The position numbers and the translations under genes are program-made. A model generated the notes under the pieces. The model made no database searches, was not told the DNA's origin, and saw only the letters and a list, made by a program, of their open reading frames with translations. This document shows, one piece after another, positions 1-64,000 of a DNA stretch of 64,000 nucleotides (within the stretch, counting starts at the first letter, position 1; each line of letters starts with the position of its first letter). This stretch comes from Citrobacter farmeri (GTDB taxonomy: Bacteria; Pseudomonadota; Gammaproteobacteria; Enterobacterales; Enterobacteriaceae), in NCBI RefSeq assembly GCF_019048065.1, contig NZ_CP077291.1:1984001-2048000 (forward strand), written 5' to 3'.

Positions 1-472
1 CAATGGTTTCATGGAAGCGAAAGTCGGCGCGTCCACCTGTCTCCGGGACATGGATCGTTTCGCTAATTTCACGCAGGCAGTCTGCTAACCGATCGTAGTC
101 ACTCTGCGTTCCCCGGCGGCAGGCCAGGCGGATCGCCTGACGTTCAATGGCGATCCGGGCTTGCATAACGTCATCAACCACATTGGGTTGATGAGCCAAA
201 ACGAAGGTGAAAAATTCGCCAAAAAGCGAAACGTCCGGTTTTGTGACAACCGTACCGACCCCGTGACGGATCTCTACTGCACCTATCATGGCCAGCGCTC
301 TCAGCGCTTCTCGCAATACCGGACGGCTGACTCCTAATTTTGCAGACAGTTCGCGCTCAGGTAGCAGGCTGTCGCCAGCTTTTAATACCCCGCTTAGTAG
401 CTGTTCGCGTAAAAATTTAACAACGCGGTCATGCCCGCTACAGTTCTCCGTTACTTCACGCTTGATTTCCAT
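1..472 (-). CDS. GntR-family (FadR-type) transcriptional regulator, 3' end cut off by window edge
   Basis: Reading the minus strand from the ATG at 472 gives an open frame of 157 codons that runs off the left edge. The N-terminus is a winged-helix GntR domain (about residues 12-75) with the hallmark pattern LLPERELSAKLGVSRPVLRE, followed by the helical start of a FadR-type (FCD) ligand-binding domain (from about residue 90, with QARIAIERQAIRLA). Such proteins are metabolite-responsive repressors or activators of sugar-acid or organic-acid genes; the ligand cannot be read from this fragment. ATG 472 is preceded by TGGTGA; a GTG three codons upstream is an alternative. It is divergent from umuC across a 354-base gap. 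Confidence 0.85.
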   Translation of the reverse strand, partial: MEIKREVTENCSGHDRVVKFLREQLLSGVLKAGDSLLPERELSAKLGVSRPVLREALRALAMIGAVEIRHGVGTVVTKPDVSLFGEFFTFVLAHQPNVVDDVMQARIAIERQAIRLACRRGTQSDYDRLADCLREISETIHVPETGGRADFRFHETI

Positions 473-791
473 GCGATTCACCAGTGGTCTTAAGTGGTAA
501 TACCAATGGTAGATATGTTAATTAAATATTAATGTGATGTTGATCGATAATTAACCTGCTTGTTTTGTGAGCAAACTTGCAAGTTTTGATTTGATCCATT
601 GGGAAGGGGGTGGAGCTGTCCGGCTAACGTGCGGGAACGGCATGCGGACGAACGTGATTAACAACGTCATGCCACTCACCCACAGAGTTATGCACCGTTT
701 CTGTGGATAACCGACGACTTTTTCAGGCAGAACAATCCACTAAGAAAAAGCGCCAGAATTTTGCTTGCAAGTTAAAAAATATCTTAAATAA
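473..791. other. Intergenic region between gntR-type gene and umuC
   Basis: No convincing open frame occurs here. It should contain the divergent promoter of the GntR-family gene, and an AT-rich stretch leads into the umuC promoter. A umuD gene would be expected in this place in an umuDC operon, but none is present in any frame. Confidence 0.7.
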
Positions 792-811
792 TACTGTATA
801 TAGATACAGTT
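792..811 (+). promoter_or_regulatory. LexA (SOS) box of umuC
   Basis: TACTGTATATAGATACAGTT matches the LexA consensus CTG-N10-CAG with AT-rich core almost perfectly (CTG 794-796, CAG 807-809). It lies 15 bases before the umuC ATG, so umuC is predicted to be directly SOS-induced as the first gene of its transcript. Confidence 0.92.
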
Positions 812-826
812 CTTGTGAGGTGTGCC

Positions 827-2092
827 ATGTTTGCCCTATGCGATGTGAATTCATTTTATGCGTCCTGTGAGACGGTGTTCCGCCCCGATCTGAAAGGCAA
901 ACCGGTCGTTGTGCTGTCGAATAACGATGGCTGTGTGATTTCCCGCAGCCCCGAAGCGAAACCGTGGGTGGTCATGGGGGCACCTTATTTCAGGCAAAAA
1001 GAGGCGTTCCGGCGTCATGGGGTGGTGTGTTTCAGTTCAAATTATGAACTCTACGGCGACATGAGTAATCGGGTCATGACGACGCTCGAAACGCTATCGC
1101 CGCGCGTTGAAATTTACAGTATCGACGAGGCTTTTTGCGATCTAACAGGCGTTCGGAACTGCCGGGATCTCACGGATTTTGGCAAAGAGATCCGCAACAC
1201 GGTCCTGCAGCAGACACATCTGACGGTCGGCGTGGGAATTGCGCAGACAAAAACCCTGGCCAAACTGGCTAATCACGCGGCGAAAAAGTGGCCGCAACAG
1301 ACGGGTGGGGTCGTGGATCTGTCGAATCTTGAACAGCAGCGAAAATTGATGGCGGCTTTGCCGGTTGATGAGGTGTGGGGCGTTGGCCGTCGTATCAGTA
1401 AAAAGCTGACGGCGATGGGCATAAAAACGGTACTCGATCTGGCAGATACGCACATTGCGGTGATACGAAAGCACTTCAATGTTGTACTGGAAAGGACGGT
1501 GCGGGAGTTACGCGGCGAGCCCTGTCTGGCGCTTGAGGAGTTTGCGCCCGTGAAGCAGGAGATCGTTTTCAGTCGGTCATTTGGTGAGCGCATTACGGAA
1601 TACGAGCAGATGCGCCAGGCGATTTGCGCTTACGCAAGCCGGGCGGCAGAGAGACTCCGGAGTGAGCATCAGTATTGCCGGTTTGTCTCAACATTCGTGA
1701 AGACGTCGCCGTTTGTGCCGAATGAACCCTTTTACAGCAATAGCGCGTCCGTGAAACTGCTGACACCGACGCAGGACAGTCGGGACATCATCAGCGCGGC
1801 CACGCGATGCCTGGATGCGGTCTGGAAAGAGGGACATCGTTATCAAAAGGCAGGGGTTATGCTCGGCGATTTTTTCAGTCAGGGCGTGGCACAACTCAAT
1901 CTGTTTGATGATAACGCACCGCGTCCCGGCAGCGAGAAGTTGATGGAAGTCCTTGATACGCTCAATGCCAAACAGGGGAGAGGAACGCTGTACTTTGTCG
2001 GGCAGGGGATTCAGCAACCGTGGCAACTGAAACGGCAGATGCTTTCTCCGCGTTATACTACGCGTTTTTCCGATCTGCTGGTGGTCAGGTGA
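827..2092 (+). CDS. umuC: DNA polymerase V catalytic subunit UmuC (Y-family), without umuD
   Basis: Y-family translesion polymerase of 421 residues, the normal UmuC length. The catalytic acidic residues are visible in [10 protein letters not shown] (Asp6) and YSIDEAF (Asp-Glu near 101-102), followed by helix-hairpin-helix and little-finger regions. The frame can be extended to a GTG at 815, but ATG 827 is the family start and has TGAGG just upstream. In E. coli UmuC works as UmuD'2C with RecA in SOS mutagenesis and umuD directly precedes umuC. Here the LexA box is immediately upstream of umuC and umuD is absent from the window. Either UmuD is supplied from another locus or this is an orphan remnant of the operon. 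Confidence 0.95.
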
Positions 2093-2159
2093 TCGTCACA
2101 TTCGGCATCTGTCTCTCTCCTGGGGCCGGTGAAATAAAAGGCGCCATATATGAACAATC

Positions 2160-2183
2160 GGGAGACAGAAAACACGGTCTCCC
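2160..2183. terminator. Hairpin between convergent umuC and MBL gene
   Basis: Perfect 7-bp inverted repeat GGGAGAC / GTCTCCC with a 10-base loop, in the gap where umuC and the metallo-hydrolase gene converge. It lacks a long T-tract, so terminator function is only likely from position. Confidence 0.45.
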
Positions 2184-2204
2184 TTCACACGACCCGGTGT
2201 TCTA

Positions 2205-3041
2205 TTACATGGGGAAGTTCAGCGTGAGTCCCACACCCGTTTCTTTGAGATCCACATAACGGGACAGATAAATTTTTGCAGCGAGATCGGTGCAATGACT
2301 GGGGTAAAGCGTATCAGCAGACAATGTGCTGAGATATTTTCCCGTTTCAGAAAGTAACGATTCATCGGCGTTAAGGAGATGAAAACCGCCTATTACGGAG
2401 GCGATTCGCGATTCTCCAGTAACAGATTTTGCGTACTCGATAATATTACAAATCCCGGCATGTGAGCACCCGGTGACAATGACCAGCCCGTCCTTTGTTT
2501 TGATTGCTATTGCGCTGTCGTCAATCACGTAATCAGCCGTTAACTCACCCTCGTTACTGTGCGTGTGGCCTACCGGATGTTGCGCTTCATAATGATTAAG
2601 ACGGGGGATTTGCCCTAAAAAAGTGATGTCTTCTGATAATTTCAGCGGGTGTGTGGAATTAACGACATTGAAGAAGTAGTCAAAGCAGGAGGCATTATGG
2701 TTCATCCCAATGGGTTTTGAATGATAAAACTTAGGCATAAATGCGGCGGGATGGGCAATGATATCGACTTTATTTGCGGGTGGTGACGGAATTCGGTCGT
2801 AATGCTGGAACAAATGGTTTAACCCCCAGGTGTGATCGTTATGACCATGTGATAATACAATTTTATCAATACGCGTAAGGTCAATACCCAGGATCTGTGC
2901 ATTTTTTAAAAAAACATCAGAGTAGCCAACATCAAAAAGAAGTTTTAGCCCTGAGCATTCAATGAAATAGCAAACGCCAGGTTCTCCAGTCAAATATCTG
3001 TCAATGTAAGTATTGTTATCTACCAGTATTGTTAATTTCAT
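2205..3041 (-). CDS. MBL-fold metallo-hydrolase (COG1237-like)
   Basis: Cytoplasmic metallo-beta-lactamase-fold protein of 278 residues. It carries the metal-binding signature SHGHNDHTWG, with later histidines (GCSHAG, PSHCTD) fitting a binuclear metal site. Overall layout resembles the COG1237 group, sometimes annotated by similarity to a methanogen pterin-synthesis enzyme; the substrate is not known and no function should be inferred from that name. MKLTILVDNN at 3041 is chosen over an upstream ATG at 3056, which has no ribosome binding site. It is divergent from the Rid/ammonia-lyase/regulator cluster and may share its control region. Confidence 0.85.
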   Translation of the reverse strand: MKLTILVDNNTYIDRYLTGEPGVCYFIECSGLKLLFDVGYSDVFLKNAQILGIDLTRIDKIVLSHGHNDHTWGLNHLFQHYDRIPSPPANKVDIIAHPAAFMPKFYHSKPIGMNHNASCFDYFFNVVNSTHPLKLSEDITFLGQIPRLNHYEAQHPVGHTHSNEGELTADYVIDDSAIAIKTKDGLVIVTGCSHAGICNIIEYAKSVTGESRIASVIGGFHLLNADESLLSETGKYLSTLSADTLYPSHCTDLAAKIYLSRYVDLKETGVGLTLNFPM

Positions 3042-3233
3042 CACGCCGCATCCCATTCGGATTCAATATGTCGATTAGCGCCATTATCGAACCTTTTAAT
3101 TTCCTGAAGCAAATCATAACCGGGATCTCTGTCACATAAGAGAGGGACAGACACGGTGGGTGTCCACACAGGGGGTGGTTGCACAGTGCAATGTGGTGTA
3201 TAAACCATACAGAAAGTATAATTTAATACATAT

Positions 3234-3250
3234 TGTATTAGACATGGCAC
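3234..3250. promoter_or_regulatory. Palindromic operator candidate upstream of Rid gene
   Basis: TAATACATATTGTATTA is a perfect 7-bp inverted repeat with a 3-base centre, 15 bases upstream of the Rid start. A regulator site is inferred; the YheO-type regulator encoded two genes downstream is the obvious candidate. Confidence 0.5.
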
Positions 3251-3265
3251 ACAGGAGAGTTGCAC

Positions 3266-3655
3266 ATGCACCCGGCTATCACATTAAACTCAGCGTCCCA
3301 TGGGCTTCCCCCCGCCGGCCACTACTCGGCGAGTGTGACTGCAGGGGGATTTGTTTTCATCTCAGGACAACTGCCAGTCACCCGGCACGGTGAGAAAAAG
3401 GCGGGGACGTCTTTTGAGGAACAGACCAGACAAGTTCTGGAAAATGTCGATGCCTGCCTGAAGGGGGCCGGCGTATCCCGTCAGCATTTGGTTTCGGTTC
3501 GTGTCTATGTGACAGATATCAATCAATGGCCGACGTTTAATGAAATCTACGCCGAATGGATTGGTGATTTCCGTCCATCTCGTGTCGTGGCAGGGGTTGC
3601 AGAACTGCATTATGGTTCTGCCTTAGAAGTGGAAGCGATCGCGCTGGCACAATAA
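3266..3655 (+). CDS. RidA/YjgF family enamine/imine deaminase
   Basis: 129-residue member of the Rid family. Rid proteins speed hydrolysis of reactive enamine/imine intermediates released by PLP enzymes. Visible family features are the GFVFISGQ strand, the central helix TRQVLENVDACLKGAG, and the C-terminal PSRVVAGV...LEVEAIA with the conserved Arg and Glu positions. ATG 3266 has AGGAG eight bases upstream; the longer frame begins at an unsupported TTG (3260). It is followed after 31 bases by a PLP-dependent ammonia-lyase, suggesting it clears that enzyme's imine product. Confidence 0.88.
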   Translation: MHPAITLNSASHGLPPAGHYSASVTAGGFVFISGQLPVTRHGEKKAGTSFEEQTRQVLENVDACLKGAGVSRQHLVSVRVYVTDINQWPTFNEIYAEWIGDFRPSRVVAGVAELHYGSALEVEAIALAQ

Positions 3656-3686
3656 GCCCGATGCTTAACAATAGACAGGTGAAAAA

Positions 3687-4667
3687 ATGACTGAAACTAC
3701 ACGTCCTGAATATGCTGATGTTGCCGCCGCCGCAGAGCGCATTGAAGGATACGCAAACAAGACGCCCGTAATGACCTCCCGGACCGTCAATGAAGAATTT
3801 GGCGCTGACGTTTTCTTTAAATGCGAAAACCTCCAGCGTATGGGGGCCTTTAAGTTTCGTGGGGCGATGAATGCATTACGCCAGTTTACGCCGGAACAGC
3901 GTGCAGCTGGCGTGGTGACATTTTCTTCCGGAAATCATGCCCAGGCGATCGCGCTGTCAGCAAAGCTACTGGGTATTCCGGCGAGAATCATCATGCCGCA
4001 TGATGCGCCGGCCGCAAAAGTGGCGGCGACCAAAGGGTATGGCGGCAATGTCGTCATGTACGATCGCTATACGGAAGATCGTGAACAGATTGGTCGTGAA
4101 TTGGCTGAAAAACAAGGATTAACGCTCATTCCTCCCTACGATCATCCCCATGTCATCGCCGGTCAGGGCACCGCAACCAAAGAGTTGATTGAGGAGGTTG
4201 GCCCACTGGATGTGCTTTTTGTCTGTCTGGGGGGCGGGGGATTGCTTTCAGGTTCAGCACTGGCAGCCCGGCAGCTCTCGCCAGATTGCACAATTTATGG
4301 CGTGGAGCCGGAAGCCGGTAACGACGGACAGCAGTCGTTTCGAAGTGGTAAAATCGTTCACATCGATACGCCAAAAACGATCGCTGATGGCGCACAGACG
4401 CAACATCTGGGGCACTATACGTTCCCTCTGATTCAAAAATACGTTAATGATATTCTGACCGTTTCAGACGATGAATTAATTGCCTCAATGAAGTTTATGG
4501 CGGAGCGAATGAAAATTGTCGCAGAGCCTACCGGTTGTCTTGGCTTTGCGGCGGCCAGGGCGAGAAAAGCGGAACTCAGCGGGAAAAAAGTCGGCATTAT
4601 TATCAGCGGCGGCAATGTGGATATCGCGCGCTACGGTGAGTTTCTGGCCGGGAAATCCGTCTCGTGA
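3687..4667 (+). CDS. Threo-3-hydroxyaspartate ammonia-lyase / serine-threonine dehydratase-like PLP enzyme
   Basis: Fold-type II PLP enzyme of 326 residues. The PLP lysine is in MGAFKFRGA (near residue 55), the substrate loop is SSGNHAQA, and the phosphate-binding loop is GGGGLLSG. It lacks the C-terminal regulatory ACT domain of biosynthetic threonine deaminase. Length and motifs fit the serine racemase / threo-3-hydroxyaspartate dehydratase group, which converts 3-hydroxyaspartate to an imine that becomes oxaloacetate plus ammonia. Catabolic threonine/serine dehydratase activity is the alternative. An AGGTG precedes the ATG. The Rid protein upstream and the regulator downstream suggest one small catabolic or detoxifying operon. 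Confidence 0.85.
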   Translation: MTETTRPEYADVAAAAERIEGYANKTPVMTSRTVNEEFGADVFFKCENLQRMGAFKFRGAMNALRQFTPEQRAAGVVTFSSGNHAQAIALSAKLLGIPARIIMPHDAPAAKVAATKGYGGNVVMYDRYTEDREQIGRELAEKQGLTLIPPYDHPHVIAGQGTATKELIEEVGPLDVLFVCLGGGGLLSGSALAARQLSPDCTIYGVEPEAGNDGQQSFRSGKIVHIDTPKTIADGAQTQHLGHYTFPLIQKYVNDILTVSDDELIASMKFMAERMKIVAEPTGCLGFAAARARKAELSGKKVGIIISGGNVDIARYGEFLAGKSVS

Positions 4668-4719
4668 GGCTGTAAACGGATAGCAATAATTATAACGGGC
4701 ATCACTGTGGGAGACCGGC

Positions 4720-5349
4720 ATGCCAAAAAACGACGAAAATTCGCTTCTCAGCCAACTTGACACTATCGCGAAGGGATTAAGCGAAACGTTTTCCCCCTTT
4801 TGCGAAGTGGTTGTTCATGACCTGAAGGATCCTGAGCATGCGATTATGTCCATACATAACAATTTATCCGGACGAGAGGCTGGACAACCGGCTACCGAGC
4901 TCGGACTGGCAAGGATTGCGTCTGCGGATTTTCCCGAAATTATTGCGAACTACGGCAATCAGTTTGCCGACGGCCGCCCGGTAAAAAGTACGTCTATTGG
5001 CATTAAGGATGAAGAGGGCAAATACGTTGCGGCATTATGCCTTAATGTCGATATGACGCTTTTCCGGGGGATGCAGAGCGCACTGGCGCGTTTTACTGAA
5101 ACAGAGAGTTCTCCGGTGCGTGAACATCTTGATCCCGGTAGTACGGAAGTTATTCGCCAGCGAATCGATGATTTTGCTGCGAAACGCGCCACCACGGCTC
5201 GCGCGCTTAAAACGGAAGACAGAAAGATGTTGATCCAACAGTTACGAAAGGAGGGATTGTTAAACGTACGCAAATCCATGGATACGGTGGCACAGCATTT
5301 AGGGGTATCAAGAGCAACAGCCTACCTCTATGCGCGCCAGTCCGGGTGA
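4720..5349 (+). CDS. YheO/DauR-type transcriptional regulator (PAS-like plus HTH)
   Basis: 209-residue regulator with an N-terminal YheO-type PAS-like domain (residues 10-120; FSPFCEVVVHDLKDPEHAI) and a C-terminal helix-turn-helix (residues 165-205; LRKEGLLNVRKSMDTVAQHL, VSRATAYLYAR). Relatives control amino-acid catabolic genes, for example DauR for D-arginine use in Pseudomonas. GGGAG lies 7 bases before the ATG. Its place after the ammonia-lyase suggests it governs the cluster, perhaps through the palindrome at 3234-3250; this is inference. Confidence 0.86.
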   Translation: MPKNDENSLLSQLDTIAKGLSETFSPFCEVVVHDLKDPEHAIMSIHNNLSGREAGQPATELGLARIASADFPEIIANYGNQFADGRPVKSTSIGIKDEEGKYVAALCLNVDMTLFRGMQSALARFTETESSPVREHLDPGSTEVIRQRIDDFAAKRATTARALKTEDRKMLIQQLRKEGLLNVRKSMDTVAQHLGVSRATAYLYARQSG

Positions 5350-5434
5350 ATCCGACCCGGTGTGCTATAGTTTTTGGTTTCTCTTTTGGTGAGTAGACGT
5401 TTTATCAATCACTAGCCACAACAGGAACTGAAAT

Positions 5435-5896
5435 GTGTCTCAACGCCCACCACTGACTACACGCAGGACAGCATTTTTCGCCGACACCACTGCGCTGCTC
5501 CTGTTCTTCACGACAACAGGCATTATTAATGAACGCGTGATAGCGGGTATGACGTGGGAACAGGTGCTACATGCTCGCCTCCTGGGCGCGATTCTGATGG
5601 TGCCGGTGGCCAGACCTTACGGCATATGGCGGGACTGGTTGATGAAGCGAGCCGGAGAGAATCGGATTTCCCAACTGCTATGGGACAGTATGGCGCTGGT
5701 CAGTTTCCAGGTGCCGCTTTATGCTGCGATCATTGCGTTTAGCGGAGCTTCGGGGAGCGGCTTGATCCAGGGGACGCTGGGCGCAGCCTTAATGATGCTC
5801 TTGCTGGGGCGGCCTTATGGGGCGTTTCTTAACGGGGTACGTAAACTGTTCGGTTTACCGCCGGGGGGTGACAAACCCATGTCCCTGAATAGCTGA
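5435..5896 (+). CDS. alaE: AlaE-family L-alanine exporter
   Basis: 153-residue inner-membrane protein with four hydrophobic segments (about 17-35, 48-62, 80-102, 110-128) and the paired family motifs ARPYGIWRDW and GRPYGAFLNG, as in E. coli AlaE (WPYGMYRDLF). AlaE exports L-alanine to relieve internal excess. The start is GTG 5435 after AGGAAC. E. coli alaE lies elsewhere, so this could be a second copy or a divergent paralogue; its substrate is inferred. It follows an amino-acid-type catabolic cluster on the same strand. Confidence 0.8.
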   Translation: MSQRPPLTTRRTAFFADTTALLLFFTTTGIINERVIAGMTWEQVLHARLLGAILMVPVARPYGIWRDWLMKRAGENRISQLLWDSMALVSFQVPLYAAIIAFSGASGSGLIQGTLGAALMMLLLGRPYGAFLNGVRKLFGLPPGGDKPMSLNS

Positions 5897-6119
5897 ACCC
5901 GCTCCAGACCAGGGTTGTCTCAGTCAACTGGAAAAGGAAATTACGGTATTGCGCAATATATCATCTTTGAAACATTGCGTTGTCTGAATAATAAGCAAAT
6001 GAGCGGTAATCATAATAGAAAAACGCCCACAGCTATTGCAGGGGGAATTTGAGTTATGTATTATCCCCGCCCGGTTCTGATGATGAGTAGATTCTCAATC
6101 AGAAATAATAACCAGCAGA
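5897..6119. other. Leader region of the tRNA-like element
   Basis: No supported gene. It contains a 7-bp inverted repeat TTCTGAT (6075-6081) / ATCAGAA (6098-6104) and AT-rich sequence that could hold a promoter for the RNA element that follows. Confidence 0.5.
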
Positions 6120-6194
6120 CCGCCATTAGCTCATCTGGAAGAGCGAACGACTTTTGTTGTAGGGAACGGGGTTCGAGGCCTCGATGGCGGCCCA
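6120..6194 (+). ncRNA. tRNA-like element (Lys-type UUU loop) with broken anticodon stem
   Basis: The 75 bases fold as a tRNA: 7-bp acceptor stem CCGCCAT/ATGGCGG, T8, D arm GCTC/GAGC with a GG-containing loop, T arm CGGGG/CCTCG with loop TTCGAGG, discriminator base and encoded CCA (6192-6194). The loop at the anticodon position is CTTTTGT (anticodon TTT), but the supporting arms AACGA and TGTAG pair at only one of five positions. An alternative 5-bp hairpin ACGAC-TTTT-GTTGT is possible. A strong terminator follows at 6203. It is either a decayed tRNA or a tRNA-mimic small RNA; it is unlikely to be a working decoder. Confidence 0.55.
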
Positions 6195-6202
6195 AATTTG
6201 AA

Positions 6203-6229
6203 GGCCCAGACGTTTGTCTGGGCCTTTTT
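6203..6229 (+). terminator. Rho-independent terminator after tRNA-like element
   Basis: Perfect 9-bp stem GGCCCAGAC / GTCTGGGCC, 4-base loop, then five T. Its location just after the CCA end argues that the tRNA-like element is transcribed. Confidence 0.85.
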
Positions 6230-6253
6230 ACTTTCTCCACGTGCTTGCCGGGA

Positions 6254-7138
6254 TCAAAGCCCTTCCGTCACAATTTTTGCGGCGGCGGCCAGAATATCTT
6301 TGCGTCCTTTGGCATCCTGCTGCGGCTGGGTAAAGTAAGTCACGAGGATCAGCGGCGCACGGTCTTCGGGCCAGATCACTGCGATATCATTCGTGGTGCC
6401 ATAATCGCCGCCCCCGGTTTTATCGCCAACCACCCAGCTTTCAGGCAGTCCGGCACGAATGCTCTGGCCGCCGGTTGTATTCCCTTTCAACCATGCGACC
6501 AGCTGTGCGCGCTGCATATCTGCCAGCGCATTACCCAGCGTCAGCTTGTGCAGACTTTTTGCCATCGCCAGTGGCGATGTGGTATCGCGTTCGTCACCCG
6601 GAATGGCAGTATTCAGTTCGGGTTCTGTCCGATCCAGACGAAACGTGGCGTCGCCAATTGAACGGGCAAAGGCCGTGACGTTGCCGGTACCGCCCAGATG
6701 CTCAAGCAATTTATTCATTGCCGTATTATCGCTGTATTGCAGAGTGGCAGCACTTAGCTCCGCTAATGTCATCTCTTTATTGACCTGTTTTTCCGTCACC
6801 GGATTCCAATTCGTCAGATCGGTTTTTTTGATGGTCATTTTTTGCTGCAAAATATCGTGTTGAGTTTCGCTTTGTTTCAATACTGCGGCGACGACAATTG
6901 TCTTACTGGTACTGCACATCGCAAAACGCTCGTCAGCGCGATAAAGAATTTGTGAACGATCGGCGGTATTAATCAGCGCAACACCGAGTCGACCACCTGA
7001 TTGTTTTTCTAATGCAGCCAGTTTTTGTTGAACCTGGGGGGGAGTCGCCTGCGCACGGGCCGAAAGCAGCGAACTGCTGGCAAAGAAAACGAATGCGGCG
7101 GTGATAAGTAACGTCTGATGGAATCGTTTTTTTAGCAT
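6254..7138 (-). CDS. Class A beta-lactamase, chromosomal Citrobacter type (SED/CdiA/CTX-M-related)
   Basis: Periplasmic serine beta-lactamase of 294 residues with a signal peptide ending near residue 29. All class A motifs are present: STSK (Ser76), SDN (136-138), omega-loop EPELN (Glu172) and KTG (240-242). After KTG comes Gly, where CTX-M enzymes have Ser (Ambler 237). Sequence texture matches species-specific chromosomal enzymes of Citrobacter such as SED-1 and CdiA; the allele cannot be assigned without a search. It is divergent from an AmpR-like LysR gene, with the 181-base gap 7139-7319 expected to hold both promoters and the regulator site. Confidence 0.95.
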
Positions 7139-7319
7139 AAATAACGTCCTTGATAATCAGTGAATTGGATCGATAAGTGCGCTTTTATTTTTTCCACTCA
7201 GGCAGACGAATTAAAGGCGCAGGATATCATTGCGGTGCCAGGACTATCCGCTATCAGCGCTTGCTTAACAAGCGAGAAGAATTTACCCTGGAATAAAGAA
7301 AATCTTATGAGTCTGTATT

Positions 7320-8180
7320 ATGCGTTCTAATCTTCCACTCAATGCGCTACGCGCCTTTGAAGCTTCGGCTCGCCACTTGAGCTTTACACGTGCGGCAATG
7401 GAACTCTGTGTCACGCAGGCAGCCGTCAGCCAGCAGGTGCGTATCCTGGAAGATCGCCTGAACAGAGAACTTTTTAAACGTCTGCCCAGAGGGCTGGAGA
7501 TGACGGATGAGGCGCAGGCGCTGTTTGCCGTCCTGACCGACGCCTTTGGCCAAATCGACACCATTTTCCGTCAGTTTGAGGGCGGAGAGTATCGTGAAGT
7601 GCTCTCGGTCGCCGCGGTCGGTACCTTTGCCGTTGGCTGGTTATTGCCGCGCCTTGAGCAATTCCGACAGGCGCATCCGTTCGTTGAATTGCGCTTGCGC
7701 ACAAATAACAACGTCGTCAATCTGGCGGCTGAGGGGCTGGATTTTGCTATCCGCTTTGGTAGCGGTCAGTGGCCCGCCACTCATAACGAAAGGCTGTGTG
7801 AAGCTCCGCTGACCGTCCTGTGCAGGCCCGAAACCGCGCAACGACTTAGCCAACCCGCCGATCTGTTGCACGAGAATATTCTGCGTTCATACCGGGCAGA
7901 TGAATGGGAAAGCTGGTTTGCTGCGGCAGGCGTGACGGCGGAACGGATCAATGGCGCCGTTTTTGATTCCTCGCGCCTGATGATTGAAACGGTCATCCAT
8001 ACCGGCGGCGTGGCCCTGGTTCCGGCAATGATGTTCACCAGAGAACTGGCTGCCGGACAACTCGTTCGCCCCTTTGCGATAGAGATCAATATGGGCGGCT
8101 ACTGGCTTACCCACCTGAAGTCGAAACCGATGACGCCCGCGATGGAGATATTCCGCGACTGGATCGTGAAAATGGTATAA
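7320..8180 (+). CDS. AmpR-like LysR-type regulator of the beta-lactamase
   Basis: 286-residue LysR-family regulator: N-terminal winged HTH (residues 5-65; LNALRAFEASARHLSFTRAA) and a periplasmic-binding-like effector domain (90-286; VVGTFAVGWLLPRLE-like core, NLAAEGLDFAIRFG). It follows the AmpR pattern throughout, including RSYRADEWESW and YWLTHLKS. AmpR senses muropeptides and UDP-MurNAc-pentapeptide and controls a divergent beta-lactamase. The divergent class A gene makes inducible control likely, as for SedR-type pairs; inducibility itself is inferred. Confidence 0.92.
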   Translation: MRSNLPLNALRAFEASARHLSFTRAAMELCVTQAAVSQQVRILEDRLNRELFKRLPRGLEMTDEAQALFAVLTDAFGQIDTIFRQFEGGEYREVLSVAAVGTFAVGWLLPRLEQFRQAHPFVELRLRTNNNVVNLAAEGLDFAIRFGSGQWPATHNERLCEAPLTVLCRPETAQRLSQPADLLHENILRSYRADEWESWFAAAGVTAERINGAVFDSSRLMIETVIHTGGVALVPAMMFTRELAAGQLVRPFAIEINMGGYWLTHLKSKPMTPAMEIFRDWIVKMV

Positions 8181-8213
8181 ACGGGAGCCAACAGACGGAC
8201 TCCCGTTTGCGGC

Positions 8214-8642
8214 TCAGCGGACTACCAGCACAGGGCAGTGCGCATGGCGCACGACGGCTGCGGCGGTAGAACCCAACAGATACGTTGAGATACCGGGGCG
8301 ATGTGAAGCGATGATCACCAGGTCAGCACTGACGGCATCCGCCAGTTTCAGGATTTGATCCTTCGGGGGACCGTATACCACATGTTTTTCTATCCGGCCT
8401 TCGGGGATATCGAATTGCTTCACAATCTCGTCGAGTTTCTGTGATGCTTTCGTCTGCAGTCCATTTTTATCCGGGAGTTCGCCAGAGTAGGCGAGCCCCA
8501 GGGAAGCATAAAAGGGGACCGAGGGAATGACCGACAGAAAATGGACTTTCGCCGTTTTGGCGTGAATTTGGACCTGAGGAATAAGTTGCCGGGTGAGATC
8601 GGCTTCTGAAATATCAATGGGCACCAGAACAGAACGATACAT
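8214..8642 (-). CDS. uspF: Universal stress protein UspF
   Basis: 142-residue UspA-domain protein. It begins [12 protein letters not shown] and ends with the nucleotide-binding pattern [28 protein letters not shown], both close to E. coli UspF. Proteins of this group bind ATP and affect adhesion and stress survival. The start at 8642 sits 8 bases after AGGAGG; the ATG two codons upstream is too close to that site. Confidence 0.92.
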
Positions 8643-8755
8643 AGTCATTACCTCCTGTTTTTTGTCTCCAGTTGCAGTATATCGAATCTACGTTTTGCAT
8701 AAAAAGTGACCAGATCAAGTTTCCATCATTTACGCGCAACGGTGTTGAATAAACT

Positions 8756-8778
8756 GAATTGTTATATTATAACATTTC
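8756..8778. promoter_or_regulatory. Zur box of zinT
   Basis: GAATT-GTTATA-T-TATAAC-ATTTC is close to the enterobacterial Zur consensus GAAATGTTATANTATAACATTTC; the core is a perfect palindrome. It lies 30 bases upstream of zinT, so zinc-loaded Zur should repress zinT. Confidence 0.92.
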
Positions 8779-8807
8779 ATCTTATTCACATGATTGAGGG
8801 TACGACG

Positions 8808-9458
8808 TTGGCGATTCATTGGAAAAAATTATCAGTCTCTCTGGGAATGCTGTGGGTCAGCAGCTATGCCTTTGCCCACGGCGATCACGCGCATGGCCTG
8901 CCGTTGACAGAAATGGAACAGAAGGCGGCGGAAGGCGAATTTGCCGACAGCAATGTCAAGGACAGGGCGCTCACCGACTGGGACGGTATGTGGCAATCCG
9001 TTTATCCTTATCTGGTCAGCGGCGAACTGGATCCGGTTTTTAAACAGAAAGCGGAAAAGGAGAAGGGTAAAACAGCGGAAGAGGTGAAATCCTACTACCG
9101 GAAAGGCTATGCGACGAAGGTCGATACGATTGGTATCGAAAATGGCGTGATGGAGTTCCATACCGGTAAGCAGGTTGCTTCCTGTCGGTATGACTACGCC
9201 GGATATAAGATCCTGACCTATACATCAGGTAAAAAAGGGGTTCGCTATCTGTTTGAATGTAAGGACGAAAACAGCAAGGCGCCGAAGTTCGTGCAGTTCA
9301 GCGATCATATCATCGCGCCGCGCGCGTCGAACCATTTCCACCTTTTCATGGGCAATATCTCACAGCAGGCGCTACTGGAAGAGATGGATAACTGGCCAAC
9401 CTACTATCCTTATCAACTCAAGGCGCAGGCCGTGGTGGATGAAATGCTGCACCACTAA
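8808..9458 (+). CDS. zinT: Periplasmic zinc/cadmium-binding protein ZinT
   Basis: 216-residue ZinT (YodA), the exact E. coli length, when started at TTG 8808 with GAGGG seven bases upstream. The frame has earlier codons, but they precede the ribosome site. The signal peptide ends in AYAFA-type residues near 23 and is followed by the metal-binding HGDHAHG. The lipocalin-like domain carries [20 protein letters not shown] and the histidines HFHLFMG. ZinT assists ZnuA in periplasmic zinc capture. A Zur box lies in its promoter. Confidence 0.96.
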
Positions 9459-9546
9459 ATTCAGGTTCAGCCCGCTGCTTGTCGGCGGGTTTTCCATCAC
9501 GTTAAAGTGGGGCTGTGCAAAAAATGACACGATAACGGATGGGACG

Positions 9547-10347
9547 ATGACACTGATGATGCCGGATACGCTCCGGGAACAACTGGAAAAGACGAAGGCC
9601 ATTATTGCGCGGATTCTGGAAAGCGACCTGCTCGCCATTCATCTGTACGGATCTGCCGTTGAGGGTGGGCTAAAACCCTACAGCGATATTGATTTGCTGG
9701 TTACCACGCGCGCGCCGCTCACGACGGTACAACGAGAAGCGCTTATGCAGGAACTACTGTTGGTATCCGCCCCGCCAGGCACGTCAATGCTCTGGCGGGC
9801 GCTTGAGGTAACGGTTGTGGTATATGCCGATGTGGTTCCCTGGCGTTTTCCTCCCCGGCGGGAGATGCAGTTTGGCGAGTGGCTGCGCGAGGATATTCAC
9901 GCGGGGAAGTATGAACCTGCGCAGCAGGATGGCGATCTGGCGATTTTATTAACCCAGGCGCGCAATGCCAGCATTGCCTTAACCGGCGAGCGTGCGGATC
10001 GGCTTTTTGAGCCTGTACCGGAAAATGACATTCGGGAGACGTTCCGCCAGACGTTGACGCTCTGGCAGGACAGTAGCGATTTGCAAGGCGATGAACGCAA
10101 TATCATTTTGACCCTGGTGCGGATCTGGTACAGCGTGGCGACGGGGGGCTTTACCGCGAAAGACGGCGCGGCAAACTGGTTACTGCCTCATCTGCCGGGT
10201 GAACACGCATCTCTCCTTGCGACAGCGCGGCTCGACTATCTGGGCCAGGTAAGCGTTGACTGGGCAGAGGCTATGCCTGCTGTCTTGCGTTTTGTTTGTT
10301 ATGCAAAAGCGAAAATAACCGAACAGTTATCACTCGTGGATAAATGA
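9547..10347 (+). CDS. aadA: Chromosomal aminoglycoside nucleotidyltransferase AadA (ANT(3'')(9))
   Basis: 266-residue nucleotidyltransferase. The N-terminal pol-beta-type motif is LYGSAVEGGLKPYSDIDLLV, giving the GS and DxD metal site. A middle helical region has ALEVTVVVY, VPWRFPPRREMQFGEWLRE, and the C-terminal ANT domain has DERNIILTLVRIWYS, which binds the drug. It adenylylates streptomycin and spectinomycin. Closest in texture to the resident AadA of Salmonella rather than integron cassettes: no attC or integrase is visible. ATG 9547 is chosen; the longer frame starting at 9253 overlaps zinT and is artefactual. Confidence 0.93.
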   Translation: MTLMMPDTLREQLEKTKAIIARILESDLLAIHLYGSAVEGGLKPYSDIDLLVTTRAPLTTVQREALMQELLLVSAPPGTSMLWRALEVTVVVYADVVPWRFPPRREMQFGEWLREDIHAGKYEPAQQDGDLAILLTQARNASIALTGERADRLFEPVPENDIRETFRQTLTLWQDSSDLQGDERNIILTLVRIWYSVATGGFTAKDGAANWLLPHLPGEHASLLATARLDYLGQVSVDWAEAMPAVLRFVCYAKAKITEQLSLVDK

Positions 10348-10398
10348 TTGCCGTATTTCACGCACCATTATTGTCGAGGTAGAAGAATCGCTGATAAT

Positions 10399-10426
10399 AA
10401 AAAAGGCAGATCGCTCTGCCTTTTTT
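10399..10426. terminator. Bidirectional terminator between aadA and minE
   Basis: A6GGCAGA-TCGC-TCTGCCT6: a 6-bp GC core flanked by A and T tracts, able to stop transcription from both sides of the convergent pair. Confidence 0.85.
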
Positions 10427-10450
10427 CCAGGAGTCTTCTTAGTGAAGCGT

Positions 10451-10717
10451 TTACTTCGACTCTTCAGCTTCCGGTAATGTGACGTTAAGTTCGAGAATGG
10501 AAATATCGCCGTCTTTTTGTTCAAGCTGAACGGTGACCATTTCCGGATCAATTTGTACATACTTACAAATGACCTCAAGAATATCTTTACGTAACTGCGG
10601 TAAATAATGCGGCTCGGCGTCACTACGACGACGCTCGGCGACAATAATCTGTAATCGCTCTTTCGCGATGTTCGCTGTACTCTTTTTCCGCGAGAGAAAA
10701 AAATCCAGTAATGCCAT
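10451..10717 (-). CDS. minE: Cell division topological specificity factor MinE
   Basis: 88 residues, the E. coli length. The N-terminal MinD-binding/membrane-targeting part ([25 protein letters not shown], residues 1-25) is followed by the topological-specificity domain (about 32-88). MinE stimulates MinD ATPase, driving pole-to-pole oscillation so that division occurs at mid-cell. It is the last gene of minCDE, three bases after minD. Confidence 0.98.
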
Positions 10718-10720
10718 AAC

Positions 10721-11533
10721 TTATCCTCCGAACAGGCGTTTGAGGAAACCTTTCTTCTCTTCGTCAATGAAGCGGAAAGGACGTTCTTCTCCCAACAGAC
10801 GGTCTACCGTATCGGCATACGCTTTACCTGCGTCCGCATTGATGTCCAGAATGACCGGTTCACCCTGGTTAGAGGCGCGCAGAACAGACTGATCTTCCGG
10901 GATAACTCCGACGAGTTTGATGCGCAGGATTTCCAGTACATCTTCCATACTGAGCATGTCGCCCCGGTTGACACGGCCTGGGTTGTAGCGCGTCAACAGC
11001 AGATGTTCTTTAATCGGATCTTCACCGTTCTCGGCGCGGCGAGATTTAGACGCCAGAATGCCCAGAATACGATCGGAGTCGCGCACCGAGGAGACTTCCG
11101 GGTTAGTGGTGATGATCGCTTCGTCAGCGAAATAAAGCGCCATCAGCGCGCCGGTTTCGATCCCCGCAGGGGAGTCGCAGACGATAAAATCGAAATCCAT
11201 CGCTTTCAGATCGTCGAGGACTTTTGCAACGCCTTCACGCGTTAACGCGTCTTTATCGCGAGTCTGGGAGGCTGGAAGAATGAAGAGATTTTCAGTGCGC
11301 TTGTCCTTGATGAGCGCCTGATTGAGCGAAGCATCGCCCTGAATGACGTTGACGAAATCATAAACAACCCGACGCTCACACCCCATAATGAGATCGAGGT
11401 TACGCAGGCCGATATCAAAATCAATAACGACAGTTTTCTTTCCCTTCTGGGCCAAACCAGTAGCGATGGCCGCGCTGGAGGTGGTTTTGCCAACGCCCCC
11501 TTTACCCGAAGTAACTACAATAATGCGTGCCAT
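10721..11533 (-). CDS. minD: Septum site-determining ATPase MinD
   Basis: 270-residue ParA/MinD ATPase with the deviant Walker A KGGVGKTT near residue 11, Walker B region FDFIVCDSPAG, and the C-terminal amphipathic membrane-targeting helix (EEKKGFLKRLFGG). ATP-bound MinD dimers bind the membrane and recruit MinC. Middle gene of minCDE. Confidence 0.98.
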   Translation of the reverse strand: MARIIVVTSGKGGVGKTTSSAAIATGLAQKGKKTVVIDFDIGLRNLDLIMGCERRVVYDFVNVIQGDASLNQALIKDKRTENLFILPASQTRDKDALTREGVAKVLDDLKAMDFDFIVCDSPAGIETGALMALYFADEAIITTNPEVSSVRDSDRILGILASKSRRAENGEDPIKEHLLLTRYNPGRVNRGDMLSMEDVLEILRIKLVGVIPEDQSVLRASNQGEPVILDINADAGKAYADTVDRLLGEERPFRFIDEEKKGFLKRLFGG

Positions 11534-11556
11534 AGAAATTCCTTGTTAAAAAGGGA

Positions 11557-12264
11557 TCAATTCAACGGTTGAACTGTCAAAGCGTTATCTGCCAACTGTA
11601 GACGTGCCGCTTTGCCATAAAATTCTGCTGGGATTTTATCACTCAGCCAGTAAACACCTGCGATAGACACCAGTTCTGCCGTCAGGTGGGTACAGAAAAT
11701 TTGCGCTTCCCGGTCACCACTTGCCCCTGCCAGCGCGCGACCTCTCATCATGCCATAGACATGGATATTGCCATCGGCGATCAGCTCAGCGCCAGCGCTG
11801 ACGTGACTTGTAACAATCAGATCACATTGTGGTGCATAAATGCGTTGACCGGAACGAACCGGTATATCAATAAATCGCGTTTTTGTGACGGGAGTAGCGT
11901 TTTGCACTACAGCGGCGGGAGCAACGGGTTCTGCCGGCGCGGAACGCGCCACTTTCTCTTTACCTTCAGTGAGTAAAGGAAGGCCCATTTGGTCGATTTC
12001 GGCTTTCAGCCGGGCATCTTTGCAACCGCTGACGCCAACAATACGTAACCCCGTCGACGCCACGACCTTCTGCAACTGCGGCCAGTTCACCGGCGTATCA
12101 AGGCTACTGACATTCACCACCACAGGAGCGTGTTTTAAAAAAGCAGGAGCCTGAGCGATTTTGTCTTCTAACGCCTGACGAATAACCTCGGGTTCTGCTT
12201 CATGTAAATGAACCACTGACAAGGTGAAGCTACTGCCTTTAAGTTCGATGGGCGTGTTTGACAT
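11557..12264 (-). CDS. minC: Septum site-determining inhibitor MinC
   Basis: 235 residues from [10 protein letters not shown] at 12264, the E. coli start; a ten-codon longer frame is not supported. The N-terminal domain (1-105) inhibits FtsZ assembly. The linker (about 106-135) is Ala/Pro-rich and slightly longer than in E. coli (231 residues). The C-terminal beta-helix (from [14 protein letters not shown]) dimerises and binds MinD, with the [14 protein letters not shown] repeat region. First gene of minCDE. Confidence 0.97.
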
Positions 12265-12390
12265 CCTGGCCTTACTCAATTTGCTATTTATCATCCCCGA
12301 TGTGGAGTGATATTCCGAAGTCCAGAAGGCATGTTATAGTCACTATTATATTGAGGCAAGTCGCCATCCGTTTAATTCAGAGTAAAATGT

Positions 12391-12684
12391 ATGTTTTGTG
12401 TGATCTACAGAAGTGCTAAGCGTGACCAGACCTATTTGTATGTCGAAAAAAAAGACGATTTCTCACGCGTGCCTGAAGAACTGATGAAAGGATTTGGTCA
12501 GCCACAGCTGGCAATGATATTGCCGCTGGACGGAAGCAAAAAGTTAGTCAATGCCTCGCTGGATAAAGTAAAACAAGCCTTAACGGAGCAGGGATATTAT
12601 TTACAACTGCCGCCACCGCCCGAAGATTTATTGAAACAACATCGTTTCAATGCCACACAAAAAAATCCAGAAGTCGATAAATAA
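12391..12684 (+). CDS. ycgL: YcgL domain protein
   Basis: 97-residue cytoplasmic protein of the YcgL family: [19 protein letters not shown] at the start, [10 protein letters not shown] and the LPPPPEDLL stretch near the end. The family is conserved beside minCDE in enterobacteria, with no established biochemical role. It is divergent from minC. Confidence 0.93.
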
Positions 12685-12752
12685 ACGGTACCCGGCGTCA
12701 TGCCTGTCGGTGCCATTCCTGAAGTCAACGATGACAAATTAGGGGAAAATGA

Positions 12753-13412
12753 ATGTATCAACATCATAACTGGCAGGGTGCGCTGCTTGACTACCCGGTA
12801 AGCAAAGTGGTGTGTGTGGGCAGTAACTACGCCAACCACATTAAAGAAATGGGTAGCGTCACACCGGATGAGCCGGTGCTGTTTATCAAGCCGGAAACCG
12901 CTCTGTGCGATTTGCGCCAGCCGCTGGTCATTCCGACGGACATGGGCTCAGTACACCATGAGGTCGAGCTGGCGGTATTAATTGGCGCGACGCTACGTCA
13001 GGCGACCGAAGAACATGTTCGTAAGGCGATCGCCGGATATGGCGTGGCGCTCGATCTGACGTTACGTGATATTCAGGGCAAAATGAAGAAGGCTGGACAA
13101 CCCTGGGAGAAGGCAAAAGGATTCGATAACTCGTGCCCGCTGTCCGGGTTCATTCCTGCTGCGGAATTTAATGGCGATCCGCAGGCGACACCGCTGGGCC
13201 TGACCGTCAATGGCGACGTTCGCCAGCAGGGCACGACGGCAGATATGATCCACAAAATCGTCCCCTTAATCGCCTATATGAGCAAATTCTTTACCCTCAA
13301 AGCCGGCGATGTCGTGCTGACCGGCACTCCGGAAGGCGTCGGGCCACTCACCAGCGGCGATGAGCTGGTGGTCAATTTTAACGGTCATTCCCTGACGACC
13401 CGCGTCCTGTAA
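12753..13412 (+). CDS. ycgM: Fumarylacetoacetate hydrolase-family protein YcgM (oxaloacetate/acylpyruvate-acting)
   Basis: 219-residue FAH-fold enzyme. Family marks are [21 protein letters not shown], the metal-binding [11 protein letters not shown] (E-x-E) with a later Asp ([12 protein letters not shown]), and [10 protein letters not shown]. Homologues such as FAHD1 act on oxaloacetate or acylpyruvates. It matches E. coli YcgM in length and position between ycgL and ycgN. Confidence 0.95.
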
Positions 13413-13489
13413 CACCGGCTTGCCGCCTTTTTGGGCGGCAAAACTTGCATCAGCGTGCCAGACTGGTTATAAGGTGCAGCTTTATAGCA

Positions 13490-13951
13490 ATGGCGGATAC
13501 CCTGATGAGCGATTTACCTTTCTGGCAACGTAAAACCCTGGATGAAATGACCGATGCCGAATGGGAGTCGTTATGTGATGGCTGCGGTCAGTGCTGCCTG
13601 CATAAGCTGATGGACGAGGATACCGACGAGATCTATTTCACCAACGTTGCCTGTCGTCAGCTCAATATTAAAACCTGCCAGTGCCGCAACTACGAACGTC
13701 GCTTCGAGTACGAGCCTGACTGCATCAAGTTAACGCGTGATAATCTGCCAACCTTTGAATGGTTGCCGATGACTTGCGCCTATCGACTGCTGGCGGAAGG
13801 GAAAGGGCTACCGGAGTGGCATCCGTTGCTGACGGGATCGAAAGCGGCAATGCACGGCGAACGAATTTCGGTACGCCACATTGCCGTAAGAGAGTCAGAA
13901 GTGCATGACTGGCAGGATCACATCCTGAACAAACCTTCATGGGCGGATTAA
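13490..13951 (+). CDS. ycgN: YcgN, cysteine-cluster protein (UPF0260)
   Basis: 153 residues starting at the ATG at 13490 ([13 protein letters not shown]), as in E. coli; upstream codons of the frame are not supported. It has a cysteine pattern [11 protein letters not shown] with further cysteines at TCQCRNYE and PDC, typical of the CxxCxxCC metal/Fe-S-type family. Function is unknown. Confidence 0.94.
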
Positions 13952-13971
13952 AGTTTACGCGACAGATAAAA

Positions 13972-13995
13972 AAACGCTCCCGGCCGGGAGCGTTT
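13972..13995 (-). terminator. Terminator of dsbB
   Basis: Perfect 24-base palindrome AAACGCTCCCGG/CCGGGAGCGTTT. On the minus strand it is followed by a run of T just after the dsbB stop; on the plus strand it can also serve ycgN. Confidence 0.85.
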
Positions 13996-13999
13996 GAGA

Positions 14000-14530
14000 T
14001 TAACGACCGAACAGATCGCGTCTTTTCGGTTTAAGCGGCTGGACAAGCAGGACCAGAACCGCGATGACCAGATAGGCCGCAAAAATGCCCAGTAACCATT
14101 GCGGCATTTCCAGCGATAAAAATTCCCACTGACGCTCAGCGCAATCCCCGGAGGCAACAAACACCTGCGGCAACCATTTATCCAATGGCAACCAACTGGG
14201 GAAGCGCGCCATGAAATCACAGGTCATGAAGGGAGAAGGGTGCAACTGGATCATGGTGTGTTCCCAGGCCAACTGCACACCACGCCAGGCACTGTAGATC
14301 CAGATGATCAGCGCCACGTAGCGCAACGGCGTTTTAGGCGCAATAGCCCCGACCAGTCCGGCCCCCATGATGCCGAACAGTGCGCAGCGCTCATAGATAC
14401 ACAGCACACAGGGCTTAAGCAGCATAACATGCTGGAACCACAGCGCGACCAGTTCAAGCGCCAGGGCAGTAAAAGCCATTAATAACCAGGCACCCCGACC
14501 CCGTGAGCACTGGTTTAAATATCGCAACAT
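14000..14530 (-). CDS. dsbB: Disulfide bond formation protein DsbB
   Basis: 176 residues from [13 protein letters not shown] at 14530, the E. coli start and length. Four membrane segments. First redox pair in [10 protein letters not shown], second in periplasmic loop TCDF and GDCAERQ. DsbB reoxidises DsbA and passes electrons to quinone; Arg in CVLCIYER helps bind it. Confidence 0.97.
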
Positions 14531-14671
14531 AATAATTTCCCTGCAACATGCGTAGACACGGCAGTGTAAACCAATTCGATCACCGCGCCACCAGGAGAAA
14601 CTTAAATATTGTGTAATCGGATAAATATCATGCAAAAAGGCAAACCGGGCAGTGAAATGCCCGGTAAGTTG

Positions 14672-16216
14672 TTACGAAAGTGTAGCTAACCAGCCGCTTT
14701 GCGTCATCCACTCGGTCAGCGGCGTCAGGGTAAACTCAACACACAGCAGACCGACCAACGTCAGCACGATCGTATACGGCAGCGCCATCCAGACCATCCG
14801 ACCATAGGAGAGGCGAATCAGCGGGGCCAGTGCGGAGGTGAGCAGGAAGAGGAACGCCGCCTGACCATTTGGCGTCGCCACGGACGGCAGGTTAGTCCCG
14901 GTGTTGATCGCCACCGCCAGCAGTTCGTACTGTTGCAGAGTGATAGCGCCGCTTTCCATCGCCGCTTTGGCCTCGTTAATGTAGATCGTACCGACGAAAA
15001 CATTATCGGAGATCGACGAGAGCAGACCGTTGAAGAGATAGAACAGGGTCAGTTGCGCGTGCTCCGAGGCCTGCAACACAAACTGAATAATCGGTGAGAA
15101 AAGGTGCTGGTCGATGATCACTGCCACAATCGAGAAAAAGACGGTCAGCAGCGCGGTGAAAGGCAGAGATTCGGTGAACGCCTTGCCAATCGCATGTTCA
15201 TCGGTCACGCCGGTCAGCGAGGTGGCGAGGATAATGACGCTCAGACCGATCAGCCCCACTTCCGCCAGATGCAGCGCCAGGGCGATAACCAGCCAGACGC
15301 CGATAATGGCCTGAACGATCAGCTTTAAACGCTCCTGACGGCTGCGCTGCTGGCGGCTTTGGTCGTCAAACTGCTGCAATACGTCACGCACTTTTTCCGG
15401 CAGCGTTTCGCCATAGCCAAACCAGCGCAACTTCTCAACCAGTACGCAGGTGAGCAGGCCGCAAATCAGTACCGGAACGGTGACCGGCGACATTCGCAGG
15501 AAGAAGTCGCCAAAATGCCAGCCGGCGGCTTTGGCGATAATCAGGTTCTGCGGTTCGCCCACCATCGTCATCACGCCGCCCAACGCGGTTCCCACTCCGG
15601 CATGCATCATCAGACTGCGCAGGAAGCCACGGAACTGTTCGAGTACCGTTTTATAGTGCTGATCGATATGGCTGTCATCAAGAATGTCATGATCGTCAGC
15701 GCGGGAAGAGGCTACGCGGTGATAAATGCCATAGAACCCGACGGCGACGCTTATCACCACCGCCACAACGGTCAGCGCATCAAGGAAGGCGGAGAGGAAG
15801 GCCGCCGCCACACAAAACGCAAGTGACAGCAGCGTTTTGGAGCGAATAGTCAGCAGCAGGCGGGTAAAAATGAACAGCAGCAACTGCTTCATAAAATAGA
15901 TGCCAGCAACCATGAACATCAGCAGCAGCAGGACTTCCAGGTTATTTGCCACCTCTTCACGAACATGCGCGGCGCTGGTCATTCCAATCATAACGGCTTC
16001 AATTGCCAGCAAACCGCCTGGCAGCAACGGGTAACACTTCAGGGCCATCGCCAGTGTGAAGATGAATTCCGCCACCAGCAACCAGCCCGCAACAAATGGA
16101 TTGATGATGAAAATCAGTGGATTAACTATCAAGAAGGTCAGTAGTGCGAGCTTGTACCAGTCTGGCGACTGGCCTAAAAAGTTGCGCCAGAACGCGCGGC
16201 CCCATGAGAGTTCCAT
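14672..16216 (-). CDS. nhaB: Na+/H+ antiporter NhaB
   Basis: 514-residue inner-membrane antiporter with about 12 membrane segments, near identical in layout to E. coli NhaB (513). It begins [20 protein letters not shown] at 16216; the longer frame to 16267 is not supported. NhaB exports sodium in exchange for protons. Same strand as dsbB, divergent from fadR. Confidence 0.97.
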
Positions 16217-16438
16217 TATGGTTTCCCTTACCTTATTTATTGAAATGATGTTTTTATGGTTAGCCACAAAGAGTAACGGTCAGCCGGAAAGCAGGCAAGC
16301 CTTTAACCCCCGACCGCCCGTGTTATCAAGAAAATGAAGCCTTGATCCACTTTTTCTTCACTGTGTCTGCTATCAGGCGTGTACCCCGTCTGGTATGATG
16401 AGTGTAACTATGTTTTGCTGTGTAATGGAAATCTCACT

Positions 16439-17158
16439 ATGGTCATAAAGGCGCAGAGCCCGGCGGGTTTCGCGGAAGAGTACATCATTGAAAGTATCTG
16501 GAATAACCGCTTCCCCCCTGGCACTATCTTGCCTGCAGAACGAGAACTCTCGGAACTTATCGGGGTGACTCGTACCACGTTACGTGAAGTGCTGCAGCGT
16601 CTGGCGCGAGACGGTTGGTTGACCATTCAGCATGGCAAACCGACGAAGGTGAATAATTTCTGGGAAACCTCCGGGCTGAATATTCTTGAAACGCTGGCGC
16701 GTCTCGATCACGAAAGCGTCCCGCAGTTGATCGACAATTTGCTGTCGGTCCGGACCAACATCTCCACCATCTTCATTCGCACCGCGTTTCGTCAGCATCC
16801 TGACAAAGCGCAGGAAGTGCTGGCGACCGCACAGGAAGTGGCCGATCACGCCGATGCGTTTGCCGATCTCGATTACAACATTTTTCGCGGTCTGGCGTTT
16901 GCCTCAGGCAACCCGATTTATGGCCTGATCCTGAACGGGATGAAAGGGCTGTATACCCGCATTGGCCGTCACTACTTTGCCAATCCGGAAGCGCGTAGCC
17001 TGGCGCTCGGTTTCTATCATAAGCTGTCGCAACTGTGCTTACAGGGCGCGCACGACCAGGTGTACGAAACGGTGCGTCGTTATGGCCATGACAGCGGCGA
17101 GATCTGGCACCGGATGCAGAAAAACCTGCCTGGCGATTTAGCCATTCAGGGCCGTTAA
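16439..17158 (+). CDS. fadR: Fatty acid metabolism regulator FadR
   Basis: 239 residues, the E. coli length, from [16 protein letters not shown] at 16439. An N-terminal winged helix (residues 9-75; [20 protein letters not shown]) is joined to an acyl-CoA-binding helical domain. FadR represses beta-oxidation genes and activates fabA/fabB; long-chain acyl-CoA releases it from DNA. A strong terminator follows. Confidence 0.97.
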
Positions 17159-17165
17159 ACGCGAA

Positions 17166-17189
17166 CCCCCTCATGATGAGGGGGTTTTT
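17166..17189. terminator. Terminator between convergent fadR and ycgB
   Basis: 8-bp stem CCCCCTCA / TGAGGGGG with loop TGA followed by TTTTT. Confidence 0.88.
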
Positions 17190-17191
17190 GT

Positions 17192-18724
17192 TTACAGGCT
17201 GTTCATTCTGGGTGGACAGCGCTCCAGCAGTTCCACGCTCCCGTCCTCGTTTTGCTGTTCCAGCATCACATCAAATCCCCACAGCCGATGCACATGCTTG
17301 AGCACTTCTTTGCGTCCTTTATCCAGCGGCGCGCGATTATGCGGGATATAGCGCAGGGTGAGGGAGCGATCGCCCCGCAGATCCACGTTCCAGACCTGAA
17401 TATTCGGCTCAACGTTGCTCAGATTATATTGCGACGAGAGGCGGTTGCGGATTTCACGATAGCCTTCTTCGTTGTGAATGGCGGAGATCTCCAGATAGTT
17501 ATGCCGATCGTCATCCAGCACCGTAAAGAGGCGGAAATCGCGCATCACTTTCGGTGACAGGAACTGGCTGATGAAGCTCTCATCTTTGAAATCACGCATG
17601 GCAAAATGCAGCGTTTCCAGCCAATCGGAGCCGGCGATATCCGGGAACCAGTACTTATCTTCTTCCGTCGGCGACTGACAGATACGCTTGATGTCCTGGA
17701 ACATGGCGAACCCCAGGGCGTAAGGGTTTATTCCGCTGTACCACGGGCTGTTATAAGGCGGCTGGAATACGACGTTGGTGTGGCTGTGTAAAAATTCCAG
17801 CATAAAACGTTCGGTGACTTTTCCCTCGTCATACAGGTGGTTCAGAATGGTGTAATGCCAGAAGGTAGCCCAACCTTCGTTCATCACCTGGGTCTGTTTT
17901 TGCGGATAAAAATACTGGCTGACCTTGCGCACAATACGCAGGATTTCGCGTTGCCATGACTCCAGCAGCGGGGCATTTTTTTCCATAAAGTAGAGCAGGT
18001 TCTCCTGCGGCTCTGAAGGATAGCGCCGCGCTTCGGCGACCGTCTTCTCTTCCTCTTTCTTCGGCAGGGTACGCCACAACATATTCACCTGGCTTTGCAG
18101 ATACTCTTCGCGACTCTGCTGGCGGGCCTTCTCCTCCTGGAGGGAGATTTTCTGTGGGCGCTTATAGCGGTCAACGCCGTAATTCATCAGTGCGTGGCAG
18201 GAGTCGAGTAATCGCTCAACTTCGTCCACGCCGTATCGTTCTTCGCACTGGGTAATGTAATTACGCGCGAAGATCAGGTAATCAACAATAGAGCTGGCGT
18301 CAGTCCAACTGCGAAACAGATAGTTATTTTTGAAGAAGGAGTTATGTCCATAGCAGGCGTGCGCCATCACCAGCGCCTGCATGGTAATGGTATTCTCCTC
18401 CATCAGATAGGCGATACACGGGTTGGAGTTAATCACAATCTCGTAGGCCAACCCTTGCTGACCGTGCTTGTACAGTCGTTCGGTCTCGATAAATTTTTTG
18501 CCAAACGACCAGTGAGGATAGTTAATCGGCATCCCGACGCTGGAGTAAGCATCCATCATCTGCTCGGAGGTGATGACCTCAATCTGGTGCGGGTAGGTAT
18601 CCAGTCTGTAGAGTTTCGCCACCCGGTCTATCTCTGCCAGATAGACATCCAGCAGATCAAACGTCCAGTCTGGTCCATCGCTCAACCGTGTGGTGTCCTT
18701 GTTCATGGAATCAATCGTAGCCAT
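17192..18724 (-). CDS. ycgB: SpoVR family protein YcgB
   Basis: 510 residues from MATIDSMNKDTTRLSDGPDW (18724), as in E. coli; the longer frame adds 14 unsupported residues. SpoVR domain throughout, with conserved HACYGHNSFFK, MNEGWATFWHY and HNEEGYREIR. In E. coli the gene is a stationary-phase (RpoS) gene linked to the YeaG/YeaH kinase system; biochemical role unknown. Confidence 0.95.
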   Translation of the reverse strand: MATIDSMNKDTTRLSDGPDWTFDLLDVYLAEIDRVAKLYRLDTYPHQIEVITSEQMMDAYSSVGMPINYPHWSFGKKFIETERLYKHGQQGLAYEIVINSNPCIAYLMEENTITMQALVMAHACYGHNSFFKNNYLFRSWTDASSIVDYLIFARNYITQCEERYGVDEVERLLDSCHALMNYGVDRYKRPQKISLQEEKARQQSREEYLQSQVNMLWRTLPKKEEEKTVAEARRYPSEPQENLLYFMEKNAPLLESWQREILRIVRKVSQYFYPQKQTQVMNEGWATFWHYTILNHLYDEGKVTERFMLEFLHSHTNVVFQPPYNSPWYSGINPYALGFAMFQDIKRICQSPTEEDKYWFPDIAGSDWLETLHFAMRDFKDESFISQFLSPKVMRDFRLFTVLDDDRHNYLEISAIHNEEGYREIRNRLSSQYNLSNVEPNIQVWNVDLRGDRSLTLRYIPHNRAPLDKGRKEVLKHVHRLWGFDVMLEQQNEDGSVELLERCPPRMNSL

Positions 18725-18941
18725 TCGCGCACCCTCATTGTTGGCGGCGCTCTCTGTGTGGAGCACCTCATTTCAAGCATAGAACACCCTGTTAAAAACC
18801 GTGTCAGTGGAGAAATATTTTCTTTGCGATTTCCGCTGGCCGACCCGCCATATTTTGCATACATGACAACATTTTATGCTGGATAAAAATAACCCACAGC
18901 AGGAGATCCCAAAGCAGTGAGTTCAATGTTTCCCGTGCCAT

Positions 18942-18959
18942 ATGTGAGATGTGTCACCA
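18942..18959. promoter_or_regulatory. CRP site in the dadA promoter region
   Basis: TGTGA-GATGTG-TCACC within the 328-base gap 18725-19052 is close to the CRP consensus TGTGA-N6-TCACA. E. coli dadAX is CRP- and Lrp-controlled; the AT-rich remainder of the gap could bind Lrp but no unique site is assigned. No gene is seen in the gap. Confidence 0.75.
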
Positions 18960-19010
18960 TAAAAAAGCCATATGTTGAATAATATTTTCATCTGAGTTAT
19001 CAAGATGTAA

Positions 19011-20351
<1,341 letters not shown>

Positions 20352-20363
20352 GAAGGACGCGAG

Positions 20364-21434
20364 ATGACCCGCCCTATATTGGCCAGCCTTGACCTACAGG
20401 CGATGAAACAGAACCTGAACATTGTGCGTCAGGCCGCACCGGACGCGCGCGTCTGGTCGGTGGTGAAAGCCAATGCGTATGGACATGGCATTGAACGTAT
20501 CTGGAATGCGCTGGGCAACACCGACGGTTTTGCCCTTCTGAATCTTGAGGAGGCGGTAACCCTGCGCGAACGCGGCTGGAAAGGGCCGATCCTCATGCTG
20601 GAAGGGTTTTTCCATGCGGAAGATTTGGCGCTGTACGACACCTGGCGTTTGACCACCTGCGTTCACAGCAACTGGCAGCTTAAAGCGATTCAGAATGCAA
20701 AGCTGAAGGCACCGCTGGATGTCTACGTGAAGGTTAACAGCGGCATGAACCGTCTGGGCTTCCTGCCGGAACGGTTGCAAACCGTCTGGCAGCAATTGCG
20801 CGCGATGCCGAACGTCGGAGAGATGACGCTAATGTCGCACTTTGCTGACGCTGAGCACCCTGACGGGATCCGCAATGCGATGGAACGTATCGCGCTGGCA
20901 ACGAAAGGGCTGGAATGCCGCCGGTCACTGTCAAACTCTGCGGCCACGCTGTGGCATCCCGATGCACATTTTGACTGGGTGCGACCGGGCATCATTCTTT
21001 ACGGCGCTTCGCCGTCAGGCCAGTGGCGCGATATCGCCAATACCGGCCTGAAGCCGGTGATGACGCTCAGCAGCGAAATCATTGGTGTGCAAACGCTGAA
21101 GGCGGGGGATCGCGTCGGCTATGGCGGGCGCTATACCGCCAGAGGCGAACAGCGCATTGGTATCGTGGCGACAGGTTATGCTGACGGCTATCCGCGCCAT
21201 GCGCCGAGCGGAACGCCGGTACTGGTAGACGGTGTCAGGACCACGACCGTGGGAACCGTGTCGATGGATATGCTGGCGGTGGATTTGACGCCATGCCCAC
21301 AGGCGGGGATCGGAACGCCGGTGGAACTGTGGGGCAAGGAGATCAAAATTGATGACGTGGCAAAATCAGCGGGAACGGTGGGGTATGAACTGATGTGTTC
21401 CCTGGCGCTGCGTGTTCCTGTTGTGACGGTGTAA
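20364..21434 (+). CDS. dadX: Catabolic alanine racemase DadX
   Basis: 356 residues, PLP-dependent fold-type III. PLP lysine Lys35 in SVVKANAYGHG; catalytic-tyrosine region VGYGGRYTAR. It converts L- to D-alanine for oxidation by DadA, encoded just upstream. Confidence 0.98.
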   Translation: MTRPILASLDLQAMKQNLNIVRQAAPDARVWSVVKANAYGHGIERIWNALGNTDGFALLNLEEAVTLRERGWKGPILMLEGFFHAEDLALYDTWRLTTCVHSNWQLKAIQNAKLKAPLDVYVKVNSGMNRLGFLPERLQTVWQQLRAMPNVGEMTLMSHFADAEHPDGIRNAMERIALATKGLECRRSLSNSAATLWHPDAHFDWVRPGIILYGASPSGQWRDIANTGLKPVMTLSSEIIGVQTLKAGDRVGYGGRYTARGEQRIGIVATGYADGYPRHAPSGTPVLVDGVRTTTVGTVSMDMLAVDLTPCPQAGIGTPVELWGKEIKIDDVAKSAGTVGYELMCSLALRVPVVTV

Positions 21435-21445
21435 CTTATTATGTT

Positions 21446-21535
21446 GCCGGATGGCGGCGCGATGCGCCTTATCCGGCCTACAGCAAACGTTATGCGGAGT
21501 CGTCAGTAGGCCGGATAAGCGTAGCGCCATCCGGC
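21446..21535. repeat. BIME: two inverted REP elements
   Basis: Two REP (PU) units in opposite orientation: 21446-21481 (GCCGGATGGCGGCG ... CTTATCCGGCCTAC) and 21506-21535 (GTAGGCCGGATAAGCG ... CGCCATCCGGC). They fill the gap between convergent dadX and cvrA and may protect mRNA ends. Confidence 0.93.
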
Positions 21536-21542
21536 ATGGTCA

Positions 21543-23297
<1,755 letters not shown>

Positions 23298-23376
23298 TTA
23301 GCCATTTTTTTCAGCACTGACATTATCATATTAACGGCTGCAACCGGGCGTTACTTAGCCCTGCAACCGTTTTTTT

Positions 23377-24291
23377 TTATGATTTCAGAAAGGGATGACC
23401 CGAGATCGTAAGCTGTGTGCCTTTTTGGCTATTTCTCAACACGGCATGCGCGCCTAACGCCAGCGTAACGGTTCGCGGTTCATGACCAAAATCGAGCCCG
23501 GCAATCAGCGGAATAGAGAGGCGTTCACGTAAAAACGCGGACACCGTGTTGAGGTCGTAACCGGCATCGTACTCATTCGGGGCGCTGCCGCTAAAACTGC
23601 CCAGTACAATGGCGCTCTGACGATTTAAAATACCGGCGTCAAACAGTTGCAACAACATGCGCTCGATGCGAAAAGGGTGCTCATTAATGTCTTCCAGTAC
23701 CAGAATACCGCCTTCAATTTTTGGCATCCACGGGGTGCCAATGAGCGAAATCAGCATCGCCAGATTGCCGCCCCATAGCGTCCCTTCGGTGTGACAGTCT
23801 GGACCTTCACCTTGCCACTCCACCGTGTACTGCGCGTGACGCACTGCTTGCCAGAAATGGGTTTGCGTAAAGGTATTCAGCTCCGGCGCGCCAAAGTTTG
23901 CCGCCAGCATAGGACCGCTGAAAGTGATGACATTGCCCAGCGCCAGCAGACCGCACTGAATCGCCGTAAAATCGCTGTGCCCGCAAATGAGCAGCGGATC
24001 CTGTTGCTGTCGGGCGGCAAGGGCCTGCCAGTCGATGTGTTCCAGCAGTCGGCTCGCGCCATAACCGCCGCGCACTGGCATAACGATAGTGTCCGGCTCG
24101 GTGAGATGCACAAGGCTGTTCACATCCGCCAGACGCTCCGATTCCGTACCCGCAAAGCGTTGATGGCGACGGCTGACCACCGCCGTATTGTCGACCTGAT
24201 GCCCCGCCTCCTTAAGACGCTGGATGCCAAGCAAAGCCGCGTGTTGATTAATGCAGTAGCCCGAAGGGGCAATTAAGTGAAACCGGGACAT
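23377..24291 (-). CDS. ldcA: Murein tetrapeptide carboxypeptidase LdcA (LD-carboxypeptidase A)
   Basis: 304 residues, S66 peptidase. Catalytic Ser106 in GHSDFTA; Glu and His partners lie in the C-terminal half (LDFGHEPRTV). It removes the terminal D-Ala from cytoplasmic murein tetrapeptide for recycling. Upstream of cvrA on the same strand, divergent from emtA. Confidence 0.97.
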   Translation of the reverse strand: MSRFHLIAPSGYCINQHAALLGIQRLKEAGHQVDNTAVVSRRHQRFAGTESERLADVNSLVHLTEPDTIVMPVRGGYGASRLLEHIDWQALAARQQQDPLLICGHSDFTAIQCGLLALGNVITFSGPMLAANFGAPELNTFTQTHFWQAVRHAQYTVEWQGEGPDCHTEGTLWGGNLAMLISLIGTPWMPKIEGGILVLEDINEHPFRIERMLLQLFDAGILNRQSAIVLGSFSGSAPNEYDAGYDLNTVSAFLRERLSIPLIAGLDFGHEPRTVTLALGAHAVLRNSQKGTQLTISGHPFLKS

Positions 24292-24352
24292 GGCAATTCC
24301 TTGCTACAACAGAAACCAAATGTATATCATGCCGCCTATAGTAGAACGTTTT

Positions 24353-24382
24353 GCCGGATGGTGCTTTGCTTATCCGGCTTAC
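24353..24382. repeat. Single REP element
   Basis: GCCGGATGGTGC ... GCTTATCCGGCTTAC is one REP unit, located in the ldcA-emtA divergent gap. Confidence 0.85.
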
Positions 24383-24399
24383 AATGGTGATTTTAGTAA

Positions 24400-25041
<642 letters not shown>

Positions 25042-25776
25042 TTAGTCGCGCACTTTATTTGATTTCTGCCGTGCCTCGCGCTCGAGGGAAAAGATAATCC
25101 GCTGAAGTTCCCGCTCCACCGCCGGGCCGACGTTGAGAAAACGAAAGCTCAGGCGGGGAGTGGAAATCGTCTCATTTTTCCCATCAATCACTTTGCGTTC
25201 GGTTACGGAGATCAATTGCGCATCAAAGTGAAACATCCCCCATTCCCCCATATCCAACGCAATCTGCGAAAAACGCATCCCTTCCGCGAGTCCTGAGGGT
25301 TTTGGACCTTCCAGCAGTGCGCCCATTCCGCCGAGAGAAAGATCGTACAGACGAAAACGCAGGGTGCTGTTATCTGGCATCTGCGCGGTACAACCGTAGG
25401 GGGGATGGAGCGGCGCGCCAATACGAAAATATTCTCGTCGCTGGACAAACCACAGTGCCGGAGGAAGTGGGGTGATAAAGGCCGGAAGTTGCTGATACTC
25501 ACCACTATGTAACTGCTCAAGGGTAAACTCGACCTTCGCGCCCTGGGTTTCCGCGGTAAAGGTAATATTGCGCGCCTTCTGCACGGCGAGGTTTTCGTTT
25601 TGCTGACTGCCAAAGTCCATCACCAGCCTTTCAGCCGAGACGTCAAGGATCTTGCTGATAAATTGTCCGCCGCGCCAGGAGACGCGCAAAGGCACCTGAT
25701 TGCTGTTTAAATCACGAAGAACGCCCAATACCGCCAATGGATTTTGCTTCAGAAACTGCTCATTATAATGACTCAC
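25042..25776 (-). CDS. ycgR: c-di-GMP-binding flagellar brake protein YcgR
   Basis: 244 residues: N-terminal YcgR-N domain (1-110) and C-terminal PilZ domain with the binding motif RREYFRIGAP (near 112-121) and DLSLGGMGALL (near 147). With c-di-GMP bound it slows the flagellar motor. Its stop immediately abuts the emtA stop. Confidence 0.97.
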   Translation of the reverse strand: MSHYNEQFLKQNPLAVLGVLRDLNSNQVPLRVSWRGGQFISKILDVSAERLVMDFGSQQNENLAVQKARNITFTAETQGAKVEFTLEQLHSGEYQQLPAFITPLPPALWFVQRREYFRIGAPLHPPYGCTAQMPDNSTLRFRLYDLSLGGMGALLEGPKPSGLAEGMRFSQIALDMGEWGMFHFDAQLISVTERKVIDGKNETISTPRLSFRFLNVGPAVERELQRIIFSLEREARQKSNKVRD

Positions 25777-25979
25777 GCGGAATAACCCCTGGATGCCTGA
25801 CAGTCTATCGAACGGTTATCGGCAAGACGCAGGAGAACTTAATACAAACGCGTGATTTTTTTTACCAAAGACAAATAATTCAGTCCCGCGGAGACAGCGA
25901 AGATCAAGGGGTTGCCTATACTTAACGAACAAGCGCAAGAAGTTGTTGCGTGTGGTTTCCCTGAAAAGAGGGTCTGAAC

Positions 25980-26234
25980 ATGGGAATTATTGCCTGGATT
26001 GTATTTGGTTTGATTGCTGGTGTTATCGCCAAATTTATCATGCCGGGACGTGACGGCGGCGGATTCATCCTGACCTGTATTCTCGGCATAATTGGTGCCG
26101 TAGTGGGCGGATGGCTGGCGACCATGTTTGGTATTGGCGGCACGATCAGTGGCTTTAACCTTCACAGTTTCCTGGTCGCCGTGGTGGGCGCCATTGTGGT
26201 GCTGGGGGTATTCCGACTCGTGCGTCGCGATTAA
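25980..26234 (+). CDS. ymgE: GlsB/YeaQ/YmgE family membrane protein
   Basis: 84 residues, E. coli YmgE length: three hydrophobic helices with glycine-rich motifs (GLIAGVIAK, MPGRDGGGF, GAVVGGWLATMFGIGG). Small inner-membrane protein of the transglycosylase-associated family; role unknown, often stress-induced. Confidence 0.95.
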   Translation: MGIIAWIVFGLIAGVIAKFIMPGRDGGGFILTCILGIIGAVVGGWLATMFGIGGTISGFNLHSFLVAVVGAIVVLGVFRLVRRD

Positions 26235-26238
26235 CAAC

Positions 26239-26264
26239 ACGGCTCCTGCGGGAGCCGCGTTTTT
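26239..26264 (+). terminator. Terminator of ymgE
   Basis: 7-bp stem CGGCTCC / GGAGCCG with loop TGCG, followed by CGTTTTT. Confidence 0.88.
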
Positions 26265-26307
26265 ATCATATTCCCCTTCAATTCCTCTCTTGATTTACCT
26301 ATTGAAA

Positions 26308-26350
26308 TGAGAATAATTGGCATTCCAATTTAAACTGATAATTATTCTCA
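26308..26350. promoter_or_regulatory. Two Fur-type boxes in the siderophore receptor promoter
   Basis: TGAGAAT-A-ATTGGCA (26308-26322) and TGATAAT-T-ATTCTCA (26336-26350) match the 7-1-7 Fur motif TGATAAT-N-ATTATCA, the second with one mismatch. The second site ends two bases before the chosen ATG. Iron repression of the receptor is expected. Confidence 0.8.
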
Positions 26351-26352
26351 CT

Positions 26353-28464
26353 ATGACAACTTCCTGCTTCCGACTTTGTGCGCTCTCTGGCTGTATCTCA
26401 CTGGCTCTGGCCACGCCGTCTTATGCGGCAGATTCTGGCGAATCCACCATCGTGGTATCCGCAACGGGACAGGAGAGCCTGCTGCCTGCCTGGACCAACA
26501 GCGCCACCAAATCGGCTGTACCTGAAAGTAAAACGCCGCAGGTGATTAACACTATCGATAATCACGAGATAGCCTTACGTCATGCGAATTCCGTCAATGA
26601 GATCCTGCGCTATGCGCCGGGTGTGTCGACGGAAGTGCGCGGCAACACCTCTTATATGAGCGAGTATAAGATTCGCGGTTTCTCCGTCGATCAGGAGTAC
26701 TACAACGGTTTGCAGTTGCCGTACAACGTCACCGGCAATACCAAAGCACGTATCGACCCACTGCTGGTGGAAAGCGTGGATATCCTGAAAGGGCCGGCGT
26801 CTGTGTTGTATGGCAACGGTTCGCCGGGTGGTCTGGTGAATATTCAGGGCAAAAAACCGCAGGCTGAGCAAAAAACGGAGATCGGCTTTAATACCGGTAC
26901 GCGTAATCTGAAAGAGGGCTATCTGGATTCCACGGGTAAAATCAGCGACAGCGACTGGAATTACCGTCTGTTGGGTAAGGCGACCGAGGGCGACGATCAA
27001 CCGCATACCACCCGTTATGAAGACTATCTCCTGGCACCTTCCGTTACCTGGCAACCGGACGGCAAAACGCGTCTGACGCTGGATGCGCTGGTGCAAAATA
27101 CACCATCGTTGTCACCGTCGAACCCGTTACCGATTGCTTATCTGCGCTCGGGTTACGCCGATCGTCGTGATTATGCCGGGGATGAGTGGAGTGGCTTTAA
27201 GCAGCGTCAGTGGATGGTGGGTTATCATTTCGAGCACGAGTTTGACAGTGGTTGGGGATTTAGTCAGCAGGCGCGCTATTTTGATGTCGATACACACCAA
27301 CGCAGCGTCTATTCAACCGGGAATGGTTCGAACCCGGTCTGGATGCTTGACCGCTTTGCCTATACCACTGATGAAGACCTGAAAAGTTTCAACATCGATA
27401 ATCAGGTCACGAAAACGGTCGCGCTGGGCGACTGGCAGCACCATTTGCTGGCCGGTTTTGACTATCAGAAACTCGACAGCCATTACTTCTACCGCTATGC
27501 CAGCGCCACGCCGGGAATCGACATGCGCGACCCGGATTACCATCAGGTGCATACCGCCGATCTGGGGCTGTACACTGCGCAGAAAAACCGCCTTTCTTAT
27601 CAGCAAAATGGCTACTATCTGCAGGATCAGGTTGCGTTTGGTGGCTTAAATCTGCTGGCCAGTCTTCGTTATGACGATTACCGCTCGACGACCACCGACG
27701 CGATGCAAAACGACGAGAAAACCTGGATCTCGCAGGACCGGGTGACCAAACGGTTTGGCGCGCTCTATGCCTTTGAAAACGGTATTTCACCGTTTATCAG
27801 CTATTCCGAAGGTTTCAAACCGATTTCACCGCAGGGCACGCTGACGGTAAAAGACGTGAAGCCGACGACCAGCAAACAACTGGAAGGCGGGGTGAAATAC
27901 CTGCTGGCCGATTACGCGACCACGCTGACGGCCTCGGTATTTAATATTCGTCAAAAGAACGTCCTGTCCGCCACGCCGACCTGGGACTATCGGCAGACCG
28001 GAGAGATCGAATCAAAAGGGGCAGAGTTTTCGGTGATAAGTCGACCAGGTGACAACGTCACGTTAATTGCTAACTACGCTTACACCCATGCGATCAATAC
28101 CAAAGATGAAACCTGGGAAGGCAAACGCCCGACGCAGGTGCCGGAGAACGCGTTTAATCTGTGGGGCGATTACACCTTCGATGCAACCGCACTGCGTGGG
28201 CTGACGATGGGGGCTGGGGCGCGCTATACCGGGCCAATGGAAATCTCGCCGGATAACCAGGGCGGTAAACTGGGAGGCACGACACAATACGATCTTGCCG
28301 TGTCGTATCGCGTAGGTGAGGTGCTGCCTTCACTGAGCGGCGTGACGTTAAAAGCCAGTGCCCAGAACATCACCAACAAAGAGACCTTCAGTTGCTACGA
28401 CAGCACCAACTGCTGGATTGGCCGTGACCGGACGGTCCAGGTTGGCGCAAGCTACCGTTTCTGA
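26353..28464 (+). CDS. TonB-dependent siderophore receptor (FhuA/FoxA-like, hydroxamate type)
   Basis: 703-residue outer-membrane receptor. Signal peptide ends near residue 25 (PSYA-ADSG). Plug domain about 45-170 (TPQVINTIDNHEI, YKIRGFSVDQEYYNGL, VDILKGPASVLYG, PGGLVNIQGKKP), then a beta-barrel ending in the terminal aromatic YRF. It most resembles ferrichrome/ferrioxamine-type receptors; the siderophore is not determined. ATG 26353 starts the signal peptide but has no Shine-Dalgarno because a Fur-type box occupies that place; a TTG at 26317 would add 12 residues. It is inserted between ymgE and treA relative to K-12. Confidence 0.92.
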   Translation: MTTSCFRLCALSGCISLALATPSYAADSGESTIVVSATGQESLLPAWTNSATKSAVPESKTPQVINTIDNHEIALRHANSVNEILRYAPGVSTEVRGNTSYMSEYKIRGFSVDQEYYNGLQLPYNVTGNTKARIDPLLVESVDILKGPASVLYGNGSPGGLVNIQGKKPQAEQKTEIGFNTGTRNLKEGYLDSTGKISDSDWNYRLLGKATEGDDQPHTTRYEDYLLAPSVTWQPDGKTRLTLDALVQNTPSLSPSNPLPIAYLRSGYADRRDYAGDEWSGFKQRQWMVGYHFEHEFDSGWGFSQQARYFDVDTHQRSVYSTGNGSNPVWMLDRFAYTTDEDLKSFNIDNQVTKTVALGDWQHHLLAGFDYQKLDSHYFYRYASATPGIDMRDPDYHQVHTADLGLYTAQKNRLSYQQNGYYLQDQVAFGGLNLLASLRYDDYRSTTTDAMQNDEKTWISQDRVTKRFGALYAFENGISPFISYSEGFKPISPQGTLTVKDVKPTTSKQLEGGVKYLLADYATTLTASVFNIRQKNVLSATPTWDYRQTGEIESKGAEFSVISRPGDNVTLIANYAYTHAINTKDETWEGKRPTQVPENAFNLWGDYTFDATALRGLTMGAGARYTGPMEISPDNQGGKLGGTTQYDLAVSYRVGEVLPSLSGVTLKASAQNITNKETFSCYDSTNCWIGRDRTVQVGASYRF

Positions 28465-28479
28465 TTGCGTGAAGCGAAA

Positions 28480-28504
28480 ACCGGCCTGGCATCCCCAGGC
28501 CGGT
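28480..28504 (-). terminator. Terminator of treA (also serves the receptor gene)
   Basis: Perfect 10-bp stem ACCGGCCTGG / CCAGGCCGGT with a 5-base loop; on the minus strand it is followed by TTTT. Confidence 0.8.
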
Positions 28505-28517
28505 AATGCATTGAGTA

Positions 28518-30224
28518 TTATGGCGTTGCCTGTTTTTGTGGCGGTTCAGTGGACGTCTGGCCGGCGACAGGGCGTTTTTCCGGCACACTATCGCACGGTT
28601 TTTCCTTCGGACAGATCAGATCAAGCATCTTCAGCGTGACGCCATTGCTCCAGCCAAAGCCATCCTGCAACGGATATTCACCGCCGCCACCGCCGGTTCC
28701 GGTACTGCTGACATCATATTTTTCCACCAGCTTTTGCTCGCGATCGTAGGTGTGCTGCACATTGGTCAGAAAACGCCAGCTTACTTCCATCGCCACGTCA
28801 TTCTGCCCATAGTTCTGTAAGCCTTCGGTGGCGACCCACTGCAGCGGTGCCCAGCCGTTTGGCGCATCCCATTGTTGTCCGCTTTTCACCGAGGTGGTGG
28901 CAAGCCCGCCCGGTTGCAGCAGATGCGCGCGGGTAGCTGCGGCCATTTTGCTGGCGCGATCTTTCGAGGCGGCATTGACATACAGCGGGAACAGGGCGGC
29001 GGCGGTCAACTGATTACGCACCCGCTTGCTCTTCAGATCGTAATCCGCATACCAGCCTTCTTTGTCATTCCACAGGTAGTGTTCAATGGCTTTCTGTCGG
29101 GCGCTTGCCAGCGTGTCGTACTGACTGGCCTTTGCCTCATCCCCCGCGGCTTTACTGGCACGCGCGAGGATTTTTTCCATCTTGTACAGCAGGGCGTTGA
29201 GATCGACCGGAACAATGCTGGTGGTCCGCAGTGTGCCAAGTTGCTGCGGATTATCCATCCAGCGTGAACTGAAATCCCAGCCGGAAGCCGCAGCCGACCG
29301 TAAATCGCGATAAATTTCAGTCGCCGGACGGTTCGGATTGCTTTTCGCCGTGGCGATATCCTCAACCCAGGATTCCGGGCGCGGTGTGTCCCGTTCATCC
29401 CAGTAGCGGTTCAGAATGGTGCCATCGTCCAGTTTCACCACCCGCTTGTTCTGTTGACCTGCCTGCAGCGTTTCAACGCCTTCCATCCAGTATGTGTACT
29501 CTTTTTGCAACTGAGGCAGGTATTTTTTCAGCGCATCGTCGCCGTCATGCTGCGCCAGCAGTTCTACCATTAGCGAGAAAAACGGCGGTTGCGAACGGCT
29601 CAGATAATAGGTGCGGTTACCGTTCGGGATATGGCCGAAGGTATCAATCTCCCAGGCGAAATTCGCCACCATATCGGCAATTTTGTCCCAGCGATCGCTT
29701 TCGGCAAGTCCCAGCATAGTGAAGTAACTGTCCCAGTAATAGACTTCCCGAAAGCGCCCACCAGGAACCACGTAAGGTTCAGGCAATGGCAGCAGTGAAT
29801 CCCACTTTCCTGCGCTTTCGGCAGAGCGGGTTAACACTGGCCACAGCCCGTCGATATGTTCACGCAGGGATTGCCCTTTCGGAGGAACATACTTTTCCCC
29901 TTCCTTCGGCAGCGTAAAGTTGACGCTCACGAAGTGGCGTAAATCGAAACTGAACTGATTCTTTTGCATCCGATAATCCGCGAGGATCATCAGTGGATCG
30001 CTGTTAGGCACGGCATCGGCAAAGGTTTTCTGATCGGGAAACAGTCTGGCATTTTGCACATCGTTAAACAGGGGACCGAGCAGAATATCCGGTGGTTGCG
30101 GAGGAGAGTCCGGCATCTCTTCGGCGTTAACCGACAGAGAAGAGAAGGTCAGAAGCGTACCGGAAACCGCTAATGTTATGGCCAATGACAGCGAAGCAGA
30201 CGCGCGAAAAACAGGGGTAGGCAT
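28518..30224 (-). CDS. treA: Periplasmic trehalase TreA
   Basis: 568-residue GH37 enzyme with a signal peptide (first about 34 residues). Signature 1 [15 protein letters not shown] and signature 2 [12 protein letters not shown] are both present, as is [14 protein letters not shown]. It splits trehalose to two glucose in the periplasm during high osmolarity. Confidence 0.98.
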
Positions 30225-30326
30225 TGATTAATCTCCTTAGTGCGTACCGAATAACGGTATCTACCATGAGAAAATCGTAGTCCAGGATCGCTCCGGGCGC
30301 GTGATTAGCCCCTGTTTTTTGCGACG

Positions 30327-31760
30327 TTACAGCGGTTTCCTTTCCCTGACGACGCGATTCTGCGCCACATCAAGGGTGAGCCGCTCGCCCGTTTGTACCT
30401 CGTTAAGCGCGTCGCCCTGTTGGCATACCCAGGCGATGCCCATCTCCCGTGCGATCAAGGCGCCATGCGCGAGTGGACTGCCTTCCCGCAGACAGATGCC
30501 CTTCACCACATTCGGGTCGAGCTCCGGTACCATTGACGGGAACAGATCGTCGGCGACCAGTATGGCCGGCGCGATAAACTCAGGCAGTACCCGTGGGCTT
30601 TGTAGCAAATGACGCAGCGTACGCTGCAGGAGATCGTCAATATCGATGTAGCGCGCCTGCAAATAGGCGTCATCCAGTTGACGATACTGCGTGCTGAGGC
30701 CGCTCAACACCTGCTGCCAGGCATATTCCGCTGTACAGTGTTCACTACGCAGCAGGCCGCAGGCGGTATCAAACAGTTCCGGATCGTCCAGCAACATATG
30801 GTGACCGGAGAAAATGGCCGCCAGGTCCCCTGGCCAGTTATCTTCCACGCGGGTAATGAGCGTCATCAGATCGAGCAGCGTGAGATCCAGCGCGTTACGC
30901 AGTCGTGCCTGCTCTGCGCCAGGACTGAGATCTGACGCTTGCCGAACCGGCGGCAGCGCTGGCGCGTAACAGAATGCGTTGCCCGCAATGTCCTCCGTCG
31001 ACGTTGCGGCAACCGCCGTATCCTCCAGCGATTCGCCGAAATTCTCCGCGGCGAGGCGACTAAACGCGGCCAGCGCGTCATCTGCCTGCTCTCCACTTGC
31101 CAGCAGACGTACCGTGTCATGACAGCGAACCTGCAACAGCGAAATCTGATTAAGGCTGTCCGGCGTGACGCACTTGCCGTTTTTTTCCAGCAGCAGATCG
31201 GCGTTAAAGGCTGACAGTGTGGCCACAAGCCGGGACGCCGGACGCACGTGCAGACCGTTGGGGTTTTTGATCACCACGGAGACCGATTTTGCTGATGCAT
31301 CCTGTGCGCTAAAGGACGGGGTAATGCGGGGCTCAGAGGCAGAAGAGGGTAAACCCAGTTGCTCACGCTTGGCTTCGAGGGCGTTCATTGCGTCGGCGAT
31401 GACCTTGTCGATATCTGCGCCAGCAGCGGCGCTCACCGTTGCCGCCAGCGTCCCTTCCACCAACGGCGCGGCGCACAGTCGTACTTTCGCCGCGATCGTC
31501 GGGTCGAGGAGATCCAGCGCCGTCTCTGCGCTGAGCAGGGCGCTGCCGATGTCCATCATCACCAGCACATGGTCGGTGTCGGCAACAGACTCGATCGCCT
31601 CCATCACCTTAATGGGGTCGGTACCGATGGGATTTTGCGGATCGTCGATTCCGGCAGCAATGGCTATCTTACAGCCGCCGCCCATTAACATCTGTTGCGC
31701 CAGTTCACCCACCCCTTCACCGAGGCGGGCGCTGTGAGAGACTATGACCAGGTTTACCAT
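30327..31760 (-). CDS. dhaM: PTS-dependent dihydroxyacetone kinase phosphotransferase subunit DhaM
   Basis: 477 residues in three phosphotransfer domains: EIIA-Man-like (His9 in IVSHSARLG), HPr-like (His171 in NPNGLHVRPAS) and an N-terminal enzyme-I-like part (His432 in SPLAHGALIA). It passes phosphate from PEP via EI and HPr to DhaL-ADP. Last gene of dhaKLM, 10 bases after dhaL. Confidence 0.97.
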   Translation of the reverse strand: MVNLVIVSHSARLGEGVGELAQQMLMGGGCKIAIAAGIDDPQNPIGTDPIKVMEAIESVADTDHVLVMMDIGSALLSAETALDLLDPTIAAKVRLCAAPLVEGTLAATVSAAAGADIDKVIADAMNALEAKREQLGLPSSASEPRITPSFSAQDASAKSVSVVIKNPNGLHVRPASRLVATLSAFNADLLLEKNGKCVTPDSLNQISLLQVRCHDTVRLLASGEQADDALAAFSRLAAENFGESLEDTAVAATSTEDIAGNAFCYAPALPPVRQASDLSPGAEQARLRNALDLTLLDLMTLITRVEDNWPGDLAAIFSGHHMLLDDPELFDTACGLLRSEHCTAEYAWQQVLSGLSTQYRQLDDAYLQARYIDIDDLLQRTLRHLLQSPRVLPEFIAPAILVADDLFPSMVPELDPNVVKGICLREGSPLAHGALIAREMGIAWVCQQGDALNEVQTGERLTLDVAQNRVVRERKPL

Positions 31761-31770
31761 CTTACTGTCC

Positions 31771-32403
31771 TTACTCTTTTGCCGCGGCTGCCAGCATCTG
31801 GATCATAAACATCACCGAGGTCGCACCCGGATCCTGATGTCCGATACTGCGCTCGCCCAGGTAGCTGGCGCGACCTTTGCGGGCCTGCATCGTAATCGTG
31901 CTTTGTGCGGCGGCTTCAGCCTGAGAGGCGGCCGCGTCCAGCGCGGCGGTGACGGAGAGATTCTGCTCACAGGACTGGCGCAATGACTCCGCCACCGGCA
32001 CCCAGACATCGCACATCGTTTTGTCACCCGGCTCAGCTTTACCCCGGCCGATCACGCCCTCAGCACCTTCACGCATCATTTGATAGAGCTCATTAAGCGA
32101 CAAACTTTGATGCGCCTGCGTGACCTGCGCGGCACGGATGAAAAAGGTGCCAAACAGCGGGCCGCTGGCCCCTCCGACGTTTGACAGCAGCGTCATCCCG
32201 GTGTTTTTTAGAATAAAACCGATATCTTTATCCGCAATCGCCGGTAATTTTTCGACCACTTTGCTGAAGCCGCGATGCATATTCAAACCGTGATCGGCAT
32301 CGCCAATCTCGCGATCCAGACCGGTGAGATAATCACTCTCTTTGCTGAAAATCTCCCCGCAGCGATAAAGCCAACTGACAATCTGCACTCTGGTAAGTGA
32401 CAT
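31771..32403 (-). CDS. dhaL: Dihydroxyacetone kinase ADP-binding subunit DhaL
   Basis: 210 residues, E. coli length. Helical nucleotide-binding domain with IGDADHGLNMHRGF (Mg-coordinating Asp cluster) and GGASGPLFGTFF. Tightly bound ADP is rephosphorylated by DhaM and phosphorylates dihydroxyacetone held by DhaK. Confidence 0.98.
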   Translation of the reverse strand: MSLTRVQIVSWLYRCGEIFSKESDYLTGLDREIGDADHGLNMHRGFSKVVEKLPAIADKDIGFILKNTGMTLLSNVGGASGPLFGTFFIRAAQVTQAHQSLSLNELYQMMREGAEGVIGRGKAEPGDKTMCDVWVPVAESLRQSCEQNLSVTAALDAAASQAEAAAQSTITMQARKGRASYLGERSIGHQDPGATSVMFMIQMLAAAAKE

Positions 32404-32413
32404 GACTCTCTCC

Positions 32414-33484
32414 TTAGTTGCCCCAGTTCAGGCCTGGGGTGTGAACCGGTGCGTCCCAGAGCGCCAGCGTCTCGTCATCCACTTTAAGAAGCGTGATGGA
32501 AAAGCCGGTCATATCCAGTGACGTACAATATGAACCAATCAGATTGCGTTCGATGACGATACCCGCCTGCTGGCAGCGCGCATCAAGACGGTTATAGACG
32601 CCATACAGTTCAGAAAGCGGCGTGGCGCCGAGGTTATTGACCAGCGCGATGACGCGATCGCCACGTTGCAACGGCTGTTTGCCCTGCTTATCTTCCTGCC
32701 AGACACCCTGGGCGGGATCCCAGTGGCGCAGCGTGCGGCTATAGGTGCCATTTTCCAGCAGGGTATCGAACATCTCGTCAACGGTCTGATCAAGTGAGAC
32801 GAAGGCGCGACGGTCGATGCCGGGCTCACCGTGGATCCCTACGCCGAACTCCATTTCATTATCTGCGAGGGTGAAAGAGGGCTGACCGGCTGCCGGAACC
32901 GTACAGGCTGCGAGAGCAATACCGATTGAATGACCATGATTATTAAGTTTGCGACCGAGTTCGGCGCAGGCTTCCAGGGAATCGCCGCGTTCTGCCGCCG
33001 CTCCGACCAGTTTTTCAATCAGCACCGTATTGGCAACGCCGCGTCGCCCGGCAGTATAGAGGCTATCTTTGACCGCCACGTCGTCATCCACCACGACGGT
33101 GGTGATCTTCACGCCGCTTTCGTGTAGCAGTTCAGTTGCGGTTTCGAAGTTGAGAATATCGCCGGTGTAGTTTTTCACGATCAGCAGCACACCTTCGCCG
33201 CCGTCAATCTGCATGGCGCATTCGAACATTTTATCGGGGGTCGGGGAGGTGAATATTTCTCCGGGGCAAGCACCGGACAGCATGCCCTGGCCGATGTAGC
33301 CGCAGTGCATCGGCTCATGACCGCTACCGCCGCCGGAAAGCAGCGCAACTTTGCCCTGTACAGGGGCATCTGAACGGGTTACATACACCGGATCCTGATG
33401 CAGGGTCAGTGACGGATGCGCTTTTGCGAGGCCAGCCAGTTGTTCACTCAGTACGTCTTCCACACGGTTAATCAGCTTTTTCAT
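32414..33484 (-). CDS. dhaK: Dihydroxyacetone kinase substrate-binding subunit DhaK
   Basis: 356 residues from MKKLINRVEDVLSEQ (33484), E. coli length; the longer frame extends through the promoter. His218 in GVGIHGEPG covalently binds dihydroxyacetone; GGGSGHEPMHCGYIG is the family signature. DhaK also acts as co-repressor of DhaR. Confidence 0.98.
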   Translation of the reverse strand: MKKLINRVEDVLSEQLAGLAKAHPSLTLHQDPVYVTRSDAPVQGKVALLSGGGSGHEPMHCGYIGQGMLSGACPGEIFTSPTPDKMFECAMQIDGGEGVLLIVKNYTGDILNFETATELLHESGVKITTVVVDDDVAVKDSLYTAGRRGVANTVLIEKLVGAAAERGDSLEACAELGRKLNNHGHSIGIALAACTVPAAGQPSFTLADNEMEFGVGIHGEPGIDRRAFVSLDQTVDEMFDTLLENGTYSRTLRHWDPAQGVWQEDKQGKQPLQRGDRVIALVNNLGATPLSELYGVYNRLDARCQQAGIVIERNLIGSYCTSLDMTGFSITLLKVDDETLALWDAPVHTPGLNWGN

Positions 33485-33603
33485 TCTCTTGCTCCGGGTC
33501 TTAGGCTCCAGGGGATCGGTTGTGTTCAACGCCACGGCGACCGCTCGCTGCCGATAACGTAATTGTGCCCCAGCGCGCGAAAAAGAAAATTCATCAGTGT
33601 TAT

Positions 33604-33649
33604 GTTTCATAAAGAAACGTTAATTCTGATAAATGTTCCAAAGCGGAAC
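33604..33649. promoter_or_regulatory. Paired DhaR-type operators between dhaK and dhaR
   Basis: Two imperfectly related inverted repeats with 5-bp arms and 5-bp spacers: GTTTC-N5-GAAAC (33604-33618) and GTTCC-N5-GGAAC (33635-33649). Their centres are 31 bp apart, about three helical turns. Position in the divergent gap makes DhaR the likely ligand. Confidence 0.6.
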
Positions 33650-33712
33650 GTCGACGTGCGAAATAGGGCAAAATTGCGAGCAACCGCACCCGGAATCGCG
33701 GAGAAACCCACA

Positions 33713-35629
33713 GTGAAGAGCAGCGAGATGGCAATTGCCGCAGCGGACGTCCCGGAATATATTCGCGCCTCATGGCTGCGTTGCGGAAAAATTATGCAGC
33801 GCGAGTTCTGGGCGCTGCCGCACCGGGCGCAGGGGCTGACGTTTGATTCTATTTGTCGGCGCAAGACGGCGATGCTCACGCTCGGGCAGGCGGCGCTGGA
33901 GGATGCGTGGGAATACATGACGCCACGAAAGTGTGCGCTGTTTATTCTTGATGAAAGCGCTTGTGTGCTCAGCCGCTGTGGCGATCAGGAGACGCTCCAG
34001 CGGCTGGCGCGTCTCGGTTTTACTGAGGGCACCTATTGCGCGGAAAGCATCATTGGCAGCTGTGCGCTGTCGCTGGCTTCCATGCTGGGACAGCCGGTAA
34101 AAACGCTACCCGATCACCATTTTAAACAGGCGCTCGGGGCGTGGAGCTTTAGCTCGACGCCCATTTTCGACAACCACGGACGCCTGTCTGGATCTATCGC
34201 GCTGGGCTGTCCGGCAGACGATGCCTCACCGGCCGATCTGTCATTGACGCTGGCGATCGCGCGAGAGGTAGGGAACTCGCTGCTCACTGACAGCCTGCTT
34301 GCCGAATCGAACCGCCATCTCAATCAACTGTATGGTTTGCTGGAAAGTATGGATGACGGCGTGATGACCTGGAACGCGCAGGGAAGTCTGCAATTTATCA
34401 ATGCGCAGGCGGCGCGGTTACTGCATCTTGACGTGACGGCTGCCCACGGCAAAAACCTCAGTGAACTCCTGACGCTGCCCAGCGTTCTGCTGCGTGCGAT
34501 CCGCCATCAGCGCCCGCTTCATCATGTTGAAACGACGTTTGAAAGCCAGCACCAGTTCGTCGATACGGTGATTACCCTCAAGCCGATTGTCGAAGCGCAG
34601 GGCACCAGTTTTATCCTGCTGCTGCATCCAATGGAGAAGATGCGTCAGTTGATGACCAGCCAGTTGGGTAAAGTGAGTCATACCTTCGCGCAGATGGCGC
34701 AGGACGATCCGCAAACTCAGCGTATCGTCCATTTTGGCCGTCAGGCGGCGCGGGGCAGTTTCCCGGTATTGTTATGTGGTGAAGAAGGGGTCGGCAAGGA
34801 GTTGCTCAGTCAGGCAATCCATAACGCCAGCGAACGGGCAGAGGGCCCCTATATTGCGGTGAACTGTCAACTGTATGCCGATCAGGTGCGGGATTTTATC
34901 GCCAGCACGGCGGATGACGACAGAGAAGGGCGATTAAGCCGCCTGGAACTGGCGCACGGCGGCACGCTGTATCTGGAGAAAATTGAGTATCTGGCACCCG
35001 AGCTACAGTCGGCGTTATTACAAGTGATCAAACAAGGGGTCATCACCCGTCTTGACGCGCGCCGCGTGGTGCCAGTCGACGTGAAGGTGATTGCCGCCAC
35101 GACGGTGGATTTGGCGCGGCTGGTGGAACAAAACCGCTTTAGCCGCCAGCTCTATTATGCATTGCACGCCTTTGAAATTATGATTCCACCGCTGCGACAG
35201 CGACGTAACAGTATCCCTTCCCTGGTGAATCACCGTTTGCGTCGCCTGGAAAAACGCTTTTCGACTCGTCTGGCTATGGATGATGATGTACTGACCCCGC
35301 TGATTGCCTGCGACTGGCCCGGTAATGATTTCGAGCTCAACAGTGTTATCGACAATACGGCACTGAGAAGTGAAAACGGACGTATTCACCTGAACCATCT
35401 GCCGGAATATCTCTTTAACGAGCACCGGGCCTCAGAATCCGCGACCGATCGCTTCTCTGCCAGCGTCGCGTTCAGCGACATTGAGAAAGATGCCATTATT
35501 CATGCGGCAAGGGTGACCGGAGGGCGTATTCAGGAGATGGCCAGCCTGCTGAAAATTGGCCGTACCACGTTATGGCGAAAAATGAAGCAATACAATATTA
35601 ACGCGGCGCATTTTAAGTTGAGCTCCTGA
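33713..35629 (+). CDS. dhaR: Transcriptional activator of dihydroxyacetone operon DhaR
   Basis: 638 residues from GTG 33713 (GGAG nine bases upstream), matching the E. coli 639; an ATG at 33728 is an alternative. Layout: GAF-like sensor (about 60-190), PAS (200-300), AAA+ domain with Walker A CGEEGVGKE (near 345), and C-terminal Fis-type HTH (RIQEMASLLKIGRTTLWRKMK). The GAFTGA loop needed for sigma-54 contact is absent, as in E. coli DhaR, which works with sigma-70. DhaL activates it and DhaK antagonises it. Confidence 0.95.
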   Translation: MKSSEMAIAAADVPEYIRASWLRCGKIMQREFWALPHRAQGLTFDSICRRKTAMLTLGQAALEDAWEYMTPRKCALFILDESACVLSRCGDQETLQRLARLGFTEGTYCAESIIGSCALSLASMLGQPVKTLPDHHFKQALGAWSFSSTPIFDNHGRLSGSIALGCPADDASPADLSLTLAIAREVGNSLLTDSLLAESNRHLNQLYGLLESMDDGVMTWNAQGSLQFINAQAARLLHLDVTAAHGKNLSELLTLPSVLLRAIRHQRPLHHVETTFESQHQFVDTVITLKPIVEAQGTSFILLLHPMEKMRQLMTSQLGKVSHTFAQMAQDDPQTQRIVHFGRQAARGSFPVLLCGEEGVGKELLSQAIHNASERAEGPYIAVNCQLYADQVRDFIASTADDDREGRLSRLELAHGGTLYLEKIEYLAPELQSALLQVIKQGVITRLDARRVVPVDVKVIAATTVDLARLVEQNRFSRQLYYALHAFEIMIPPLRQRRNSIPSLVNHRLRRLEKRFSTRLAMDDDVLTPLIACDWPGNDFELNSVIDNTALRSENGRIHLNHLPEYLFNEHRASESATDRFSASVAFSDIEKDAIIHAARVTGGRIQEMASLLKIGRTTLWRKMKQYNINAAHFKLSS

Positions 35630-35678
35630 TAAACGGGATTTTTGCCGATTATGTTAAGCGATTTCCGTCAGGTGTCGG

Positions 35679-37148
35679 TTAAATCCAGACAATGACAAAA
35701 CTGCCATTTTCCCGGCGTCGGATTGATGCGGTTTTGCCTTTACGTGTCAGTTCAGCGATACGCTGCCTGGCGACGTCAATATCCTCTTCATGCAGTTGGC
35801 TGAGTGAAACTTCAGGTGTCTCCATAAGTTTGCGCATCTGTGTGGGATTCAGTCGTTTCTGCATTTGAAGACGTCCGCGCTGAAAACGATCGATGTGCTT
35901 TTGTATTTCCAGACTGACTTCATCGTAGCTGTTTTTAATCATGGAGGCGGTCGGTAGCTTGAGGTTGTGCCGGTTTTTTTTATCACGGTTTTTGTGTAAA
36001 ACGGCGGTTTCTATTTCCTCAGCGACTTTCTCCGCCAGCATATCCAGCCTCTGGCCAGAGCGCTTTTTCCAGCTGCACCATGAGAGTTCGCACGATTTCT
36101 CATGGTGCCATTCAAGATAGGCTTCCTGCAAAAGAGCCAGCCCGGAAACATATTTAATTCCCTGAGCCAGGTTATCAATTTTTATCAGGCGCGCACTCTC
36201 GAGCAGTCGACGATCCGCAAAGTCGGGTTCTTTAAGTGTTGAGGCCGATGAGGCGCATATAAAAGCATTCTGGTCACAAGCTAATTGTTTTTCTGCGTCG
36301 AGATTGGCGTTAAGCCCTCGGCTTAACTGATACCGGACGTGTTCCACAATTTCATCGACATGCGCTTGTGTCATGTCCGGATATAGACGTATGGAGAAAT
36401 CGAGTTCAGTTTTTATTTCAACATGGCTTTGGGGGGAGAAATGGTCCTGCATTTTCAGTGTAATGAGTTCATCCATTACTTCCCCTGGAACATCAGGAGA
36501 AAAGGGAGCGTCATTACGGTACCAGGCGTTTTCAGGTATCGCAACCTGCTCGGTGACGTAATGAAAGGAGATGGGTAAATAGCTGTCATAAGACCGGATA
36601 TGATCGGTAACAGAAACCGGAGGCGTAATTTGGGTGACATGTCCCTCGTCAAAAATATCGTCCCACACTCTGCAAATGCCACTGTTTTCCTCCCACCGTC
36701 GTAGCTCACGATAGAGGGAAATATAGCCATACCAGTGGATCAGCAGTGCGGGGGGATAGCGATAAGGGATTCTGGACTGAAAGGCTTTCCGGCTATTAAA
36801 GATGCCGTTAACGCCTTTCTTTAGTTGAGAACTCAATTTATCGTCTGGCTCTTCTATTGAACGCTTAAGGCAGTCTACACAGTTTTGCAGCCGGGTTCTG
36901 AGTTCAGGCATCGGTGGGCGGATTATGACGTAGTCAAAAATGTTTTCTTTGAATCGATTGATGGTCTCGCTATCCGTGTAATCACCGAGAAACTGGAATG
37001 TCCGCGAGATGTCTGCGTAAATTTCGATGATACGAGTGAACTCCTCCGGGTACTGTTTAATCACCGCCAGCTTATAGACCTCTTTTGCCAGAAGATCCCG
37101 GATGGCAGTGAGCGCATTCTTTTTGTTGTCTTCCAGTATTTTTGTCAT
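35679..37148 (-). CDS. Unrecognised 489-residue protein
   Basis: I do not recognise a family. The protein is soluble, has no signal peptide or membrane segment, and is rich in charged and aromatic residues with predicted helices (for example residues 1-55 and 365-470). The final part (LTRKGKTASIRRRENGSFVIVWI) is basic and then beta-like, which could be a nucleic-acid-contact tail, but this is speculation. It is convergent with dhaR, 49 bases away, and stands alone at the left edge of an accessory block between dhaR and ychF. Base composition appears lower in GC than neighbouring dha genes. Confidence 0.75.
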   Translation of the reverse strand: MTKILEDNKKNALTAIRDLLAKEVYKLAVIKQYPEEFTRIIEIYADISRTFQFLGDYTDSETINRFKENIFDYVIIRPPMPELRTRLQNCVDCLKRSIEEPDDKLSSQLKKGVNGIFNSRKAFQSRIPYRYPPALLIHWYGYISLYRELRRWEENSGICRVWDDIFDEGHVTQITPPVSVTDHIRSYDSYLPISFHYVTEQVAIPENAWYRNDAPFSPDVPGEVMDELITLKMQDHFSPQSHVEIKTELDFSIRLYPDMTQAHVDEIVEHVRYQLSRGLNANLDAEKQLACDQNAFICASSASTLKEPDFADRRLLESARLIKIDNLAQGIKYVSGLALLQEAYLEWHHEKSCELSWCSWKKRSGQRLDMLAEKVAEEIETAVLHKNRDKKNRHNLKLPTASMIKNSYDEVSLEIQKHIDRFQRGRLQMQKRLNPTQMRKLMETPEVSLSQLHEEDIDVARQRIAELTRKGKTASIRRRENGSFVIVWI

Positions 37149-37358
37149 TCGACACTCACCTTGTTCTCTGCGCCCTAAACCGTAAAACGTAGCCTAAGTG
37201 AATATGCAATAACAGGTGTCATTCTGTCGATAAAATCAGGATTTATTGCAGTATTGGCATTGCTATATTTGCCTGCGAAAAGCGCGGAACATCCTGGTCG
37301 AAAGGCTGGCATACCCGCTGCGCTTCAGATGACAACCACTATAAAGAGGTAATAATCA

Positions 37359-37583
37359 ATGAGTAACAATACCAATATCCATGTCTTCACCGATGAGACG
37401 CTGGCCGAACATGACTTTGAAATTGCGGTAAAAGTGAATCAGGCGACCACTAAACATGTTGCGAGAAAAATGGTGCGGATGACCGCACCGCAACAGATGC
37501 GCGCCCAGTCACGCTCGGGCATCAAGGAGTTGATGTTTGATGAACAAACCCTGGACGCGATTCTGGCACATATTCCCCGCTGA
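37359..37583 (+). CDS. Small hypothetical protein, 74 residues
   Basis: Begins MSNNTNIHVFTDETLAEHDF, preceded by AAGAGG about 9 bases upstream, and followed 65 bases later by a good terminator, so it is a plausible monocistronic gene. Cytoplasmic, with a basic middle (KHVARKMVRM) and no known motif. Family not recognised. Confidence 0.6.
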   Translation: MSNNTNIHVFTDETLAEHDFEIAVKVNQATTKHVARKMVRMTAPQQMRAQSRSGIKELMFDEQTLDAILAHIPR

Positions 37584-37647
37584 ACGCTTAAGCGCGGTTT
37601 GCGATGGATATCTGTGTCGGTCAGACTGACTCTGAGAACCATTACGA

Positions 37648-37675
37648 AGGGTGTCCAGGACGGGTACCCTTTTTT
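37648..37675 (+). terminator. Terminator of the 74-residue gene
   Basis: 9-bp stem AGGGTGTCC / GGGTACCCT (two G-T pairs), 5-base loop, then a run of T. Confidence 0.75.
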
Positions 37676-37729
37676 CTTTGCGTTTCCCAATGCGCTTTCA
37701 ACGTAAACCCGGACCGCTTTCCGTTGTTT

Positions 37730-37763
37730 CATCATAACGGGGCGTTTTCTGCCCGTTATGATG
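37730..37763. repeat. Perfect 12-bp inverted repeat
   Basis: CATCATAACGGG / CCCGTTATGATG separated by ten bases, 30 bases beyond the stop of the deoC-type gene. No strong T-tract on either strand; it may act as an RNA hairpin for the convergent transcripts. Confidence 0.7.
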
Positions 37764-37792
37764 AACAGGCGATTTGGCATCCGGTTTTCATC

Positions 37793-38503
37793 TTAAGCAT
37801 CCAGGCCCAGAACGACGGGAGTGGAGCGATAACCAATTCCCATACGGTCAATTCCCATGTCAATCAATTGCAGGAAGTGTTCACGCGTACGAATGCATCC
37901 AGAACCTTTTACTTTGCAGCGTCCTTTTGCCGCATCGAGCATCACCTGAATCACTTCTGGTGTTGCGCCTTTACTTTCGCCGCCGGTATAGAACCCGGTG
38001 GATGTTTTGACGAAATCCGCCCCGGCGCGGCATGCATGTTCCGTCGCTGTTGCAACCTGTTCCAGCGTTAGCGCATCGGTTTCAAAAATCACCTTCAACA
38101 GGGTGCCGTAATGATGAGCGACGGTTGCTACCGCCTGAATATCTTCTTCAAATTCCTGCCATTGTCCACTGCGGATAAAGCCATAGTTAGCGACGATATC
38201 GAGATCTTCAACGTCACCGTTTTGACAGATAATTTCGGCCTGCTTAACTTTGGATGCCGTTGATGACGCGCCAAAGGGGAAATCGCAGACAACGCAAATG
38301 CCGGTGTTTGTCCCCTTGCACATCTTTCTGGCGATGTCGAGATATGCCGGGTTGATGCACACAGTTTTACAATTAAAATCAATACCTTCCTGAATATATT
38401 TCTTAACTTCCGCCAGGGTAAATTCTGGTTTGAGAACCGACTGATCAATGTACCGACCCAGTTCCTGAGATGACATCTCTGCGGCTTTCTTTTGCGGCTT
38501 CAT
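37793..38503 (-). CDS. Deoxyribose-phosphate aldolase paralogue (DeoC family)
   Basis: 236-residue class I aldolase of the DeoC family. The Schiff-base lysine lies in ADFVKTSTGF (near residue 166), with CDFPFG and KVIFET marking other active-site strands. It would cleave 2-deoxyribose-5-phosphate or a related sugar phosphate. It is shorter than and distinct from the deo-operon DeoC, so it is probably a paralogue. A GntR/UTRA regulator lies upstream on the same strand and its promoter carries an operator-like palindrome. Confidence 0.9.
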   Translation of the reverse strand: MKPQKKAAEMSSQELGRYIDQSVLKPEFTLAEVKKYIQEGIDFNCKTVCINPAYLDIARKMCKGTNTGICVVCDFPFGASSTASKVKQAEIICQNGDVEDLDIVANYGFIRSGQWQEFEEDIQAVATVAHHYGTLLKVIFETDALTLEQVATATEHACRAGADFVKTSTGFYTGGESKGATPEVIQVMLDAAKGRCKVKGSGCIRTREHFLQLIDMGIDRMGIGYRSTPVVLGLDA

Positions 38504-38529
38504 ACGCGATCTCCATATATTGTTTCATT

Positions 38530-38540
38530 TGTATGATACA
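38530..38540. promoter_or_regulatory. Operator-like palindrome upstream of deoC-type gene
   Basis: TGTAT-G-ATACA is a perfect palindrome 27 bases before the aldolase start. Its core GTATSATAC recurs upstream of the neighbouring GntR gene (39609-39617). The 252-base gap 38504-38755 holds no other gene. Confidence 0.6.
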
Positions 38541-38755
38541 TATTAAATAATGGAAACAGGTTGTCAATATCTGAACGAATACTGATTTTTCGACAAGCTT
38601 GAGGTGTTATCGCTAATGCGCTGATAGTTAAGTAAGATAATCAATCGCTAACGTAGTTCAGAAGAGCCGGGCACATCAACCGGTGTCGTTAAACAATGTG
38701 CCCGGGACTGGGGAGTATTACTGTTGTCTGCGTTGCGGAAGTAGGGAAAAGAATA

Positions 38756-39574
38756 TCAGCGTTTTAACTGGCGGGAAAAATCGACCCTGGCTTTAGCTGA
38801 ATTCTGCCCGGCATTAAACAGGTCAATTTTAAAATTGCACTTATCCGCTCTGGTCACCGACGTCGTATATTCAAAGACAAAACCATTCTCCAGGAATGAA
38901 ACACGTTCAATATGATAACCGGCCATAACTTTTTCCGCGCACTGCAGGTAATGTGCAGCCGATTTACTGATGATCACCGCTTCAATATGTTCGGTGGCAT
39001 GCGTGATAGTTAGTCCAAATTCATTTTTCAGGACATCATAAAGCGAGAGGGTCGCAAAGTCGTAAAGCTCAATTCCCTGGCATAAATTCCAGGGAATACA
39101 GGTCGTTTCCAGAAGCAGGGGAGTATCATCACCTAGCCGAACCCGTTTCAGGATGAAAACTTTACGCTGCGTTTGAGTCAGGTTCAGTTTGTCAGCAACG
39201 ATCTCATCGGCATCGATCACTTCTGATTGCAGCACCAACGAACGGGGTTTTATTCCCTGCTCCCGCATACTCTCGGTGAAGTTATAGAGCGAATTGAGCC
39301 GGCGATTAATTTTCTTATCGGCAATAAAGGTGCCTTTACGGCGCTGGCGAACAATAAGACCTTCCTCAAGAAGTTCATTGAACGCCAGTCGAACGGTGGT
39401 TCGGCTGATATTAAGGATGTCACACAACGCATTTTCGGTGACGATTTTGTCATGGGGCCTGAATACGCCGAGTTTAATTTGATGGCGAATAAACGCGGCA
39501 AGTTGCGAATACATAGAAGCACTGGTGCCTTCGGTGAAACGGAAGTTATCTTTAATAAAGCGCGCTGTGTCCAT
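38756..39574 (-). CDS. GntR-family regulator with UTRA ligand-binding domain
   Basis: 272 residues. HutC/FarR subfamily: winged HTH (about 20-85; ISRTTVRLAFNELLEEGLIV, RRKGTFIA) followed by a UTRA domain (100-245). UTRA regulators usually sense sugar phosphates or amino-sugar derivatives. The neighbouring aldolase paralogue and shared operator core suggest local control plus autoregulation; effector unknown. Confidence 0.93.
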   Translation of the reverse strand: MDTARFIKDNFRFTEGTSASMYSQLAAFIRHQIKLGVFRPHDKIVTENALCDILNISRTTVRLAFNELLEEGLIVRQRRKGTFIADKKINRRLNSLYNFTESMREQGIKPRSLVLQSEVIDADEIVADKLNLTQTQRKVFILKRVRLGDDTPLLLETTCIPWNLCQGIELYDFATLSLYDVLKNEFGLTITHATEHIEAVIISKSAAHYLQCAEKVMAGYHIERVSFLENGFVFEYTTSVTRADKCNFKIDLFNAGQNSAKARVDFSRQLKR

Positions 39575-39608
39575 CGTATTCTCTTCTGACCGATTGTATC
39601 ACTCAAAA

Positions 39609-39617
39609 GTATCATAC
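39609..39617. promoter_or_regulatory. Operator-like palindrome upstream of GntR/UTRA gene
   Basis: GTAT-C-ATAC, the same core as at 38531-38539 (differing only in the centre base on this strand), with a further half-site TGTATCA at 39595-39601. Suggests autoregulation. Confidence 0.55.
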
Positions 39618-39766
39618 CATTAAATGTCCAGCCATGACTGTCGTGCAGTATGGTGCGTAATGAAGTTCAAGGCTTGTTATAGCGTGATGAAGCGGTTATC
39701 GGTATTTCAATGCAAACAGGCGAGAGTTGGCTCAGGTATCACAATTTGCAGCAAGGAGACGGCCAA

Positions 39767-40105
39767 TCAATTCATCGGGCAACCGGCATTGCGGCGCCAT
39801 GCGCCGGGGGCCAGGCCATACTGACGCTTGAAACTGCGGTTAAAGGACTGCTGTGAGTCAAAGCCCAACGCGATCGCCACGTTTAAAATCGGTTCGTCGC
39901 TGTGGGTTAAGCGCTCAACCGATTTTCGCAGCTTCTGTGCGCGAATGTACCCAGCGAGGGGATGACCCGTATGTTCCTTGAAGATGCGCTGGAGGTGCCA
40001 TTTCGAATAACCGGCTCGCCGGGAAACGGTGTCGATGTCCAGGCGGTTATCGAGGTTGCTGTCGATCCAGTCGAGTAAATCGTGAATAAATGCGTCAGTG
40101 TTCAT
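39767..40105 (-). CDS. rarA: MarA/SoxS-type AraC regulator RarA
   Basis: 112-residue single-domain AraC-family activator with two HTH motifs: IDTVSRRAGYSKWHLQRIF and ILNVAIALGFDSQQSFNRSF. It resembles MarA, RamA and RarA. Its location divergent from oqxAB matches RarA of Klebsiella and Enterobacter, which activates oqxAB. ATG 40105 is preceded by GGGG at nine bases; a longer frame to 40153 is unsupported. Confidence 0.85.
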   Translation of the reverse strand: MNTDAFIHDLLDWIDSNLDNRLDIDTVSRRAGYSKWHLQRIFKEHTGHPLAGYIRAQKLRKSVERLTHSDEPILNVAIALGFDSQQSFNRSFKRQYGLAPGAWRRNAGCPMN

Positions 40106-40145
40106 CTTGTTTACCCCACGCCGCTTATTTAAAAGCATCTTTATC

Positions 40146-40205
40146 TGTTGCATTTAAAGGTGGCTCGTTTTCGCATTAATTGCAAGTTTTATTGTTGCAT
40201 TTAAA
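40146..40205. promoter_or_regulatory. 13-bp direct repeats in the rarA-oqxA control region
   Basis: TGTTGCATTTAAA occurs exactly twice in the same orientation, at 40146-40158 and 40193-40205 (47 bp apart), within the 334-base gap 40106-40439. A binding site for RarA or OqxR is likely by position; the protein cannot be told from sequence alone. No gene lies in the gap. Confidence 0.6.
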
Positions 40206-40439
40206 ACCTTGCTGAAAACGCGCCTTTTTGCACTGACGGCAACAGCACATAAAGTGTATCAATTATTCTTGCACTAAATTTTATGCCTCCCTACAATCGC
40301 CGAAATAGTGTATTCGCAACTGTTACAGTTTTGTGGCGATGAACGACACAAATGTCCCTGAGCCAGCCCGGACAAAGGAAGTGGCGCGGTGTCTCCTGCT
40401 GCGTCTTGCCCGGCGGCTACCATTACCGGAATAAAAATA

Positions 40440-41615
40440 ATGAGCCTGCAAAAAACCTGGGTTAACTTTCATCTGCATGCGTTGGGCGCAGTGCTGCTCT
40501 CCGTACTGCTGGTTGGCTGCGATGAGGGTGTCGCCCAAAACGTCGCGCCACAAGCTCCCGCAGTCAGCGTCGCTGACGTGGTTATGAAATCCATTAATCA
40601 GTGGGATAGCTTTAATGGCAGGATCGACGCTGTGGAAAGTGTTCAGCTACGCCCCCGCGTGTCTGGCTACATTGATAAGGTGAATTACACCGATGGTCAG
40701 GAGGTGAAAAAGGGGGAGGTGTTGTTCACCATCGATGACAGAACCTATCGCGCCGCGCTGGAACAGGCGCAGGCGACGTTAGCGAGAGCCAAAACGCAGG
40801 CAAGCCTTGCGCGAAGTGAGGCGAACCGTACCGATAAATTAGTCAATACCAACGTCGTTTCCCGCGAAGAATGGGAGCAGCGCCGTTCGGCTGCCACCCA
40901 GGCGCAGGCTGACATCCGTGCAGCTCAGGCGGCCGTTGATGCTGCGCAACTTAACCTGGATTTTACTAAAGTGACCGCGCCTATCGATGGGCGTGCCAGC
41001 CGCGCGTTGATCACCCAGGGGAATCTGGTCACCGCGGGGGACAGCGCCAGCGTGCTCACCACACTGGTATCGCAGAAGACGGTTTACGTTTACTTTGATG
41101 TGGACGAGTCGACCTACCTTCACTATCAAAATCTCTCCCGCAGCGGGCAGGGCGCGTCCGGTAATCATCTGGCGCTACCGGTTGAAATTGGCCTTGTTGG
41201 CGAGGATGGCTATCCCCATCAGGGAAAAGTCGATTTTCTTGATAATCAGTTAACGCCGAGTACCGGCACAATCCGTATGCGTGCGCTATTAGATAACACG
41301 CAGCGTCAGTTCACCCCGGGACTCTTTGCCCGCGTGCGTCTGCCGGGCAGTGCGAAGTTCAACGCCATGTTGATCGACGATAAAGCGGTGCTGACCGATC
41401 AGGATCGCAAATATGTTTATATCGTTGATAAAGAGGGTAAAGCGCAGCGTCGCGATATTACGCCGGGGCGTCTGGCTGCCGGATTACGCATTGTGCAGCA
41501 GGGACTGAACCCTGGCGACAAAGTCATCGTCGAGGGTTTACAAAAAGTGTTTATGCCGGGTATGCCGGTTAACGCGAAAACCGTTGCCATGACCGCCAGC
41601 GCCACCCTCAACTGA
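40440..41615 (+). CDS. oqxA: RND efflux periplasmic adaptor OqxA
   Basis: 391-residue membrane fusion protein starting MSLQKTWVNFHLHALGAV (40440), near identical in pattern to Klebsiella OqxA. Lipoprotein-type lipobox LLVGC near residue 24, biotinyl-lipoyl halves (RPRVSGYIDKV, APIDGRASRAL) around a coiled coil (about 100-165), then beta-barrel. It links OqxB to TolC for export of quinolones, chloramphenicol, quinoxalines and nitrofurantoin. Operon with oqxB, 23 bases downstream. Confidence 0.96.
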   Translation: MSLQKTWVNFHLHALGAVLLSVLLVGCDEGVAQNVAPQAPAVSVADVVMKSINQWDSFNGRIDAVESVQLRPRVSGYIDKVNYTDGQEVKKGEVLFTIDDRTYRAALEQAQATLARAKTQASLARSEANRTDKLVNTNVVSREEWEQRRSAATQAQADIRAAQAAVDAAQLNLDFTKVTAPIDGRASRALITQGNLVTAGDSASVLTTLVSQKTVYVYFDVDESTYLHYQNLSRSGQGASGNHLALPVEIGLVGEDGYPHQGKVDFLDNQLTPSTGTIRMRALLDNTQRQFTPGLFARVRLPGSAKFNAMLIDDKAVLTDQDRKYVYIVDKEGKAQRRDITPGRLAAGLRIVQQGLNPGDKVIVEGLQKVFMPGMPVNAKTVAMTASATLN

Positions 41616-41638
41616 TCCCCTACCTGAGAATCCGACAC

Positions 41639-44600
41639 ATGGACTTTTCCCGCTTTTTTATCGACAGGCCGATCTTCGCCGCAGTGCTGTCGATTCTGAT
41701 TTTTATCACAGGATTAATCGCCATCCCGCTGTTGCCGGTCAGCGAATATCCTGATGTCGTACCGCCAAGCGTACAGGTGCGTGCGGAGTATCCTGGCGCC
41801 AACCCGAAAGTGATTGCAGAGACCGTGGCAACGCCGCTGGAAGAAGCGATCAACGGGGTTGAAAACATGATGTACATGAAATCCGTCGCAGGCTCAGACG
41901 GTGTGCTGGTGACCACTGTCACGTTCCGTCCAGGCACCGATCCCGATCAGGCGCAGGTTCAGGTGCAAAACCGGGTATCCCAGGCCGAAGCGCGTCTGCC
42001 GGAAGATGTGCGCCGTCTGGGGATCACTACCCAGAAACAGTCGCCGACGCTCACGCTGGTGGTGCATCTGTTTTCGCCTGGCGGTAAGTACGATTCACTG
42101 TATATGCGTAACTATGCCACGCTAAAAGTGAAGGATGAACTGGCACGTCTGCCTGGCGTTGGTCAGATACAGATTTTTGGCTCGGGCGAATACGCAATGC
42201 GTATCTGGCTGGATCCAAACAAAGTGGCGGCTCGCGGATTAACGGCTTCGGATGTCGTAACGGCGATGCAGGAGCAAAACGTACAGGTTTCCGCCGGACA
42301 GCTCGGTGCCGAGCCGCTGCCAAAAGAGAGCGATTTCCTGATCTCCATTAACGCTCAAGGGCGTCTGCACACGGAAGAAGAGTTTGGCAATATCATTCTG
42401 AAAACGGCGCAGGATGGTTCGCTGGTACGCCTGCGCGACGTAGCGCGCATAGAAATGGGGTCCGGAAGTTATGCGCTGCGTTCACAGCTTAACAATAAAG
42501 ACGCGGTTGGGATTGGGATCTTCCAGTCTCCCGGGGCGAACGCCATTGATTTGTCTGACGCGGTGCGCGCCAAAATGAACGAACTGTCCACGCGTTTCCC
42601 GGAAGATATGAAATGGGCGGCACCTTACGATCCTACGGTTTTCGTTCGCGATTCCATTCGCGCGGTGGTGCAAACGCTGCTGGAAGCGGTGGTACTGGTT
42701 GTACTGGTGGTCATTCTGTTCCTGCAAACCTGGCGCGCATCGATTATTCCGCTGATCGCGGTGCCGGTATCGGTCGTGGGCACGTTCAGCATTCTCTACC
42801 TGCTTGGTTTTTCGCTTAATACTCTAAGTTTGTTCGGGCTGGTATTGGCTATCGGTATCGTCGTGGATGACGCCATCGTCGTGGTGGAAAACGTCGAGCG
42901 AAACATAGAGGAGGGGCTTGCTCCACTTGAGGCGGCGCATCAGGCGATGCGCGAGGTTTCCGGGCCGATTATCGCGATTGCGCTGGTGTTGTGCGCGGTG
43001 TTCGTACCGATGGCGTTTCTCTCCGGGGTAACCGGTCAGTTCTACAAACAGTTTGCGGTGACTATCGCAATTTCAACGGTGATCTCTGCTATCAACTCGC
43101 TGACGCTCTCTCCGGCTCTGGCTGCCCTGTTATTAAAGCCGCATGGCGCACCGAAAGACTTCCCGACCAGGCTTATTGATCGTCTGTTCGGTTGGCTTTT
43201 CCGTCCATTTAACCGCTTTTTCCATCGCAGCTCGAACCGCTATCAAGGGCTGGTTGGCAAAACGCTCGGACGAAGGGGGGCGGTATTTGCCGTTTATGTG
43301 CTGCTGCTCTGTGCTGCTGGCGTTATGTTTAAAGCCGTACCCGGCGGATTTATTCCAACGCAGGATAAGCTGTATTTAATTGGCGGCGTGAAAATGCCGG
43401 AAGGGGCTTCGCTGGCGCGCACCGATTCGGTGATCCGCCAAATGAGCGAAATCGGTATGAATACCGAAGGGGTGGATTATGCGGTTGCCTTCCCGGGTCT
43501 TAATGCGCTGCAGTTCACCAACACGCCGAATACCGGGACAGTCTTTTTTGGTCTGAAACCGTTCGATCAGCGTAAACATTCTGCGGCGGAAATTAACGCG
43601 GAGATCAATGCTAAAATCGCGCAAATCCAGCAGGGCTTTGGATTCTCCATTTTGCCACCGCCGATATTAGGGTTGGGTCAGGGCTCTGGGTATTCGCTGT
43701 ACATCCAGGATCGCGCAGGTCTTGGTTATGGCGCGCTGCAAAACGCGGTGAACACCATGTCCGGTGCGATTATGCAGACACCGGGGATGCATTTCCCAAT
43801 CTCAACCTACCAGGCTAACGTTCCGCAACTGGAGGTACAGGTTGATCGTGATAAGGCAAAAGCGCAGGGCGTGTTGCTGACCGACCTTTTTGGTACGCTG
43901 CAAACCTATCTGGGATCGTCTTATGTGAATGATTTTAACCAGTTTGGGCGTACCTGGCGCGTGATGGCGCAAGCCGACGGGCCGTTCCGCGACAGCGTTG
44001 AAGATATTGCTAATTTACGCACCCGTAATAATCAGGGCGAAATGGTGCCGATCGGCAGTATGGTGAATATCAGCACCACCTACGGACCGGATCCTGTCAT
44101 TCGCTACAATGGTTATCCGGCGGCGGATCTCATTGGTGATGCCGATCCTCGCATACTCTCTTCCGCACAGGCGATGACGCAGCTTGACGAGATGTCTAAG
44201 CAGATACTACCAAATGGGATGAATATTGAATGGACGGATCTAAGCTTCCAGCAGGCCACTCAGGGCAATACGGCGCTGATTGTCTTCCCGGTTGCGGTTC
44301 TGTTGGCTTTCCTGGTGCTGGCGGCACTGTATGAAAGCTGGACGCTGCCGCTGGCGGTGATCCTTATTGTCCCGATGACAATGCTGTCCGCTCTGTTTGG
44401 CGTCTGGCTGACCGGTGGCGATAACAACGTGTTCGTTCAGGTTGGTCTGGTTGTACTGATGGGGCTGGCCTGTAAAAACGCTATTCTGATCGTTGAGTTC
44501 GCCCGCGAACTGGAAATCCAGGGGAAAGGCATCATGGACGCGGCGCTGGAAGCCTGTCGCTTGCGTTTACGCCCGATTGTGATGACGTCCATCGCCTTTA

Positions 44601-44794
44601 TTGCCGGGACGATTCCTCTGATCCTCGGTCATGGTGCGGGTGCAGAAGTGCGTGGCGTCACCGGCATCACGGTGTTTTCCGGTATGCTGGGAGTGACGCT
44701 GTTTGGTCTGTTCCTGACACCGGTGTTTTACGTTACGTTGCGAAAATTCGTTACGCGTCATGAACCGGTAAGGGATGTTTTGTCTGCGTCTTAA
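41639..44794 (+). CDS. oqxB: RND efflux transporter OqxB
   Basis: 1051-residue HAE1-type inner-membrane pump with 12 membrane segments and two large periplasmic loops. Proton-relay acidic pair is in GIVVDDAIVVVENVER (near 400); the GLACKNAILIVEFA segment supplies the TM10 lysine. Strongly matches Klebsiella OqxB (1050). There is no transposase or insertion sequence beside it, so this is a resident chromosomal copy rather than the plasmid-borne IS26 form. Confidence 0.97.
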   Translation: MDFSRFFIDRPIFAAVLSILIFITGLIAIPLLPVSEYPDVVPPSVQVRAEYPGANPKVIAETVATPLEEAINGVENMMYMKSVAGSDGVLVTTVTFRPGTDPDQAQVQVQNRVSQAEARLPEDVRRLGITTQKQSPTLTLVVHLFSPGGKYDSLYMRNYATLKVKDELARLPGVGQIQIFGSGEYAMRIWLDPNKVAARGLTASDVVTAMQEQNVQVSAGQLGAEPLPKESDFLISINAQGRLHTEEEFGNIILKTAQDGSLVRLRDVARIEMGSGSYALRSQLNNKDAVGIGIFQSPGANAIDLSDAVRAKMNELSTRFPEDMKWAAPYDPTVFVRDSIRAVVQTLLEAVVLVVLVVILFLQTWRASIIPLIAVPVSVVGTFSILYLLGFSLNTLSLFGLVLAIGIVVDDAIVVVENVERNIEEGLAPLEAAHQAMREVSGPIIAIALVLCAVFVPMAFLSGVTGQFYKQFAVTIAISTVISAINSLTLSPALAALLLKPHGAPKDFPTRLIDRLFGWLFRPFNRFFHRSSNRYQGLVGKTLGRRGAVFAVYVLLLCAAGVMFKAVPGGFIPTQDKLYLIGGVKMPEGASLARTDSVIRQMSEIGMNTEGVDYAVAFPGLNALQFTNTPNTGTVFFGLKPFDQRKHSAAEINAEINAKIAQIQQGFGFSILPPPILGLGQGSGYSLYIQDRAGLGYGALQNAVNTMSGAIMQTPGMHFPISTYQANVPQLEVQVDRDKAKAQGVLLTDLFGTLQTYLGSSYVNDFNQFGRTWRVMAQADGPFRDSVEDIANLRTRNNQGEMVPIGSMVNISTTYGPDPVIRYNGYPAADLIGDADPRILSSAQAMTQLDEMSKQILPNGMNIEWTDLSFQQATQGNTALIVFPVAVLLAFLVLAALYESWTLPLAVILIVPMTMLSALFGVWLTGGDNNVFVQVGLVVLMGLACKNAILIVEFARELEIQGKGIMDAALEACRLRLRPIVMTSIAFIAGTIPLILGHGAGAEVRGVTGITVFSGMLGVTLFGLFLTPVFYVTLRKFVTRHEPVRDVLSAS

Positions 44795-44806
44795 GGTATT
44801 GCACAT

Positions 44807-44840
44807 AAAAAAACCGCCTTCACAGTAAAGGCGGTTTTTT
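44807..44840. terminator. Bidirectional terminator between oqxB and oqxR
   Basis: AACCGCCTT / AAGGCGGTT stem, flanked by a run of A before and a run of T after. Confidence 0.9.
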
Positions 44841-44853
44841 GCAATAAGGAAAA

Positions 44854-45333
44854 CTAATGTGCTTTTTTAGACCGGGCATCAATCTCAGGGACCGGATCGC
44901 AGCCGCTGGTATCGGCTTTTTTGACCTCTTCCAGCGCGCTTGCCACGGTATGGCGCGCTAATACCTCTAACGAAGCCTGTTCAGCTTCATCGGCGATAGA
45001 TTTGAAGTACCAGCAGGCATTGGCGCTGACCACACAGCGTGCAGGTATGTCCGGACGCGACGCCCACAGTTTTTTATCTTCTATTACGGAAATGTAGATA
45101 TCGCGCAGGGTGATCTTGTCCGCCGGGCGACCAAGGTGAATAGAACCGTTGCGGCCAAGCGTTGAGACAATGATACCGTCACGTGTGAGCGGAACCATTA
45201 ATTTGCGAATAAAGCTCGGATTCGCTTCCAGACCATAGGCCAGAATTGCACTGGTCGAACGTTCACCCGATTGCTCCGCCATCGCTACGCTGAGAACCAT
45301 CTGCAAAGCAGTCGGGAAGCGGTAATCTAACAT
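44854..45333 (-). CDS. oqxR: Rrf2-family repressor OqxR
   Basis: 159 residues from MLDYRFPTALQMVLSV (45333; AGGA seven bases upstream). Rrf2 winged-helix with the recognition region NPSFIRKLMVPLTRDGIIVS and the wing LGRNGSIHLGRP. OqxR represses rarA and oqxAB in Klebsiella; mutations there raise efflux. Two cysteines (Cys98, Cys105) lie in the sensor region; whether a cluster is bound is unknown. Confidence 0.92.
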   Translation of the reverse strand: MLDYRFPTALQMVLSVAMAEQSGERSTSAILAYGLEANPSFIRKLMVPLTRDGIIVSTLGRNGSIHLGRPADKITLRDIYISVIEDKKLWASRPDIPARCVVSANACWYFKSIADEAEQASLEVLARHTVASALEEVKKADTSGCDPVPEIDARSKKAH

Positions 45334-45674
45334 TTTATTGTCCTGGGTTGCGGTGAATCTTGTTCTTTTTGGCACCGCGGAGGTGAATAATCAGTAAGTA
45401 TCAATATAACAAAAACGGTAATTTTTTTGAAGCGGCCAACGATTGATCTGACAGGCAAAAAAAGCGTTTCCGGTACGCGCCGGAAGAGAGCTGAGCATCA
45501 ATCCGCGCACGCTTTATTGATCCCAAATGCAACGATAGCCGATCGCGGTGCCAGCCGGGCTACAATCAATGTTTCACTTAAAATTTTATCTCTAAACAAC
45601 ACGAAACTAATCGACAAATCTTTATTACATGCGGCAATTGAAGGCTATTGTGGTGTTGTTCGCGAATCGGGTAT

Positions 45675-45830
45675 TTACTGAGGCCACTCAGTTTTACCTC
45701 GACCCGTATTTTTTGCTTTATACCAGGCTTCATCGACGCGCTTTATAAGCGCACTATTTTTCGTCTTTCTATTCAATGCCCAGACCGATATTTATTGATA
45801 AAACATTCACTTTATCAATTGCTTATTTTT
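45675..45830 (-). pseudogene. Decayed remnant of a diguanylate cyclase (GGDEF) gene
   Basis: Minus-strand translation gives a typical GGDEF C-terminus, ALIKRVDEAWYKAKNTGRGK followed by a stop at 45675. Just upstream, in a different frame, is the preceding strand VLSINIGLGIE, matching the SIGIA motif of the same fold. The two are joined by a frameshift, and stops block the frames further up; the GGDEF active-site loop itself is missing. The rest of the gene appears deleted or scrambled. Confidence 0.65.
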
Positions 45831-46190
45831 AATTGTTGGCTTCTGTCGATGTGTAAAAATCCTGTTATCTTGTATCTATATCCCATTTCCGTTTCTATTG
45901 CTGAAATATAATATCAATGTAACAGAAATTGCAGGGTTTAAATTTTGGCGTTGTAGTGAGGGGGGAATATGGCTATTGATGTGTGCCAGTCCTGAAGCAG
46001 GATCAAGCTGTTATCGTTAGATTAATATGGAATCGGTTGTTGTTTTTTCATTCTTTTGTTTCCGATTTGTAAATTATGAGATAAACATGAAGTTGTCTTT
46101 TCTAATTAAAAACAACAGGATGCAGTTTGTTTTGTAAGTGGGGGCTGTCTTGTTTTAAAATGTCAATACTTATTAAGTGAATTAACACGT
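45831..46190. other. AT-rich intergenic region before the chemoreceptor
   Basis: No supported gene. It probably derives from the decayed GGDEF gene and its surroundings, but no further clear coding similarity can be read. Confidence 0.5.
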
Positions 46191-46217
46191 TAAAGTCCTC
46201 CCTCTTTCTGCCGATAG
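46191..46217 (+). promoter_or_regulatory. Sigma-28 (FliA) promoter of the chemoreceptor gene
   Basis: TAAAGTCC, 11 bases, GCCGATAG: matches the flagellar class 3 consensus TAAAGTTT-N11-GCCGATAA with correct spacing, 140 bases upstream of the receptor gene. Confidence 0.9.
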
Positions 46218-46357
46218 ATACGCTGGCGCATGCTTAAAACATGATCAATTTCAATATGTTAGCTTGACTCTGTCCTTAAGTGGAACGCTCCTGGCATTGT
46301 TCTGATTTTTTCAACGGGTGGCAGGGAAAAGGCGACTTTTTTTGTATGAGACAGCAG

Positions 46358-48031
46358 ATGAAAATAAATAATTTTGGTGTGGGCACCCGAATGGGGGCAG
46401 GCTTTAGTATTGTTCTCACCCTTGTCGTTATTATGGCTGTAACGGGTATCGTTAAATTAAATGGCATATTAAAAGAGACCCATGTTATTACGGATAAGTT
46501 GCTGGTTCTGGAACGTCTCACGGGGGCATGGGGAGCGGCAATTGACTATAATGGCGCGATGGGGTTATCCGTGTTGACGTCCTCTGATGATGGAATTAAA
46601 AAATTTGCCCAGTCAAAAATGAGCGTTACATCAGAGCGCGTGAATGCCATTCAGAAGGAACTGACAGGATTAATTGTTTCTGATACCGGTAAATCACTCC
46701 TCGCGACTGTGGGTGATAAAAGAAAACAGTACATCGATATCCGCAATGAAGCGATTCGCATTAGCGAACAAGGGGATGGTAATGTCACCAATGCATTTAT
46801 TCGCCAGAAACTCATTCCTGCCATGGAGAGCTATTCCGGCAGCGTAAAAGCACTGGAAGATTACGATAAAACGCAAATTGATGAGGCCGCTGATTCCATT
46901 CAGGGGAATGGCTCAACAGCAATTCAGGCTCTGATTGTTCTTGGTTTCATCGCAATTCTCGTCGGCAGTCTGTTGGCGTGGTTTATCACTCGCGGGATAA
47001 CTCGGCCACTGTTGTCAGCTGTGAATGTGGCCCGGGAAGTGGCGTCCGGTAATCTGGGCATTGAAGTCAAAGTGGAATCGCGGGACCAGCTCGGACAACT
47101 GATGCTCTCTCTGAGGGAAATGACGGAGAGTCTGCGTAATACGGTACGTAAGGTCCGTGAAGGGGCTGACAGTATAGCGTTGGCCGCGGCTGAAATTAAC
47201 AGTGGTAACACCGATCTGGCATCTCGCACGGAAGAGCAAGCAGCAGGGGTGGAAGAGACCGCTTCGACTCTGGAAGAGCTGACGGCAACGATTAACAATA
47301 CTGCAGCAAACACGGCGCAGGCACACCGCTACGTGAGTGAGACAGCCTCTGTTGTGAAACAAAATGGCGCCGTTATGAGTGAAGTATCTTCTCAAATGCA
47401 GGAAATTTACGACTCCTCATCCAAAATGGCTGACATCATCCAGGTTATTGATGGTATTGCCTTCCAGACCAACATTCTGGCGCTCAATGCCGCAGTGGAA
47501 GCTGCGCGAGCGGGGGAGTCCGGGCGTGGTTTTGCTGTGGTGGCTGGAGAAGTCCGTACACTGGCGCAACGCAGCGCGTCCGCTGCTCGTGAAATTAAGG
47601 AGTTAATCGATGACTCTGTCTCCCGTATTGCCTCTGGTCGTAACCTCGTTGAAAAAGCAGATGGCGGCATGACGGGAATTGTTACCAACGTCCAGAACAT
47701 GACTCAACTGATTGAGGAAATCGCGCAGGCTAGCCGAGAACAGAGCGATGGGATTGCCCAAATCAACAGTGCTATGGGGCAGATTGATACCACCACACAG
47801 CAAAATGCTGCGCTTGTTGAAGAGTCAGCTGCCGCGGCAGCGTCAATGCAGGAACAGTCTCGGGTACTCCAGGATATGGTTAGCGTGTTCAGCCTGAACG
47901 AGGAAGGAAAGCAAGCTGTAAACATGGCCTCAGAAAAACGTGTTAGTCACCTGGGGGAGAGGAATAATGCTGAAAAATATGTGGTGTCCAAAAAGATAGC
48001 TTCAGAAACAGACAACTGGGAAACTTTCTGA
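46358..48031 (+). CDS. Methyl-accepting chemotaxis protein with C-terminal NWETF
   Basis: 557 residues from MKINNFGVGTRMG (46358, GAGA 6 bases upstream; ATG 46346 is possible). TM1 about 14-34, periplasmic four-helix-bundle ligand domain about 35-185, TM2 about 190-212, HAMP about 213-265, then the signalling domain with hairpin tip EIKELI-side conserved core (GIAFQTNILALNAAVEAARA, GRGFAVVAGEVR). It ends in the CheR/CheB docking pentapeptide NWETF, so it is a full-length, methylation-capable receptor of the Tsr/Tar type. Ligand unknown. Its FliA promoter places it in the flagellar regulon. Confidence 0.95.
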   Translation: MKINNFGVGTRMGAGFSIVLTLVVIMAVTGIVKLNGILKETHVITDKLLVLERLTGAWGAAIDYNGAMGLSVLTSSDDGIKKFAQSKMSVTSERVNAIQKELTGLIVSDTGKSLLATVGDKRKQYIDIRNEAIRISEQGDGNVTNAFIRQKLIPAMESYSGSVKALEDYDKTQIDEAADSIQGNGSTAIQALIVLGFIAILVGSLLAWFITRGITRPLLSAVNVAREVASGNLGIEVKVESRDQLGQLMLSLREMTESLRNTVRKVREGADSIALAAAEINSGNTDLASRTEEQAAGVEETASTLEELTATINNTAANTAQAHRYVSETASVVKQNGAVMSEVSSQMQEIYDSSSKMADIIQVIDGIAFQTNILALNAAVEAARAGESGRGFAVVAGEVRTLAQRSASAAREIKELIDDSVSRIASGRNLVEKADGGMTGIVTNVQNMTQLIEEIAQASREQSDGIAQINSAMGQIDTTTQQNAALVEESAAAAASMQEQSRVLQDMVSVFSLNEEGKQAVNMASEKRVSHLGERNNAEKYVVSKKIASETDNWETF

Positions 48032-48045
48032 GCACCATCAAACGA

Positions 48046-48071
48046 AAAATCCACGCAACTGCGTGGATTTT
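48046..48071. terminator. Terminator between convergent chemoreceptor and ychF
   Basis: 11-bp stem AAAATCCACGC / GCGTGGATTTT with a four-base loop, able to work on both strands. Confidence 0.85.
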
Positions 48072-48130
48072 ATAGGTTTTTTGCGATTCTTATGAGATTC
48101 GATGAAACCTCACGAGACGGCAAATTATAT

Positions 48131-49222
48131 TTAGACGTTAAACAGGAAGTTCATCACATCGCCATCTTTAACGATGTAATCTTTCCCTTCAGCGCGCATT
48201 TTACCTGCTTCTTTCGCGCCCTGTTCACCTTTGTAAGTGATGAAGTCGTCAAACGCGATGGTCTGTGCGCGGATAAAGCCTTTTTCGAAGTCAGTATGGA
48301 TTTTACCTGCCGCCTGCGGAGCCGTTGCGCCGACAGGAATGGTCCAGGCACGCACTTCTTTCACGCCAGCGGTGAAATAGGTTTGCAGGTTCAGCAGCTT
48401 ATAACCCGCACGGATCACGCGGTTGAGGCCCGGTTCTTCCAGCCCCAGTTCCTGCATAAACTCGTCGCGCTCGTCATCGTCCAACTCGGCAATGTCTGCT
48501 TCAACAGCCGCACATACCGGAACCACAACGGAACCTTCTTTCGCCGCAATTTCACGAACCTGATCGAGGTACGGGTTGTTCTCGAAGCCGTCTTCGTTGA
48601 CGTTAGCGATATACATCGTCGGCTTCAGGGTCAGGAAGCTCAGGTAGCGGATCGCTGCCTTGTCTTCGTCCGTCAGGTCCAGAGAACGCAGCATGCCAGC
48701 TTCAGAAAGCTGTGGCAGACATTTTTCCAGTGCCGCCAGTTCGGCTTTCGCGTCTTTATCGCCGCCTTTGGCTTTCTTCTGCACGCGGTGAATTGCACGT
48801 TCGCAGGTATCGAGATCCGCCAGAGCCAGCTCGGTGTTGATCACGTCAATATCTTCCGCCGGGTTCACTTTGCCCGAAACGTGAATAATGTTGTCGTTTT
48901 CGAAGCAGCGAACCACGTGCCCAATCGCTTCGGTTTCACGGATGTTGGTCAGGAACTGGTTACCCAGACCTTCACCTTTGGATGCACCTTTAACCAGACC
49001 GGCGATATCAACAAATTCCATTGTGGTCGGCAGGATACGCTGCGGTTTGACGATCTCAGCCAACTGGTCCAGACGCGGGTCGGGCATCGGCACGACGCCG
49101 GTATTCGGCTCAATCGTACAGAATGGGAAGTTTGCCGCTTCAATACCGGCTTTGGTCAGCGCGTTGAACAGGGTGGATTTCCCGACGTTGGGCAAACCGA
49201 CGATACCGCATTTGAATCCCAT
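48131..49222 (-). CDS. ychF: Ribosome-associated ATPase YchF (OLA1 family)
   Basis: 363 residues, E. coli length. G1 motif GLPNVGKST near residue 8, G3 region DIAGLVKG, and C-terminal TGS domain. Unusual P-loop protein preferring ATP to GTP; binds ribosomes and affects leaderless translation and oxidative stress response. In tandem with pth. Confidence 0.98.
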
Positions 49223-49338
49223 GATTTAAATCACCTTAATATCTTGATAATCAACCTGTTGTAGAAAACAGATTGTAGAAATGGAAATAACTCCGCCTAT
49301 TATACACGGCGTACGGCAAAAATGCCGCACATCACTGC

Positions 49339-49923
49339 TTATTGCGCTTTAAAGGCGTGCAATCGGTTCGTTGCCCTGGTCAAACCTTCTTTGAACCACA
49401 ACTCAGTGCAACGCGCCGCTTCGTCAATTGCATCGTCAATTAACTTCTGTTCAGAAACAGGGGGTTTGCCTAACACAAAGCCGACAACTTTATTTTTATC
49501 GCCCGGATGGCCAATTCCGACACGTAAGCGATGAAAGTTAGGGTTATTGCCGAGCTTGCTGATAATGTCTTTCAGCCCGTTGTGTCCACCATGACCCCCG
49601 CCAAGTTTAAATTTCGCCACGCCGGGCGGAAGATCCAGTTCATCGTGGGCCACTAAAATTTCATCAGGATTGATGCGATAGAAACTCGCCATCGCGCCAA
49701 CCGCTTTGCCGCTCAGATTCATAAACGTGGTGGGAACTAACAAGCGGACATCTTCACCTTCCAGACTCACTCTGGAGGTGTAGCCAAAGAATTTCGGCTC
49801 TTCGCGCAGGGGGGCGCGCAACCGCTCTGCCAGTAAATCGACGTACCATGCGCCGGCATTATGTCGGGTGGCTGCATATTCAGCGCCGGGGTTCGCCAGG
49901 CCGACAATCAGTTTAATCGTCAC
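49339..49923 (-). CDS. pth: Peptidyl-tRNA hydrolase
   Basis: 194 residues. Catalytic His20 region [17 protein letters not shown] and the [30 protein letters not shown] motifs are all intact. It releases tRNA from prematurely dropped peptidyl-tRNA; essential. Upstream of ychF as in E. coli. Confidence 0.98.
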
Positions 49924-50198
49924 GTTTTCTATCCTGAGTGTTTCAATAACTGGCGCGTAGTTTACTGTCTGTCGTCGCGCTTGACAAAGAACCGTGTCAC
50001 TTCACCCGGAAACTGAATAATTGCTCATATTGATTATTGGAAAGTCAAGGTGTTCAGAGGCTTATTTGTAAAGTTTTGTTGAATAATGGGTTGTAATTGT
50101 GATCGCAGGCGCACTACCAAAGCGGTGTGTTGTCTATACTTTACACATAAGGATTAGGGGTATTCCCTGAAGCAACCCAAAAGTTCCGGAGGTGACAT

Positions 50199-50477
50199 AT
50201 GAAACGCAAAAACGCTTCGTTACTCGGTAATGTGCTCATGGGTTTGGGGTTAGTGGTCATGGTGGGTGGCGTGGGTTACTCCATTTTAAACCAGTTGCCG
50301 CAATTTAACCTGCCACAATTTTTCGCACATGGTGCAGTGCTCAGTATCTTCGTCGGTGCCATTCTGTGGCTGGCGGGTGCCCGAGTAGGGGGCCATGAGC
50401 AGGTCAGCGATCGTTACTGGTGGGTGCGCCACTACGACAAACGTTGCCGTCGTAACGATAATCGTCGTCACAGTTAA
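50199..50477 (+). CDS. ychH: Stress-induced membrane protein YchH
   Basis: 92 residues with two membrane helices (about 9-30 and 43-64) and a basic C-terminal tail (YDKRCRRNDNRRHS). Matches E. coli YchH in length and location between pth and dauA. GGAGGTG precedes the ATG. The 275-base gap before it holds promoter sequence including TATACT at about 50134. Confidence 0.93.
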   Translation: MKRKNASLLGNVLMGLGLVVMVGGVGYSILNQLPQFNLPQFFAHGAVLSIFVGAILWLAGARVGGHEQVSDRYWWVRHYDKRCRRNDNRRHS

Positions 50478-50495
50478 CGTTTCGTCGCCATAGAA

Positions 50496-50524
50496 TGACC
50501 AGCCAGCATGAGGCTGACTGGTCA
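50496..50524. terminator. Hairpin between convergent ychH and petC-type gene
   Basis: TGACCAG...CTGGTCA with inner CAGC/GCTG; a stable stem lying between the two stops. Only short T-runs follow, so its action as a terminator is probable, not certain. Confidence 0.6.
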
Positions 50525-50546
50525 GAGTGCGGTTTCTTTCTCGCGC

Positions 50547-51353
50547 TTAGCTATGTGCGCGTCTTTTCATTCGTCGCAACATCCACAATAGCGCCAGTAC
50601 CATGGCGAGATAACCCATCACGTAAATTCCCAGTTGTGTTCTCGTCTGTCGTTCAGGATCCGCGGCCCAGACCAGAAAGGCGGTAACATCCCGAGCGTAT
50701 TGTTTTTCAGTTTGCGCGACATGCGCTTCTGCCTGCCATTCGATTTCGCCATCCGCCAGCGGCTTTGGCATGTTAATCACGCCACCGGGATAGTAGCGAT
50801 TGGCTTTCATTTCCGGATCGTCGGGCAGGTAACCGGTTAAGAGGGCGAAGAGGTAATCCGCGCCTTGCTCAGAGTAGGGTATAAACGCGTCCAGCAGAAA
50901 TTGCGGAAAGCCGCGATCGTACGTACGGGCGCGAACGATATAACTCAAATCCACGGGTAGCGCGCCGTTATTCAGGTATCTCGCTTCCTGCTCATTCAGG
51001 TAAGGCGAAATAAAGCTGTCATTCAGGGTGCCGTCCCGTTCGCCGGGTTGACCGTCATCCTGGATAGTCGGGAATACATAGCCGCTGGCGAGGCTTTTCG
51101 CCTCTTCTGTCGTCAGTTCCGGGCCGCCGGGTTTCGTCAGTGTGCGGAACGTAAGGTATTTCATGCTGTGACAGGCTCTGCATTTTTCTTCATAAACCTG
51201 CAAACCGCGCCGCAGTTGCTCTTTATCATAGTCACCGGCGAGACCGCTGAAGCTCCAGTCCTGTCGTGTCGGAACGGCGTCTTGCGCGAATGCTGACCCT
51301 ATTGCGAAGAAGACTATCCATAGCATGCGGTAGCTGAGTACTTGTCTCATCAT
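50547..51353 (-). CDS. petC: Cytochrome c1 of a bc1 complex
   Basis: 268 residues. Signal peptide (about 1-23, SAFA-QDA), covalent haem motif CRACH (Cys58-His62), conserved NNGALPVDLSYIVRAR, axial Met195 in GGVINMPKP, and a single C-terminal anchor helix (about 242-260) with basic tail. This is a complete c1 subunit that would take electrons from the Rieske protein and pass them to a periplasmic carrier. It needs Ccm haem attachment. AGGA precedes ATG 51353; two bases after the cytochrome b stop. No such gene is known at this place in E. coli. Confidence 0.95.
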   Translation of the reverse strand: MMRQVLSYRMLWIVFFAIGSAFAQDAVPTRQDWSFSGLAGDYDKEQLRRGLQVYEEKCRACHSMKYLTFRTLTKPGGPELTTEEAKSLASGYVFPTIQDDGQPGERDGTLNDSFISPYLNEQEARYLNNGALPVDLSYIVRARTYDRGFPQFLLDAFIPYSEQGADYLFALLTGYLPDDPEMKANRYYPGGVINMPKPLADGEIEWQAEAHVAQTEKQYARDVTAFLVWAADPERQTRTQLGIYVMGYLAMVLALLWMLRRMKRRAHS

Positions 51354-51355
51354 CT

Positions 51356-52495
51356 TTAATCCTGCTTTTCCAGAAAGCGCCGACAGGGCAGCACCAGTAA
51401 AAACCAGGCGAAATAACCGAGCGTCGACAATTGCGATGCCGCGCGGATCCAGCCCTCTTCATTGCGAATGCCTTCCGTCAGGTCGGGGCCAACCAGCGCT
51501 TTCGAACCCAGCCACCCCAGAAAACAGACGTTCAGCACCCATAGCCAGAAACCCACTTTCACCCATTTGTTGTAGTGGCGAAAACGAGCGCGAGAGGTAT
51601 CCAGCCAGGGGAGAAAGTAGAAGACCAGTACCGCACCACACATTGCCGTCAGCCCGACGAGTTCATTTGGAAAGCAGCGCAGAATGGAAAAGAAAGGGAG
51701 AAAGTACCACTCCGGGGCGACAATCGCCGGAGTGACCGTGGGATCCGCCGGGATGAAGTTATCCGCACTACTCAGATAATGAGGTGCGAAAAATAAAAAC
51801 CAGGCGAACAGCATCATAAAGAGCGTGATTTTGATGGCATCAGAATCCGTGATTCGGTAATCAAAGAGCAAACTACGGGATGCCTTTTCGCTGAAGGTCC
51901 GTTTCATCGCGTGGGCAAATGCCGACTGTACCGTGCGGACGTGGAAAATCGTCATTACCACGACAGCAAAGGGAAGGATAAAGTGCAGTACGTAAAAGCG
52001 CCCCAGCGTGGGGGTACCTGGGGCATATCCGCCCACCAGGAAAGTGTACAGCCCATCGCCCACCACCGGGATGGCGCGGGCGAAACTGGTGATGACCGTC
52101 GCCGCCCAGTAGCTTTTTTGTCCCCAAATCAGGCTGTAGCCGAGAAACGCAGTGATCATCAGCAGCACGTACAGCGTGACGCTAATCATCCACATCGTGA
52201 TGTACGGTCTGCGGTAGACGCTGTAATACATGCCCCGGAAAATATGCAGATAGCAGGCGAAGAAAAATAGCGATGCGCCGATGGCGTGCATATTACGCAG
52301 CAGTTCTCCGTGGCTCACCGCCCGGACGATGTGGATGATAGAATCAAATGCCTGTTCTGCCGTTGGAACGTAAAACATCGCCAGCACGATGCCGGTCAGT
52401 ATCTGTATCCCGAGCATCACCAGCAGGATCGCGCCAATGGCGAATAGCCATACACCGGCGAGGGAGCGGGGGAAAGGAATGCGCCAACGGATCAT
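51356..52495 (-). CDS. petB: Cytochrome b of a bc1 complex
   Basis: 379 residues from MIRWRIPFPRSLAG (52495). Eight membrane segments. Bis-haem ligands His70/His84 and His171/His185 have the canonical 14-residue spacing. The Qo-site motif PEWY is at 261-264. Full-length rather than split b6/subunit IV type. It oxidises quinol at the periplasmic face and recycles one electron to quinone. The start lies one base after the Rieske stop with AAGGA inside the Rieske end, so the two are translationally coupled; the longer frame to 52585 overlaps the Rieske gene. Confidence 0.96.
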   Translation of the reverse strand: MIRWRIPFPRSLAGVWLFAIGAILLVMLGIQILTGIVLAMFYVPTAEQAFDSIIHIVRAVSHGELLRNMHAIGASLFFFACYLHIFRGMYYSVYRRPYITMWMISVTLYVLLMITAFLGYSLIWGQKSYWAATVITSFARAIPVVGDGLYTFLVGGYAPGTPTLGRFYVLHFILPFAVVVMTIFHVRTVQSAFAHAMKRTFSEKASRSLLFDYRITDSDAIKITLFMMLFAWFLFFAPHYLSSADNFIPADPTVTPAIVAPEWYFLPFFSILRCFPNELVGLTAMCGAVLVFYFLPWLDTSRARFRHYNKWVKVGFWLWVLNVCFLGWLGSKALVGPDLTEGIRNEEGWIRAASQLSTLGYFAWFLLVLPCRRFLEKQD

Positions 52496-52496
52496 T

Positions 52497-53048
52497 TCAC
52501 GTGTCCTTAGCGCCAATACGCACGGTCTGACCATCAGGGTAAAAGGCGTAATCTGGAACTGCCAGATTGGCGGTCGCGGGTCCACGCGTCACCCGTCCGG
52601 AAGCATCAAACTCCGAACCGTGACACGGGCAAATCCAGCCCTGTCCGCCGGGTCTGGCATTGGGGACACAACCGGCATGCGGACAATACCCCTGAACAAT
52701 CAGCCACTGTGGATGGCCTGACGCGACCCGTTCACTGTCCGATTGGGGATCGATAAGCGTGCTGTGGTCGACGGTGCGGGCAGAGGCTACCTCTTCCGGC
52801 GTGCGGTGATGGATGAGGATTAACTTTCCTTGCCAGATACGTCTGACGGTTTGTCCCGCGGCGACACCCACCAGCGAGACGTCTATCGGCTCGTTTTCCC
52901 CGCGGGCCGTTTCGTCAGGCCCCAATGCGGAAATCAACGGCCAGACGGCGGCGGTCACTCCCGCAGCGCCAACGAATTTTGTCAATTTACACAGGCAGTT
53001 GCGTCGTTGCTCCTGAATATCATCACCCGACGGTTTGTTTTCCACCAC
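52497..53048 (-). CDS. petA: Rieske [2Fe-2S] subunit of a bc1 complex
   Basis: 183 residues from GTG 53048 (GGGAG seven bases upstream). A twin-arginine segment (QRRNCLCKLTKF) leads into a single hydrophobic helix (about 25-43), consistent with Tat-dependent anchoring. Cluster box I is CPHAGC (ligands Cys122 and His124) and box II CPCHGS (Cys140 and His143), with Cys127/Cys142 for the disulfide. All cluster residues are intact. Twelve bases after pseudoazurin. Confidence 0.95.
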   Translation of the reverse strand: MVENKPSGDDIQEQRRNCLCKLTKFVGAAGVTAAVWPLISALGPDETARGENEPIDVSLVGVAAGQTVRRIWQGKLILIHHRTPEEVASARTVDHSTLIDPQSDSERVASGHPQWLIVQGYCPHAGCVPNARPGGQGWICPCHGSEFDASGRVTRGPATANLAVPDYAFYPDGQTVRIGAKDT

Positions 53049-53060
53049 CGCAGCTCTCCC

Positions 53061-53501
53061 TTACTGTTTTTCAATGCGCGAATAGATCTCCTGGAAGCGC
53101 TTATCAGCGATCCCTGGCGCCTTAAATGCCCGGTAGGTGTCCGGCAGGGTGGCGTCGCCGACTTTGATGAGCATCACCATCCCTTGTGCATAGTGCGGGG
53201 TACATTTAATGCCGTAGAATCCCGCGTCGTCATATTTCACCGCGATCTCTTCATCAATTTTGCCGATAAATCCCGGGTAGCCCGCAGGCGACAGCTCAGC
53301 AATTGAGGCGGCATTATGGCTTTTATGCTTGCGGATAAATTTCACCGTGTCGCCAGGTTGAATCTCCAGATAGTCCGGCTCATAGACCATGGGTCCCGCT
53401 GAGCCTCGATTCTTCATCAGCACTTCGTGGGTTTGCGCGAAAGCGGAGGTGGTGAGGGCCAGCAGACACAACGCTTTCAGACTTTGTTTGACATATTTCA
53501 T
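53061..53501 (-). CDS. Pseudoazurin (type 1 blue copper protein)
   Basis: 146 residues from MKYVKQSLKALC (53501). Signal peptide about 1-22 (SAFA-QTHE). Type 1 copper ligands are complete: His62 in KHKSHNAAS, then Cys100, His103 and Met108 in KCTPHYAQGM. Family members are periplasmic electron carriers that typically serve copper nitrite or N2O reductases in denitrifiers. Encoded between the ABC ATPase (10 bases) and the Rieske subunit (12 bases), it is the likely electron acceptor of this bc1 complex; the final acceptor is not in the window. Confidence 0.93.
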   Translation of the reverse strand: MKYVKQSLKALCLLALTTSAFAQTHEVLMKNRGSAGPMVYEPDYLEIQPGDTVKFIRKHKSHNAASIAELSPAGYPGFIGKIDEEIAVKYDDAGFYGIKCTPHYAQGMVMLIKVGDATLPDTYRAFKAPGIADKRFQEIYSRIEKQ

Positions 53502-53511
53502 GGGATCTTCC

Positions 53512-54327
53512 TTATGCTCCTTCAGGTCTTTGGTAACGAATAAAACAGGTCGCACCCTGCGGATCGTGCTCGACGATAGCGTCAATACCAAACCAGGCGC
53601 GGAGATTGTCGCGGGTGAAAATGGCGCAGGGACGGCCCTGCATTTCCAGACGACCGGCGTTCATCACGATGATGCGATCGCAGAACATGGCGGCATGATT
53701 GAGATCGTGGAGGGCGGCGACAACCGTCAGCTTTTCGCGTTTCACCAGGCTGAGAAGACCAATCTGATGCTGAATATCGAGATGGTTAGTAGGCTCGTCC
53801 ATCAGTAACAGTTGCGGCTGTTGCGCGAGGGCGCGGGCAATATGCAGGCGTTGCTTTTCGCCGCCGGAAAAGGTGTGCCAGCAGCGGTGGCGAAGATGCT
53901 GAAGATCGACTTTCTCCAGCATGGTCTGGACGATGTCGTCATCGTTGCCCGACCACGGGTTCAGCAGGCTCAGCCACGGCGTTCGCCCCAGCGAGACGGC
54001 CTGAAGCGCGGTCAGGCGTTCACTGGTTTCCGCCTGCTGCTCGACCAGCGCGACCTGCTGTGCCAGTTGGCGGCGAGAATAACGGTGCAGCGATTTTTGT
54101 TGCAACAGGATGTGACCGGCGGTGGGCTTCAGCAGACCGGCCAGCAGAGAAATCAGCGATGTTTTACCGGATCCATTGGGGCCAATAATGCCAACAAACT
54201 CACCCGCCGCCACGCTGAGTGAGACATCATTGACAATCATTTTGCCTTTCACCTGCCAGTGCAGGCGCTGTGCCTGAATGATGGCGTCCCTGGCGGCAAC
54301 GGGAGTCGGTACAGGATTGACGGTCAT
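53512..54327 (-). CDS. ABC transporter ATP-binding protein (BtuD/FecE family)
   Basis: 271 residues. Walker A GPNGSGKTS (near 50), signature FSGGEKQRLHIARAL, Walker B LLLMDEPTNHLD, and H-loop in ALHDLNHAAMF. Typical of the iron-siderophore/cobalamin import family. Overlaps the permease stop by four bases. Confidence 0.95.
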   Translation of the reverse strand: MTVNPVPTPVAARDAIIQAQRLHWQVKGKMIVNDVSLSVAAGEFVGIIGPNGSGKTSLISLLAGLLKPTAGHILLQQKSLHRYSRRQLAQQVALVEQQAETSERLTALQAVSLGRTPWLSLLNPWSGNDDDIVQTMLEKVDLQHLRHRCWHTFSGGEKQRLHIARALAQQPQLLLMDEPTNHLDIQHQIGLLSLVKREKLTVVAALHDLNHAAMFCDRIIVMNAGRLEMQGRPCAIFTRDNLRAWFGIDAIVEHDPQGATCFIRYQRPEGA

Positions 54328-55391
54328 TTAGCCTGGTTTCCTCTGATCAGGATGATGGAAAACGCGGGCGCACCGACCAGCGCCGTGATAACGCCTATTG
54401 GCAGAACTTGTCCTGGGAGCAGCGTACGGGAAATAACATCGGCGACGATCAGAAATATCGCGCCGATCAGCGCGCTGACGGGCAGCAGTCGATGATGCTG
54501 ATTGCCTACCAACAGGCGGGCGGCATGGGGGATCACCAGCCCGACAAAGCCAATGGCGCCGACGATGGAAACCATGACGGCCGTCATACCGGTCACGGCG
54601 GCAATCAGCACGCCACGGGTTCGTTTCACCGGAATACCCAGCGATGCCGCGGATTCCGCGCCAAAGGAGAAGGCATCCAGATGACGGGCATAACAGAAAC
54701 AAATCGCGACGCCAGCCAGCGCGGTGGGGATCGCCAGTACTACGTCCGGCCAGCGGACGCCGCTCAGATTCCCGAGTAACCAGAACATAATGCCGCGCGC
54801 CTGTTCCGCGTTGGCGGAGCGGGTGATGATCAGTGAGGTCAGGGCATTGAATAACTGAGAACTGGCAATACCGGCAAGAATGATTTGCGTGGTAATGCCG
54901 CCGCCCTGCCTGCCGCCTGCGGCAACGGCCAGCAAGGCCACAAACAGAAAGGCGGTCAGGGCACCAATAAAGGCGCCGAACGACATGGTTATCATGCCAG
55001 CGCCCAGTCCGGTCAGCGCAACCAGCACGGCTCCGGTAGACGCCCCGGCTGAAATGCCCAGCAGATAGGGCTCGGCAAGCGCATTACGCAGTAAGGACTG
55101 TAAGACCGCGCCCGACACGGCCAGGCAGGCACCACAACTGGCGGAGACTAACGCACGGGTCAGGCGATAGTTCCAGACGATCCCGGCGTCCAGCGCATCA
55201 ACCGGATAATGGGTATCAAACAGACGGTTCGCCAGCGTATTGAGCACGTGCTGCCAGGGAATAAATGTCTCGCCAATGGCGATCCCTGCCAGCAGAACAG
55301 CGCACATCAGCACGCTAACCCAGAGGGCATGACCGCAAACATTAACCGCTAACCGACTGACGGCGTGACGCGTCCTGCGTAAATCGCTCAT
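54324..55391 (-). CDS. ABC transporter permease (BtuC/FecCD family)
   Basis: 355 residues from MSDLRRTRHAV (AGG six bases upstream; ATG 55415 is possible). About ten membrane helices, with the family motifs RLTRALVSASCGACLAVSGA, LGISAGAS and FVGLVIPHAARLLVG. BtuCD/FhuB-type importer permease. The cobalamin riboswitch upstream of the operon favours a corrinoid or a related metal chelate as substrate; the sequence itself cannot separate siderophore from corrinoid. Confidence 0.95.
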   Translation of the reverse strand: MSDLRRTRHAVSRLAVNVCGHALWVSVLMCAVLLAGIAIGETFIPWQHVLNTLANRLFDTHYPVDALDAGIVWNYRLTRALVSASCGACLAVSGAVLQSLLRNALAEPYLLGISAGASTGAVLVALTGLGAGMITMSFGAFIGALTAFLFVALLAVAAGGRQGGGITTQIILAGIASSQLFNALTSLIITRSANAEQARGIMFWLLGNLSGVRWPDVVLAIPTALAGVAICFCYARHLDAFSFGAESAASLGIPVKRTRGVLIAAVTGMTAVMVSIVGAIGFVGLVIPHAARLLVGNQHHRLLPVSALIGAIFLIVADVISRTLLPGQVLPIGVITALVGAPAFSIILIRGNQAK

Positions 55392-55456
55392 AGTAACCTG
55401 TGTTTCGGAGTGCATAAAACGCGCCGGACCCGGCAGGATCTGGCGCGAAACGAGGA

Positions 55457-56509
55457 TTACTTCGCGGCCTGAGGATGCGCTAAGCCATACTCAACCAGGG
55501 CATCCGCCAGCTTTTCAACACCGTCAATGGTTCTGATACCAGCATTCATGGTCTGTACGTCAATCACGGGCAGATGATTGGCTTTTACGGCGGGGATCAG
55601 TTGGGTGACCGGATCGGATTTCAGGTAATCCATTTTCACCTGCCAGTCATCAGCAGGGAAACGACGGCGACTCATTTCCCCCAGCACAATCACCGAGGGT
55701 TGGGCTTTGGCGATGGTTTCCCAACCCACTGTCGGCCACTCTTCGGCAGAGTCTATGACGTTTTTGACGCCCAGCGTTTGCGCAATCCAGGCCGCTGGAC
55801 CTAATTTCCCGGCAACGTAAGGATCAAGTTGCAGGTCGGCGCTTGAGAACCAGAAGACAGCGGAGACATTGCTCTCCATCCCGGCGATTTTATTTTTCGC
55901 GGCGGCTTCGCGCGCCTTAAGGCTGGCAATCAGTTCTTCACCTTTATCCTGAACGTCGAAAATTGTCGCTAAGTCGGCGACTTCCTGATAGACCATCGCG
56001 ATATCAAACATGCCTTTGCGGACGCCGTCACCGCCATCTTCGTTATCTTTCGCGCAGTCTGCCGGTGCGGTATACACCGGCACTTTCAATTCACTGAATT
56101 GTTCGTAAGACGCCACGGTACCGGCAGGACCGATTTGCCATTCGAACTGGCTGGCGACCAGATCCGGTTTTTTGGCAATGATGCCTTCGAAGCTGGGGAT
56201 GTTCTGCGCAATAACGGCAATCTTGTCATTTGCCGCCTTATACGCGTCGGGTACTGGCCCGAACCATAGCGACGTGCCCACCACACGGTCAGCCAGACCC
56301 AGTGCATACAGGATCTCTGTACTGTTTTGTCCCACGGTGGCAACACGTTTTGGTGCCGCGTTAAAGGTGATATCCCGACCACAGTTTTTTATCGTCAAGG
56401 GATATTCCGTTTTTGCTGCATGAGAAAGACCTGAGGTGAGAAACAGTGCGGTACCTGCAACAACCAGAAGCGTTTTTTTATAAGATAAAGAGGTAAAATT
56501 AGCGTGCAT
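55457..56509 (-). CDS. ABC transporter periplasmic substrate-binding protein (BtuF/FecB family)
   Basis: 350 residues from MHANFTSLSYKKTLLV (GGGA eight to nine bases upstream; other ATGs at 56518, 56527 and 56551 are weaker). Signal peptide ends near SHA-AKTEY. Helical-backbone (type III) binding protein with RVATVGQNSTEILYALGL and KPDLVASQFEW. First gene of the seven-gene operon, directly after the cobalamin riboswitch. Probably delivers a corrinoid or metal chelate. Confidence 0.92.
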   Translation of the reverse strand: MHANFTSLSYKKTLLVVAGTALFLTSGLSHAAKTEYPLTIKNCGRDITFNAAPKRVATVGQNSTEILYALGLADRVVGTSLWFGPVPDAYKAANDKIAVIAQNIPSFEGIIAKKPDLVASQFEWQIGPAGTVASYEQFSELKVPVYTAPADCAKDNEDGGDGVRKGMFDIAMVYQEVADLATIFDVQDKGEELIASLKAREAAAKNKIAGMESNVSAVFWFSSADLQLDPYVAGKLGPAAWIAQTLGVKNVIDSAEEWPTVGWETIAKAQPSVIVLGEMSRRRFPADDWQVKMDYLKSDPVTQLIPAVKANHLPVIDVQTMNAGIRTIDGVEKLADALVEYGLAHPQAAK

Positions 56510-56739
56510 TATTATCATCCCGTTCATGCCAGAATCTGAACGTCTGGTCATGGATTATGTCGTTCCATATATCGGGAGAGTTCATGACGATAGATGACAT
56601 GACATCGTGAAATTTGCGCATGACCTTATGCAAATAATAGAAGTATGCAGTTCAGTCAGAAAACCGGTTCACCCTTTCACGGTGGCTGATGTCAAATAAA
56701 TCATCCCATGGACCATCCCGTCCACTCAATGGGTATAAA
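56510..56739 (-). other. Leader between riboswitch and first structural gene
   Basis: About 230 bases without a gene. It contains a hairpin CCCAT...ATGGG with inner TGGAC/GTCCA arms (56705-56733) just after the aptamer on the sense strand, a candidate expression platform. No classic T-tract terminator follows, so translational or Rho-dependent control is possible. Confidence 0.5.
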
Positions 56740-56942
56740 TTTGACAGCAGGTCTCCTGACTCACGGTAATCAGAATATCGGCCTTCCCATAAAGATTCGC
56801 TTTACAGTGGCCTGCAACAAAATATGCTGCACGAGGATATTCTGCATCCGCCTACAGTTGCGGGGGCAGTCATGGCATGGGATTAGAATAATCCGCACCA
56901 TGTTCCTATTCACTACAATGTTGGTGTAATGAAATGCTGTCG
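56740..56942 (-). promoter_or_regulatory. Cobalamin (B12) riboswitch
   Basis: Sense is the minus strand. Ordered conserved segments: CCGCAACTGTA (56853-56863), GCCACTG (56805-56811), GGGAAGG (56782-56788) and the B12 box AGTCAGGAGACCTGC (56747-56761). A candidate P1 helix pairs ACAGC (56936-56940) with GCTGT (56744-56748). This is the full adenosylcobalamin-type aptamer, located upstream of the ABC-pseudoazurin-bc1 operon. Confidence 0.95.
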
Positions 56943-57134
56943 GAAAAGACTGTATCGGCAATTGTTAACAAGATCAATCACAAGGATAAATGAGACTAAA
57001 ATGGCCGGGTTGAGTATTTAATTGTTAAATATCATGTAGTTATTTGGTGTTCAATAATAAAATTTGGGATAGCTAAAGGTCATTATGAAAAGCTAAATGA
57101 GAATTAATTGACATTGATCAACTAATATTCTTAG

Positions 57135-57650
57135 TCATGATAATTTATGTGATCTTTCCATATGCACTAATTGCCAGTCGTCGTGCATATCCATCACTAC
57201 CTGGAAATCATTACCTTGCCAGAAGGAATAACCACCCGGTAAAAAATGGTGGGTATGTAAGTATAATAGGGTGTATTGCTGTTGCTCGCAGAATGTTTCA
57301 GCAAAAGCGAGTAACTGGCGACCAATCCCCTGCCTGCGATAACGTTTATCCACATAGCAGCGACAAATTTCTGCCGTCTCTGTCAAAATATAACGTCCAC
57401 GAAGTTCCGCTATTCTGTCGTCATATTGGCAGACGGCCAGGGTAGCAATAAGTTCATGCTTGTCACTCCAGGCGCAAAGCAATAAATTCCGCTCCTGTTG
57501 AATATACTGCTGTCGCAGGTGAAAAACATCTTCTCCGGCAGAGGGGACAGGTCTGTCAGCAGCAAAGAATTCATTTAAATGTTGTGTCAGAAATAACTGA
57601 ACCGCCGGAATATCCTCTCCGGTCATTTCACGTATGGTAAAGGGAATCAC
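57135..57650 (-). CDS. GNAT-family N-acetyltransferase
   Basis: 171 residues. GNAT fold with the acetyl-CoA P-loop YRRQGIGRQLL (near 104-114) preceded by the strand AEICRCYVDKRY, and a C-terminal YSFWQGNDF. Substrate not predictable. It lies between the riboswitch and dauA on the same strand as the bc1 operon, but the 190-base gap with its own riboswitch suggests separate transcription. Confidence 0.85.
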   Translation of the reverse strand: MIPFTIREMTGEDIPAVQLFLTQHLNEFFAADRPVPSAGEDVFHLRQQYIQQERNLLLCAWSDKHELIATLAVCQYDDRIAELRGRYILTETAEICRCYVDKRYRRQGIGRQLLAFAETFCEQQQYTLLYLHTHHFLPGGYSFWQGNDFQVVMDMHDDWQLVHMERSHKLS

Positions 57651-57772
57651 AGATTGCCACTCTTATTCTCAGGAACAGAAGGCGGATAATAACAACTCAG
57701 GAAAGGAAAAACAGCGTGCAAAGCGGAAAATGTTACCGGCCCGTACAGGAACAGACCGGTAACAGCAAAAGA

Positions 57773-59452
57773 TTATAAATCAGCCAGCGCCGCGTCGCGG
57801 TTCGGGAAGAAGGTCAGACGTCCTGGGATTGGCTTAATACCGGCGCGCGCCATTGTGCGCAGCGGCTGAAACTCCACGTTTGTTACGCGGAGTTCGCACC
57901 CTTCCGGCAATCTTTTCACAAAGCGCTGGAAGGCGTCCAGACCCCCGGCATCCAGCACGGGTACCGCATCCCACTTCAGCACGACGATACGCTTGCCTTC
58001 AATGCGCGACTCCAGATCGGTGAACAAACCTTCAGCCGCGGCAAAAAACAGAGGGCCGATCACGCGCAGCACCAGCACATCCTCTGGCACCTCGACGTTT
58101 ACCGCTGCCAGGCGCGTCATGCGCGCGATACGGCGCATAAACAGTAATGAGGCCAGCACAATCCCGACGCTGATGGCGATGACCATGTCAAACAGCACCG
58201 TCAGCGACATACACATCATCATCACAATGATGTCGTCTTTGGGCGCATGCCGCAGCAAATCCACCACCTTGTGGGCTTCGCTCATGTTCCATGCCACCAT
58301 CAGTAGCAGGGCCGCCATTGCCGACAACGGTAGCCAGGAGAGCAGCGGTGCCAGCGCCAGCAGCGCCATGATCACCAGAAGCGCGTGGATCACGGCGGAG
58401 ACAGGAGATGTTGCGCCAGCGCGGACGTTCGCCGCGGAACGGGCAATCGCCGCCGTTGCGGTAATCCCGCCGAAGAAGGGGGCGACGATGTTGCCCAGCC
58501 CCTGACCAATCAGTTCACTGTTGGCCTTGTGTTTGGTTCCGGTCATCCCGTCGAGGACCACGGCGCAGAGCAAGGATTCAATCGCCCCCAACATCGCCAT
58601 AGAGAAGGCCGCCGGAAGCAGGGCGCGCAGGGAATCCCAGCTCAGCGTGAAATCAGAATCCGGCAGGTTCCACGGCAACACCAGTTGCGGCAGCAGTTGC
58701 GGGATCCCGCTGCCCTGAGTGCCGTCAGCCAAAATATAGTGGAACTGAGAACCAATGGTGGCAACGTGGCCGCCCAGCAGGTTAACGACTCCCATGACGG
58801 CGCAGCCGGCGAGCAAGGCGGGCAGGTGGCCCGGCAGGCGAATGCCCAGACGTGGCCAGAAAATCAGGGTGCCCAGCGTGACCACGCCGATGGCGGCATC
58901 ACCCAGGTTGACGGTCGGCAGGGCCATAAACAGCGCGCCGACTTTTTGCAGATAGTGTTCCGGTACGTGGGCCAGCTGCAGACCGAGGAAATCTTTGATT
59001 TGCATGGTACCAATGGTGATACCAATCCCTGAGGTAAAACCTAAGGTCACCGAAACCGGGATGTACTCAATCAGGCGGCCAAAGCGGGCCAGGCCAAAGA
59101 GGATCAGGAAGACCCCGGACATCAGCGTCGCGACAAGCAGACCTGCAAGTCCAAACTGTTGCGAAACGGGGTAGAGGATCACCACAAACGCGGCGGTCGG
59201 GCCAGAGACACTAAAACGCGACCCCCCGGTTAAGGCAATAACAATCCCCGCCACAGCGGAGGTATAAAGTCCGTACTGCGGCGCTACACCACTCCCGATA
59301 GCCAGTGCCATCGCCAGCGGGATGGCAATAATCCCGACGGTGATCCCGGCAATCACATCACGGGTAAACCGTGAGGCGGTATATTTTTCTTTCCAACAAG
59401 CGTCGATGAGGGCGCGGAAAGGCATCACATGTGAGGAAAAAATTCTGTTCAC
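57773..59452 (-). CDS. dauA: C4-dicarboxylic acid transporter DauA (SulP family)
   Basis: 559 residues. Membrane core of about 12 segments (1-430; [13 protein letters not shown] and [19 protein letters not shown]) and a C-terminal cytoplasmic STAS domain (about 440-545; [31 protein letters not shown]). In E. coli DauA (YchM) takes up succinate aerobically at low pH and links to fatty-acid synthesis. Upstream of ychH in K-12; here the bc1 block separates them. Confidence 0.97.
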
Positions 59453-59545
59453 AATAATGTTTCATCCATGAGCGCATCATCTGTCAACTCATAGCTGGTT
59501 GGCAGGTGAAGGAGGCATAAGTCATACAAATAAAGGTTATAGACG

Positions 59546-59570
59546 AAAAAACCCGCCGCAGCGGGTTTTT
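59546..59570 (-). terminator. Terminator of prs
   Basis: ACCCGC / GCGGGT stem with loop CGCA, flanked by A and T tracts, just past the prs stop. Confidence 0.88.
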
Positions 59571-59583
59571 GAACCGGGTTCGA

Positions 59584-60657
<1,074 letters not shown>

Positions 60658-60680
60658 TCACCGAAACTCAGCTTGCCCGG

Positions 60681-62221
<1,541 letters not shown>

Positions 62222-62353
62222 CTACGTTCACGTTATCTTAATTTAAGCGGTAAGCTATTACTCCAAAAGGGGGCACTCTCTTTTATTGATTCCGCGCATC
62301 CTGTATGATGCGAGCAGACTAACCATATCAACGCTGGTACTACTCCCGCAGAC

Positions 62354-63610
62354 ATGACCCTTTTAGCGCTCGGCATTAACCATAAGACGGCACCTGTATC
62401 GCTGCGAGAACGCGTAACGTTTTCGCCGGACACGCTCGATCAGGCGCTGGAAAGCCTGCTTGCGCAGCCAATGGTGCAGGGCGGCGTAGTCTTGTCGACG
62501 TGCAATCGCACGGAGCTGTATCTCAGCGTGGAAGAGCAGGACAATCTGCAAGAGGCGCTGATTCGTTGGTTATGCGACTACCATAATCTCAACGAAGAGG
62601 AGCTGCGCAACAGCCTCTACTGGCATCAGGATAACGACGCCGTCAGTCACCTGATGCGTGTCGCCAGCGGTCTGGATTCGCTGGTGCTGGGTGAACCGCA
62701 GATTCTCGGTCAGGTGAAAAAGGCCTTTGCGGATTCGCAGAAAGGCCACCTGAACGCCAGCGCGCTGGAACGCATGTTCCAGAAATCTTTCTCCGTCGCC
62801 AAACGAGTCCGTACGGAAACCGATATCGGCGCCAGCGCGGTGTCCGTTGCGTTTGCCGCCTGTACGCTGGCGCGCCAGATCTTTGAATCGCTTTCCGCGG
62901 TTACCGTGCTGCTGGTTGGCGCGGGCGAAACCATCGAACTGGTGGCGCGTCATCTGCGCGAACACAAAGTGCAGAAGATGATTATCGCCAACCGCACCCG
63001 CGAACGGGCACAGGTTCTTGCCGATGAAGTCGGTGCCGAAGTCATTGCGCTCAGCGATATCGACGAACGTCTGCAAGAAGCCGACATTATCATCAGTTCA
63101 ACCGCCAGTCCGTTGCCCATCATCGGCAAAGGGATGGTGGAGCGCGCGCTGAAAAGCCGTCGCAATCAGCCGATGCTGCTGGTGGATATCGCCGTTCCGC
63201 GCGATGTCGAACCGGAAGTCGGCAAACTGGCTAACGCCTATCTCTATAGCGTTGACGATCTGCAAAGCATCATTTCGCACAACCTGGCGCAGCGCAAAGC
63301 CGCGGCGGTGGAAGCCGAAACGATCGTCGCGCAGGAAACCAGCGAGTTTATGGCCTGGCTGCGCGCTCAGGGTGCCAGTGAAACCATTCGTGAATACCGT
63401 AGTCAGTCTGAGCAGGTACGTGATGAATTGACCGCGAAGGCGCTTGCTGCTCTGGAACAGGGCGGCGACGCGCAGGCCATTATGCAGGATCTGGCGTGGA
63501 AACTGACCAACCGCCTGATTCATGCGCCAACCAAATCTCTTCAGCAGGCCGCCCGTGACGGGGATGACGAACGCCTGAATATTTTGCGCGACAGCCTCGG
63601 GCTGGAGTAG
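62354..63610 (+). CDS. hemA: Glutamyl-tRNA reductase
   Basis: 418 residues, E. coli length. Catalytic Cys50 in [14 protein letters not shown] Rossmann region [14 protein letters not shown] (near 190) and C-terminal dimerisation domain. First step of tetrapyrrole synthesis from Glu-tRNA; shared precursor path for haem and corrinoids. Confidence 0.98.
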
Positions 63611-63647
63611 CAACACACCCTTCTTTCTACAAGGTGCATTTACGCCT

Positions 63648-64000
63648 ATGAAGCCTTCTATCGTTGCCAAACTGGAAGCCCTGCATGAACGCCATGAAGA
63701 AGTTCAGGCGCTGCTGGGTGATGCGGGAACCATCGCAGACCAGGAACGTTTTCGCGCACTGTCGCGCGAGTATGCACAACTAAGCGATGTTTCTCGCTGT
63801 TTTACGGACTGGCAACAGATTCAGGACGATATCGAAACAGCACAAATGATGCTCGACGATCCTGAAATGCGTGAAATGGCGCAGGAAGAACTGCGCGAAG
63901 CGAAAGACAAAAGCGAACAACTGGAACAGCAGTTACAGGTACTGCTGCTGCCGAAAGATCCGGACGATGAGTACAATGCGTTTCTGGAAGTTCGCGCCGG
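63648..64000 (+). CDS. prfA: Peptide chain release factor 1, 3' end beyond window
   Basis: ATG 63648 opens a frame reading [20 protein letters not shown] and staying open to the right edge (about 117 codons). It is the N-terminal helical domain of RF1, before the PxT and GGQ motifs, and sits 37 bases after hemA as in E. coli. Confidence 0.97.

Follow-up and report, generated by a model that had tools for sequence, protein, structure and literature searches.

Seven genes of Citrobacter farmeri that follow a cobalamin riboswitch join an ABC importer to a pseudoazurin and to three subunits of a predicted cytochrome bc1 complex. Sequence comparison gives good support for classing the importer as a CbtJKL-like cobalt importer and not as one of the Btu type. 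There is about an even chance that the operon is a cobalt importer with its own electron line, in which electrons would run from quinol through bc1 and pseudoazurin to a Co(III) chelate, with Co(II) imported for vitamin B12. The window denotes the whole stretch of 64,000 nucleotides that was analysed; all coordinates are positions in it.

Layout and signals of the operon

The aptamer (RF00174) was located on the minus strand at 56729..56956, with a cmscan score of 76.9 bits against a gathering threshold of 31.5. Behind it lie seven intact minus-strand ORFs, assigned with Pfam and NCBIfam models and standing in the order given by the first-pass annotation. These are a CbtJ-like periplasmic binding protein (55457..56509, with its start at 56509 or at the ATG of 56551 further upstream), a CbtK-like permease of the FecCD type (54324..55415; FecCD 295.5 bits), a CbtL-like ATPase (53512..54327; ABC_tran 131.7 bits), a pseudoazurin with a signal-peptide-like start (53061..53501; Copper-bind 51.4 bits), and the Rieske iron-sulfur subunit (52497..53048; TIGR01416 147.6 bits, cut-off 97.4), cytochrome b (51356..52495; Cytochrome_B 181.5 bits and Cytochrom_B_C 97.8 bits) and cytochrome c1 (50547..51353; Cytochrom_C1 231.3 bits) of bc1. 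The letters K and L were assigned to permease and ATPase by gene position. From the binding protein on, the gaps measure 41, −4, 10, 12, 1 and 2 bases, the last five being the values reported earlier, and this tight packing suggests that the seven genes form one transcript.

Alignment of 14 leaders revealed a conserved block on the minus strand at 56669..56716, consisting of a hairpin (TGGAC-GGGATG-GTCCA) and a possible leader ORF of 15 codons, MVHGMIYLTSATVKG, whose start is ATG in 12 leaders, GTG in L093 and lost in L001. Upstream of the riboswitch, a GNAT acetyltransferase gene (57135..57650, minus strand; Acetyltransf_1 51.1 bits) adjoins the operon in 12 of the 14 enterobacterial loci examined and was not found beside it in L003 and L004. 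A GNAT with 35–36% identity adjoins the importer in L185 and L187.

A hairpin between the binding-protein and permease genes (55420..55447, minus strand) is marked by compensatory changes: four of its 10 pairs are changed on both sides among 13 aligned sequences, L004 having been left out, and most loci have no clear T-run there. A consensus scan of the region returned six promoter-like and nine terminator-like sites, compared to 4.4 and 6.6 in shuffled sequences, with one of the terminator-like matches falling within this hairpin. The first-pass annotation had raised a promoter and terminator separating the ABC genes from the pseudoazurin and bc1 genes. The counts are near those of the shuffles. 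Just ahead of pseudoazurin, where the ATPase gene ends, the scan placed a single weak terminator-like site (53560-53545). Its stretch folds with −0.6 to −11.0 kcal/mol and differing stems across the 14 loci, so it was not read as a conserved end.

Importer and redox proteins

A CbtJKL cobalt importer of Sinorhizobium meliloti was reportedly described by Cheng et al. in 2011 (cited in PMC7689651 and PMC12239276). Binding protein, permease and ATPase of the operon share 53.7, 66 and 61% identity with a riboswitch-controlled importer locus of this species (L179/L180; RF00174 118.6 bits in L179), which, judging from replicon and riboswitch, is probably the studied cbtJKL. CbtJKL is reported to import Co(II) under the control of an adenosylcobalamin riboswitch, the loss of the importer being made good by 1–10 µM CoCl2 (PMC7689651), and to be required at trace cobalt (PMC12239276). 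The S. meliloti locus has the gene order of the operon behind its cobalamin riboswitch, but a methyltransferase gene comes next and no pseudoazurin or bc1 match was found in the stretch. Cobalt is the probable cargo of the enterobacterial copy.

The label ‘corrinoid-type’, given to the importer earlier, is not supported, since the NCBIfam models of the corrinoid importer scored far below their cut-offs (BtuF 30.7 against 234, BtuC 209.2 against 334 and BtuD 128.7 against 281 bits). The siderophore importer EitABC was rejected as well (EitA 298.6 against 640 and EitC 273.4 against 485 bits). A hypothetical NCBIfam trio for F420-0 import provided the top-scoring models for permease and ATPase, yet all three stayed below cut-off (TIGR03868 187.7 against 392.4, TIGR03869 274.4 against 437.35 and TIGR03873 283.5 against 372.4 bits). 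Across 29 binding-protein sequences Trp and Tyr residues are invariant, with no invariant His. The class III fold of this protein is common to BtuF and haem binders, and a fold search showed resemblance to chelate binders of many kinds, indicating no single cargo.

Copper, iron-sulfur and haem motifs were found in the four redox proteins, bearing out the earlier statement that all cofactor ligands are intact. In pseudoazurin, the copper ligands H, C, H and M (SHNA and CTPHYAQGM in the window; pattern C.PHY..GM) are kept in 14 of 14 loci. Its TIGR02375 score of 108.1 bits is just under the cut-off of 109.85, and NCBI annotates close relatives as pseudoazurin; PDB pseudoazurins match it at up to 99 bits. 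The denitrification pseudoazurins 1adw and 4bwu show sequence kinship and the same copper ligands. The riboswitch-cluster pseudoazurin of P. pantotrophus (L191) was considered as the crystallised protein 1adw but is taken to be another one, since its match to that chain, at 107.6 bits, lies below those to other chains. Pseudoazurins near the importer and those away from it were clustered without forming two clean clades (three changes; p-AU 0.078).

The Rieske protein, cytochrome b and cytochrome c1 carry the haem, Fe-S and quinol-site motifs of a predicted bc1 complex, as alphaproteobacterial bc1 does with all its ligands. The Rieske boxes, CPHAGC and CPCHGSEFD in the window and kept in all 14 loci, have CPHAGC and GSEFD where CTHLGC and GSxYD are usual. 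Cytochrome b has two HX13H pairs and PEWY; its haem histidines are conserved, as is PEWY, although the pattern as printed runs into the second HX13H pair in L003 and L004. Cytochrome c1 has CRACH and the methionine of NMPKPL, and CXXCH and the methionine ligand are kept in 14 of 14 aligned sequences. Among the best 120 of 7930 cytochrome b matches, the closest outside the enterobacterial group reached about 47% identity, several of them from genera of the Hyphomicrobiales. Unlike its alphaproteobacterial counterpart, this bc1 is encoded within a metal-import operon, in hosts otherwise mostly without bc1.

Distribution among proteobacteria

The 14 enterobacterial loci (the window, L001-L011, L092 and L093) fall in at least four genomic contexts and all contain the same seven genes in the same order with RF00174 upstream, so the arrangement is not due to chance. 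Median dN/dS ranged from 0.046 to 0.102 across the seven genes, and the distances of importer and pseudoazurin correlate with those of bc1 (Mantel r 0.888, with 0 of 2000 permutations as high). The operon is indeed unusual for enterobacteria, as had been supposed: cytochrome c1 was found in eight of 392 Enterobacteriaceae genomes, the same eight that carry a close binding protein. Across the GTDB order it was found in 247 of 394 genomes, and scores of at most 92.7 bits outside the family, against 220–239 inside, indicate bc1 of other kinds there. Pseudoazurin was found in 23 of 384 genomes of the order, two of them close (100 and 82% identity) and the remainder at 34–41%. Complete E. coli genomes gave no match in near mode, and no plasmid record held 80% of the operon, although a Klebsiella michiganensis pseudoazurin with 88% identity is listed in one source as plasmid-borne.

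CbiD, of B12 synthesis, is present in all eight carriers and in 92 of the 392 genomes overall (Fisher 7e-6, uncorrected for kinship). Two further cobalamin riboswitches were found in six carriers and one in two; these are read as belonging to cob and btuB, and in G000 the cob assignment is backed by a riboswitch 3 kb upstream of CbiD. Cytochrome c maturation genes are added in two Klebsiella loci: ccm A, B, C, E, F, G and H lie directly downstream of the operon in L002, and the same genes were read from ORF translations behind it in L003. In genome G348, PF01578 matches of CcmF and CcmC size adjoin the operon, and a third, of 267 residues, a size seen in all carriers, lies elsewhere.

Outside the enterobacteria, RF00174 was found upstream of the importer in all 15 alpha- and betaproteobacterial loci fetched, and pseudoazurin directly downstream in 12, an association that the first-pass annotation had missed. 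These clusters, from Shinella, Sinorhizobium, Paracoccus, Thioclava, Haematobacter, Cereibacter, Roseomonas, Diaphorobacter and Comamonas, have the riboswitch-CbtJKL-pseudoazurin order of the operon but no bc1 genes in the 12 fetched stretches; some continue with cob genes, a methyltransferase or an OprD porin. In contrast, RF00174 was found in none of eight fetched pseudoazurin loci without importer, some beside nirK, nosZ or NnrS genes, and scans of 4-kb stretches at 17 enterobacterial loci with more distant binding proteins found it in none. No description of the operon was found in the literature searched, including the available portions of PMC7689651, PMC12848317, PMC5987163, PMC5918138, PMC8390676, PMC12239276, PMC11236759, PMC8151138 and PMC7726332.

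Proposed function and alternatives

In the proposed mechanism, the bc1 complex would take electrons from quinol in the membrane and pass them to pseudoazurin; pseudoazurin would reduce a Co(III) chelate, the presumed cargo, at the binding protein, and the resulting Co(II) would be imported for vitamin B12 synthesis. Plentiful B12 would, as predicted from the aptamer class, shut the operon off through the riboswitch. The direction of electron flow and Co(III) as acceptor are presumptive. The binding protein agrees with this mechanism in its invariant aromatic residues, its lack of an invariant His and its resemblance in fold to chelate binders. Alpha- and betaproteobacteria normally possess their own bc1, on which their riboswitch-importer-pseudoazurin unit could lean. 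The transplanted enterobacterial unit would bring the Rieske gene and both cytochrome genes itself because most enterobacteria are without bc1, and in the two Klebsiella loci the ccm genes too. Such a mechanism corresponds to the alternative offered in the first-pass annotation, an importer of another metal chelate with a redox part that reduces the cargo, which fits best. That a bc1 complex was taken into a nutrient-import operon, giving a portable unit of reductive cobalt import (importer, blue copper protein, quinol-oxidising complex and, in hosts that need it, haem-c maturation) whose bc1 serves vitamin supply and not respiration, is put forward tentatively, at slightly under an even chance.

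Several points count against cobalt reduction. The S. meliloti importer has no adjoining pseudoazurin and its loss is reportedly mended by CoCl2, so reduction is not always needed. Extracellular cobalt is often Co(II), and for a trace metal a bc1 complex that pumps protons is heavy machinery. The weak terminator-like site ahead of pseudoazurin in the window, not uniformly kept, and the absence of two clean pseudoazurin clades also speak against it. A peroxidase of the CCP/MauG family, encoded in five of the eight carriers (the window's genome among them, G000 included), might also be the client of pseudoazurin.

This peroxidase is likewise an argument for a respiratory side branch, in which bc1 and pseudoazurin would feed a periplasmic reductase encoded elsewhere and would share the riboswitch only for the benefit of such a branch during B12 shortage. 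Denitrification pseudoazurins serve N-oxide reductases, as reported for Paracoccus (PMC12848317), and the same source gives nitrite, NO and N2O reductases as known electron acceptors of pseudoazurin. The unseen periplasmic acceptor expected by the first-pass annotation has a candidate in five carriers, but G348, G042 and G034 are without the peroxidase family (PF03150), and G348 and G034 also without class I cytochrome c PF00034 and a copper oxidase of nitrite-reductase size, all three kinds being tested with working controls. The copper-oxidase matches of the carriers are of the size of CueO and FtsP, names we assign by length, apart from a 625-residue protein in G319. NosZ gave no match in the eight carriers, a weak test as the model also matched no control genome. 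The side branch, which leaves unexplained why pseudoazurin stands behind the same importer in alpha- and betaproteobacteria, is considered unlikely. A defence against N2O, in which destruction of B12 by this gas would open the riboswitch and pseudoazurin with bc1 would feed N2O removal, is scarcely credible: enterobacteria are not known to denitrify and the same weak NosZ result counts against it, although N2O is reported to modulate B12-riboswitch genes in Paracoccus denitrificans (PMC5987163 and PMC12848317).

It is decidedly improbable that the cargo is a corrinoid or precursor whose cobalt is reduced before import, for instance with loss of the upper ligand. The BtuF-like fold, the aromatic invariant residues and the riboswitch agree with such a cargo, but the Btu scores do not, the carriers own CbiD of de novo synthesis and have the further riboswitches described above, and transport of Co(II) is reported for the closest relative that has been studied (PMC7689651). 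Still less probable is a pseudoazurin acting as periplasmic metal carrier for the importer, with bc1 joined for another reason. It would suit the 12 alpha- and betaproteobacterial stretches where pseudoazurin adjoins the importer without bc1 genes; against it, cytochrome c1 is not seen without a close binding protein in the family sample (8/8), and in all 14 loci bc1 follows pseudoazurin at a distance of 12–31 bases with all redox ligands kept.

Reductive cobalt import would resemble reductive iron uptake in outline, where a tight M(III) complex is reduced and M(II) is then imported; metal, importer and reductase differ and the operon stands outside that family. Synthesis of B12 is limited by the supply of cobalt. 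If the cobalt reading is true, the operon would be a defined, transferable gene set for testing reductive cobalt import, would account for the pseudoazurin genes that follow cobalamin riboswitches in various proteobacteria, and would show bc1 at work in something other than energy metabolism. The operon also corrects the view that bc1 is never present in Enterobacteriaceae.

Structure and conservation of the operon

The operon occupies 56956-50547 on the minus strand of the window and comprises a cobalamin riboswitch followed by genes for a periplasmic binding protein, a FecCD permease, an ABC ATPase, pseudoazurin, a Rieske protein, cytochrome b and cytochrome c1. The riboswitch at its head matched RF00174 with 76.9 bits (threshold 31.5), the intergenic gaps from binding protein to cytochrome c1 are 41, -4, 10, 12, 1 and 2 bases, and the ligands for copper, Fe-S and haem and the PEWY motif are all present. 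The anatomy described in the first-pass annotation (riboswitch, seven minus-strand genes, order, gaps and ligands) was thus correct as far as tested. The Rieske protein (52497-53048, minus strand) carries the boxes CPHAGC and CPCHGSEFD; relative to the usual boxes, these show Thr-to-Pro and Tyr-to-Phe changes, which may lower its potential.

A scan of GTDB species genomes for close cytochrome b yielded 11 enterobacterial loci (seven Citrobacter, three Klebsiella and Intestinirhabdus), in each of which the seven genes keep their order behind an upstream RF00174. Whole-genome search added the same gene set in G134 and G034, so that with the window it was found behind RF00174 in 14 of 14 loci. 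These overlap with the eight carriers, the family genomes with the operon cytochrome c1 (L001 = G042, L003 = G348, L007 = G168, L008 = G319); the full operon was viewed in seven carriers, coverage of G023 being limited to the riboswitch, the binding protein, pseudoazurin and cytochrome c1. No paper describing the operon was found in literature searches. Median pairwise dN/dS from binding protein to cytochrome c1 was 0.049, 0.056, 0.084, 0.046, 0.078, 0.070 and 0.102, based on 86, 91, 87, 50, 73, 88 and 39 of 91 pairs after removal of those with saturated dS. Importer-pseudoazurin and bc1 distances correlated (r 0.888; 0/2000 permutations as high), a pattern that inheritance as a single unit would give, with host kinship adding to it. 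In Intestinirhabdus alba (L001) the binding-protein gene is doubled within the operon (3346-4374 and 5082-6122; 79 and 81 percent identical to that of the window).

The gap between ATPase and pseudoazurin genes measures 10-18 bases in all 14 loci. In the window, the ATPase gene ends in one weak terminator-like site, the total count of such sites being near chance; for the matching stretches of the 14 loci, folding energies range from -0.6 to -11.0 kcal/mol and the stems differ. A hairpin with covariation in the gap 3' of the binding-protein gene may set a higher level of that protein. Directly after the aptamer, a conserved block (56716-56669, minus strand) holds a candidate leader peptide, MVHG(M/V)IYLT, whose start codon is ATG in 12 of the 14 loci and GTG in another; L001 has lost it. 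A second conserved leader block (about 56606-56583, minus strand) reads ATGTCATCTATCGTCATG; its opposite strand shows spaced ATGAC repeats.

The operon moves between genomic contexts. In ten loci, that of the window included, it sits, together with a GNAT gene, between ychH and dauA, which are 55 bases apart in E. coli. Two loci (L002, L003) have ccm genes downstream and different genes on the opposite flank, in L004 both flanks are different again, and L093 (G034) has flagellar genes on one side and, presumably, gmk and spoT on the other, as named from translations. The GNAT acetyltransferase gene (57135-57650, minus strand) lies beside the riboswitch in 12 of the 14 loci; two betaproteobacterial loci (L185, L187) have a relative with 35-36 percent identity next to the importer and divergent from it. 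Among the best 120 of 7930 protein database matches, the close cytochrome b group (at least 55 percent identity) carried Citrobacter, Phytobacter, Providencia and Morganella names, the latter three as proteins only, and below it identity fell to about 47 percent.

Importer and pseudoazurin in alpha- and betaproteobacteria

The importer had been called corrinoid-type. This was not upheld: the BtuF, BtuC and BtuD models scored 30.7, 209.2 and 128.7 bits, under their cut-offs of 234, 334 and 281, and a cbt-like locus of Sinorhizobium meliloti matched instead. EitA/EitC (298.6/273.4 bits; cut-offs 640/485) and a hypothetical F420-0 trio (187.7/274.4/283.5 bits; cut-offs 392.4/437.35/372.4) were rejected likewise. 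The S. meliloti trio is 53.7, 66 and 61 percent identical to that of the window and is preceded by a cobalamin riboswitch (118.6 bits). Judged by replicon and riboswitch, it is probably the studied cbtJKL, a name that the record's own annotation does not give. A review describes CbtJKL as a Co(II) carrier under adenosylcobalamin riboswitch control, originally taken for a cobalamin importer (PMC7689651), and another paper as needed at trace cobalt (PMC12239276). Assignment of the window importer to the CbtJKL kind is well supported. A second, distant binding protein of the CbtJ-like family (41 percent) is encoded elsewhere in the genome (G000:C1:2160677-2161636), and another enterobacterial genome (G352) has a 48 percent CbtJ-like protein in a 4-kb locus (L070) in which RF00174 was not found.

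Pseudoazurin belongs to the CbtJKL-like importer outside enterobacteria too. It lies directly 3' of the trio in 10 of 18 plasmid loci, chosen to span genera from 60 listed of 314 plasmid records with a pseudoazurin match, and likewise in S. fredii L177 and L178, fetched via the binding protein. RF00174 stands just upstream of the trio in 15 of 15 scanned alpha- and betaproteobacterial loci (the scan left out L180, from another S. meliloti strain) and pseudoazurin follows within the fetched stretch in 12; the sample is plasmid-borne and its loci are not all independent, L052 and L183 being near copies. The pseudoazurin match of L052 lies across the record start. The fetched stretches of S. meliloti L179 and of L053 showed no pseudoazurin with the trio, and RF00174 was absent from all eight scanned pseudoazurin loci without a trio. 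Some loci have cob genes near the trio (L187, L189, L197). On the pseudoazurin tree, the enterobacterial proteins form one clade (support 100/99), closest to those of Shinella and S. fredii/americanum (83/82). Importer-linked and unlinked pseudoazurins were clustered (3 changes; 0/200 shuffles as low); with a p-AU of 0.078 for the unlinked ones as a single clade, the tree does not settle their monophyly.

An OprD-family porin gene directly follows pseudoazurin in Diaphorobacter (L185, 6465-7805, checked with Pfam) and Comamonas (L187, 6426-7757), and might let the cargo through the outer membrane. In S. fredii GR64 (L177), a second cobalamin riboswitch (4099-4320, 126 bits) precedes that of the importer by 4.4 kb.

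Proposed electron donor and acceptor

Alpha- and betaproteobacteria normally own a bc1 complex able to reduce pseudoazurin. The statement that enterobacteria lack one applies to most of the family, yet cytochrome c1 (PF02167) occurs in 8 of 392 family genomes and 6 of 154 genera; three further genomes of the same genus as the window gave no match. A close binding protein (at least 80 percent identity) is confined, within this sample, to the same eight genomes. Downstream of cytochrome c1, L002 carries ccmA, B, C, E, F, G and H, and L003 an identical row, read from translations. In G348 (= L003), PF01578 matches of CcmF and CcmC size adjoin the operon; a third, of 267 residues, lies elsewhere, a size present in every carrier and not taken as CcmC or CcmF. 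In hosts mostly without bc1, the transplanted unit thus brings what is needed to reduce pseudoazurin and little else, which is the main argument that the enterobacterial pseudoazurin would act here as an electron donor.

Of the usual candidates for the periplasmic acceptor proposed in the first-pass annotation, the search of the carriers covered copper oxidases, the peroxidase family PF03150 and PF00034, with working controls, and the NosZ propeller. The peroxidase occurs in five of eight carriers, the window's genome (G000) included, and is absent from G348, G042 and G034. PF00034, searched in five genomes, was not found in G348 and G034, shares an open frame with the peroxidase in G000 and G134, and gave in G042 a protein that resembles a gluconate-dehydrogenase subunit and one further, weak match. 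Copper-oxidase matches measured 477-546 residues, by length presumably CueO and FtsP, plus one of 625 residues in G319. The NosZ propeller matched none of the eight carriers, nor any control genome, and so does not speak for absence. As G348 and G034 are without acceptors of the control-backed kinds, the importer cargo is left as the simplest acceptor of the pseudoazurin electrons.

CbiD of B12 synthesis is present in 8/8 carriers, against 92 of 392 genomes in the family sample as a whole (Fisher p 7e-6, not corrected for kinship), and RF00174 matched three times in six carriers and twice in two. Cobalt can shift between Co(III) and Co(II), and with the potentials typical of quinol and pseudoazurin, reduction of some Co(III) chelates would be possible. 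Electrons would pass from quinol through bc1 and pseudoazurin to a Co(III) cargo, reduced for import. The reading that explains most is a prediction: in these enterobacteria, cobalt import would be reductive, driven by quinol, bc1 and pseudoazurin.
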